DNA of 45,750 nt from an uncultured Chlorobiaceae bacterium (GTDB lineage Bacteria; Bacteroidota; Chlorobiia; Chlorobiales; Chlorobiaceae), in NCBI GenBank assembly GCA_903843305.1, contig CAIMPI010000012.1:1-45750 (forward strand). Reading direction: 5' to 3'. Below the pieces are notes generated by a model. It was not told the DNA's origin. It saw only the letters and a program-made list of their open reading frames with translations, and searched no databases. Both the position numbers and the translations under genes were made by a program. Shown piece by piece: positions 1 through 45,750 of the stretch. Every line of letters starts with the position of its first letter. Position 1 is the first letter of the stretch.

Positions 1-674
1 GTCGGCGAAGGAGACTTTCTTGTCGATGTAGAGCCCTTCGAGCTGGTGGAAGACGCAGTAGCTTCGGGAGCTGATGGCTTCGTTGCGGTAGACCTTTCCG
101 GGGCATATCACCCGTATGGGCGGTTTCTGGTCGAGCATCACTCTCACCTGCACCGGGGAGGTGTGGGTTCTGAGGAGCACGTCGGAGCCGGGGTTGCCGC
201 TGGTGACGAAAAAGGTGTCCTGCATGTCGCGGGCCGGGTGGTCGGGCGGAAAGTTCAGCATGTCGAAGTTGTAGCTGTCGAGCTCCAGTTCGGGGCCGGT
301 TGCTATGCCGAATCCCATTGCTGAAAAGATCTCCTTCATCTCGCCAAGCACCTTCTGCACCGGATGTTCGCTGCCTGTGAAATAGCGTCGTCCGGGGAGG
401 GTGAGGTCAATGCCTTTGTTGCTGCTGCTGCTTTCGGTTGATGCAAGCCTCTCCTCGGCTTCGGTGAGCTTTGCATCAGCCGTCTGCTTGAGCTGGTTCA
501 GCAACTGACCAATTCGCGGCTTGTCAGCAGGGTTAACCGACTTGAGCTGGCCGAAAAGAGCTGCAATGAGCCCTTTCCGAACCGTGTATTTGAGGCGGAA
601 GGCTTCAAGATCGGCCTGCGCTTTTATTTCAAACTCAACAATCTCCTGCTGTAACCTGCGAATGCTCTCTTCCA
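1..674 (-). CDS. pheS: Phenylalanine--tRNA ligase alpha subunit (N-terminal part)
   Basis: Charges tRNA-Phe with phenylalanine in the cytoplasm as the alpha half of the alpha2beta2 enzyme. The gene starts with ATG at 672-674 and runs off the window's left edge, so only about the first 224 residues are visible. They show the N-terminal coiled-coil tRNA-binding arm (roughly residues 1-90, rich in E, K, Q and L) followed by the start of the catalytic core: a segment reading [14 protein letters not shown], then [21 protein letters not shown], a [12 protein letters not shown] motif, and [10 protein letters not shown], all hallmarks of PheS. It follows rplT with a 20-base gap on the same strand, the usual thrS-infC-rpmI-rplT-pheS order. 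pheT is expected just outside the window. Identification is secure. Confidence 0.97.
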
Positions 675-694
675 TTATGGTACCAGTGTAAATC

Positions 695-1042
695 TTATTC
701 GATAACCGATTTGACAATCTGTGTGAAGGCAGCCGGATCCTTGACGGCAATCTCGGCGAGCGCCTTGCGGTCGATTTCGACGTTCTTCTTCAGCATGGCG
801 TTGACCAGGCGGGAGTAGGTGGTGCCGTTCAGGCGTGCGGCGGCGTTGATTCGCATGATCCAGAGCGAACGGAAGGTGCGTTTTTTAACGCGACGGTCGC
901 GGTAGGCGTACTGTTCTGCTTTATCGACCGCATGCTTGACGACGGTCAACACATTGCCGCGTGATCCCCAGAACCCCTTGGCTTTTTTTAATACTCTTTT
1001 TCTCCGTGCTTTTGAGGCAACAGCGTTATTTGCTTTAGGCAT
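695..1042 (-). CDS. rplT: 50S ribosomal protein L20
   Basis: Structural and early-assembly protein of the large ribosomal subunit, binding 23S rRNA. The 115-residue length is typical of the family. The very basic N-terminus ([19 protein letters not shown]) and the conserved stretch [20 protein letters not shown] are diagnostic. It lies 26 bases downstream of rpmI and just upstream of pheS, in the standard translation-factor cluster. In several bacteria L20 represses translation of rpmI-rplT; I did not identify the leader structure here. Confidence 0.98.
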
Positions 1043-1068
1043 CGTTGTGTCGAATTAATGTTAAAAAT

Positions 1069-1263
1069 TTAAGCCTGAATCATCCGTTTGATCTGCTTCG
1101 CCTTCGATCCTTCAAGCAGGGCTGCCTGGTGGAGTCGGCGGCAGCGTTTCCTGTTCTTTTTCTCAAGGTTGTGCGATCCATTCATGCGTTCACGCTTGAT
1201 TTTTCCGGATGCTGTCGTCTTAAACCGTTTGCATGCTCCACGGTGGGATTTCATTTTAGGCAT
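1069..1263 (-). CDS. rpmI: 50S ribosomal protein L35
   Basis: Small basic large-subunit ribosomal protein of 64 residues, matching the family's usual length. It begins MPKMKSHRGACKRFKTTASGKIKRE, which carries the conserved K-x-K-T/S-H-x-x-x-x-KRFK pattern of L35. It sits between infC (47 bases upstream) and rplT (26 bases downstream) on the minus strand, as in most bacteria. No anomaly was seen. Confidence 0.97.
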   Translation of the reverse strand: MPKMKSHRGACKRFKTTASGKIKRERMNGSHNLEKKNRKRCRRLHQAALLEGSKAKQIKRMIQA

Positions 1264-1310
1264 GGTCGTCCTTTCTGTTTTGGTAGAATAAAATGCTCGA
1301 ATATCCTTGC

Positions 1311-1943
1311 TTACTCTTCTGTCAGATCAGATGCTGGCAATGGCGCAAGTGGCGCTGCCGGTGGCTGATTTGTTTTTGCTCTGATGCGGTCGTAGGCATC
1401 AATTTTTTTCTTGTCCGGCTCAAAATAGACAAAGAGCTTTTTGCCCTCGAATTTTGGGTCACCGTCACGGGTGCTCACGACGCTGAGCCGCTCTGTCAGG
1501 CGCTCGGCAAGCTCCAGCCCCTTGTCTTTGTAGATAATGGAGCGTCCCAGAAAGACGATGGTGGCTCTGACGCGGTTGCCTTTGCGCAGAAACTCTTCAA
1601 GATGTGCGGTCTTGAAGTCGAAGTCATGCTTGTCGGTGTTCGGATGAAACCGCAGCTCTTTGAGGGTGGTGGTCTTCTGCTTTTTCTTGAGATCCTTGTC
1701 CCTCTTGTCCATCTTGTAGAGCAGCCTGCCGAGGTTGTCGAACTTGCAAACCGGAGGTTCGGCATTTGGCTGTACTTCAATCAGATCCTGATTCCGCTCT
1801 TCGGCTACCCGCTTGGCGTCAATGGTTTTCATCACCTCCTGTGTTCCGTCCGGAAAGATAATGCGGACTTCCGGAACACGAATCTGCTCATTGACTCGAT
1901 AGGTGAGTTTTGGCTTTTGAGTCGTAACCTTTTGTTTCTTCAT
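1311..1943 (-). CDS. infC: Translation initiation factor IF-3
   Basis: Binds the 30S subunit, discriminates the initiator tRNA and keeps subunits apart. The 210-residue protein has the N-terminal domain (about residues 12-85, with [19 protein letters not shown]) and the C-terminal domain (about 90-180, with [20 protein letters not shown] and [17 protein letters not shown]), both typical of IF-3. A proline/alanine-rich tail after about residue 190 extends it slightly beyond the E. coli length. The start is an ordinary ATG rather than the rare AUU used for autoregulation in E. coli, so that mode of control is not evident. thrS ends 23 bases upstream and rpmI follows, suggesting one transcript. 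Confidence 0.97.
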
Positions 1944-1966
1944 GCGTTCAGGTTTTGTTTAGATAG

Positions 1967-3940
1967 TCAGGTTCTTCCGGTGATCTCTTTCTTGAGCTTT
2001 TCGATCAGTCCACTGACGCTGAAGCGCCCCTCATCACCAATGCGATGACGGCGCAGCGAAACTTCGCCGCTCTCCTGCTCTTTCTGTCCAATAATAATCA
2101 TACAGGGGATCTTGCTGATTTCGGCGTCACGGATTTTTTTGCCGATTTTTTCACTTCTGGTGTCAAGTTCGGCGCGGATTCCTGCTTCGAGGAGCGCCTG
2201 GTGTACGCTTTTTGCATAGTCGTGAACATCTTCGGCAATCGGGAGCACCATAGCCTGCACCGGCGCGAGCCAGAGTGGAAAGTTCCCTGCGGTGTGCTCA
2301 ATGAGGACGCCGATAAAGCGCTCCATGGAGCCGAATGGTGCACGATGTATCACAACAGGGCGGTGTTTCTGGCCGTCGCTGCCCGTGTAGGTGAGGTCGA
2401 ACCGTTCCGGCATCACATAGTCAACCTGCACGGTACCGAGCTGCCACTTTCTGCCAAGGGCATCACGCACAATAAAATCAATTTTCGGCCCATAAAAGCT
2501 CGCTTCGCCAACACCGATAAAGTAGTCGATGCCCATGCGGTCGGCAGCCTCTTTCACATCTTTTTCGGCCTGTTCCCATACCTCTGCGGTACCGCCGTAC
2601 TTCGCCTGGTTTTCGGGATCATGCATGGAAAGGCGGGTCTGCACCTCTGAAAAGCCGAGGGTTCCAAAGACAAACTGCGTCAGCTCAATGGCACTGCAGA
2701 TCTCGTCAACAAGCTGATCGGGGCGGCAGTAGATGTGCGAGTCGTCCTGCGTGAAGCCTCGGGCGCGCACAAGGCCGTTGAGTTCACCCGACTGCTCGTG
2801 GCGGTACACTGTCCCGAACTCCGTCAGACGGAGGGGCAGGTCGCGGTAGCTCCGCATCTTTGAGCTGTAGATGAGGTGGTGGTGCGGGCAGTTCATCGGT
2901 TTGAGAAGATACTGCTCCTGCTTCCCCTCTTCATCGTGATAGGTAAGCGGCGGAAACTGCGAATCGCTGTAGTAGGGATAGTGGCCTGAACGCTTGTACA
3001 GTTCAATATTGCCGATATGTGGTGTATAGACAGGCAGGTAGCCACGCTTGCGCTGCTCCTCCTTGAGGAAGGCTTCAAGCTCGTTGCGGATAATGGCCCC
3101 TTTCGGCAGCCAGATCGGCAGACCGCTGCCAACCTCCGGCGAGAGCATGAAAAGCTCCAGTTCAGCGCCGAGTTTGCGGTGATCGCGTCGTTTCGCCTCT
3201 TCCAGCCGAGCAACATGCTCTTTCAGCAGCTTCTCGGAGGGGAAGGTGATGCCGTAGATGCGCTGCATATTCTCCCGCGCCGAATCTCCACGCCAGTAGG
3301 AGGAGGAGATATTGGTCAGGAGAACCGCCTTCACTTTTGAGGTCGATGGCAGGTGAGGCCCGATGCAGAGGTCGGTAAAACCATCCTGATGGTAGAGTGA
3401 TACGCTCTCAACATCTTTCAGGGTATCTTCAAGAATCTCAACCTTGTAGGGGTCGTTCCTGACGTTTTTGAAAAACTCTATGGCATTAATGCGGCTCATC
3501 TCTTCACGCCGTATCTCAATATCGCGTTTGCTGATCTTCAGCATCCTCTCTTCGATCTTGCGAAGATCCTCATCGCGAAAGCGGTGAGTTGAGGCGACAT
3601 CGTAGTAGAACCCCTGTTCGATGGAGGGGCCAGCGCCGAATTTGCTGCCGGGGTAGAGCTCCTCAATCGCCTGGGCCATGAGATGGCTTGAGCTGTGCCA
3701 GAATATATCCGGCCCCTCAGGGGAGCTGAAGGTGATAATTTCTATAGCCGCGTCAGCGGTAAGGGGTGTGTTGAGGTCAATCGCGACACCGTCAACCTTG
3801 AGCGCCAGGGCATCCTGGGCAAGTTTGCGTCCAATGGAGAGCGCAACATCGTTGCCGGTCGAGCCGGTGGGAAATGTTTTAACACTCCCGTCCGGAAGGG
3901 TAAGGGCTATTACAGCCAGTGGTTCCTGATTGTCAGACAT
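1967..3940 (-). CDS. thrS: Threonine--tRNA ligase
   Basis: Charges tRNA-Thr and edits mischarged Ser-tRNA. The 657 residues show the full class II architecture: an N-terminal TGS domain (about 8-70), the editing domain with the HSSSHL zinc-type motif near residues 81-86 and later CIGPHLPST, the catalytic core (about 265-540) with motif 2 around VYRHEQSGELNGLVRARGFTQDD, MNCPHHHLIY as zinc/active-site segment, and a C-terminal anticodon-binding domain. It is the first gene of the thrS-infC-rpmI-rplT-pheS run. About 185 bases separate it from bchZ upstream, and its promoter is probably there, but I did not identify a convincing one or a T-box. Confidence 0.98.
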   Translation of the reverse strand: MSDNQEPLAVIALTLPDGSVKTFPTGSTGNDVALSIGRKLAQDALALKVDGVAIDLNTPLTADAAIEIITFSSPEGPDIFWHSSSHLMAQAIEELYPGSKFGAGPSIEQGFYYDVASTHRFRDEDLRKIEERMLKISKRDIEIRREEMSRINAIEFFKNVRNDPYKVEILEDTLKDVESVSLYHQDGFTDLCIGPHLPSTSKVKAVLLTNISSSYWRGDSARENMQRIYGITFPSEKLLKEHVARLEEAKRRDHRKLGAELELFMLSPEVGSGLPIWLPKGAIIRNELEAFLKEEQRKRGYLPVYTPHIGNIELYKRSGHYPYYSDSQFPPLTYHDEEGKQEQYLLKPMNCPHHHLIYSSKMRSYRDLPLRLTEFGTVYRHEQSGELNGLVRARGFTQDDSHIYCRPDQLVDEICSAIELTQFVFGTLGFSEVQTRLSMHDPENQAKYGGTAEVWEQAEKDVKEAADRMGIDYFIGVGEASFYGPKIDFIVRDALGRKWQLGTVQVDYVMPERFDLTYTGSDGQKHRPVVIHRAPFGSMERFIGVLIEHTAGNFPLWLAPVQAMVLPIAEDVHDYAKSVHQALLEAGIRAELDTRSEKIGKKIRDAEISKIPCMIIIGQKEQESGEVSLRRHRIGDEGRFSVSGLIEKLKKEITGRT

Positions 3941-4125
3941 TCTTTTTTCTGTCGTTTCACTCCATGCGAAGGGAGAACCCGTTCCATGAAAATATCAATG
4001 CAGCCTCTTTACGTTAGTATTGTCGGGCCGGGGGGGCTGTTTCAGTCTCTAATTTCGCAGGACTGGTTTCCCCGGTTCCGTAATGTGGAACTTAAACGAT
4101 ACACAAAAAATCAAACTCTTCCAAA

Positions 4126-5538
4126 TCAGTGTACCATTCCGAGCAATTCCGATGTGACGCACTCTTTGCCCTGTTTCAGGGTGAGCAGCTCTGCTTTACG
4201 TTTGAGCTCCCGTCCGTATGATATCTGGCTGATGAAGGGCGCTTTTTTCACCATCTCGTTCAAAAGGGCATTGGCCTCGCTGCTCCAGGCAACTTTCTGT
4301 GCTGGTTCCTCAACAGCGGTGCGGCGGTTGAGTGGGAGAAAGTTGAAAAGCATGTCGTAGAGGGAGTTGACAATTTCCTGCAGCAGATAGACGGCTCCGC
4401 TGTGACCCATGAGAGGGGTGCCGAGCGCGCGGCGCACGATGGGGCCGGGGAAGCCTGCCGGAATGAATCGGGTTTTCGAGTCAAGCTCGGCCAGATAGAT
4501 TTTATCGACAATTCTGCCGAAGAGGAACTGTGGCTGTTTCTGCTGAATCTCCTCCCGGATGAGGGTGTTGTCGGCTTTGGCGGTATCGTGGCTGAAGAGG
4601 CACTGCATCCCCATCTCTCCCGCCAGAAAGGTTTCAAGGCCGAGTGCGTAGGTTTTTGCTGCGGTGGCGCCGAACCGGATAGTCGGGAACCACTCCGCCT
4701 GCGGCCCGCGCCAGAGATCCCAGAGCGGCTTGAGGGTGGTGCGTTTCTCCTTCAGCAAAAAGGCTTCGGCCTCTTGCTCCCGCTTCAGAAGGCGGCCAAG
4801 GTCGTGAATGAAGTTTTTGGTCTCGCCAATGCCGAAGGGGGCCTGGAGCACCGGGCGGCCAAGTTGTTCTGCCAGGGAGTGGCCGAATTCGTGGTACATC
4901 ACCACCAGCACATCGGAGTTTTTCAAGTCGGCAATGTCGTGCAGCGAGCTTTCAAAAGGATAAACATGCAGCAGTTCTCCTCCCACTCCTGCAATGAGCC
5001 GCTTGATCTCAGCCAGATCGGAGGGGCTGTTGAAGCAGCCGTAGGTGGGCCCGATAATGGAGACCGTGCCGGGCTTTATCGAGGGGGAGGCGGGGCTGTT
5101 GTCGCCAAACGTCTCATTGAGCCAGACCAGCGCGCGGTCGCGTCCCTGCCACTCATCTTCGCCAAGGGAGTTTGAGGGGAAAAAGCGGACATCGGGATAT
5201 CTCATCGTCAGCATCCGCTCGTGGTCGCTGCCGATCATTTCGCTTTCGGCGCTTGAGACCAGAATGAGTTGCCGGCCCGGCGCCTGGAGTTTCTCGATCG
5301 TCTCCCTCACAATCTCCGAGCTGCCTGAGGAGGCGATCTCCTTTTCAGTGAGGCTGGTCGGGGTAAAGTTCTCAAGATAGGGTACGGCATCGGTATAGTC
5401 AATAACCGCCACCCCAACTAGGTTGTAGCACCCTACCGGCGCATCGGCAATAACGTGGACATCCTGAAGTGAACAGAAGGTGTTGACTGCCGCCCAGTAG
5501 GCGCTTGCGGTAGATTCGTCCCGAATGGTTTTTCCCAT
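4126..5538 (-). CDS. bchZ: Chlorophyllide a reductase subunit Z-like protein
   Basis: Subunit of the nitrogenase-like chlorophyllide a reductase (BchX-BchY-BchZ), which makes the bacteriochlorin ring on the way to bacteriochlorophyll a. The 470 residues fit BchZ. Visible family features are the N-terminal segment with IADAPVGCYNLVGVAVIDYTDA (the conserved Cys is a likely cluster ligand), SAESEMIG, the stretch DEWQGRDRALVWLNETFG, and a C-terminal domain like that closing BchB and BchZ (WSSEANALLNEM ... GKECVTSELL). The assignment to BchZ rather than BchY or BchB rests on recalled resemblance, so the subunit letter is slightly less certain than the family. No bchX or bchY lies nearby; the gene is an isolated member here, next to a GH3 gene 19 bases upstream. 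Confidence 0.88.
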   Translation of the reverse strand: MGKTIRDESTASAYWAAVNTFCSLQDVHVIADAPVGCYNLVGVAVIDYTDAVPYLENFTPTSLTEKEIASSGSSEIVRETIEKLQAPGRQLILVSSAESEMIGSDHERMLTMRYPDVRFFPSNSLGEDEWQGRDRALVWLNETFGDNSPASPSIKPGTVSIIGPTYGCFNSPSDLAEIKRLIAGVGGELLHVYPFESSLHDIADLKNSDVLVVMYHEFGHSLAEQLGRPVLQAPFGIGETKNFIHDLGRLLKREQEAEAFLLKEKRTTLKPLWDLWRGPQAEWFPTIRFGATAAKTYALGLETFLAGEMGMQCLFSHDTAKADNTLIREEIQQKQPQFLFGRIVDKIYLAELDSKTRFIPAGFPGPIVRRALGTPLMGHSGAVYLLQEIVNSLYDMLFNFLPLNRRTAVEEPAQKVAWSSEANALLNEMVKKAPFISQISYGRELKRKAELLTLKQGKECVTSELLGMVH

Positions 5539-5557
5539 GATGGTAATGTTGTGATGT

Positions 5558-7303
5558 TCAGCGGGAGTGCCCCTGCAGCGACACTGGCAGAACTCCCCGT
5601 GGTTTCAGTGCTCCCCGCAACACCTCGACCGCCAACTCTTCACAATCTTCAGTTGGGGAGTAGGTGCAGAGGTAGCTGCTTATTTCAGGAAAATAGTTGA
5701 TGATGTACGGAGTACCAAGCGACAGGAGTATCAGCGGGCTCTCTTTTGGCACTATTCCGACGAGAGAGTGAATAAAATGCTGCTGTTGGGCGGAAAGTTT
5801 CAGGGCGCCTGAGCTTGTAAGTGAGTGGCTGTATGAGGTGACGATGACCGCTTTTGCCTTTGAGGCCAGTTCGGTAGCGTTGGCGAAGGCCAGTGAGTCG
5901 GTCTGGGGATTCATCCTGATATGGGTGACCGTATAATAACGGTCAAGTTGCTTGATATACTCCTTGCCGGTCTCATTGTTTATTTTATCCTGCACCATAA
6001 TATTCAGAATACCATCGGATGGTTTGAGAGGCAGGTAATGGTTGGTGTCGTTTACCAGCGTGACGGCGCGAGATGCAATTCTTCTTGCAAGACGCTGGTG
6101 AGAGGGAGGGCTCACATCTCTTCTGATTTGCTCACTATCCACAACTTTTCGGCGCTCGATGCCTAACCAGGCTTTTGCCTGAAGGATTCTTCGTACCGAG
6201 CCGTCAATCTGTTCAATCGCGATAAGGCCCTCTTCGACCGCTTTGACAACAGCTCTGTGGGTCAGTTCAGGATCGGGAGAAAAAAGCAGCAGGTCATTGC
6301 CCGCCTGAACGGCCTTGACTGAGATTTTAGCGACATTCTGGCCGTTGTAGAGCGCTTTCATGTTCAGGGCATCGGTAATAATCAGCCCCTGAAAACCCAG
6401 CTCCCTGCGGAGCAGATCGGTAACGATTGTTTTTGAAAGGGAGGCTGGCTCCATGCTGCCGGTCAGTTTTGGTACAGCGAGGTGCCCCACCATGACACTG
6501 ATGACACCCAATTCAATGGCGGCCTTGAAGGGTTTCAGCTCATACTCATCAAGTTGCTTTCGGTCAGACTGGAGTACCGGTAGTAAAAAATGGCTGTCAA
6601 CCGAGACATCACCATGGCCCGGGAAGTGCTTTGCCGTTGCAATCACGCCGTTCGACTGGAGCCCCCTGATAATGGCGCTAGCCATGGCGATGGTCTGCGG
6701 TACCCTGTCGCCGAATGAACGGGTGTTGATGACGGGGTTGAGCGGGTTGATGTTCAGGTCTACTGTCGGCGCATAGTTCTGCTGTATCCCGATCATGGTT
6801 GCCTCCTCGGCAATCGCCTCCGCCATCTCTGCGGCAAGGTCGGGATCCTTTGTGGCTGCTACAGCCATATTCGGCGGAAACTCCGTAGCTCCGCTGAGGC
6901 GCATGGCCACCCCTCGCTCCATGTCCGAGCTTATCAGGAGAGAATGGGGTGCAATCGACTGAAAATGGTTGACAAGAGTTCCTGCGGTTACGGCGTCGCC
7001 CTTAAGAAACATGATTCCTCCAACTTTCCCCTCCTGTACCAGACGGCTCAGAAGTTGGTACTCTTTGTTCTGAGGAGTGATATTCTGGGGCTCAATTTGA
7101 GCGATAATCATCAGTCCCACCTTTTCCTGGAGGCTCATGCCCAGCAGGCTCTCCTCAATACGGGAATCTTTGCGGCTGAAAATCTGCTGAGCGCACCATT
7201 TCTCTTTGCCCGGCTTTGAGGTGGCCGATCCGGTAGATGCTGCTGATGTGATGAGCAGAAAGATAAAAAGGCAAAAGAGAGAGAGGCTGGAACTTATTTT
7301 CAT
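5558..7303 (-). CDS. Exported glycoside hydrolase family 3 (beta-N-acetylhexosaminidase-like)
   Basis: Probably cleaves beta-N-acetylglucosaminyl or related beta-glycosides in the periplasm or outside the cell. The core has the NagZ-type signature KHFPGHGDVSVDSH, the segment INPLNPVINTRSFG, and GLIITDALNMKAL, whose Asp is the expected nucleophile. A second, C-terminal GH3 domain follows from roughly residue 390 to the end, which cytoplasmic NagZ lacks. The start chosen is ATG at 7303, giving a clear signal peptide (MKISSSLSLFCLFIFLLI then Ala/Ser-rich cleavage region); a GTG eight codons upstream is the alternative. It lies 19 bases upstream of bchZ on the same strand; a functional link is not evident. 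Exact substrate is unknown; peptidoglycan turnover is plausible. Confidence 0.88.
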   Translation of the reverse strand: MKISSSLSLFCLFIFLLITSAASTGSATSKPGKEKWCAQQIFSRKDSRIEESLLGMSLQEKVGLMIIAQIEPQNITPQNKEYQLLSRLVQEGKVGGIMFLKGDAVTAGTLVNHFQSIAPHSLLISSDMERGVAMRLSGATEFPPNMAVAATKDPDLAAEMAEAIAEEATMIGIQQNYAPTVDLNINPLNPVINTRSFGDRVPQTIAMASAIIRGLQSNGVIATAKHFPGHGDVSVDSHFLLPVLQSDRKQLDEYELKPFKAAIELGVISVMVGHLAVPKLTGSMEPASLSKTIVTDLLRRELGFQGLIITDALNMKALYNGQNVAKISVKAVQAGNDLLLFSPDPELTHRAVVKAVEEGLIAIEQIDGSVRRILQAKAWLGIERRKVVDSEQIRRDVSPPSHQRLARRIASRAVTLVNDTNHYLPLKPSDGILNIMVQDKINNETGKEYIKQLDRYYTVTHIRMNPQTDSLAFANATELASKAKAVIVTSYSHSLTSSGALKLSAQQQHFIHSLVGIVPKESPLILLSLGTPYIINYFPEISSYLCTYSPTEDCEELAVEVLRGALKPRGVLPVSLQGHSR

Positions 7304-7609
7304 ATGTATTTGATTTTTTCCGGGCACGCTGTTTATTTGTTGAAGTGCATCGGGTTATCTGTTGAAAAGTAAAAAAAATCCTGACAATCCGTTATTGCAG
7401 GAATCAGAAGGGGGGCATTGTTTTCAGGATATTGTGTGGTACATGGCGCGGTTCTGAGGATGTGACCAGTTCATACCCCGGAAAACCGGGCTTGTTGAGT
7501 GTCCAGCGGCAGCCTCGCTAAGCCATGGAAGCAGGATTATTTCGGGATTACGGAAAGGGATCAGCAATATGCTGTTCAGCAAAAATGGTTTGTTTGAGCA
7601 GGAATAAGC

Positions 7610-8122
7610 TCAGCTCATAAAGAGATATGGTTTCCATTCACTGGAAAACGTTGTTGTCAGTTGCTGCATGAACATCAGTTTGTTGGGCCTGATTGCCTTT
7701 TTTAATGGGTACATGCCTGCTTCTTGGGGAGTTCTGTTTCCTTTTTTCGAGTTGCAGCGCGGACATGCTGTAATGAGGTTCTCCCACGAATACTCACCAC
7801 CTCTTGAGTGTGGTAAGATGTGATCAATGGTTAAGGGCAGATCAGTTTTGCCGCAGTACTGGCACTGGAAGTTGTCTCTGATGATAATGTTTTTTCGGGT
7901 CAGTATGATTTGCTTGTAGGGTACCCTGACAAAACAGGTGAGTCGAACAATACTTGGCAGTGGATAGCTGCGGGCAACCGTGCTGATGACCTTTTCCGGG
8001 TGGTGAGCTACCGGCACGGCTTTGCCTCCAAAGAGTAAAAGAACAGCTTTCTGGACGTTGCAAATAGTTAAAGGTTCATAGCTGCAATTGAGTACCAGAA
8101 CTTTTGTGTGAAGTAAGAGCAT
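7610..8122 (-). CDS. HNH endonuclease family protein
   Basis: A 170-residue protein with a C-terminal HNH nuclease fold: [46 protein letters not shown] in essence, with two CxxC zinc pairs flanking the DH catalytic step and the Asn-containing helix (about residues 100-145). The first 90 residues (starting [19 protein letters not shown]) match the common stand-alone HNH family found in many bacteria and cyanobacteria, whose role is not established. It has no adjacent methyltransferase, integrase or phage gene, so restriction or homing activity is not suggested by context. It is separated by 300 bases from the GH3 gene and by 89 bases from gcvPB. Start codon is ATG. Confidence 0.88.
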
Positions 8123-8211
8123 ACACTGACGTTTCTTTATAGTATAGTGGCATGGATTCGTACCGCAAAATAAGTTTGGTGACGTTTTAGTTAATTTTTT
8201 CAGCGGCCAGC

Positions 8212-9660
8212 TTACAGTGAACAGCAGATGTTGAGCTGCCTTGAGGCCATCGCTTCATCGAGTCGCTTCACCGGTGTTGTTACAGGAGCTGCCAGTACAA
8301 CCTCCGGTGTTGTTGCAGCCTCTCTGGCAATGCTGAGCAGCGCTTCGGCAAACACATCAAGCGTCTCTTTAGATTCGGTCTCGGTCGGCTCAATCATCAG
8401 CGCTTCGCTGACAATGAGCGGGAAATAGATGGTCGGGGCATGAAAGCCATAGTCGAGCAGCCGTTTTGCAATATCGAGCGTTCTGACACCGTGCGTTTTT
8501 TTCTGCCGGTCTCCCGAAAGGCAGAACTCGTGCATGACCGGTTTCGGGAAAGGCAGGTCGTAGCTTTCGAGCAGCAGGCTGAGCAGATAATTGGCGTTGA
8601 TGATGGCATTTTCCGAGACCCGGCGAAGTCCGTCGGGGCCGAGCATCCTGATGTAAGTGTAAGCTCTCACCATCACGGCAAAGTTACCGTAGAAGTTCAT
8701 CATCCGGCCTATGCTCTCTGGGCGATCGTAAGAGAGTTTATAAGTCGTTCCCTCCTTTTCAATGATCGGGACAGGCAGGTAAGGCACAAGCTTTGCGCTG
8801 ACACCGACCGGGCCGCTGCCTGGGCCGCCGCCGCCATGTGGAGCTGAAAATGTTTTGTGAAGGTTGTAGTGCATGACATCAAAGCCCATGTCGCCGGGGC
8901 GAGTGATGCCGAGGAGGGCATTCATGTTGGCGCCATCCATGTAGAGCAGGCTGCCGTTGTCGTGCACCATTTTAGCAATCTGCTGAATATCCTTTTCAAA
9001 CAGGCCGATGGTATTGGGGTTGGTCAGCATCAGCGCGGCTACGTCACCGTCAAGCTTGCTGCGGAGATCATCCAGATCGGTGCGCCCGTCGGCATTGCCT
9101 TTGACGGAGATAATTTCATAGCCCGCAAGCGCGGCTGAAGCGGGGTTGGTACCGTGCGCAGAGTCAACCACAAGCAGTTTGTGCCGTTTTGAGCCCTGAG
9201 CTTCGTGATATTTTTTGATCAGCAGAATGCCGGTCAGCTCTCCATGGGCGCCTGCTGCCGGTTGCAGCGTGACGGCAGCCATTCCGGCAATTTCGCGAAG
9301 CATCTCCGCAAGTTCATACATGAGCTGCAATGCTCCCTGTGTTGTTTCTGCTGGCTGCAGCGGGTGAAGGGCGCTGAATCCCGGCAGATCGCAGGTGTAG
9401 TCGTTTATCTTGGGATTGTACTTCATGGTACAGCTTCCCAAAGGATACATATTCTTGTCAACATGGTGGTTCAGATTCGAGAGCCGTACAAAGTGGCGTA
9501 CCACCTCGCTCTCCGGCATCTCCGGCAGATCGGCTGGAACCTTGCGCAGAAACTTTGAGGGAAGAATGCTCTCAAGAGGGAGTTCAGGGCAATCGTTTCC
9601 CGAAAGGCTGTATCCCTTGCGTCCCTCGCGGGAAAGATCAAAAATCAGTTTTTCTCTCAT
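8212..9660 (-). CDS. gcvPB: Glycine dehydrogenase (decarboxylating) subunit 2
   Basis: PLP-binding half of the two-subunit P-protein of the glycine cleavage system, which decarboxylates glycine and passes the aminomethyl group to the lipoylated H protein. The 482-residue length is that of subunit 2. The PLP lysine is K269 in [21 protein letters not shown], followed by the glycine-rich loop; [14 protein letters not shown] and [13 protein letters not shown] are also conserved P-protein segments. The partner subunit gcvPA and gcvT/gcvH are not in the window. The gene stands between an HNH gene and rnc with gaps of about 90-100 bases on both sides, so it is probably transcribed alone. Confidence 0.96.
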
Positions 9661-9764
9661 GGTGTTGTGCGGCTTGATGTGAGGCTTTTTGGTTTATACT
9701 GTTACTCAATATAGAAGATGGGAAAGAGAAGCTCAAGACAATCAATTTTTTTTGTCAGACGGTA

Positions 9765-10571
9765 TCAACATTCAGAACTGCTCTCTTCGCTGATTCGCTC
9801 CATAGCCTCCCTGGCGGCAAGCTGCTCCGCATCTTTTTTCCTTCTGGCAGAGCCTGTCCCGAGAAGCTTGTCGGTGCAGGTAACCCCTACGGTGAAATTT
9901 TTTTCATGCTCTGCACCGGTTTCTGCTATAACGGTGTAGACGGGTTGTGGCAGATGGAGCGACTGTGTATACTCGATGAGGCGGCTTTTGTAGTTGTACT
10001 CTGTGGCAACGATGCTTTTGAAATTGGCATGGTTAATGATATGCCTGACAACAAAATCATAAGCCACCTCCACTCCTTTGTCGAGGTAAATTGCTCCAAT
10101 AAGTGATTCGAAAGCGTCAGCAAGTGCAGATTCGCTTTCCCTGATGTTATGGTGATCGGCTGATTCGCCGAGGAGGAAATGTTTTCCAAGGCCAATAGTG
10201 CGGGCAAACCCGGCAAGGGATTTGCTGTTGACAATCTTTGCCCGGGTGTTAGAGAGTTCTCCTTCCGGGCTTGCAGAAAAGTGACGGAAAAGGTAGTCGG
10301 AGATCAGCAGTCCAAGAACCGCATCACCAAGAAATTCAAGGCGCTGGTTTGATTCGATAATGTTGGGTGTTGCTGGGTCATGAACGACGGAGCGGTGGGT
10401 CAGAGCTGTCTGGTAGAGCAGCATGTTGTTGCCGGGCGTCCCGACAAGCTGCTGCAGGTAGTCAACAGTTTCTTGTGCAAGGATAGTCGCATTCGCTTCA
10501 AAGGTCTGCTCGCCTGTTCGGTGAAAGGCAAAGGAGGTGAGCTTTTGCCAGAATTGCTCCACAGGCAGCAA
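9765..10571 (-). CDS. rnc: Ribonuclease III
   Basis: Double-strand-specific endoribonuclease that processes rRNA precursors and structured mRNAs. The nuclease domain has the signature RLEFLGDAV at residues 77-85 and the second acidic motif ADAFESLIGAIYLDKG; the dsRNA-binding domain covers about residues 195-262. An N-terminal extension of about 35 residues precedes the usual start of the fold. There is no early ATG in frame: the open frame begins with TTG at 10571, with a GTG three codons later as alternative, so the start is non-canonical and uncertain. It follows fabF by eight bases, the common acpP-fabF-rnc order, suggesting translational coupling. Confidence 0.95.
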   Translation of the reverse strand: MLPVEQFWQKLTSFAFHRTGEQTFEANATILAQETVDYLQQLVGTPGNNMLLYQTALTHRSVVHDPATPNIIESNQRLEFLGDAVLGLLISDYLFRHFSASPEGELSNTRAKIVNSKSLAGFARTIGLGKHFLLGESADHHNIRESESALADAFESLIGAIYLDKGVEVAYDFVVRHIINHANFKSIVATEYNYKSRLIEYTQSLHLPQPVYTVIAETGAEHEKNFTVGVTCTDKLLGTGSARRKKDAEQLAAREAMERISEESSSEC

Positions 10572-10579
10572 TGTTTTTT

Positions 10580-11833
10580 TCAGAGCGAAGAGCCGTTCCT
10601 GAAAATAATCGAGCCGTTATGTCCTCCAAACCCGAAACCGTTGTTGAGTGCATACTCTATTGAGCGCTTTTTCGGGGTGTTCGGTGTTACATCCAGATCA
10701 ACCTGCGGGTCAAGATTGTCAAGGTTGATGGTTGGTGGAACGGTCTGATGCTGCATGGCAAGAAGACATGCAATTGACTCAACAACTCCAGCGGCGCCCA
10801 AAAGGTGTCCGGTCATTGATTTTGTTGCGCTGATACTGAGCTTGTAAGCGTGCTCGCCGAAGAGCGTCTTGATGGCGGCAATCTCCGCAAGGTCACCAAG
10901 CGGGGTGGATGTACCGTGAGTATTGATGTAGTCGATATGTTCGGGTGTAATACCAGCCATCGTAATAGCGGTTCTCATGGCATTGACCGCACCGAGTCCT
11001 TCAGGATGGGGAGCCGTCAGGTGATAGGCGTCTGCGGTTGCACCAACACCAACGATTTCACCATAGATTTTTGCCCCGCGAGCTTTTGCAGACTCAAGCG
11101 ATTCAAGAATCAACGATCCTCCCCCTTCACCCATAACAAAACCGTCACGATCGCGATCATAGGGGCGCGAAGCCTGCTGCGGCCGATCGTTGGCCGTAGA
11201 GAGTGCTCTTGCTGAGTTGAAGCCGCCAACACTCATCTGCGTGATTGGTGCCTCTGAACCACCGCACACCATATAATCGGCCATCCCTGCCTGAATGAGC
11301 AGGTAAGAATCGATAATAGCATGAAGTGAGGTCGCGCAGGCCGAAGCTGTTGCATAGTTCGGGCCCATGAGCCCATTGCGAATGGATATTTGTCCGGCAG
11401 CAATATCGGGGATAAGCATGGGGATAAAGAAGGGACTGATTCGTCTCGGACCTCGTTCAAGGAATGTCTTGAACTGTTGTTCGTAGGTCGTCATTCCTCC
11501 AATGCCCGAGCCATGTACCACACCGATTCTGAGCGGGTCAATCTCCTTCAGATCAAGCCCTGAATCTTTCAGAGCCTGGCCTGCAGCAATAACGGCATAT
11601 TGACAGTAAGGATCCATGCGATCGGCGGATTTTTTGTCGATATACTTCTCCACCGAAAATTCTTTAAGCTCGCACGCAAATGTTGTTGCAAAATCAGTTG
11701 TATCAAAATAGGTGATTGGTGCCGCACCGCTTTTACCTTGGTAGAGTGAGTCCCAGAAATCCTCTTTGGAAAGACCAACAGGAGATAAAACTCCTATTCC
11801 GGTAATTACGATTCTTTTGCGTTCTTGAGCCAT
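10580..11833 (-). CDS. fabF: 3-oxoacyl-[ACP] synthase II
   Basis: Condensing enzyme that elongates acyl-ACP with malonyl-ACP in type II fatty acid synthesis. At 417 residues it has the usual length. The catalytic Cys is C166 in [13 protein letters not shown], and the two active-site histidines are in [11 protein letters not shown] and [11 protein letters not shown]. It sits in the gene run plsX-fabH-fabD-fabG-acpP-fabF-rnc; acpP ends 48 bases upstream and rnc starts eight bases downstream. Confidence 0.98.
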
Positions 11834-11881
11834 CTGTTTTGATTTAACTGTTTCCCGTTTGCCTGCTTGTCTTGATTTTGC

Positions 11882-12118
11882 CTACTTTTTGACGATGTAA
11901 TCGATAGCCTGCTGCACCGTGCCGATTTTCTCCGCATCTTCATCAGGAATCTGTACGCCAAATTCATTTTCAAGCTCCATGATCAGCTCAACGGTGTCGA
12001 GTGAATCTGCACCAAGGTCATCGGAAAATTTGGATTCCATTTTGATCTGATCTTTGTTGACCCCCATTTTGCTCACGATAATATCGTATACCTTATCTTT
12101 GATTTCTGCTTCAGTCAT
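11882..12118 (-). CDS. acpP: Acyl carrier protein
   Basis: Carries growing acyl chains on a 4'-phosphopantetheine arm. The 78-residue acidic protein has the attachment serine S39 in the canonical [18 protein letters not shown] segment, and the family's helix II and III pattern. A ribosome-binding site, AGGAGAA on the coding strand, lies about six bases before the ATG. It is placed between fabG and fabF in the fatty acid cluster, as usual. Confidence 0.98.
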
Positions 12119-12205
12119 AGCCTGTTCTCCTGATTAAAAGTGGTTGTTAAATAAAAAAAAATTGAGAAAGTCTTTCAATATACAAAGAATATTACCTTGC
12201 CCAAA

Positions 12206-12943
12206 TCACATAACCATACCGCCATTGACGCTGATGACCTGCCCGGTGATGTACGAGGATTGGTCGCTGGCCAGGAATGCCACAGCATTAGCGACATCCT
12301 CCGGAGTACCAAAGCTGGCGAGAGGGATAGCTTCGAGCATTTTCTGGCGAACTTCATCGGAGAGTGCGTCGGTCATTTTCGATGAAATGAATCCCGGAGC
12401 GACGGCGTTTGCCCTTATGTTGCGGGAGGCGAACTCCTTTGCGACCGATTTGGTGAAGGCAATGACGCCCCCTTTCGATGCGGCATAGTTGGCCTGGCCA
12501 GCATTGCCCATGAGTCCGACAACCGAAGCGATGTTGATGATCGAGCCTGAACGCTGCTTCATCATGATGCGGCTGACCGCCTTGGTGCAGGAAAAAGTAC
12601 CTTTCAGATTGACGGTAAGCACCGCATCCCAATCCTCTTCGCTCATTCTCATCAGCAGACCGTCCTTGGTAATGCCAGCATTGTTGACGAGAATATCAAT
12701 TCTTCCCGTCTCGGCAGCAATGTCATTAAAGGCGTTCTGTACGGCGGTGGCGTTGGTGACGTCGAGCTCAAAACAGTAAGCCTTTCTTCCAAGGTTTTTT
12801 ACCCCTTCGGCACTTTCCGACAGCCATTCAGCCTTGATGTCGCACAGCACAATATCGGCGCCTCTGGCGGCAAGGTTATAAGCAATAGCCTGCCCGATGC
12901 CTCTTGCTGCTCCGGTGACAACAGCGATTTTTCCTTCAAACAT
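12206..12943 (-). CDS. fabG: 3-oxoacyl-[ACP] reductase
   Basis: NADPH-dependent reductase of 3-oxoacyl-ACP, a short-chain dehydrogenase. I start it at ATG 12943, giving 245 residues, the normal FabG length; the open frame continues upstream without homology and overlaps fabD. The Rossmann motif TGAARGIG is at residues 10-17, NNAG follows near residue 89, and the catalytic Ser, Tyr and Lys are in INIASVVG and ANYAASKGG. The C-terminus ends in [12 protein letters not shown], as typical for FabG. It lies 25 bases downstream of fabD and 87 bases upstream of acpP. Confidence 0.97.
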
Positions 12944-12968
12944 AGTTTTGTCTGTTGATATTATAGTA

Positions 12969-13877
12969 TTAAACCAGAGCCTGAATATCCGATGCGGTAT
13001 CAATGCCTCGGGTAGCGACACTCTTGTCAATTCGCTTGATGAGTCCTTGTAAAACTTTTTGGGGGCCAACTTCGATAAACTCTGTAATGCCGCTTTGCAC
13101 CATTGCTTCGATAGATTGTGCCCAGAGCACTGAGCTGGTAAGTTGAAGAACCAGATTTTTTCTGATTTCTCCAGCATTGGTGACCGGACAGGCAACAGCA
13201 TTCATGCAGACTGGAATTTCTGCATCATGAATATTGATCTCTGCAAGCGCTTCAGCCAGTTCCTGTTCTGCAGGTTTCATCAAAGGAGAGTGAAACGCGC
13301 CGGAAACAACAAGCTCTTTCGCCATACGTGCACCTTTGGAGGATGCAAGTGCTACAGCTTTTTTGACGGCCGCAATATCGCCGGAAAGGACAATCTGTCC
13401 GGGTGAGTTGAAATTCGCAGCCTGAACAATACCCTCTGTACGGGCCTCTTCAAGCAGACTTTCAAGTGCGCTGTCAGGCATGCCGATTATGGCGGCCATC
13501 GTGCCGGGGTTCTGTTGCCCAGCATTTTGCATCAGGTTACCCCGTTTTGCTACAATGCGCATCGCATCGTCAAAATTGAGAGATCCGGCAAAGCAGAGTG
13601 CAGTATATTCGCCAAGGCTATGGCCCGCAGTCATGGCAATATCCTTTCTGCCGAGAAGAGTTGCCGCAGCAATACTATGAAGAAATATCGCGGGCTGGGT
13701 ATACTTTGTCTGACGTAATTCCTCTTCGCTACCCGAAAACATGATATCGGTTATTGAATAACCGAGAAGTTCGTTGGCCCTTTCCATCATGGCGCGGGCA
13801 TCAGGAAAATTGTCAAAAATGTCACGGCCCATGCCGCAATACTGGGAGCCCTGTCCCGGAAATACAAAAGCTTTCAT
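12969..13877 (-). CDS. fabD: Malonyl-CoA:ACP transacylase
   Basis: Transfers malonyl groups from CoA to ACP to supply the extender unit. The 302 residues contain [12 protein letters not shown] near the N-terminus, the nucleophile S87 in [10 protein letters not shown], and the active-site His in SGAFHSPLM (about residue 197). The gene starts seven bases after fabH ends, consistent with one operon and probable translational coupling. Confidence 0.97.
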
Positions 13878-13884
13878 GAATTTT

Positions 13885-14874
13885 TTATTGCCATTTTAAG
13901 TAGATGCCGCCCCAGGTATATCCTGCGCCAAAACTGACGAGAACCAGGTTGGAACCAGTGTGCAGTTTCTGCTGTTCGTCAAGTTCAGCCAGACAGATTG
14001 GAATAGTTCCAGCCGTTGTGTTGCCATACCGGGCGACGTTTGAAACAACTTTCTTCTCGTCAACACCCATTCGTTCTGCTGTTGCATCAATAATGCGTTG
14101 ATTGGCCTGGTGAGGCACGAGATAAGCAACATCTTCAGCTTTGAGGTTATTGCGATTCATGATCTCTAGGGCAACCTCTGCCATGGAAGTGACGGCTGCC
14201 TTGAAAACCTGTCGGCCATCCTGGTGGATATAGTGCATTCTCTTGTCGATGGTCTCGTATGTTGCCGGGTGTCGGCTGCCGCCACCAGTCATGAGAAGAT
14301 GATCTTTGCCGTTTGTTCCATCGGAGTACATGCGAGCATCAAGAATACCGTATCCCTCCTCTTTTGCTGGTTCAAGGATGACTCCCCCAGCGCCGTCTCC
14401 AAAAAGAATGGCGGTTGAGCGATCAGTAAAGTCAGTGACAGATGACATCTTGTCGGCACCAATTACCATCACTTTTTTGTGTGCACCGCTTTCGATAAAG
14501 CGCGCGCCGATGTTCAGTGCGTAAAGAAATCCGGAGCATGCAGCATTGACATCAAATGCCCAGGCGTTTGTGGCTCCGATGATGCTTTGTGTGAAACATG
14601 CCGTGGAGGGAAAGGGCATGTCCGGAGTCATGGTGGCAACAATGATTAACTCTACATCATCCGCAGTAATCTGCCGTTTTTCAAGAAGCTTCCGTGCAAC
14701 CTCACCACACATGTACGAAGTTGCTTTTTCGGGATCCTTGAGTATTCTGCGTTCGCTTATGCCTGTTCTTGAGCGAATCCACTCGTCGTTGGTGTCAAGC
14801 AACAGTTCGAGGTCATGATTGCTCAGGATATCGGGAGGTAAATAATTGGCTGTTGCCGTAATTGCAGCTTTCAT
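13885..14874 (-). CDS. fabH: 3-oxoacyl-[ACP] synthase III
   Basis: Starts fatty acid chains by condensing an acyl-CoA primer with malonyl-ACP. The chosen start, ATG at 14874, gives 329 residues beginning [19 protein letters not shown], as in other FabH proteins; the open frame extends 18 codons further upstream but that part overlaps plsX. The catalytic Cys is C113 in [11 protein letters not shown], and the His-Asn pair is in VPHQANQRI and the [12 protein letters not shown] segment. It follows plsX by 19 bases. Confidence 0.97.
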
Positions 14875-14893
14875 GCGATTAAATGCAGTTTTT

Positions 14894-15919
14894 CTATTGT
14901 TCGGAAAGGACTTCAGCAATATGTTCATTGACCCTTCTTTCGATCATATGCTCAGCCATGTAAATCATATTCTTGATAGCCCTTGAAGATGAACGTCCAT
15001 GTCCGACGATTGAGATTCCATCAACGCCAAGAAAAGGGACGCCTCCGAATTGTTCGACATCAAAGGGGTCAAGCATTTTCTTGAAGATGCTGCTTGTTAA
15101 CATGGCGTTATCCTGGTTCATCTGACCGGAAGTAACAAGTTGTTCAAGTGACTGCTTGAACAGGCTACCCAAAAATTCAGGGATGCTTTCGCCAAATTTC
15201 AGAATGGTGTTGCCGACAAGTCCATCGCAAACGACGATTGTGGCCTCTCCCTTCAAAATGTCGTGTCCTTCTATGTTGCCAATGAACGTTATTTTCCCCT
15301 TGCTATCAGCCTCTTTCAGAAGACGGTATGCCTGTTTAAGCACCTCCGGTCCCTTGCCCTCTTCCTCTCCGATATTGAGGAGTCCGGTGATCGGCTTTTC
15401 TATTCCTGCGCCATAGCGCTGGTAAATGGTAAGCATTTCGGCAAACTGCACAAGGTTTTCAGGCTTACAGTCAACATTTGCTCCGACATCAACAATATTC
15501 GTCAGACCCTCCTTTATACGGGGAAAATAGGCGTAGATAGTCGGGCGAAGCACGCCGGGAAGCCGGCCAAGCACAAAAAGCGATGCTGCCATTTGTGCGC
15601 CGGTATTGCCTGCGCTGACGAAAGCATCTGCCTTTTTTGCCTTGCAGAGCTGCAATCCTTTGACGAGCGATGACTCCTGTTTTGTTTTGACGGCAGTGGC
15701 TGGAATATCTTCCATGGTCACTACTTCGGGAGCGTGCAGAAATTTCAGGTTAAGCGCGCTTGTTTCGTAAGTGGCAAGCAGTGGTTCAACTTTTTCCGAC
15801 TGACCGATAAGCACTATTGCAAATCGGTTGCCACTTTCCTGCAATGCCTGAACAGTTCCCTCTATCACACAGGCTGGAGCATGGTCTCCACCCATGGCGT
15901 CAACAACAATGGTCAACAT
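14894..15919 (-). CDS. plsX: Phosphate acyltransferase
   Basis: Makes acyl-phosphate from acyl-ACP and so links fatty acid synthesis to phospholipid assembly through PlsY. The 341 residues begin with the diagnostic [19 protein letters not shown] and carry [15 protein letters not shown] and the C-terminal [18 protein letters not shown]. It stands between rpmF and fabH in the standard rpmF-plsX-fabH order. Start ATG at 15919 is the only sensible one. Confidence 0.97.
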
Positions 15920-15948
15920 GATCGGGTTTTTGTCTTGTTTTTAATTGA

Positions 15949-16140
15949 TCAGCTCTTGGCTAATTTATTGACCACACATCTGCCGCGGTAGTGTCCGCAA
16001 TGGCGGCACGCACGGTGAGGAAGTGTAGGCTCGCCGCAGTGCGGACAGTTGACCGTTGTGGCGGCCTTTGTGCGGGCATTGAATTGGGCGCGTCTTTTAT
16101 CCCTTCGGGATTTGGACATTTTGGCTTTAGGATTGGCCAT
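15949..16140 (-). CDS. rpmF: 50S ribosomal protein L32
   Basis: Large-subunit ribosomal protein of 63 residues. It has the basic N-terminus [18 protein letters not shown] and a four-cysteine zinc ribbon (CPHC ... CRHC), so it is the zinc-binding form of L32. It follows the YceD-like gene by 26 bases and precedes plsX by 29 bases, a widely conserved arrangement. Confidence 0.97.
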
Positions 16141-16166
16141 GGTGCTACTCTTTATTTATAAGTCAG

Positions 16167-16712
16167 TTAACGATACTTTTCTTTCAGCTTTTCAAGTGAC
16201 TCCTGCCATGAGGTCTGCTGTCCGGCCTGAGGCGCTTCGTTTTCTTCTCTGCTTCCTGAGAGTTCATGGCTGCTGAACAGCCGACAGTCAGGGTTGTTTG
16301 TACAGGTCATCTTCATTGGCACCGACAGGATTAACGTGTCGCAAACATCTTCAGTAATGTCAATATATTCGGTACTCTTCTCAATATGACGATACTCGTC
16401 ATTCTCATTGTGCTCTCTGTCAAGAGAAGTTCCAAAGGTATAAAAAAGATCAAGCGAGCCGGTCAGGACCTTTGCTATCGGCGCAAGACATCGGTCGCAG
16501 GTAGAATCAGCGACTGCTGATGTGTTGATTGTGACCGTTATTTCGTCGTCACTCTTTTTGGCAACAATATTGACTGTAATCTTCCCTGTAAAACCTGCCT
16601 CTGCTAACCGCCTTCCATCGAAATCTCTGGCTTGACAGGTAAAATCAAGCTCATTGATTCCTTCTGCAAGAGTACTGGTGCGAATCTCTATCAGCGATTT
16701 TTCTTTACGCAT
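16167..16712 (-). CDS. YceD/DUF177 family protein
   Basis: A 181-residue member of the YceD (DUF177) family, which in E. coli and plants is linked to 23S rRNA accumulation. Seen in the sequence: the conserved cysteine pair in STCDRCLAPIAKVLTGSLDLFYTFG (about residues 75-100), a second Cys pair in MTCTNNPDCRLF, and the acidic middle segment (EYIDITEDVCDTLILSVPMKMTC) typical of the family. Position directly upstream of rpmF is conserved across bacteria and supports the call. As the first gene of the rpmF-plsX-fab run, its upstream region (16713-16861, shared with the divergent tRNA gene) probably holds the operon promoter, though I could not place it. Confidence 0.9.
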   Translation of the reverse strand: MRKEKSLIEIRTSTLAEGINELDFTCQARDFDGRRLAEAGFTGKITVNIVAKKSDDEITVTINTSAVADSTCDRCLAPIAKVLTGSLDLFYTFGTSLDREHNENDEYRHIEKSTEYIDITEDVCDTLILSVPMKMTCTNNPDCRLFSSHELSGSREENEAPQAGQQTSWQESLEKLKEKYR

Positions 16713-16820
16713 AGGTCATCTTTTCGATAAAAGAGAATCAATGTACAAAATTTTTTATGGAAAATGAAAGCCGTCAATTCTTTAACGATGTGGAACGGGA
16801 CAAAAAAGCTTTTTATCGGT

Positions 16821-16848
16821 TTGTATTTAAAAAAAACAGGTGTATATT
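16821..16848 (+). promoter_or_regulatory. Probable sigma-70-type promoter of the tRNA-Asn gene
   Basis: A -35-like TTGTAT (16821-16826) and a -10-like TATATT (16843-16848) are separated by 16 bases. Transcription would start about 16855, a few bases before the tRNA. Assigned by match to the general consensus and by position only. Confidence 0.5.
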
Positions 16849-16861
16849 AGCCGTCGCATAT

Positions 16862-16933
16862 TCCGCGGTAGCTCAATGGTAGAGCATGCGACTGTTAATC
16901 GCAGGGTTGCAGGTTCGAGTCCTGCCCGCGGAG
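16862..16933 (+). tRNA. tRNA-Asn (anticodon GTT)
   Basis: A complete cloverleaf can be drawn by eye. The acceptor arms TCCGCGG (16862-16868) and CCGCGGA (16926-16932) pair fully. The D stem is GCTC/GAGC, the anticodon stem TGCGA/TCGCA encloses loop CTGTTAA with anticodon GTT, and the T stem GCAGG/CCTGC encloses TTCGAGT. The discriminator base is G. The CCA end is not encoded (the following bases are CCG). It lies alone between the divergent yceD-rpmF-fab operon and the response regulator gene. Confidence 0.96.
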
Positions 16934-16940
16934 CCGAAAA

Positions 16941-16975
16941 AAAGGCAGCACACAGGAAATGTGTGCTGCCTTTTT
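16941..16975 (+). terminator. Rho-independent terminator after tRNA-Asn
   Basis: A 14-bp perfect inverted repeat (arms 16941-16954 and 16960-16973, core GGCAGCACACA) with loop GGAAA is followed by a T-rich run (TTTTTGTTTTT). It begins eight bases after the tRNA and should isolate the response regulator gene from tRNA transcription. Confidence 0.92.
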
Positions 16976-17054
16976 GTTTTTATACTGCCTATGCGTAACA
17001 TTTGTGGAGAGGTCTATTGGAGTATTTGTAAATGGAACAATAACTCTATTGAAT

Positions 17055-18386
17055 ATGCTTAATGTTCTTATTGTTGATGATGAAATAAATATTCGCAAGA
17101 CTCTTATGGTTTTTATGGAGTCTCGCGGGCATTTTGTGAAATCGGTGAGCAATTCCAGGGATGCATTGGCAGAGGCTGAGCGACAGGTTTTTGATCTTGC
17201 CTTTATTGACTTGCGTTTGGGAACAGAGAGTGGGCTGGACCTGGTGCAGTTGATGCTGCATACCTATCCATGGATCAAGGTGGTGGTGATTACTGCTTAT
17301 GCTTCGATTGAGAGCGCTGTCGAAGCTATCAAGCGGGGTGCATCTGACTATATTGCCAAGCCGTTTACTCCAAATCAACTTGATCTTGTTACCAGGCGTA
17401 TTGCTGAAGTGAGTGAAATGGAGCGGCGAATTGAGACTTTACAGGAAGATTTGAGCCGCATTCATCCGGAAATTACTTTTACAACTCGTTATCCCTCTAT
17501 GCAACGGGTTGTTGAGTTGGCTCGTCAGGTTGCCACGTCTGAAGCTGTTGTTCTTTTATGTGGTCCGAGCGGTACCGGCAAAACGGTGCTTGCGCGAACT
17601 CTTCATAGCTGGAGCAGCAGAGCTGACAAACCATTCGGGGTTATCTCTTGTCCTTCATTAAGCCATGAACTGCTTGAAAGTGAGCTTTTTGGGCATGTTA
17701 AGGGCTCATTTACCGGAGCTGTCAGGGATAATCCGGGACGAGTCTTTTCCTGTGAAGGGGGCTCTTTGTTTCTTGATGAAATCGGAGACCTGCCCCTTTC
17801 AATTCAGCCAAAACTTCTTCGCTTTATTCAGGATCGGGAATATGAAAGGATTGGCGATCATCAAACACGCAAAGCAAATGTCCGGATCATTGCAGCGACC
17901 AATAAAGAGCTTGACAAAGAGGTAAGAGAGGGGCGTTTTCGTGAAGACCTTTTTTATCGGTTGAATGTTATCCAGATTGATTTGCCACCTCTTGCCGCCC
18001 GGCCTGATGATGTTGAGCAACTTGCTGTGAGTATGCTGAACTTTTTTGCGGCGCAGAATCACAAAAAACTTGAAGGATTTACGGATACGGCATTGCAAGC
18101 CCTCAGAACCTACTCGTGGCCGGGCAATATTCGCGAATTGCGCAATGTTATTGAACGCGCTGTTATTTTGAGCAAAACAGATGGTATTGGTCTGGAACTT
18201 CTTCCGGAAAGCATTGTGGCCAAAATACATCCTGCTCGTCTTGGTGATCCATTAACCCTTGATGTGATTGAGGAAAATCATATCCGTCTTATTCTTGCTT
18301 CAACAAAATCTCTTCAAGAGGCAGCAGACCTTCTTGGTATTGATCAGGCTACTCTCTGGAGAAAACGGAAGCAGTACGAAATATAA
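17055..18386 (+). CDS. NtrC-family sigma-54-dependent response regulator (AlgB-like)
   Basis: Phosphorylation-controlled activator of sigma-54 RNA polymerase. The 443-residue protein has a receiver domain (about 1-120; acidic pair in LIVDDE, phosphoacceptor D52 in FIDLRLG, Lys in AKPF), an AAA+ domain (about 145-375; Walker A GPSGTGKT at 170-177, Walker B LFLDEIG, and GSFTGA at 217-222, an A-to-S variant of the sigma-54-contacting GAFTGA loop), and a Fis-type helix-turn-helix at the C-terminus ([21 protein letters not shown]). I start it at ATG 17055; the frame extends upstream into the tRNA terminator, which cannot be coding. The central domain ([18 protein letters not shown]) recalls AlgB of Pseudomonas. 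The permease gene follows 118 bases on and the KinB-like kinase after it, so they are likely partners in potassium control. Confidence 0.92.
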
Positions 18387-18399
18387 GCTATGAAGCCAC

Positions 18400-18448
18400 C
18401 TTGCAAAATTCAATACACTTTCTCTGGTGATCTTGTGTTTTGCAAGAT
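18400..18448 (+). promoter_or_regulatory. Paired CTTG-N7-CAAG dyads upstream of the permease gene
   Basis: Two inverted repeats lie in the gap between the regulator and permease genes. The first is CTTG-CAAAATT-CAAT (18400-18414, one arm base off), the second ATCTTG-TGTTTTG-CAAGAT (18430-18448, six-base perfect arms). Their centres, 18407 and 18439, are 32 bp apart, about three helix turns. The same pair with the same spacing occurs before the kinase gene. No T-run follows, so they are not terminators. I infer binding sites for the adjacent NtrC-type regulator. Confidence 0.55.
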
Positions 18449-18475
18449 GTCGTTTAGTGTGCTTTCCTTATGTTC

Positions 18476-18491
18476 TGGTACACCATTAATT
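18476..18491 (+). promoter_or_regulatory. Degenerate sigma-54-like element before the permease gene
   Basis: The -24 half TGGTACAC (18476-18483) is identical to that of the promoter before the kinase gene, but the -12 half reads TAAT where TTGC is expected. It starts 29 bases before the permease ATG. It may be a weak or decayed promoter or chance. Confidence 0.22.
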
Positions 18492-18504
18492 TATCCGATT
18501 TTTT

Positions 18505-20499
18505 ATGGCAGTCAATAACTCTTTAAGACGGTTTAAAACATTTTTTCTAGGCAGTGCACGGGATTTTCGGGATCATAGAATTTTCCATCAACTGGCGTTG
18601 AGCGCATTTCTTGCATGGGTTGGACTTGGTTCCGACGGTCTTTCCTCCTCTTGTTATGGCCCTCCCGAAGCATTCAAGGCGCTTCAGGGGCATCCGACAC
18701 TTGGGATTTTTGTCGCTATCGGCACGGGAATCACCATCTTTATTATTGCATCAAGTTATTCACATATTATTGAGCTTTTCCCTCACGGAGGAGGTGGCTA
18801 TCTGGTTGCGAGTAAACTTCTTTCTCCTGAAATGGGGGTGATTTCCGGCAGTGCGCTTCTGATCGATTATGTGTTGACCATTACCATCTCAATTGCCAGC
18901 GGAGCGGATGCTATTTTCAGCTTTTTGCCTGTCGGGTTAATCTCCTATAAATTGTGGTTTGCTGTATTTGGAGTCATGGTGCTGTTGTTACTGAACCTTC
19001 GCGGGATCAAAGAGGCGGTGATGCCCCTTGTTCCTGTTTTTCTCCTTTTTGTTGTTACTCACCTTGTTGTCATTGTCTATGCCGTGATCTCCCATCTGGC
19101 CAATTTTGGTACGGTCTATCATGAAACGGGGCGTGAGCTTGCCAGTTCATTTCATACTCTCGGAATTTTTGGTGTACTTTTTCTTGTGTTGAAAGCCTAC
19201 AGCCTCGGCGCTGGTACCTTTACGGGAATTGAAGCAGTCAGTAACGGTTTGCCTGTTCTGCGTGATCCGAAAGTGTTGACAGCAAAGAAAACCATGAAGT
19301 ATATGGCGATCTCTCTTTCCGTTACTGTTATGGGGCTCATGCTGGCATACATTCTTTTTGATGTACGGGATATGCCGGGCAAAACTCTCAACGCGATTCT
19401 TTTTGAGAGTATTACTGCATCCTGGACTGGCTGGTATGGTGTTAGTTTTGTCTGGGTTACCCTCTTTTCGGAAGCAGTACTGCTTTTTATTGCTGCACAG
19501 ACAGGCTTTCTTGATGGGCCGAGGGTTCTTGCAAATATGGCACTTGACAAATGGCTGCCAGCGCGTTTTGCCATGCTGAGTGACCGACTTGTTACGGAAA
19601 AAGGCATTCTTGTCATGGGTATTGCCTCACTTGCCATGATGCTTGCATCAAACGGATCCGTTGATTTTCTCATTGTTCTTTACAGCATTAACGTTTTCAT
19701 AACGTTCTCGCTTTCACAGCTTGGAATGGTTCGCCATTGGTGGGAAAAAAGGGAGTCTGAAAAGCTTTGGGCAAGGAAGCTTGTAATTAATGGCGTTGGA
19801 CTGATGCTGACGACTTTTATCCTGATCTCTGTACTGGTACTCAAGTTTCATGAAGGCGGATGGGTGACTATTCTCATCACAGGAGTGCTGGTTATGGGTG
19901 CTTTTTTTATCAAGGGACACTACAACAAAACATATCAGACACTGAAGCGGCTTGATGTTATTGTGGAGGCTGCTGTGCTGACAGGTTCGGATGTGCATGA
20001 CAAGGAGAGTGATCAGGTTACTCCGATTCCGGTTTTTGACCAAAAGGCGAAGACGGCCGCTATCTTAGTGAATGGCTTTAACGGTCTTGGCCTGCATACA
20101 CTGTTCAGTGTTTTCCGCCTTTTCGGAAATAGTTACAAAAATTATGTTTTTGTTGAAATAGGCTCGATTGATGCTGGAAACTTCAAGGGAGCTGATGAAA
20201 TAGATAATCTTGGCAACTTTGTTCGTAATGAAACATCAAAGTATGTTGACTACATGACGGAGCATGGGTACTATGCTGAAGCATATTTCTCTCTTGGAAC
20301 TGATGTCGTTGATGAGGTTAACAAGCTCGTTCCGGCCATCAGGGAAAAATTTCCGGACATTGTCTTTTTTGGAGGGCAGCTCGTGTTCACCAAAGAGTCT
20401 ATGATGGACCGATGGCTGCATAATTATACGGTTTTTGCAGTGCAGCGTAATCTTTACGTGCACGGTATTCCTTTTGTGATTTTGCCTGTCAAGGTTTAA
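18505..20499 (+). CDS. APC-superfamily permease, KUP/KimA-like, probable potassium transporter
   Basis: A 664-residue membrane protein with about 12 predicted transmembrane segments between residues 25 and 475 and a C-terminal cytoplasmic domain of about 190 residues. The N-terminal motif LGSDGLSSSCYGPPEAF and GAGTFTGIEAVSNGLP belong to the amino acid/polyamine/organocation superfamily. It lacks the GDIGTSPLY motif of E. coli Kup, and looks closer to the KimA type of potassium importer, which also has a C-terminal soluble domain. Potassium as substrate is inferred from that resemblance and from its place between a regulator-kinase pair and kdpFABC; amino acid transport is the alternative. Start ATG 18505 has only a weak ribosome site. 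The promoter region carries the paired dyads described separately. Confidence 0.8.
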   Translation: MAVNNSLRRFKTFFLGSARDFRDHRIFHQLALSAFLAWVGLGSDGLSSSCYGPPEAFKALQGHPTLGIFVAIGTGITIFIIASSYSHIIELFPHGGGGYLVASKLLSPEMGVISGSALLIDYVLTITISIASGADAIFSFLPVGLISYKLWFAVFGVMVLLLLNLRGIKEAVMPLVPVFLLFVVTHLVVIVYAVISHLANFGTVYHETGRELASSFHTLGIFGVLFLVLKAYSLGAGTFTGIEAVSNGLPVLRDPKVLTAKKTMKYMAISLSVTVMGLMLAYILFDVRDMPGKTLNAILFESITASWTGWYGVSFVWVTLFSEAVLLFIAAQTGFLDGPRVLANMALDKWLPARFAMLSDRLVTEKGILVMGIASLAMMLASNGSVDFLIVLYSINVFITFSLSQLGMVRHWWEKRESEKLWARKLVINGVGLMLTTFILISVLVLKFHEGGWVTILITGVLVMGAFFIKGHYNKTYQTLKRLDVIVEAAVLTGSDVHDKESDQVTPIPVFDQKAKTAAILVNGFNGLGLHTLFSVFRLFGNSYKNYVFVEIGSIDAGNFKGADEIDNLGNFVRNETSKYVDYMTEHGYYAEAYFSLGTDVVDEVNKLVPAIREKFPDIVFFGGQLVFTKESMMDRWLHNYTVFAVQRNLYVHGIPFVILPVKV

Positions 20500-20534
20500 T
20501 ACATTCTTTTCAATCTGATTTCCCCACCTCTGGC

Positions 20535-20583
20535 AGCTTGAAAAACGCAAGCTCTCAGTTTGTCTGCTCTTGAATATTTCAAA
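20535..20583 (+). promoter_or_regulatory. Paired CTTG-N7-CAAG dyads upstream of the histidine kinase gene
   Basis: Inverted repeats AGCTTG-AAAAACG-CAAGCT (20535-20553, six-base perfect arms) and CTTG-AATATTT-CAAA (20569-20583, one arm base off). Centres at 20544 and 20576 are 32 bp apart, exactly the spacing seen before the permease gene. The nearer dyad is centred 63 bases upstream of the GG of the -24 element, a workable position for a sigma-54 enhancer. Function is inferred. Confidence 0.58.
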
Positions 20584-20637
20584 GGGTCACCGCTACTCTG
20601 CCCGGCTTTTCTGTTAATGTATAGGCGATTAAATTAT

Positions 20638-20653
20638 TGGTACACTTTTTGCT
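20638..20653 (+). promoter_or_regulatory. Sigma-54 (-24/-12) promoter of the kinase-kdp operon
   Basis: TGGTACACTTTTTGCT matches the sigma-54 consensus TGGYACRNNNNTTGCW at every defined position, with GG and GC ten bases apart. Transcription would start near 20664, leaving a 25-base leader with a strong AGGAGG ribosome site (20677-20682) before the kinase ATG. No other convincing promoter was found before kdpF, so it probably drives the kinase, the small peptide gene and kdpFABC-D. Confidence 0.75.
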
Positions 20654-20688
20654 GTACTAATTAACATGAACATGTCAGGAGGTTATAA

Positions 20689-22509
20689 ATGATTGGTATA
20701 CGACAAAAGCTTGTTCTGGGATTTGGTGGTCTGCTCCTCATTGTTGTTGCACTAGGGGTGCTGACTATCCGTCACATTGATGCCCTTGGCGGAGCTATTG
20801 ATGTTATTCTCAGGCAAAACTATCGCAGTGTGGTTGCCTGCCAGAAAATGACTGAGTCACTTGAGCGCATAGACAGTGGAGCCTTGTTTACCTTCGCAGG
20901 ACATTACGATGAAGGAATGAGCACTATTCGGGAGAATGAACAAAACTTTCGTCATGCACTGCGCGTGGAGCTTGGCAATATCACCCTTCCCGGTGAACAT
21001 CAGAAAGCCATGCAGATCAACACTCTTTTTGTCCGATACTACATTATTATTAAACAGGTTACAAATCCATCGACTTCTTTGCCTGAAAGGCAGCAGCGAT
21101 ATTTTTCTGACCTTCTTCCGCTTTTTCAGCAAATAAAGCAACTCTCGGCCCAAGTTCTGGAGATGAACCAGGCAAACATGCAGGCGGCAAACGATAATGC
21201 GCGCCAGATGGCTGCATCAGCGCACAATACCATGCTGGTGGCTATTTTTGCCAGTGCAATTATTGCAATATTGTTCAGCTTTCGCTCCCATCGCTGGATT
21301 CTCATGCCGATCAAAAAGCTGACCGCGTCAGTCGAAGAGATTCGGAATGGCAATCTTGATCTTGTCCTTGATACCACGTCAATGGATGAAATCGGACAAC
21401 TTTCACAATCATTTAACGACATGGCAGCAACTCTCCGTAAAATGCGCAAAAGCGATCTGGACATGCTTTATCGCAGTCGGAGGGTAACGCAGGAGGTGTT
21501 CAAGGTTTTACCCTTGCCGATAGCGGTGCTGGATGCGAATGGACAAGTTGAAGTATCCACTGACACTGCGGAACGCTATTTTGGGTTGAAAGCGGGTGTT
21601 TATGTTCAGGATATCGGTCATGACTGGCTGAAGGGAGTGTGGCAGAAAGCTGTTCGACAGGGTTACGCAACTGAGTCGGAAGGTGGTAATGACTACATTC
21701 AGCATTTTGACGGGAGGAACGAGTACTTTTTTCAACCTGTGGTAGTACCTGTTCCTTTAAGTGCTGAGCGTGAGGAGTTTGCCGGAACAGCGCTGATTTT
21801 CAGGGATGTGACACAGCTTCACGAACAGCTTGAGCTCAAGCGCAGTGTTATTGCTACGGTATCTCATCAGTTGCGAACCCCTCTTACCTCGCTGCGAATG
21901 TCTGTTCATCTTCTGCTTGAAGAACGAATAGGGCATCTCAACGAACAGCAGGCAGATCTGTTGCTGGCTGCACGTGAAGAGAGTGAGCGGCTTGCGCGTA
22001 TGCTTGATGATCTTCTGGAGCTCAACCGGATAGAATCGGGCAAAGCCCCCCTGAACATTGTTCCGGTTTCTCCTTTTCATCTCAGTTGCGAAGGCATTGA
22101 GCCGTTCCTGATTCATGCCAGTGATCGGGGGGTAACCATTGTGAATACTATTCATGAAGGGTTGTCTGATGTGATAGCAGATCCGGAAAGCATCAAGCAT
22201 GTTTTTGCGAACCTTCTTTCGAATGCATTGCGGTTTACCTCGCCGGGCGGTAAAGTAACCATCAGCGCTTCTGAAGAGCATGACAAGATCAGATTTTCCG
22301 TTCAAGACACAGGGAATGGTATTGCATCTGAACATCTTGAGCACCTTTTCGAAAGGTTTTATCGAGTTCCGGGCCAAAAAGCAACGAGTGGTATCGGCCT
22401 CGGGCTTTCGATTGTAAAGGAGATTATTGAAGCACAGGGAGGAAGTGTTGGTGCTGAAAATGTCACAGGCAAGGGGTCAGTATTTTACTTCACTCTACCC
22501 ATAAGGTAA
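20689..22509 (+). CDS. KinB-like membrane sensor histidine kinase
   Basis: Inner-membrane sensor that should autophosphorylate and pass phosphate to the NtrC-type regulator two genes upstream. The 606 residues show: transmembrane helix 1 (about 6-26), a periplasmic sensor of about 150 residues, transmembrane helix 2 (about 180-199), a HAMP linker (about 200-252), a PAS domain (about 265-375), the HisKA dimer domain with H393 in SHQLRTPLTSL, and the ATPase domain with N box HVFANLLSNALRF, G1 box DTGNGIASEHL, F box LFERFYR and G2 box GIGLGLSIVKE. Domain order and the regulator type resemble KinB/AlgB. It is the first gene after the sigma-54 promoter and is followed by kdp genes, so it likely replaces the missing KdpD kinase half. 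The signal sensed is unknown. Confidence 0.9.
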   Translation: MIGIRQKLVLGFGGLLLIVVALGVLTIRHIDALGGAIDVILRQNYRSVVACQKMTESLERIDSGALFTFAGHYDEGMSTIRENEQNFRHALRVELGNITLPGEHQKAMQINTLFVRYYIIIKQVTNPSTSLPERQQRYFSDLLPLFQQIKQLSAQVLEMNQANMQAANDNARQMAASAHNTMLVAIFASAIIAILFSFRSHRWILMPIKKLTASVEEIRNGNLDLVLDTTSMDEIGQLSQSFNDMAATLRKMRKSDLDMLYRSRRVTQEVFKVLPLPIAVLDANGQVEVSTDTAERYFGLKAGVYVQDIGHDWLKGVWQKAVRQGYATESEGGNDYIQHFDGRNEYFFQPVVVPVPLSAEREEFAGTALIFRDVTQLHEQLELKRSVIATVSHQLRTPLTSLRMSVHLLLEERIGHLNEQQADLLLAAREESERLARMLDDLLELNRIESGKAPLNIVPVSPFHLSCEGIEPFLIHASDRGVTIVNTIHEGLSDVIADPESIKHVFANLLSNALRFTSPGGKVTISASEEHDKIRFSVQDTGNGIASEHLEHLFERFYRVPGQKATSGIGLGLSIVKEIIEAQGGSVGAENVTGKGSVFYFTLPIR

Positions 22510-22567
22510 GATAACTGTTAATAATATAAAGGCTTAAAAGCTATTCAACAGAAGGAGGGAGACTATC

Positions 22568-22666
22568 ATGAATGTGTACCATCAACTGTATCTCGGAATA
22601 CTCATTTTTCTGATTCTTACCGGAGTGGCTGGATTGATTGGCTTCATTATTCATATCGGAGGTTAA
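22568..22666 (+). CDS. 32-residue single-span membrane peptide upstream of kdpF
   Basis: A tiny frame of 32 codons, MNVYHQLYLG... ending ...FIIHIGG, with one hydrophobic helix (about residues 8-29). It has a strong ribosome site (AAGGAGG, 22551-22557) ten bases before its ATG, and its stop codon is separated by one base from the kdpF start; its own last codons supply the GGAGG ribosome site for kdpF. This placement argues for real translation. I do not recognise the family. It could be an extra KdpF-like stabilising subunit of the Kdp complex, or a peptide that couples translation to kdpF. Confidence 0.65.
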   Translation: MNVYHQLYLGILIFLILTGVAGLIGFIIHIGG

Positions 22667-22667
22667 C

Positions 22668-22748
22668 ATGGATTTCGTTGTCTTGCTCACATTTTTTGGT
22701 TGCATGGTTTATTTGGTCTATGCCATTGTCAATCCTGAGAAATTTTAA
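22668..22748 (+). CDS. kdpF: Potassium-transporting ATPase subunit KdpF
   Basis: A 26-residue single-span membrane peptide, MDFVVLLTFFGCMVYLVYAI followed by VNPEKF. The YLVYA(I/L)xxPEKF ending is typical of KdpF, which stabilises the KdpABC complex. A GGAGG ribosome site lies six bases before the ATG, inside the preceding small gene. kdpA begins 12 bases downstream. Confidence 0.9.
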   Translation: MDFVVLLTFFGCMVYLVYAIVNPEKF

Positions 22749-22760
22749 ACCTATCGCATT

Positions 22761-24431
22761 ATGTCATTACTATTTGTATTGGTACTGATTGTTCCTGCCT
22801 TTTTGTCGTGGCCTCTTGGACTTGCGATGACACTCTTGATAGATCCTTGTCAGAATTCAACTTATGGTCGCTGGACTTCGGGGATCTTCAGCAAAACAGG
22901 TGGGCTTGCTGCCGTTGAAGAACAGGACTGGAAGAGCTATCTGTTTTCCATGCTGATATTCAATATTGCCATGTTTGCTTTCGTAATGACTGTACTTGCA
23001 CTGCAGCAGTGGCTGCCGCTCAATCCCGACGGAAAGGGGCCGCTTGAGGCAAGCCTTATTTTTAATACTGCGGCATCCTTTGTCACAAACACCAATCTCC
23101 AGCACTACTCTGGAGAGGCATCCATGAGCTATTTTTCCCAGCTTTTCGGTTTGATGTGGCTGCAGTTTGTTTCTGCTGCGACAGGGATTGCCTGCCTTGT
23201 GGCTCTTGCCAGAGCGCTGGGCGGGAAAAAAACGGTTGGCAATTTTTACAGCGACATGATGCGGACAACTTTTTTTATTCTGCTGCCACTTGCACTCTTT
23301 GTTGCCTTGCTTCTTGTTGCCGGAGGAGTTCCAATGACCATGGATGGTGCTGCCGTAGCCCATACTCTTGAACATGCAACGCAAACCATAGCCAGGGGCC
23401 CTGTTGCTGCCATGGTGGCAATTAAACAGCTCGGAACCAACGGTGGTGGATGGTTCGGGCCAAATTCAGCTCATCCTTTCGAAAACCCTTCTTTCTTTAC
23501 CAATATTCTGGAGTGCTCCAGTATCATCCTGATCCCAATGGCAACGGTGTGGATGTTTGGACGCATAACAGGGCGTATGCGCGATGCTGCTGTAATATTT
23601 TCAGTCATGATGGCACTGCTTGTTTTTAAAGCAGGCGCGGCAGTCTGGCTTGAAGGGGCTCCTGCAACCGCACTCTCCGGCCTACCAGTCGAGGTGGTTT
23701 CGAATCTTGAAGGCAAGGAGCTTCGCTTTGGTTCCGGTGCAGGCGCTCTCTGGGCTGCGGTGACGACAGCTACCAGTAATGGTTCGGTCAACTGCATGCA
23801 CGATAGCCTTAATCCGCTGACCGGACTTGTTCCTCTTGCCGGCATGTGGATGAATATCGTTTTTGGTGGCGTTGGCGTTGGTCTTATCAATATGTTCATT
23901 TTTATCATTGTCGGTGTATTTATCTGCGGCATGATGGTTGGCCGTACACCGGAATATTTTGGCCGAAAGGTTGAAACCCGCGAAATGACGCTTGCCCTGC
24001 TTGCCCTCTTGGTTCATCCGGCGCTGATTCTTGGAGGAACCGCACTTTTTGCGGCCACGACGGCAGGGGCAGGAACTGTGCTGAACAGCGGAGCCCATGG
24101 GTTTACAGAAATTCTCTATGAATTTTCCTCTTCTGCAGCCAATAACGGTTCAGGTTTCGAGGGGTTGGGTGATAACACCGTTCCCTGGAATATTGCTACC
24201 GGTATTGTGATGCTGCTGGCGCGCTATTTACCTATCATTCTGCCTCTTGCTATTGCCGGTTCGCTGGCGGCAAAGAAGCCTGTTCCAGTAACAGCAGGAA
24301 CTCTACGCACCGACACCTTACTTTTTGGGCTTATTATTCTCGGGAGCGTGGTTTTAATCGGGGCACTTCTTTTTCTACCAGTAGCTGTCCTCGGTCCTGT
24401 TGCTGATCATTTTACTGCAATCGTTCATTGA
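22761..24431 (+). CDS. kdpA: Potassium-transporting ATPase subunit KdpA
   Basis: Potassium-binding and channel-like subunit of the high-affinity Kdp ATPase, in the inner membrane. The 556 residues hold ten predicted helices and all four selectivity-filter repeats: TNTNLQHYSGE, GTNGGGWFGPNSAHPFENP, TATSNGSVNCMHDSLNPL and SSAANNGSGFEGL. Length matches the family. It lies 12 bases after kdpF and 34 bases before kdpB. No missing key residue was seen. Confidence 0.98.
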   Translation: MSLLFVLVLIVPAFLSWPLGLAMTLLIDPCQNSTYGRWTSGIFSKTGGLAAVEEQDWKSYLFSMLIFNIAMFAFVMTVLALQQWLPLNPDGKGPLEASLIFNTAASFVTNTNLQHYSGEASMSYFSQLFGLMWLQFVSAATGIACLVALARALGGKKTVGNFYSDMMRTTFFILLPLALFVALLLVAGGVPMTMDGAAVAHTLEHATQTIARGPVAAMVAIKQLGTNGGGWFGPNSAHPFENPSFFTNILECSSIILIPMATVWMFGRITGRMRDAAVIFSVMMALLVFKAGAAVWLEGAPATALSGLPVEVVSNLEGKELRFGSGAGALWAAVTTATSNGSVNCMHDSLNPLTGLVPLAGMWMNIVFGGVGVGLINMFIFIIVGVFICGMMVGRTPEYFGRKVETREMTLALLALLVHPALILGGTALFAATTAGAGTVLNSGAHGFTEILYEFSSSAANNGSGFEGLGDNTVPWNIATGIVMLLARYLPIILPLAIAGSLAAKKPVPVTAGTLRTDTLLFGLIILGSVVLIGALLFLPVAVLGPVADHFTAIVH

Positions 24432-24465
24432 ACCATGAAGTTTTCAAGGAATTATTAAATACAAC

Positions 24466-26550
<2,085 letters not shown>

Positions 26551-26567
26551 ACAAACGTTTTGCTACC

Positions 26568-27155
26568 ATGAAAACAACGCTATCATTTGGGGATCTCACG
26601 CGACAATTTGCGGTCTCATTACGTATTCTTCTCGTTACTGTGTTGATCTGCAGCGGGTTGTATACCGTAATCGTACTTCTGGCTGCTCAGATTGTCCCCT
26701 ATTCTGCATCGGGTTCTCTTATCCGTTCTGAAAACGGACAGGTTGTCGGCAGTGAACTTATTGGCCAGCAGTTTAGCCGACCTGAAAATTTCTGGTCCCG
26801 TCCATCGGCAGTATCATGGAACGCTGCCGGAGCAGGTGGAAGTAATCTTTCACCTGCATCTCTGGCAATGCGCCAGAAGAGCGAGAAACTGCTTGGTTCC
26901 TTTGCACTGAAAAAAGGAGAAACAGTTCCTGCAGATCTTGTTACAGCTTCAGGCAGCGGTCTTGACCCGCATATTTCGATTGCGGCTGCACGATTTCAGG
27001 CATCAAGAGTTGCCCATGCAAGGGGTCTTTCTGTCGATCAGGTGATGAGACTGATCTATGAGCCGACAAGTGGAAACGTCACCATTCCCCTATTGAACGA
27101 GTCGCTTGTGAATGTTCTGCAACTCAACAGATCGCTTGACCGATTGAAGAAATAA
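26568..27155 (+). CDS. kdpC: Potassium-transporting ATPase subunit KdpC
   Basis: Single-span accessory subunit that helps ATP binding and complex stability. The 195 residues have one N-terminal membrane helix (about 18-43) and the family motifs GSELIGQQFSRPENFWSRPSA, SNLSPAS, and ASGSGLDPHISIAAARFQASRVA. Length is typical. It is followed 35 bases later by the KdpD-like gene. Confidence 0.97.
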   Translation: MKTTLSFGDLTRQFAVSLRILLVTVLICSGLYTVIVLLAAQIVPYSASGSLIRSENGQVVGSELIGQQFSRPENFWSRPSAVSWNAAGAGGSNLSPASLAMRQKSEKLLGSFALKKGETVPADLVTASGSGLDPHISIAAARFQASRVAHARGLSVDQVMRLIYEPTSGNVTIPLLNESLVNVLQLNRSLDRLKK

Positions 27156-27190
27156 TTCTGTAAACGAATTAATCAAGGGAAGAGAGATCT

Positions 27191-28846
27191 ATGGATAGCA
27201 ACAACAGAGCCGACAGTTTTTTGCGTCTCATCCAGCGGTCGCAACGGGGTAAACTCAAGATTTATGTCGGCTACTGCGCTGGTGTGGGGAAAACCTGGCA
27301 GATGCTGCAGGAAGCAAGACGCCTTAAAGACAATGGGATTGATGTTGTTGTTGGCCTTGTAGAAACCCATAAAAGGAAGGAGACTGAAGCCCTGCTGTCA
27401 GGACTGGAGATTATACCCCGGAAAAGCCTGTTATATCGAGGTATAGAAATTACCGAAATGGACATTGATGCCGTTCTCCAACGTCATCCCGCAGTTGTGC
27501 TGGTTGATGAACTTGCACATACCAATGTTCCGGGAAGCAGAAATTCAAGGCGCTATGAAGATATTGAGGAAATTCTTGCCGCCGGTATTCATGTGATTTC
27601 AACCCTGAACATTCAGCATATCGAAAGCCTTTATGAAACGGTAGAACATGCCACCGGAGTGAAGGTCAAGGAACGGGTGCCTGACCGTATTCTGGTGCTG
27701 GCTGATCAGCTTGTCAATGTTGATATTACAACCGATGATCTGCGTCAGCGCCTCTCCGAAGGAAAAGTCTATGTTCCCGGCCGTTTGGAAACGGCCCTGT
27801 CCAACTTTTTTCAATCTGAAAATCTTGAGCAGCTCAGGGAGCTGACCCTGCGAGAGCTTGCTGCACAGCTTGATTCGAAGCGGCGCAACCACTTTCATGA
27901 CGGCTCGGTTTCCAATCCCGATCAGCTTATGGTTTGCCTCAGTTCAAAAACCAGGAACTGTGAAACCATTCTGCGCTACGCATCGCGTATAGCTGGAAGA
28001 CTGAACAGAGACTGGTATGCGGTCTATGTGCAGACACTATCCGACAGTCCAACCAATATTGATGCAAAAGTACAACGTTTGCTTTCCAATACGCTTGCTC
28101 TTGCCCAGCAACTTGGTGCTACCGTATTTACCTATAAAGGTGACGATGTGGTTAAAACCATTCTGCAGTTTGCCAGGGAATATCGTGTTGGACACATTAT
28201 CATCGGCAATTCAGGAAGAAAACTTTCGCTATGGCAACGTCTTCTGGGTCGGCAGACCATTATTGAACGTTTGATCAGTGAATGTCGGGGTATCAACGTG
28301 ATTGTCCTCGATACCAGGGAAGAGGGTGCTGAACAAAAGACAAAACTCTTTTCCGGCATTAAAGGAAGCCTTACGGCTGTAAGCCGGTCGCAATATGGAT
28401 GGAAAGAACCGATCAGGAGCGCAAGGGTTGTGCTCTGGGAGAGTGTTCTTGAAAAGGAGGAGGCGTTTCGTCAGTTGCTGCACGAATGCTGTCTTTCCAA
28501 TCCGGACATTGACGAAGTGAGTGCGTTCAACAACCTCCTTGAACGGGAGCTGCAGGGAGGAACCTTTGTCGGCGCGGATATCGCCATTCCTCATGCCAGA
28601 CTCGACAATCTCAACAAACCGGTTCTTGCTATAGGTGTCAACCGGGTTGGGATTTATGATAATACATCGAGCAAAACAGCGCGGATCATGTTTCTGATGC
28701 TCTCTCCGCAATCCGATCCTGACAGTCACATTCGGCTGCTTGGTGCTATCAGCAAGATGGCCTCGGATAGCCATTGGCGTAATATGATGCTTGACTCCCG
28801 CAGCAAAAAGGAGATTATCCGGATTATAAGGAACTGGCTGCGTTAG
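27191..28846 (+). CDS. Kinase-less KdpD-type sensor fused to a PTS EIIA domain
   Basis: A 551-residue cytoplasmic protein with no membrane helices. Residues about 20-225 are the KdpD N-terminal domain: Walker A-like GYCAGVGKT at 27-35, then VDELAHTNVPGSRNSRRYEDIEE and ISTLNIQHIESL. Residues about 238-375 are a universal-stress-type domain as in KdpD (CLSSKTRN ... GHIIIGNSGR). Instead of the four membrane helices and kinase of full KdpD (about 890 residues), residues about 408-551 form a PTS EIIA domain of the fructose/nitrogen type, with the phosphorylatable histidine H468 in GADIAIPHARLD. It cannot autophosphorylate by itself. It is the last gene of the kdp operon; I infer that it modulates the KinB-like kinase or the Kdp pump in response to potassium and PTS phosphorylation state. 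Confidence 0.9.
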   Translation: MDSNNRADSFLRLIQRSQRGKLKIYVGYCAGVGKTWQMLQEARRLKDNGIDVVVGLVETHKRKETEALLSGLEIIPRKSLLYRGIEITEMDIDAVLQRHPAVVLVDELAHTNVPGSRNSRRYEDIEEILAAGIHVISTLNIQHIESLYETVEHATGVKVKERVPDRILVLADQLVNVDITTDDLRQRLSEGKVYVPGRLETALSNFFQSENLEQLRELTLRELAAQLDSKRRNHFHDGSVSNPDQLMVCLSSKTRNCETILRYASRIAGRLNRDWYAVYVQTLSDSPTNIDAKVQRLLSNTLALAQQLGATVFTYKGDDVVKTILQFAREYRVGHIIIGNSGRKLSLWQRLLGRQTIIERLISECRGINVIVLDTREEGAEQKTKLFSGIKGSLTAVSRSQYGWKEPIRSARVVLWESVLEKEEAFRQLLHECCLSNPDIDEVSAFNNLLERELQGGTFVGADIAIPHARLDNLNKPVLAIGVNRVGIYDNTSSKTARIMFLMLSPQSDPDSHIRLLGAISKMASDSHWRNMMLDSRSKKEIIRIIRNWLR

Positions 28847-29057
28847 CTCTTTTAAAACTCATGATGCTAACTCGCCGAAAAAAAACATTGTAGCACTGCG
28901 GTAGAACCCCTCAATGACTATTGAGATGCGCAGCCTTTTGGGATTACAGATTAGTACTCATGGCAAACTGAGAAATATTTATTTGAGATTTGCTGGCAGT
29001 GGTTATTTTTTTATCTTTATACTATAGTTAAAACTATTGATCATCGTGGTGATAGCA

Positions 29058-29141
29058 ATGCGTATAGCGAACTCAAAAATGTTTCTACTCCTCAGTTTGT
29101 TGCTCTTGAGTCTTGGTGCTCATTGGGGGGGGGCTTTTTAG
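29058..29141 (+). CDS. Leucine-rich leader peptide of leuA
   Basis: A 27-codon frame starting MRIANSKMFLLLSLLLLSL and ending in GAHWGGAF. Eight of its codons are leucine, all within an 11-codon stretch. It ends 105 bases before leuA and just ahead of a terminator hairpin, the layout of ribosome-mediated attenuators of leucine operons. The peptide includes a run of nine G (29125-29133). The ribosome site is weak. The 211 bases upstream (28847-29057) hold no gene; a -10-like TATACT lies at 29018-29023. Confidence 0.7.
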   Translation: MRIANSKMFLLLSLLLLSLGAHWGGAF

Positions 29142-29207
29142 TTCGTTTTCACCGTAAGAAGAGAACATTGTTAAAAGCCGCCAGTCCCCCAGGATTGGTG
29201 GCTTTTT
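29132..29207 (+). promoter_or_regulatory. leuA attenuator: terminator with alternative antiterminator pairing
   Basis: The terminator is a 15-bp stem (arms 29173-29187 and 29192-29206, two G-T pairs, loop CCCA) ending in TTTTT. Its left arm begins AAAAGCC, which can instead pair with GGCTTTT at 29132-29138, at the end of the leader peptide frame; the same GGCTTTTT occurs in the right arm. The two structures exclude each other, as expected for attenuation. A ribosome stalled at leucine codons would free 29132-29138 and allow leuA transcription. Confidence 0.75.
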
Positions 29208-29246
29208 CGTTAATGGGATAAAAAGAGAACAAGGAGTAATGAAACT

Positions 29247-30923
29247 ATGAGGAATTATAAAAAGTATGCGCCATATCCTCCGGTTGCGATTTCCGGGAGG
29301 AGTTGGCCCGACAAGAGTATTACGAAAGCGCCGATATGGTGCAGTGTGGATCTTCGTGATGGCAATCAGGCGCTTCCGGTGCCGATGAGCGTGGATGAAA
29401 AGGTTGCCATGTTTCAGCTTCTCGTCTCCATTGGCTTCAAGGAGATCGAGGTTGGTTTTCCTTCCGCTTCCGCAACGGAGTATGCTTTTGCTCGACGGCT
29501 GATTGAGGGGAACCTTATTCCTGACGACGTCACTATCCAGGTGCTGACGCAGTCAAGGGAACATCTGATCCGTAAAACTTATGAGGCAATATCTGGTGCC
29601 AAACATGCCATTGTTCATCTTTATAACTCAACGTCAAGTTTGCAGCGGAATGTGGTGTTCCGTAAAAACAGGGAGGAGATCAAGGCCATTGCGATTGAGG
29701 GGACAGCGCTTGTTCGCCGCCTGAAGGATGAATCGGGTAATGCTGGCATTCGTTATGAGTACAGTCCCGAAAGCTTTACTGGTACGGAGCTCGATTATGC
29801 GCTTGATGTCTGCCATGCCGTTATGGATACTTGGGGAGCTTCGGCGGATGATAAAATTATTCTCAATCTGCCCTCAACGGTTGAGATGTCGCTGCCGAAT
29901 ATTTATGCTGATCGCATTGAGTGGTTCTGCCGTAACATTAAAGATAGAGTGGCCGTTTTAATCAGCGTTCATGCCCATAATGATCGAGGTACTGCTGTTG
30001 CGACCGCTGAATTGGCGTTGCTGGCTGGTGCCGACCGCGTTGAGGGTGCGCTGTTTGGCAATGGCGAGCGGTGTGGCAATATGGATATTGTGACCATCGC
30101 GCTGAATTTGTTTACTCAGGGAGTTGATCCTGAACTCGATTTTTCTGATTTACCCCGTATACGTGAGGTCTATCGGCGTTGCACCCGCATGGATATTCAT
30201 CCTCGACATCCTTATTCGGGCGATTTGGTCTATACCGCATTTTCTGGTTCGCATCAGGACGCTATCAGCAAAGGGTTGAAAGCGCAACCATCATCACCAG
30301 GCGGGTTGTGGGCGGTGCCTTATCTTCCCATCGATCCACAGGATGTGGGCTGCAATTATGAGGCGATTGTTCGCATCAACAGCCAGTCAGGAAAGGGTGG
30401 AGTGGCTTATGTGCTTGAGAAGGATTACGGCATCCAGATTCCGAAGTGGATGCAGCCAGATTTTGCCGAAGCGGTTCAGGGCGTTGCGGATACGACTGGT
30501 GCAGAGTTGACGCCAGAGCAGATTCACGAACTGTTCCATGCTGAGTATGTGAAACTTAAGGAGCCGTTTACCATCAAAAAGTGCCAGATCCGATGGGATG
30601 ACAAGGATCTTGAGCGTAATGATGAAGAGGCAACCACAATCAGTTGTATTGTGCAGTCGAAAGAGAAGGAACTCAGCTTTGAGGCACAGGGGAACGGCCC
30701 TCTTGATGCGTTTGTCAAGGGATTTGTCCGTGTGAGTGGACTGGATTTCAGTATTGACGAGTTTGCTGAGCATGCTATTGGTCGCAGTGCGGGAGCCCTT
30801 GCGGTAGCTTATATCAAAATTGGCTGTGCTGACGGAAGGATCTCTTTTGGTGCAGGTATCGATTCGAATATCAGCCTTGCATCCATCAAGGCAACAGTCA
30901 GTGCGCTGAACAGGCTTCCGTAA
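29247..30923 (+). CDS. leuA: 2-isopropylmalate synthase (LeuA2 type)
   Basis: Condenses 2-ketoisovalerate with acetyl-CoA in the first step of leucine synthesis. The 558-residue protein starts with RNYKKYAPYPPVAISGRSWP, typical of the longer LeuA form found in actinobacteria and several other phyla. It has the catalytic barrel with CSVDLRDGNQAL (metal-binding Asp), GFKEIEVGFPSAS, the HAHNDRGTAVA histidine pair and the GNGERCGNMD segment, and a C-terminal leucine-sensing domain (about 430-558). Ribosome site AAGGAG lies ahead of the ATG. Control by both attenuation and feedback is likely. No other leu gene is adjacent. Confidence 0.96.
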   Translation: MRNYKKYAPYPPVAISGRSWPDKSITKAPIWCSVDLRDGNQALPVPMSVDEKVAMFQLLVSIGFKEIEVGFPSASATEYAFARRLIEGNLIPDDVTIQVLTQSREHLIRKTYEAISGAKHAIVHLYNSTSSLQRNVVFRKNREEIKAIAIEGTALVRRLKDESGNAGIRYEYSPESFTGTELDYALDVCHAVMDTWGASADDKIILNLPSTVEMSLPNIYADRIEWFCRNIKDRVAVLISVHAHNDRGTAVATAELALLAGADRVEGALFGNGERCGNMDIVTIALNLFTQGVDPELDFSDLPRIREVYRRCTRMDIHPRHPYSGDLVYTAFSGSHQDAISKGLKAQPSSPGGLWAVPYLPIDPQDVGCNYEAIVRINSQSGKGGVAYVLEKDYGIQIPKWMQPDFAEAVQGVADTTGAELTPEQIHELFHAEYVKLKEPFTIKKCQIRWDDKDLERNDEEATTISCIVQSKEKELSFEAQGNGPLDAFVKGFVRVSGLDFSIDEFAEHAIGRSAGALAVAYIKIGCADGRISFGAGIDSNISLASIKATVSALNRLP

Positions 30924-30979
30924 CAGCAATTTTTCCGGCGGCATCCCGGGCTGGGTTACTACCTCGCCCTGGCGGCTGT

Positions 30980-31444
30980 TCACCACTTTTTTGAAGGCAC
31001 GATAATCACCGGGCAGCAAGCCTGCCTGATTACCCCTTCTGAAACGCTGCCAATGAGAAGGTGAAAAAGTGCTCCGTGTCCATGAGATCCCAGCATAATC
31101 ATGTCGGCACTGTTTTTCTCACTTTCACCAATAATTGCCGCGACCTCATCGTTTTGTGCAATGATGACGGCGGTATCAATGCCTTTTTCATGGAACCTTG
31201 CAGCAACGGCCAGCAGTTTGGCGGATTCAGGAGTCTCGGTGAGCGGCAGAGAATTTTCTTTGCCATGAATATTTTCATTGGGGAAAAGTGTTTCGGCTTC
31301 GGGTAGTACATCAATGATCGGTGAAGATGGGGGAATGACATGAAGCAGAAAAACTTTTGCTGAAAGGCTTTTTGCAAGTTTTTCTGCTTCAGCAATAACT
31401 CTCTCGGTGAGCTCCGAAAAATCGATGGCAACCAGAAGCTTCAT
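30980..31444 (-). CDS. Universal stress protein, UspA family
   Basis: A 154-residue cytoplasmic protein of the nucleotide-binding Usp fold. It begins KLLVAIDFSELTERVIAEAEKLA and ends with the ATP-binding pattern GSHGHGALFHLLIGSVSEGVIRQ followed by CPVIIVP, so it is the ATP-binding kind. An acidic, less conserved insert lies near residues 45-70. It is nine bases downstream of a Pmp3-type membrane peptide gene, probably cotranscribed as a stress pair. It converges with leuA. Confidence 0.93.
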   Translation of the reverse strand: MKLLVAIDFSELTERVIAEAEKLAKSLSAKVFLLHVIPPSSPIIDVLPEAETLFPNENIHGKENSLPLTETPESAKLLAVAARFHEKGIDTAVIIAQNDEVAAIIGESEKNSADMIMLGSHGHGALFHLLIGSVSEGVIRQACCPVIIVPSKKW

Positions 31445-31453
31445 GGTGGGCCT

Positions 31454-31624
31454 TCAGGCATTCACTTGACGTTTTTCCTGAAGCATCATGAAAACTGCCA
31501 AGGCCACACCTGGCACCCAGCCAAGCAGCGTAAGAAGCCCGGTCAGCATGATTGTTCCAGCCTCTTTATTCGTGACTGCGGCAGGGGGCAGAATAATGGC
31601 CAGAATCCATCTGCGAATATCCAT
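31454..31624 (-). CDS. YqaE/Pmp3 family membrane peptide
   Basis: A 56-residue protein with two hydrophobic helices. It reads MDIRRWILAIILPPAAV, then TGLLTLLGWVPGVALAVFMM, the conserved ILAxxLPP and LLTLLGWxPGxxxAxxM pattern of the UPF0057/Pmp3 family. Such peptides are induced by salt, cold or membrane stress in many organisms, and their mechanism is unclear. It lies nine bases upstream of the universal stress protein gene and shares its strand, which fits a stress operon. Confidence 0.88.
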   Translation of the reverse strand: MDIRRWILAIILPPAAVTNKEAGTIMLTGLLTLLGWVPGVALAVFMMLQEKRQVNA

Positions 31625-31841
31625 TGTCAATCTCCGTTTTTTTAGTGAAACAATTCAGAAGTTACGACTTATACCGACAACAAGCAATGCTAAAACACTA
31701 TCACGACGTTTTTGACACGCACACAATACTTTTGATTGTATTTCTTGTATTTTAATTCTAAAATTGTAAATTAGACTCCCTTCGGAAATAATCCTGAGTA
31801 AAAAGAGTGCTCTTGATTTGTTGAACATAAATTGAAATAAC

Positions 31842-32144
31842 TTGCTTAAGAAAGTTCATCCCGACGTGGTTTTGGATGATGTTGAGGTCATTGACGAACC
31901 GAATTTTAATAACTACAATACCTCTCCAGACCCGCCAAGTCCTTATGCCGACCTTGAAAAAAAGTACCGCAAAAACAGGTTTAACAAAAGCAGAGCCAAA
32001 AGCCCTTCCGACTATTTCAGTGTAAGTGGCGGTGTGCATGCGGCTGCAAAAAGTGCGGACGGAAACAAGCTGCAGAAAAGAAAGTCGAAAAAGAAAACTT
32101 TTTCCAAGGTATCCCGTGCTCCCTCTGGCAAACGCAATCCATAA
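31842..32144 (+). CDS. Small basic hypothetical protein (uncertain)
   Basis: An open frame of 100 codons that must start with TTG (31842), as there is no ATG in its first half. The N-terminal half is acidic and proline-rich (DDVEVIDEP, SPDPPSPYADLEKKYRKNRF), the C-terminal half strongly basic (KLQKRKSKKKTFSKVSRAPSGKR). No family is recognised and no ribosome site is visible. The clear acidic-to-basic layout looks protein-like, and it may be a lineage-specific gene. The surrounding gaps (217 bases before, 131 after) contain nothing else I can name. Confidence 0.4.
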   Translation: MLKKVHPDVVLDDVEVIDEPNFNNYNTSPDPPSPYADLEKKYRKNRFNKSRAKSPSDYFSVSGGVHAAAKSADGNKLQKRKSKKKTFSKVSRAPSGKRNP

Positions 32145-32275
32145 GCGTTCATGAGCGATTTAGGGGAGTTCGTGTCTTTTACTTATCGCACTTGAAATAC
32201 AGGCGTAGCGGGGAACAAAATAGTTTGTCCTCAAAAACCCGTTTGTGTTTGCGCAGTAACGGAACTGCAGCCTTA

Positions 32276-33616
32276 TCAGCGTGAACCGCCTGACTTTATC
32301 AACTCATGCACCAGAGCGTTAATTTTTGCAACCATCCCCTCAGGGAGACGAGTCTCTTTTTTTTCAGATGGGCTGTAAATTATTTTGTCTAAGGAGTCAA
32401 GCACTCCCGGAAGTTCCGTTTGGGTCTCATCGGTAATGTTGATCTCCTGAAGAGCCTGTTTCAGCTCTTCCCTTGTCAGGCATCCGGGGCTGTTTATGCC
32501 TGCTTTTTCAAGCGCAGTAAGCAGTTTCTGTTTCATTTTCCCTGCAGAATTATCGCTATCACTTCTTAGCCCTGCCGTATTGTCCAGTGCTGTGTTTGTA
32601 TCTTTCTGATGTTTATTTCTTAGTACAAAGGAAATGCCTGTGATCAGCAGCACTATAATGAGTATGGCGCCGGTGAGCAGCGGGAAGAAATTTATCTTTT
32701 TTCCCAAGGCTGTATCTGAAGGTTTTTCTTCGCTCATCATTGCTTCTTGTGCCCGTGTTACTGTTATGGTGAGAGGTTTTGAAAGAAGCGTGCTGAATTG
32801 CCTGGTTTCCGGATTGAAGGCAACAAGACGCTGTGCCGGGATCTGAAAATCACCCTCTGATTGAGGCCACGCAATAAGCGTTGAAGTTATGGAACCGGAA
32901 GTTAGCTCAGACTCTTTTTTTAGGGTTGTTGTTCTTTCTGGTGGGTTTTGCCGAAAGCTTTCGGGGAGGTGAAGATTTGGAAGTTCAAGGGTATACAGGC
33001 TTCCTGCTCCGGTAAGTTTGAGTGTCAGGGATAGCGGTTCTCCAATTCTGAGATTCAGTTTGTCGGCATGGACCTCAAGCGAGAAGTTGCCTACTGCTCC
33101 AGAGAATCCTTCCGGTACTGGTTCTGGAAGGGCTCGGGCGGAGATGACAAGAGCTGGTGCTGTTATTTGTATATGACTATCGGATAGCTCTTTTCCGCCG
33201 GTTGTCATGTTAGGGGGAGGAAGAACGCACTGCATCTTGTATCCTGAAACAGTGATCATTCCACTCTGGATAGGTACCAGTCTGAACTGCTTGACCACAG
33301 CACTTCTGAAGTGTTCTCCCTGAATCGTTGTCTGTATGCTTTTGATAAAGCGGTCAGGTACGTTCTCCTTTGCCCATAACCCTTGAAATGAAGGATTTTT
33401 TTCACTGGATATTTTCGGTGCAATGTCCCTGAAATAGAGTGTGTACGTCAGGAGTATTTCCTGACCAACAAACGGGTGGGTGTTGCTTGTCGAAGAGGTA
33501 AGGAATGGTTTATTGTCCTGGTTTTCTGATGCACCCGTAATGGCAGGTGTGTAAAAGAGGGCGATAAGGAGCAAGAAGAGGAGGTAGTATCTGTAACGAG
33601 CGGAGTCTGTGACCAT
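32276..33616 (-). CDS. BatD-like protein
   Basis: A 446-residue membrane-anchored periplasmic protein. It has a signal peptide (about residues 8-28), two or more immunoglobulin-like beta regions (about 35-300) with the BatD-type segments HPFVGQEILLTYTLYFR and NLRIGEPLSLTLKLTGAGSLYTLELP, one membrane helix near 311-333 (FFPLLTGAILIIVLLITGISF), and a cytoplasmic tail of about 110 residues. BatD belongs with MoxR and VWA proteins of the Bat (aerotolerance) group, whose function is unsettled. Here it is separated from the MoxR-DUF58 genes by 9 kb and follows proC by five bases on the same strand. Confidence 0.8.
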   Translation of the reverse strand: MVTDSARYRYYLLFLLLIALFYTPAITGASENQDNKPFLTSSTSNTHPFVGQEILLTYTLYFRDIAPKISSEKNPSFQGLWAKENVPDRFIKSIQTTIQGEHFRSAVVKQFRLVPIQSGMITVSGYKMQCVLPPPNMTTGGKELSDSHIQITAPALVISARALPEPVPEGFSGAVGNFSLEVHADKLNLRIGEPLSLTLKLTGAGSLYTLELPNLHLPESFRQNPPERTTTLKKESELTSGSITSTLIAWPQSEGDFQIPAQRLVAFNPETRQFSTLLSKPLTITVTRAQEAMMSEEKPSDTALGKKINFFPLLTGAILIIVLLITGISFVLRNKHQKDTNTALDNTAGLRSDSDNSAGKMKQKLLTALEKAGINSPGCLTREELKQALQEINITDETQTELPGVLDSLDKIIYSPSEKKETRLPEGMVAKINALVHELIKSGGSR

Positions 33617-33621
33617 TTCGG

Positions 33622-34422
33622 TTATTTCATGAGTTCTCTGGAACGCGCCGCAGCGGCGGCAACTGTTTCGGTGAGAATCAGCCGTATATTTTTTTCTTCC
33701 ATGACCTTCAATCCAGCCTCAGTTGTCCCTCCTGGTGTTGTTACATCCCGTTTAAGTTCATCAGGATTTTTTGAGCCGGAAAGTACCATTTTTGCCGCGC
33801 CGATCATGGTTTGCGTGGCAAGGAGCAGTGCTTCATCGTAGGAAAGACCACATGCTCTTCCTCCTTCGGCAAGTGAATCAAGCATATAAAACATATAAGC
33901 AGGTCCGCTGCCGGAAAGTGCGGTTGCTGCATCCATCTGCGATTCGTCAAGAACGATAACCCTGCCAATAGAACTGAAAAGGTCGCTGGCAAGAGCAATA
34001 TCATCTTTCGAAGCCATTTTACCGCAGCAGAGAGCGGTCATTCCCTCACCAACGAAAGCTGGGGTATTGGGCATAGCTCTGATGACTTTCAGTTCATCCA
34101 TTGCATTTTTTCTGATAAACTCCGAGGAAATACCCGCAGCAACGCTGATCAGCAGGTGACTGGCACTGAGCGATGGTTTCAGTTCCGTGACGACTTCTGC
34201 GATCTGGTATGGCTTGACTGCAAGGATAATGATCTGTGCTTTTCGTGCAACCTCTTCACAAGAGAGACACGGAAGAACTGGGTAATCGGCAGAAATTGAC
34301 TCCAGTGTAGCAGGATCTCTGTCGAATCCTGAAATAATCGTGTTTTTCCTGTTGCTGAGACCTCCGATAAGAGCGCGGGCAATTCTTCCTGTTCCGACAA
34401 AGCCAATGTTAAGATGAGTCAT
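33622..34422 (-). CDS. proC: Pyrroline-5-carboxylate reductase
   Basis: Last step of proline synthesis, reducing pyrroline-5-carboxylate with NAD(P)H. The 266 residues have the N-terminal Rossmann motif NIGFVGTGRIARALIGGL and the C-terminal signature region ALSGSGPAYMFYMLDSLAEGG and RDVTTPGGTTEAGLKVME. Length is typical. The BatD-like gene starts five bases downstream, suggesting one transcript. Confidence 0.96.
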   Translation of the reverse strand: MTHLNIGFVGTGRIARALIGGLSNRKNTIISGFDRDPATLESISADYPVLPCLSCEEVARKAQIIILAVKPYQIAEVVTELKPSLSASHLLISVAAGISSEFIRKNAMDELKVIRAMPNTPAFVGEGMTALCCGKMASKDDIALASDLFSSIGRVIVLDESQMDAATALSGSGPAYMFYMLDSLAEGGRACGLSYDEALLLATQTMIGAAKMVLSGSKNPDELKRDVTTPGGTTEAGLKVMEEKNIRLILTETVAAAAARSRELMK

Positions 34423-34510
34423 TCTTGCAAAGATGTTTGGTGTGAGAAGGCTATCAGTTACAGCCCTTTATCCCCAGTAATCCGAATTCGTTCAGCCGTG
34501 AAGCCGAATA

Positions 34511-34541
34511 CCTGGAGCTGTTGTGTTATTACAGCTCCAGG
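34511..34541. repeat. Perfect 11-bp inverted repeat after the cytochrome gene
   Basis: CCTGGAGCTGT (34511-34521) and ACAGCTCCAGG (34531-34541) are exact complements around a nine-base loop. It starts ten bases past the cytochrome gene's stop on the minus strand and is also upstream of proC's promoter-distal side. No T-run follows on either strand, so it is either a weak terminator, an RNA-stabilising hairpin or a protein site. Confidence 0.7.
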
Positions 34542-34551
34542 GCTTCGAGGT

Positions 34552-34989
34552 TTACTTCGATTTGTCAGTCATGAATGCAACTGCGCTTGCTACCTGTTCG
34601 TTGGTCAAGCTTGCATTGCCGCCTTTTGCTGGCATCATGCCTGCTTTACCCTGGAATCCCTCAAGTGACTTTTTCGTCATGACGTCCAGGCCCTGTGCTA
34701 TGCGAGCGCTCCATGCAGCTTTATCGCCCGGTTTCGGGGCGCCCATCATGCCTGCTTCGTGACATCCTGCACAGTTGCCATCATAGACAGTTTTACCGGC
34801 GGCAAGTTTAGGGTCAGCCGGAGCTGCAGCCGTCGCAGCAACAGGAGCCGTTACTGGAGCAGGTGCCGGAGTTGCAACTTCTTTCTTCTCATCAGGAAAT
34901 TTGAGTGAGGCGGGTGGCTTTTCAAGGCCGCATGCGCCAAGAAAAAAAAGACCAACGGTCAAAAAAGGCAGAAAAGGCTTCATGGTCAT
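34552..34989 (-). CDS. Lipoprotein-anchored cytochrome c-555-like protein
   Basis: A 145-residue monohaem c-type cytochrome. The N-terminus is a lipoprotein signal (hydrophobic residues 6-19, lipobox LGAC with C20), then a Pro/Ala-rich linker (about 36-60) and a c-type domain with haem site CAGCH at 73-77 and the Met region GMMPAKGG. The domain closely resembles the soluble cytochrome c-555 of Chlorobium (TGMMGAPK..DKAAW, KGMMPAKGGNP pattern), which carries electrons to the reaction centre. The lipid anchor is not part of the soluble form, so this is probably a membrane-tethered variant. ATG at 34989 or 34983 may be used. It stands alone between proC and a radical SAM gene. Confidence 0.88.
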   Translation of the reverse strand: MTMKPFLPFLTVGLFFLGACGLEKPPASLKFPDEKKEVATPAPAPVTAPVAATAAAPADPKLAAGKTVYDGNCAGCHEAGMMGAPKPGDKAAWSARIAQGLDVMTKKSLEGFQGKAGMMPAKGGNASLTNEQVASAVAFMTDKSK

Positions 34990-35056
34990 TTTTGTATACA
35001 GGTTTAGTTGGTTGTGCCGGGTGTTGTTTCAAAAATCTTGACTAACAGTTTAAAAA

Positions 35057-36502
35057 TTATTCGGCGTATGGCAAAATGGTTTTTTCTTGGTGACTCTTTT
35101 CTCGTTGATGCTGAAGGTCATGACGGGAGAGTCCATAAAGATGGGCATAGAAGAGATTAAAGAGCAGTACAGCACTTTTCGCTCTTGGTGCCGACATACC
35201 TCTTTTGACGGCGTTTTTTATGCTAAACACTTGTCGCGTAAGGGTGGAGTAGCTTTCTATAAAAGCGTCAAGCGGAATATTTTTCGGTTTGTAAAGCATC
35301 TCTTGGCCGAAAGAGTAACGGTACGCAGTGATGTCGAGAGGATCAAAGAGCAACCGTCCCTCCTCCCTGAGGCGCTCAAAAACCTGTGTGCCTGGGGTTG
35401 GTCGCAGAATATTGATGCCGGGAACGTCGAGCTGTGTCTCGTTGATGAAATCAAGGATGGCTGCTGGAGTATTGAGCGTATCGCCGTCGAGGCCGTAAAT
35501 GAAGCTTCCGTAGAGGCTTATTTCTGCTTTTCTGATGGCGGTAATGGCCCTGACAAGCTCTTCGGTCCTGTTCTGGTTTTTTTTGTGGGCGGTTCTGCTT
35601 TTTGTTTCAATACTCTCAATGCCAACAAGGAGCGCCTGGCAGCCTGAATTGGCGAAGGTTTCAAGCAACTCATGCTGCAGGCCAAGGGTTGTGGTTGCCT
35701 GTCCAAACCAGCGAATATTCAGAGGAATGAGTTGCCGGAAAAGTTCGAGGGCATAAGCAGGGTCAGCGTTTATGGAGTCGTCGACAAAAAAGAATATTCT
35801 GCTATCCTCTTGCTGAAAACGGGTAACTTCATTGACAATGTCGGCGACTGCTCTTCTGCGCAGTACATGGCCATTGAGGAGATGTACATTGCAGAAGTCA
35901 CAGTTGTACTGGCATCCTCTTCCGGTTTGGATAAGGTTGGTAGTGAAGTATCGTTTTTTGATGAGGGCGGTTTTGCTGACCGGTCTTGAATGCTCGAGAT
36001 CGGGAAAGCTGTCGGAGCTGTAGAGCGGTTTAAGGGGGCCTGCTGCAAGATCGGTAAGCACCTGCTTCCAGAGGTCGTCTGCCTCTCCGGGTACGAGAAC
36101 ATCCGCATGGGGACGGCAGGAATCGGGGAACAGGGTAACATGGGCGCCTCCGAGTGCGACCTGAGTTCCTGCACAACGAAGTTGGTCAGCCAGAGCGAAA
36201 GCCTTTTTTGCCATTCCAGTTTGCACGCTGATTCCCACGAGATCCCATTTTTCGTGAAAAGGAAACTCCTCAAACCGCATATCGCAGATCGACTGCTCAA
36301 CTCCAGGGACATCTAAAGAGCTGAGGATCATGAGCGAGAGCGGTGGAATTGCAAACTGGCTCTGCTTTATTATGGTTCTGAGTGACTGGTTGAACCATCT
36401 GGATAAGGCGCTACTCCCTTTATCGCTGTAGAGTGACCGGGCTCCGTCAACACCACTCTCTGACGGGAGAAAAACCAGCAAGACTTTTTTTGTTGGACTC
36501 AT
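35057..36502 (-). CDS. Radical SAM protein with B12-binding-like domain
   Basis: A 481-residue enzyme. Residues about 1-150 form a Rossmann-like cobalamin-binding-type domain (DLVGISVQTGMAKKAFALADQL, VALGGAHVTLFPD, VLVPGEAD), without a clear DxHxxG ligand motif. The radical SAM core follows, with the cluster cysteines C197, C201 and C204 in GRGCQYNCDFCNVH, and GIESIE further on. A C-terminal region of about 130 residues completes the chain. Members of this class include the BchQ, BchR and BchE enzymes of green sulfur bacteria as well as many of unknown function, so a pigment role is possible but not shown. It follows the TPR gene by six bases at the end of the yajC-carA run. Confidence 0.85.
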   Translation of the reverse strand: MSPTKKVLLVFLPSESGVDGARSLYSDKGSSALSRWFNQSLRTIIKQSQFAIPPLSLMILSSLDVPGVEQSICDMRFEEFPFHEKWDLVGISVQTGMAKKAFALADQLRCAGTQVALGGAHVTLFPDSCRPHADVLVPGEADDLWKQVLTDLAAGPLKPLYSSDSFPDLEHSRPVSKTALIKKRYFTTNLIQTGRGCQYNCDFCNVHLLNGHVLRRRAVADIVNEVTRFQQEDSRIFFFVDDSINADPAYALELFRQLIPLNIRWFGQATTTLGLQHELLETFANSGCQALLVGIESIETKSRTAHKKNQNRTEELVRAITAIRKAEISLYGSFIYGLDGDTLNTPAAILDFINETQLDVPGINILRPTPGTQVFERLREEGRLLFDPLDITAYRYSFGQEMLYKPKNIPLDAFIESYSTLTRQVFSIKNAVKRGMSAPRAKSAVLLFNLFYAHLYGLSRHDLQHQREKSHQEKTILPYAE

Positions 36503-36508
36503 TTCGTC

Positions 36509-37177
36509 TTACCAGTCCAGGTTGTTTTTGGTGTTTTGTGATGTTGATCTCCCTGTACGTGGAAGTTGCCGCATCAGTGATGATTCATCCTGTTGAGCAT
36601 GCTCAAGCAGGCGATCTGCCATGTCATTTCCGATGCCGGATGTTGGTTGAGAAGAGCTCTTGTTTTTGGTACTTGATGAAGATGACAGCTTTGGCGCTTC
36701 AAGCTCATACAGATACCGGAGGACAATTTCATAATTAATTTTTGCGTCGCCATCACCGGGATTAGTTAGCAGCACCTTTTTGAAGCGATTGAGAGATTGT
36801 CGGAAAAGAGCCGTTTTCTGCACTTTTTCGCTGCTTCCGATAGCTCGAATGGCAAAGATATTGCCTTCATTAAATATCGCTTTCAGTCGGATCTCCTGGT
36901 GTTCATTGTCGGGTTTTGTGTTGCTGGCAAAGAGTGCCCCAGCCTCAGGATATTTCCCTTGCATGTAGAGAGCACAAGCAAGGTTGAAACTGGCCGCAGC
37001 TTTCTCTTTTTGATCGGAAACAAGGGTGTCAAGCTGCCGAAACGCAACTTCCGCTTCACTGTATGCACGATGTTCATACAATGCGTTGGCTTTCAGTTGC
37101 AATCGATACTCTCTGAACATCTCCTGCATTGAAGATGCAAGCGCAACTGCAAGCAGGAGAGTGTACAGGAACATCAT
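36509..37177 (-). CDS. Membrane-anchored TPR protein (BatC/BatE-like)
   Basis: A 222-residue protein with an N-terminal hydrophobic segment (about 2-18) and tetratricopeptide-type repeats (about 30-170), visible as ALYEHRAYSEAEVAFRQLD, AASFNLACALYMQGKYPEAGALF and the GDGDAKINYEIVLRYLYELE segment. The tail is Ser/Thr/Asn-rich and low in complexity (SSSSSTKNKSSS). Similar TPR proteins (BatC or BatE) accompany MoxR-VWA genes in the Bat group, but here it sits in the carA-aminotransferase run, six bases before the radical SAM gene. The Bat link is inference only. Confidence 0.7.
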   Translation of the reverse strand: MMFLYTLLLAVALASSMQEMFREYRLQLKANALYEHRAYSEAEVAFRQLDTLVSDQKEKAAASFNLACALYMQGKYPEAGALFASNTKPDNEHQEIRLKAIFNEGNIFAIRAIGSSEKVQKTALFRQSLNRFKKVLLTNPGDGDAKINYEIVLRYLYELEAPKLSSSSSTKNKSSSQPTSGIGNDMADRLLEHAQQDESSLMRQLPRTGRSTSQNTKNNLDW

Positions 37178-37198
37178 GGCTATAGCATCTCTGTGGTT

Positions 37199-38338
37199 TT
37201 AGTTGCCAAGGAATGCTTTCTGGACAGCACTTACGCCTGAGCCGATTTCAAAAGCGAAGCCAATTTCTTTCAGTGCCCGTTCAATACCGCCAATGACGGT
37301 GAGCATGTCGAGTTCATCGTAAAAACCGAGATGGGAGATACGGAAAATTTTGTCCTTGTACTCATCCTGGCCAGCCGCGACAGTGATCCCATTGCTATTT
37401 TTCAATGCCTTGTTAAATGCTGACCATTTTACTCCTTCGGGAAGCCATACTGGAGTAACGGCAAACGATGGAGAGTTGCTGAACAGCTTCATGCCAAGAG
37501 CGTTACATCCCTGACGGCAGGCGTTTGCCAGGCTTTCATGCCGTTTCCAGATATTTTCAATGCCCTCAGTCTTGATCATCTGCAATGCTTCATCGAGACC
37601 TATTACCAGCGAAACTGCGGGTGTGAAAGGAGTGTCGTTAGCAGCATGAGCCTTCAGAGCTTTTTTCAGACTCAGGTAGTATTGTGTCATACCGCTCTGT
37701 CCTTTAATGAGATCCTGTGCCCTTTCGGAAATGGCAACAAGTGCAAGTCCCGGAGGCATCATAAGCCCTTTCTGGGAGCCGGTAATGCAGATATCGACAC
37801 CCCAGTCGTCAAACAGAAACTCGTGAGCTCCTACGGCAGTAATACCATCAACAAGCACCAATGCTTCGGACTGTTCACGAATCAACGCGCTGAGTGTCTG
37901 AATATCGGCAGCCGTACCGGTTGATGTTTCTGAGTGGGTCAGGCATACACCTTTCGCATCCGGGTGCGCCTTGAGGAGTTCTGCAAGCCGTTCAGGCTGA
38001 ATGGCAGAACCCCAGGTCACTTTTTCCTCAATACAGTTGCCAGTAAAGACTCGTACAAGCTCCCCCCAGCGTTCGCCGAATTTGCCGGCGTTCACAGTGA
38101 TGACCTTGTCCCCCTGTTTGAAAAGACTTGAAATTGTAGCCTCCATACCACCAGTTCCAGAGCAACTGAGCACAACAACCGGCTGGGTTGTTCTGAAAAG
38201 GTACTTGAGATCTTCATGAACCCTGGTCAAAATCTCCATGAACTCGGGGTTCCTGTGATGGATAATCGGGGCAGCCATGCGGAGCATGACATTTTCGGGC
38301 ACTGGAGTTGGCCCTGGCGTGAATAATCTTTTTTTCAT
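37199..38338 (-). CDS. Class V aminotransferase (serine/alanine-glyoxylate type)
   Basis: PLP enzyme of 379 residues. It begins [20 protein letters not shown], has [16 protein letters not shown] for phosphate binding, the Asp in [10 protein letters not shown], and the PLP lysine K190 in [17 protein letters not shown]. This pattern is that of alanine-glyoxylate/serine-pyruvate aminotransferases; related enzymes act as phosphoserine-like or hydrogenase-linked aminotransferases, so the exact substrate is unsure. Its start overlaps the carA stop by four bases (ATGA), indicating translational coupling. The TPR gene follows after 21 bases. Confidence 0.9.
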
Positions 38339-39459
38339 TTCTTCGAAAAAGTGGGTTGAGTTAAATCCATAAGCGAGGTGAACTCATTAAAAAGGTAATG
38401 CGAGTCATGCGGGCCTGGCGCTGCTTCTGGATGGTACTGTACCGAAAAGCAGGGCAGCTTTTTGTGTTTGATACCTTCAACAGTATTATCGTAAAGATTG
38501 AGGTGAGTCATTTCAAGCTCCTCCGGCATCGAATCCATTGCCACCGTAAAACCGTGGTTCTGTGATGTGATCTCTATCTGTCTGTTTGAAAGGTTTTTAA
38601 CCGGGTGATTGCCACCGTGATGGCCAAATTTCAGTTTAAATGTTTTGGCGCCGCAAGCCAGTGCAAGCAATTGGTGCCCCAGGCAGATACCAAAAATCGG
38701 TAATGGTCTGGTGGTTCGGTTATAGTCAATCAGTTTTTTGATCGTCTCAATGGCGTAGCCGACGGCAGAAGGATCGCCAGGGCCATTCGAGAGAAACACC
38801 CCATCAGGGTTGAGAGCAATCACCTCTTCAGCCGTGGTTGCAGCTTTGAGTACCGTCACCCTGCATCCTGCATCGTGCAGCATACGCAGGATATTGGTTT
38901 TGATGCCGAAATCAATTGCGGCGACATGGTAATGCGCACCGTCTTTCTCAACGGTATAGTTTTTGTTGGTAGTAACGGTTTTGACCAGGTCGTTGCCCGA
39001 CATTTCAGGACTCTTCCGTGCAGACTCGCACAGTGTCTCATTGCTTTCGTCAAGCACAGAAATAATACCCCTCATGGCTCCTTTTTCGCGGATTTCACGA
39101 ACAAGCCTTCGGGTATCAATACCGGTTAGTCCCATCACTCCAGCTTCCCGGAGACAGGAGTCTAAACTCTGCGACGCCTCAAAGTTACTGTGAATCCGCG
39201 ATACCTCATGGACAATAAAGGCGGAAGCCCATATTTTTCCCGATTCGTTATCGGTTGGATTGATACCATAGTTTCCTATCAGAGGGTACGTCATCACGAC
39301 CATCTGACCTGCGTAAGAAGGATCGGTCAAAATTTCCTGGTATCCGGTAAGCGATGTATTGAAAACTACCTCTCCGGTTGCTTCTCCGATATTGCCGAAT
39401 GCGGTACCTTTGTAGACAGAGCCGTTTTCCAGTACCAGTTTTGCGCGTGTTGGCTGCAT
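38335..39459 (-). CDS. carA: Carbamoyl-phosphate synthase small subunit
   Basis: Glutaminase subunit that feeds ammonia to CarB for pyrimidine and arginine synthesis. The 374 residues consist of the N-terminal CarA domain ([31 protein letters not shown]) and a class I amidotransferase domain with the catalytic C259 in [15 protein letters not shown] and the His-Glu pair in [14 protein letters not shown]. carB is not adjacent. The gene follows yajC by nine bases and overlaps the aminotransferase gene by four bases. Confidence 0.97.
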
Positions 39460-39468
39460 TATATCTGA

Positions 39469-39825
39469 TTACTCTTTGGTCGTAAGTTTATCGCCTGCAT
39501 CCTGTTTTTCAATATTTGCAATGGCGGTGCGGTCGAACTTGATTTTTGTGGTATCACTTACCTGAACAAGAACCGTTTTCTTTTCCGTATCAATTCCCGC
39601 AACGGTGCCATGAACGCCACCAATAGTGACAACCTTGTCACCTCGTTTCAGGCTGTCAAGCACTTTTTCCCTGTCCTTTTGTTTTTTCTGCTGTGGGCGG
39701 ATCATGAAAAAGTAAAAGACAACAAAGATAAGGACTAACGGGACAATCTGAATCAATGGGTTTGGTGCAGCCTGACCTGCGACTGGAGGTGCGAAAAGAA
39801 ATAAAGACAGTATCATAGTATGCAT
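39469..39825 (-). CDS. yajC: Preprotein translocase subunit YajC
   Basis: Small accessory protein of the SecDF-YajC complex in the inner membrane. The 118 residues have one membrane helix (about 27-45, IQIVPLVLIFVVFYFFMI) followed at once by the family signature RPQQKKQKDREKVLDSLKRGDKVVTIGGVHG. A second ATG at 39816 is an equally good start. It is the first gene of the run to carA and on; secD and secF are not in the window. Confidence 0.95.
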   Translation of the reverse strand: MHTMILSLFLFAPPVAGQAAPNPLIQIVPLVLIFVVFYFFMIRPQQKKQKDREKVLDSLKRGDKVVTIGGVHGTVAGIDTEKKTVLVQVSDTTKIKFDRTAIANIEKQDAGDKLTTKE

Positions 39826-39998
39826 AGCAGCGTTGTGATATTAAGTAAAACGTAACAGTTTTTTGTGGGCAATAATGTAATGTATTTATTGTCTTCGCTA
39901 TATTTTATAAGAAATTACGTTCTTGCCGTCATAAAACCGTTACAGTGGTAATAGAATACCTTGTCCTTAAACATACAAAAAAGCTTGTTCATGGACAC

Positions 39999-40045
39999 AA
40001 AAAAAAGCAACACCCCTCTATCGTGGGGCTGACAGGTAGAGGAGC
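39999..40045 (-). terminator. Rho-independent terminator of the membrane protein gene
   Basis: Read on the minus strand, arms at 40045-40037 (GCTCCTCTA) and 40020-40012 (TAGAGGGGT) form a nine-bp stem with two G-T pairs, followed after a short GTTGC by a run of eight T (40006-39999). It lies five bases past the stop of the 40051-40938 gene. Confidence 0.7.
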
Positions 40046-40050
40046 CGCCT

Positions 40051-40938
40051 TTATTTGCTCTCTTTCGGTAATCGTACTGGTGACGATATAATAATCGGTT
40101 TTATTTCGAACCTGTTGTAGGCGAAAGTAATGCCGATCGCGAAAACCATTGCCCCAACACCAAGGAGAACATTATAATATGGCGGAGCAGTAAGTGCAAG
40201 CCGGACAACGACAGTGGCAACGGCAAAGCCGGAGTTGCGAAAGACCGTCTGATAGCTTGAACTGTAGCGTAAAGAAACCAGCACCAGCAGCACATCGCTG
40301 AAGACAAGAACCGTATAGAATATCGCAAAGAAATCAAATGTCGACCGGCTATTCAAATAATAATAAGCATCGGTGATACCGATTCCGCTGAAAATGAACA
40401 AGAGAAGAAGCGCCACAAGCTTTTTAAAAGCTATAAAGTTTGCTGTAATACCAGGACTCTGCGTAATCGCGCGGTGTTGCTGAAGTTTGTAATAGATGCC
40501 TATCATAAGAAAAATCAGCAGGCCACCGCTGGCATTGGAAAGGATGTGCAACACAGGCTTTGAAGCCTCAGTCCACGTCAGAGGTTCGTGAAAGTAGATG
40601 AATTCATTAAAAGAGTGCCGAAGCAGAATGAGCGACAGTATCTCGAACTGTTTTCCAATCGAAACTGCAACCGAGTTGGAAAGGCTGAAAACCAATCCGA
40701 GAACTTCAAGGCCAAGCAACATAGAAAATGCCACATTAATAGCGTAATAGTGGTTTGATGGTACAATGGCCGCAAGTTCTTCCGGCATTAATCCCTGGCG
40801 GCGAAGCTCTATGAGGGCGAGTGTTCCGAGAAAAGCAATGATCAGAACATTCGCCGCAGTTCGCTCCGTGCGCTTATTCTCCCAAAAATGCTCCAAGGAA
40901 TTAAAAAGGGTGTCAACGTAGCCGAGAAATATTGTCAT
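40051..40938 (-). CDS. Polytopic membrane protein of unknown function
   Basis: A 295-residue protein with seven or eight predicted membrane helices (about residues 25-45, 62-85, 90-112, 128-150, 170-190, 200-222, 238-255, 257-275). I recognise no family. Short loops carry the acidic/aromatic segment FNEFIYFHEPLTWTEAS, where His-Asn-Glu residues could bind a metal or substrate. The N-terminal stretch (about 1-25) is charged (EHFWENKRTERT). The gene is a single unit with its own terminator, flanked by gaps of about 210-225 bases. Confidence 0.8.
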   Translation of the reverse strand: MTIFLGYVDTLFNSLEHFWENKRTERTAANVLIIAFLGTLALIELRRQGLMPEELAAIVPSNHYYAINVAFSMLLGLEVLGLVFSLSNSVAVSIGKQFEILSLILLRHSFNEFIYFHEPLTWTEASKPVLHILSNASGGLLIFLMIGIYYKLQQHRAITQSPGITANFIAFKKLVALLLLFIFSGIGITDAYYYLNSRSTFDFFAIFYTVLVFSDVLLVLVSLRYSSSYQTVFRNSGFAVATVVVRLALTAPPYYNVLLGVGAMVFAIGITFAYNRFEIKPIIISSPVRLPKESK

Positions 40939-41147
40939 AATTTTTTTGCGGTTATAAGAATAAAGCTTCTTTTATCTTTTTTAAGAATAGCGAAATATTG
41001 ACGCACTAATATACCAAAAGACTCTATACCTTTTTTTATCCATCTCTTTGTTTACAACGATGTAACAGATTGGAGAAATGACAATACCGCTTTCCCCTTA
41101 GGTTGGGAATACCAATCAATCTAACAGGTGGGATGAAACTATTTCAA

Positions 41148-42200
41148 TCAGCCCTTCTTGGCCCCCGCAGCAAAGCTTGCGTAAGGCGCCACATTGTAGC
41201 GGTGCTCAGCGTTCATGCCGCGCGAGAGTTTCAGTTCTGCAAGCGTGGCAATCATTGCTGCATTATCGGTAGAGTAAATGGCATCAGGCAGATACAATGC
41301 AATGCCTTCTTTATCACAAGCCTCTTTCATGGTTTTTCGCAAAGCCGAATTGGCGCTGACTCCACCGGCAATGGAAACCGCCATAATGTTCCTGCTGTTT
41401 GCTGCCTCAATTGTTTTTTCGACCAGTACGCTGACAATAGCATCCTGGATTGATGCGGCAATATCTGCTTTGTGATACTCAATGAATTCCGGACTATGTT
41501 GCTGCAGCCACGTAAGAACAGAGGTTTTCAGCCCTGAAAAGCTGAAATCAAGATTTCCTTGCCAGCTCTTACTGCTCTGGGATCGTGAGGTGAGGGCACG
41601 CGGAAACAGGTGGAAGGCCGGGTTGCCTTTCTCTGACAGCTTGTCAATAACTGGGCCTGCAGGATAGGGCAGGCCGAGCATCTTGCCTGTTTTATCGAAC
41701 GCTTCTCCAGCAGCGTCATCAAGCGTCCGGCCAATCACGTTATAAGAAAGATCAGGCGCCACAACGGCAAGCAGGGTATGACCTCCAGAGACCGTCAGCG
41801 ATACATAAGCGCCTTCAGGAACACTGTTCCCGGCACCTTCATTGATAAAAGGCGAAAATATATGAGCTTCGATGTGATTGACAGGCACAAAAGGTATTTG
41901 GAGAGCATAGGCCATACCCTGAGCAAAACAAAGACCGACCATGACAGCGCCGATCAAGCCGGGGCCTGCAGTTGCGGCTATGACATCAAGTTCATTTTTT
42001 GTTATATTGGATTCAGCCAGGGCGGTATCCACAATAGAAACAATCAGTCGCTCATGTTCTCTTGAAGCCAGTTCCGGCACAACGCCGCCAAAAATTTCAT
42101 GGCAGCGTTGCGAACTCACAATATTCGAGCATACTCGTCCGCCACAAAGGACGGCTCCCGATGTTTCGTCACAACTGGTTTCAATACCTAAAATATTCAT
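41148..42200 (-). CDS. tsaD: tRNA N6-threonylcarbamoyladenosine transferase TsaD
   Basis: Transfers the threonylcarbamoyl group to A37 of tRNAs reading ANN codons, with TsaB and TsaE. I start at ATG 42200, giving 350 residues beginning [17 protein letters not shown], the conserved family start; the frame extends 23 codons upstream without homology. The metal-binding HIEAH motif (VNHIEAHIF) is near residue 110, and VSGGHTLL and [13 protein letters not shown] are also family features. It is divergent from a small membrane protein gene, whose ATG is 25 bases away. Confidence 0.97.
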
Positions 42201-42224
42201 GGTATACCTTATTTCATAAAATTT

Positions 42225-42449
42225 ATGGGCCAAGCTAACAATCCGGGCAAAAAGAGCAAACCCCAACAAGTCAAAGTAAACATTCTCCGTTTGCTTTTGA
42301 TTCTTGTCGGAGCGAATATAATAATGTTGTGTGCCCCCAATATCGGGATGCTCAACAGCTTTCTTTATATTCCTGATATCTATACATGGCCGGCATCGAT
42401 GGGGGGGATGGCACTGCTTTTTGTGGGTTTCAGAGGTTTGTACAAATAG
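42225..42449 (+). CDS. Small two-span membrane protein, unknown
   Basis: A 74-residue protein with a basic head ([18 protein letters not shown]) and two hydrophobic stretches (about 20-43 and 53-71) joined by a short loop with Tyr, Trp and Pro. No family is recognised. It starts 25 bases from the divergent tsaD start and ends 43 bases before the moxR gene, so it may be the first gene of the MoxR run. The ribosome site is weak. The protein-like composition and position support it. Confidence 0.6.
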
Positions 42450-42492
42450 TTAAGGTCAATATTCGGGGAAACAGTATAAGAGAGGAGGCACT

Positions 42493-43491
42493 ATGCAGCT
42501 TGCCGTAGAGCTGGAAGAACTGGGTGCACAGATCATTGAGGCATCCAGGTTCCTTGAATATGCAGAAAAAGAGCTTTCTCAGCGTATTATCGGCCAGCAC
42601 GATGTGATCAGGCGGGTTTTTATTGCCATGCTGGTCAATGGCCATATTTTGCTTGAAGGTGTGCCGGGACTTGCCAAAACACTTATTGTCAGCACGTTTG
42701 CCGCAGCAATGAACCTTAAGTTTCAGCGCATCCAGTTTACTCCCGACATGCTTCCGGCTGACCTTGTCGGCACCATGATCTATAACCCTAAGGAGTTAGA
42801 GTTTTATCCCCGCAAGGGACCAGTTTTTGCCAATGTGATCCTTGCCGATGAAATCAACCGTTCACCTGCTAAAGTACAGTCTGCACTGCTTGAAGCAATG
42901 CAGGAGCGGCAGGTTACTATCGGCAGCCAGACCTTTCCCCTGCAGGAGCCATTTATTGTGCTGGCTACCCAGAACCCTATTGAGCATGAAGGCACCTACC
43001 TGCTTCCTGAAGCACAGGTCGACCGTTTTATGATGAAGGTAATTGTTGATTATCCCTCTTTTGACGAAGAGTTGGAAATCATGCTTCAATCGGCGACTAA
43101 TGCCAGCAAAGTACCGGTCAAGCCTGTTGTGCAGTCTAACGATATTTTTCGGGCAAGAGTATTGATTGACCGTATTTATGTTGATCCAAGGGTGCAGCGC
43201 TACATTGTCGATCTTGTTGTGGCGACCCGAAAACCGGCACAGTATGGTATGGCAGAACTGGAAGCCATGATCGAATACGGAGCCTCACCGAGGGCTTCAA
43301 TTTTTCTCCTTCTGGCAGCCAAAGCTCACGCATTTCTGCAACATCGCCCCTATATAACTCCGGAGGATGTCAAGGCAATTGTCTATGATACTCTTCGTCA
43401 CCGTATAAGGCCCGGATATGAAGCCGAAGCCGAAAATATAAAACCCGCTGATATTATCAGGCAGATACTCCAGCACGTGCAGGTACCATAA
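42493..43491 (+). CDS. MoxR family AAA+ ATPase
   Basis: A 332-residue chaperone-like ATPase. Walker A is GVPGLAKT (residues 56-63), Walker B VILADEINRSP, followed by ALLEAMQERQVTIG and the sensor region LATQNPIEHEGTYLLPEAQVDRFMMKV, all diagnostic of MoxR. In other bacteria these ATPases act with VWA proteins to mature or fold envelope or metal enzymes. It is preceded by an AGGAGG ribosome site (42481-42486) and followed after 32 bases by a DUF58 gene, the usual pairing. Confidence 0.96.
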   Translation: MQLAVELEELGAQIIEASRFLEYAEKELSQRIIGQHDVIRRVFIAMLVNGHILLEGVPGLAKTLIVSTFAAAMNLKFQRIQFTPDMLPADLVGTMIYNPKELEFYPRKGPVFANVILADEINRSPAKVQSALLEAMQERQVTIGSQTFPLQEPFIVLATQNPIEHEGTYLLPEAQVDRFMMKVIVDYPSFDEELEIMLQSATNASKVPVKPVVQSNDIFRARVLIDRIYVDPRVQRYIVDLVVATRKPAQYGMAELEAMIEYGASPRASIFLLLAAKAHAFLQHRPYITPEDVKAIVYDTLRHRIRPGYEAEAENIKPADIIRQILQHVQVP

Positions 43492-43523
43492 TATCTGGCG
43501 GCTGAAAACAGGTGGAGAGAACA

Positions 43524-44414
43524 ATGGAAAAGAGTGAAGAGTATCTGAAAGAACTTCAACATATCATCAGGCGGGTTGAAATCCGCTCGAAGCGCATGGC
43601 CAGTGAGCTATTCAGCGGCGAATACCACTCTTCGTTCAAGGGCAAGGGTATTGAGTTCAGTAATGTACGTGAATACCAGTACGGCGACGACGTCCGTTCT
43701 ATTGACTGGAATACCTCTGCACGTAAGCACGAGCTCTATGTCAAGCTTTTTTCTGAAGAGCGGGAGCGGAGCCTGTTGCTTGTTGTAGATGCGTCAGCAT
43801 CAATGCTTTTCGGCAGCTTGAAGCACAGTAAAAAGGATCTTGCTCTCGAAGTAAGCGCCGTGCTTGCCTTCAGTGCTCTCCAGAACAACGACAAGGTCGG
43901 GCTTCTGGTCTTTACCGATCGGGTTGAGACTTACATTCCGCCACGAAAAGGCCGGCATCATGTGCTTATGATTCTCGAAGAACTTTTTCGGCTCAAGCCT
44001 CAAAGTCGAACCACAAATATCAACGCGGCACTCTCTTTTATCCGCTATACCCGCAGGCGGCAGGAGATTATTTTTCTTTTGACGGATCTTGTCGACAGTG
44101 ACTATGAAAAGGGGATGAAGCTCCTTAATACCCGACATGACTTTATTCTGGTGCACATCAGCGACCCTCTCGACAAAGCTCTTCCTCTCAGCGGACTGCT
44201 TGACCTTGAAGACCCTGAAACCGGCCTGCGGTTGACCGTTGATGGTGCAAGCCGAAGTGAAATCGCGCGCTATAGCCAGGCGCAGTCTCAACAGCACGAA
44301 GAGCTTCGCCAAAGGCTTCGGCGCATGCGCATTGATTCGGTATTTCTTGATACCGGTCGCTCCTTTATTGGCGATCTGAACTCTTTTTTCCGGTACCGTG
44401 AACGAAAGGTTTAA
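43524..44414 (+). CDS. DUF58 protein with VWA-type domain
   Basis: A 296-residue partner of MoxR. The DUF58 hallmark FKGKGIEFSNVREYQYGDDVRSIDWN is at about residues 36-62, followed by a VWA-like fold with DASASM, whose DxSxS motif is a metal-ion-dependent adhesion site (about 93-98). I prefer ATG 43524, with GGTGGAG seven bases ahead, over a GTG four codons upstream. The following gene is 22 bases further on. Function is probably in envelope or stress tolerance with MoxR, inferred from the pairing. Confidence 0.93.
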   Translation: MEKSEEYLKELQHIIRRVEIRSKRMASELFSGEYHSSFKGKGIEFSNVREYQYGDDVRSIDWNTSARKHELYVKLFSEERERSLLLVVDASASMLFGSLKHSKKDLALEVSAVLAFSALQNNDKVGLLVFTDRVETYIPPRKGRHHVLMILEELFRLKPQSRTTNINAALSFIRYTRRRQEIIFLLTDLVDSDYEKGMKLLNTRHDFILVHISDPLDKALPLSGLLDLEDPETGLRLTVDGASRSEIARYSQAQSQQHEELRQRLRRMRIDSVFLDTGRSFIGDLNSFFRYRERKV

Positions 44415-44436
44415 ACGGCATAGGTTGGAGCTTGTC

Positions 44437-45360
44437 ATGCGGCTTTTTTTTCTGCTACTGCTCCCGATGAATTTCATTCCTGTTTTTTCAGCAGCAGGAA
44501 GAACCGTGCCCCCGATAACAGTAACGGTTACCCCCGACAGTCTCCTTGTCGGCGATCGTATTCGCTACACCATCAGTATCCCCCATTCGGAGAAAGAGGT
44601 TGTCGCACTTGAATGGCTCAATGGGATTGATACCGTTTCGCCACGATCGTTCGAGCTGATCAGCACCAAACATCTCTCTTCCACGTTGTATCCAGGTAGC
44701 AGCCAAGAGAAGTTCGAATTTGAGTTTGCTGTTTTTGGCACTGGCCAGCAACCCCTTCCGCCATTTACTGTTGTGCTTCGTGATACCGTACGAAGAGTTA
44801 GCAAAAAAGTGCTTTATCAACCTTCGTCATCAGTGTTTGTAAAAGCGCTGACCGACTCATCAATGCGTGAACTCAGACCTATCAAGCAGCCCCTGAAGCC
44901 GAAGATTCCCTTTATGTTGATTATGCCCGTTGTTTTTGGAGCGATTGGTGCTGCTGGACTGGTGCTTTTTCTGACTTTTCTGCTTAAAAGAATTGTGCTG
45001 AAAGGAGCTGAAAAGGTCGATTCCGGCCAGGTTGCTCAGGGAAAGCTTCGTAAACTCGGCTCAAGCCTTTCAGCAGGGATGCCGCCTCATGAATGCTATG
45101 AAGAGCTAAGCAATATCATGCGCGCTTTTCTTGAAAACCACTACCGTATCAGAGCACTCGAAGCAGTTACCCAAGAGATCGAACGCGACCTGAAAAAGCT
45201 CGGCATTGCAGGTTTTGAAAGCATCATGAATCTTCTTAAGCAGGCCGATCTTGTCAAATTTGCCGATATTCGCCCCGACGTTGAAGAATCCCGACAGTCT
45301 CTCCACAAAGCATCAGAAGTCATCCGTTCAACCCGCCACGTCCGGCCGCCTGAGGAATAA
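44437..45360 (+). CDS. Membrane-anchored Bat-type accessory protein (BatD/DUF4381-like)
   Basis: A 307-residue protein with a signal peptide (about 1-19 from ATG 44437, RLFFLLLLPMNFIPVFSA), a beta-rich periplasmic domain (about 25-140), one membrane helix (about 158-182), and a helical cytoplasmic part of about 120 residues (ECYEELSNIMRAFLENHYRIRALEAVTQEIE). This layout is that of the DUF4381/BatD-like proteins found directly after MoxR and DUF58 genes. A GGAG site seven bases before ATG 44437 supports this start over the GTG at 44398, which would overlap the DUF58 gene. VWA genes usually follow but none is seen. Confidence 0.8.
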   Translation: MRLFFLLLLPMNFIPVFSAAGRTVPPITVTVTPDSLLVGDRIRYTISIPHSEKEVVALEWLNGIDTVSPRSFELISTKHLSSTLYPGSSQEKFEFEFAVFGTGQQPLPPFTVVLRDTVRRVSKKVLYQPSSSVFVKALTDSSMRELRPIKQPLKPKIPFMLIMPVVFGAIGAAGLVLFLTFLLKRIVLKGAEKVDSGQVAQGKLRKLGSSLSAGMPPHECYEELSNIMRAFLENHYRIRALEAVTQEIERDLKKLGIAGFESIMNLLKQADLVKFADIRPDVEESRQSLHKASEVIRSTRHVRPPEE

Positions 45361-45750
45361 TCTCTTTGCTTAGGTGTTATCCTGAACGTTGGATAAAGAG
45401 TACACTATTAGGAGGCCACTCCCAGATATTCCAAGAACAACCGGTCTCTGGCTACACTGAAAATCGGCACTGAAAATCCATCGGGTGAGGGAAAAAGGAA
45501 GAGCAACGTCCCGGAAAACTGGACGGATACCATAAATCCTTATCCAGCTTAACGGCACGATTTCATGCAACTTGTGTTTCTCCTTGAATTTCCTGTGGGG
45601 CTGAGCTTGTTCCTGAGTTGTGCCACTTTTTGAAAATCTGCCGACCCGAAAAATTAAGTCATTTTTTTATTTGCGGTTAGCATTTTCTGATTTCCGAGTT
45701 TTCGCACTAATGGTATCTTGCGTCCATGCGCGGAGACTTGACAATCAGAA
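45361..45750. other. 390-base stretch without a recognisable gene
   Basis: After the last Bat-type gene comes a short hairpin (TTATCC/GGATAA, 45377-45396, no T-run). Then no frame with family resemblance is found on either strand. A minus-strand frame of about 60-95 codons exists (through 45370-45640) but is rich in uncommon composition and has no ribosome site. The last 100 bases are AT-rich. It may be the upstream region of a gene beyond the window or the remains of an insertion. Confidence 0.6.

Follow-up and report, generated by a model that had tools for sequence, protein, structure and literature searches.

Each of two pairs of short palindromes in a potassium-uptake locus of an uncultured Chlorobiaceae bacterium is very probably a two-dimer, enhancer-type operator for REG, a sigma-54-dependent response regulator predicted to drive the kinase-kdpFABC genes. 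One pair precedes a KimA-type permease gene and the other a sensor kinase gene (KIN) followed by kdpFABC. The two palindromes of each pair are 32 bp apart, a spacing that recurs across the family together with REG, and a sigma-54 type promoter stands at a fixed distance from the kinase-side pair. The locus lies in the 45,750-nucleotide stretch of DNA that was analysed as a whole (the window); its features are collected in Table 1.

REG has the domain order of NtrC-family activators, with Pfam matches to Response_reg, Sigma54_activat (8.6e-64) and HTH_8 (8.5e-07) and a match of 2.8e-86 to the NtrC-family relative 4l4u in the PDB. A GSFTGA loop, which is of the GAFTGA type, and LFLDEIGD can be read in its translation, and both the Walker A and Walker B motifs were found. 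The same genome encodes rpoN (PF04552 at G000:C29, 7.5e-56), and six of its regulators carry a near-complete sigma-54 activator domain. On its match to the solved potassium transporter KimA (1e-64 over residues 32-485), the permease is assigned as a KimA-type K+ transporter homologue. A 31-codon hydrophobic ORF with a good ribosome site, MNVYHQLYLGILIFLILTGVAGLIGFIIHIGG, lies at 22570-22665 of the window, 5' of the kdpF-like ORF, and possibly encodes a second small Kdp-associated membrane peptide. The short KdpD is found directly 3' of the kinase in some relatives (L035, L039, L041), and some of the genomes among these give no kdpA match (G084, G059), which suggests a role for this protein beside the permease.

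Table 1. Operators, promoters and genes of the potassium-uptake locus (positions in the window).
Feature	Position	Strand	Remarks
REG, NtrC-family response regulator	17055..18386	+	REC - AAA+ sigma-54 interaction - Fis-type HTH_8; predicted dyad binder
Outer permease-side dyad CTTGCAAAATTCAAT	18400-18414		centre 18407; 1 mismatch
Operator A1 TTGCAAAATTCAA	18401..18413	.	outer dyad of permease pair
Inner permease-side dyad CTTGTGTTTTGCAAG	18432-18446		centre 18439; arms ATCTTG/CAAGAT
Operator A2 TTGTGTTTTGCAA	18433..18445	.	inner dyad of permease pair, A1 + 32 bp
TATGTT block	18469..18474	+	candidate -10 of permease promoter, 23 bases past A2
KimA-type APC-family potassium permease homologue	18505..20499	+	PDB 6s3k; AA_permease_2
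Outer kinase-side dyad CTTGAAAAACGCAAG	20537-20551		centre 20544; arms AGCTTG/CAAGCT
Operator B1 TTGAAAAACGCAA	20538..20550	.	outer dyad of kinase pair
Inner kinase-side dyad CTTGAATATTTCAAA	20569-20583		centre 20576; 1 mismatch
Operator B2 TTGAATATTTCAA	20570..20582	.	inner dyad of kinase pair, B1 + 32 bp
Sigma-54 type -24/-12 promoter TGGTACACTTTTTGCT	20638..20653	+	strict match, position conserved in relatives
KIN, HAMP-HisKA-HATPase_c sensor kinase	20689..22509	+	presumed REG partner; domain search
kdpF-like small ORF MDFVVLLTFFGCMVYLVYAIVNPEKF	22668..22748	+	identity inferred from resemblance
kdpA	22761-24431	+	NCBIfam kdpA 3.4e-180
kdpB	24466-26550	+	NCBIfam kdpB 2.3e-298
kdpC	26568-27155	+	Pfam KdpC 1.2e-55
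Short KdpD	27191..28846	+	KdpD sensor domain + PTS_EIIA_2, without kinase domain

The four dyads had been picked out by a sequence-only reading of the window, and all are present in the sequence with the arms that it gave; its 32-bp distance between the centres holds in both pairs. Operator A1 lies 14 bases past the REG stop codon. Single CTTG-N7-CAAG dyads with at most one mismatch number 35 in the window, no significant excess over the 27.6 +/- 4.3 of shuffles. TTG-N7-CAA repeated at 32 bp occurs only twice in the 2,590,455-base genome, both times in this locus and in intergenic DNA, and the reversed control pattern gave no match in the same genome. The computed chance expectation is about 0.15 per genome, and the reversed control over 86 genomes likewise gave about 0.15 per genome; frequent chance occurrence, which would have undone the proposal, is thus not what the genome contains. 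One-mismatch 32-bp pairs elsewhere in the genome, counted as a lead to further regulon members, came to 8, close to the 4 of the control.

Refinement gave a 13-bp palindrome, TTGCA-WWW-TGCAA, as the operator core, with A or T at the centre of every training site; its outer TTG/CAA was fixed by the search pattern. The 32-bp pair was found in 54 of the 86 Chlorobiaceae genomes. Counting only strong pairs, those that match the operator well, 42 of the 50 family genomes with REG have one, as against 3 of the 36 that lack REG (p=7e-13, Fisher test, uncorrected for relatedness); in at least one of these three (G043) the REG gene is cut off by a contig end beside the pair (L095). The eight REG genomes that have no strong exact pair include carriers of 31-bp versions (G045, G076, G010, G017), a 42-bp version (G058), one-mismatch versions (G006, G011) and one of a paralogue type (G071). 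Upstream of the permease and kinase genes, relatives have 41 distinct pairs at 32 bp and at most four at any other spacing; shuffled regions gave a mean of 0.01 pairs. Two loci (L030, L031) have permease-side dyads 42 bp apart, about one full helix turn more, as expected for proteins that meet on one face of the DNA. Within the window's genus, every position of the permease operator is conserved at 0.96-1.00 in 23 distinct upstream sequences. Among cultured Chlorobium relatives, C. ferrooxidans (L037) has the permease-side pair. The dyads had been proposed as operators of this very regulator, and their retention in relatives that have REG and absence from most of those that do not, together with their rarity in the genome, supports that assignment. 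The family-wide conservation is, however, partly shared ancestry, and the second pair has been lost at some kinase genes that follow a permease (L012, L013 and others). A search of 12 genomes from other families of the order gave no close REG match (E <= 1e-120), and in the neighbourhood of distant permease relatives from Omnitrophota, Ignavibacteria and Bacteroidetes (L060, L062, L064, L065) both the regulator and the pair are missing.

When genes move, the operator stays with its regulon. Where the locus has no permease, the pair lies between REG and KIN (L082, L087, L096, L100). In G043, G045 and G076 (L129, L133, L141) it is found after KIN and ahead of kdpFABC, together with a sigma-54-like site, and permease copies that have no detected REG neighbour also have no pair (L007, L010, L014, L027). 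Several arrangements are more elaborate. The kinase upstream region of L096 (G046:C128) carries two operator pairs, that is, four dyads before one sigma-54 promoter, of which the promoter-proximal pair is degenerate. In L174 (G037:C3) and L175 (G038:C10), an insertion has come between REG and the kinase; operator pairs persist in two or more places, and between them lies a kdpB-like fragment (53-59% identity). L129 (at about 1070-1300), L133, L141, L188 and L191 share a small conserved ORF, about 75-80 codons long and of the M-S-Q-E-x-V-I-L-E-W ... F-G-P-x-E-E-D type. It lies directly 3' of the operator and sigma-54 site and 5' of kdpF or the permease, and was not seen in the window.

Many relatives have a second regulator, REG2, 63-66% identical to REG and placed before its own kinase-kdp operon. 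Its sites, TTGAATTTTGCAC and those like GTGCAATTTACAC, have GTG-N7-CAC half-sites 32 bp apart (31 in one), and in all 12 REG2 loci with a pair the sigma-54 GG is 61-62 bp from the inner dyad. The recognition helix, where readable, has DKATLW or KATLW in REG2 versus DQATLW in REG. The change in helix goes with the change in half-site as a correlation only, for which a single duplication may be the basis.

The sigma-54 type promoter before the kinase, which the sequence-only reading had missed, is the sole strict -24/-12 match of the window; the whole genome has 17. It stands between the operator and the kinase/kdp genes. From its GG to the centre of B2 is 63 bp; in 16 kinase-upstream regions of relatives the inner dyad is 62-63 bp away, and in their alignment the sigma-54 site is nearly gap-free relative to the dyads. 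Transcription from sigma-54 promoters starts about 12 bases past the GC. With such a start, the kinase-side dyads would be centred at about -88 and -120. Since REG is a sigma-54 activator, the most natural reading of the kinase/kdp pair is as an enhancer of this promoter.

Control of the permease may be arranged otherwise. Neither at 62-63 nor at 84-90 bp from its pair was a sigma-54 site found, in the window or in near relatives of its genus. Across 23 distinct sequences of the genus, a TATGTT block comes 23 bases past the inner dyad, with one column at 0.91. If this block serves as the -10 element, the centre of the inner dyad would fall near -42. REG might then act here not as a sigma-54 enhancer but from about 42 bp upstream of a sigma-70-like start, by direct class-II activation or by repression through occlusion, a tentative reading that is somewhat less probable than its opposite. 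The distance from A2 to TATGTT is kept in L030 and L031 even though their dyads are 10 bp further apart, and a matching block is retained in the permease copy L007, which has no intact dyads. Nor was a -35 box or a sigma-54 site found there. On the other hand, NtrC-type activators with an intact GAFTGA-like loop normally use sigma-54, and TATGTT agrees with the -10 consensus at only 4 of 6 positions. In the sister genus, moreover, sigma-54-like sites come after the same permease operator, mostly at 84-90 bp or about two turns further; their -12 part is often TTGA and not TTGC. A weak sigma-54 site may have been missed in the window's genus. It is rather unlikely, though conceivable, that a single 32-bp operator serves two architectures. 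At kinase-kdp it would be a sigma-54 enhancer; at the permease of the window's genus it would lie at about -42/-74 of a sigma-70-like promoter and act on it directly, this promoter having replaced the sigma-54 one that the sister genus retains.

Two further readings would do without REG altogether, and both are unlikely. The permease-side pair, coming just past the REG stop, could form an RNA hairpin (a terminator, an attenuator or an mRNA end) in place of a DNA operator. There is a stable stem in the window (-22.2 kcal/mol, z -3.9), and the two dyads form a 17-bp, 82% inverted repeat (18397-18413/18433-18449) that had gone unnoticed in the sequence-only reading. That reading had argued that the dyads are not terminators because they have no T-runs, and no terminator-like site was called at them. 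An Rfam search gave no match; of six relatives tested, two showed no excess stability and two folded each dyad separately. Pairing across the dyads reached 65%, barely more than the 63% of shuffled partners (15 of 500 shuffles reached 65%), so that the dyads hardly covary, and the kinase-side pair folds no better than shuffles and sits before a promoter. The loss of the fold in several relatives, with the missing T-run and the lack of an Rfam match, largely refutes the hairpin, which we regard as scarcely credible. Hardly better placed, and still very improbable, is the notion that the dyads are sites of another factor, for instance of the CRP/FNR type (TTGAT-N4-ATCAA), that controls the same genes by coincidence. 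The TTG...CAA ends are FNR-like, but TTG-N7-CAA is an odd palindrome of 13 bp, and sites of the FNR/CRP type are even and one base longer. The occurrence of the pair also tracks the REG gene and shifts with REG2, and a tandem 32-bp layout with a -24/-12 site is typical of NtrC-type regulators.

The pairs are better taken as operators of REG, for which the following scheme can be proposed. Two 13-bp palindromes three helix turns apart would place two REG dimers on one face of the DNA, and the paired dimers would seed the active AAA+ ring. Phosphorylated REG would then open the sigma-54 promoter at 20638-20653 and switch on kinase-kdpFABC, probably along with the short KdpD. With the same operator ahead of it, the KimA-type permease gene would belong to the same, presumably low-potassium, regulon. 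In this scheme REG would bind the pairs, KIN would phosphorylate it, and low K+ would be the signal.

By analogy, the locus would work like two known systems. The NtrC sites of the E. coli glnA enhancer lie at -108/-140, 32 bp apart. Standing in tandem some 90-140 bp ahead of a sigma-54 promoter, NtrC sites there activate by looping (PMC7408454); the tandem layout upstream of a sigma-54 promoter is shared with the present locus, whereas the operator sequence differs and glnA serves nitrogen, not potassium uptake. Sigma-54 control of kdp is itself already known: in Desulfovibrio vulgaris the NtrC-type, sigma-54-dependent response regulator DVU3334 governs its own kdpFABC operon. The work of KdpD is shared there by two proteins, one with the K+ sensor domain and the other a separate kinase, and the regulator and its motif are conserved in a few relatives (Rajeev et al. 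2011, PMC3333781; Kazakov et al. 2015, PMC4641369). The likeness is one of arrangement, a sigma-54 response regulator at its own kdpFABC with divided KdpD function. D. vulgaris belongs to another phylum, and the locus described here differs in having a KimA-type permease in the regulon and a strict 32-bp operator pair. The loop is GSFTGA in REG and GAFTGA in DVU3334; the GSFTGA form is also on record for D. vulgaris sigma-54 regulators. The KdpD/KdpE system resembles this one in its two-component control of kdpFABC. E. coli KdpE is a winged-helix regulator that binds direct repeats (PMC3264566); in the Chlorobiaceae locus the regulator is NtrC-type and not OmpR-type, and KdpD has no histidine kinase domain.

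In the literature searched, no paper joins KimA, Kdp and Chlorobi, and there is no description of the operator, of a family-wide regulon with a KimA-type permease or of the paralogue's shift in specificity. The analysis gives an uncharacterised regulator a sharp, family-wide operator and assigns it to potassium uptake. It joins a KimA-type transporter and Kdp in one predicted sigma-54 regulon of green sulfur bacteria. The TTG and GTG half-sites of REG and REG2, at equal spacing and with a recognition-helix difference (IDQATLW versus IDKATLW) that goes with the half-site shift, may offer a natural case of operator specificity diverging after duplication.
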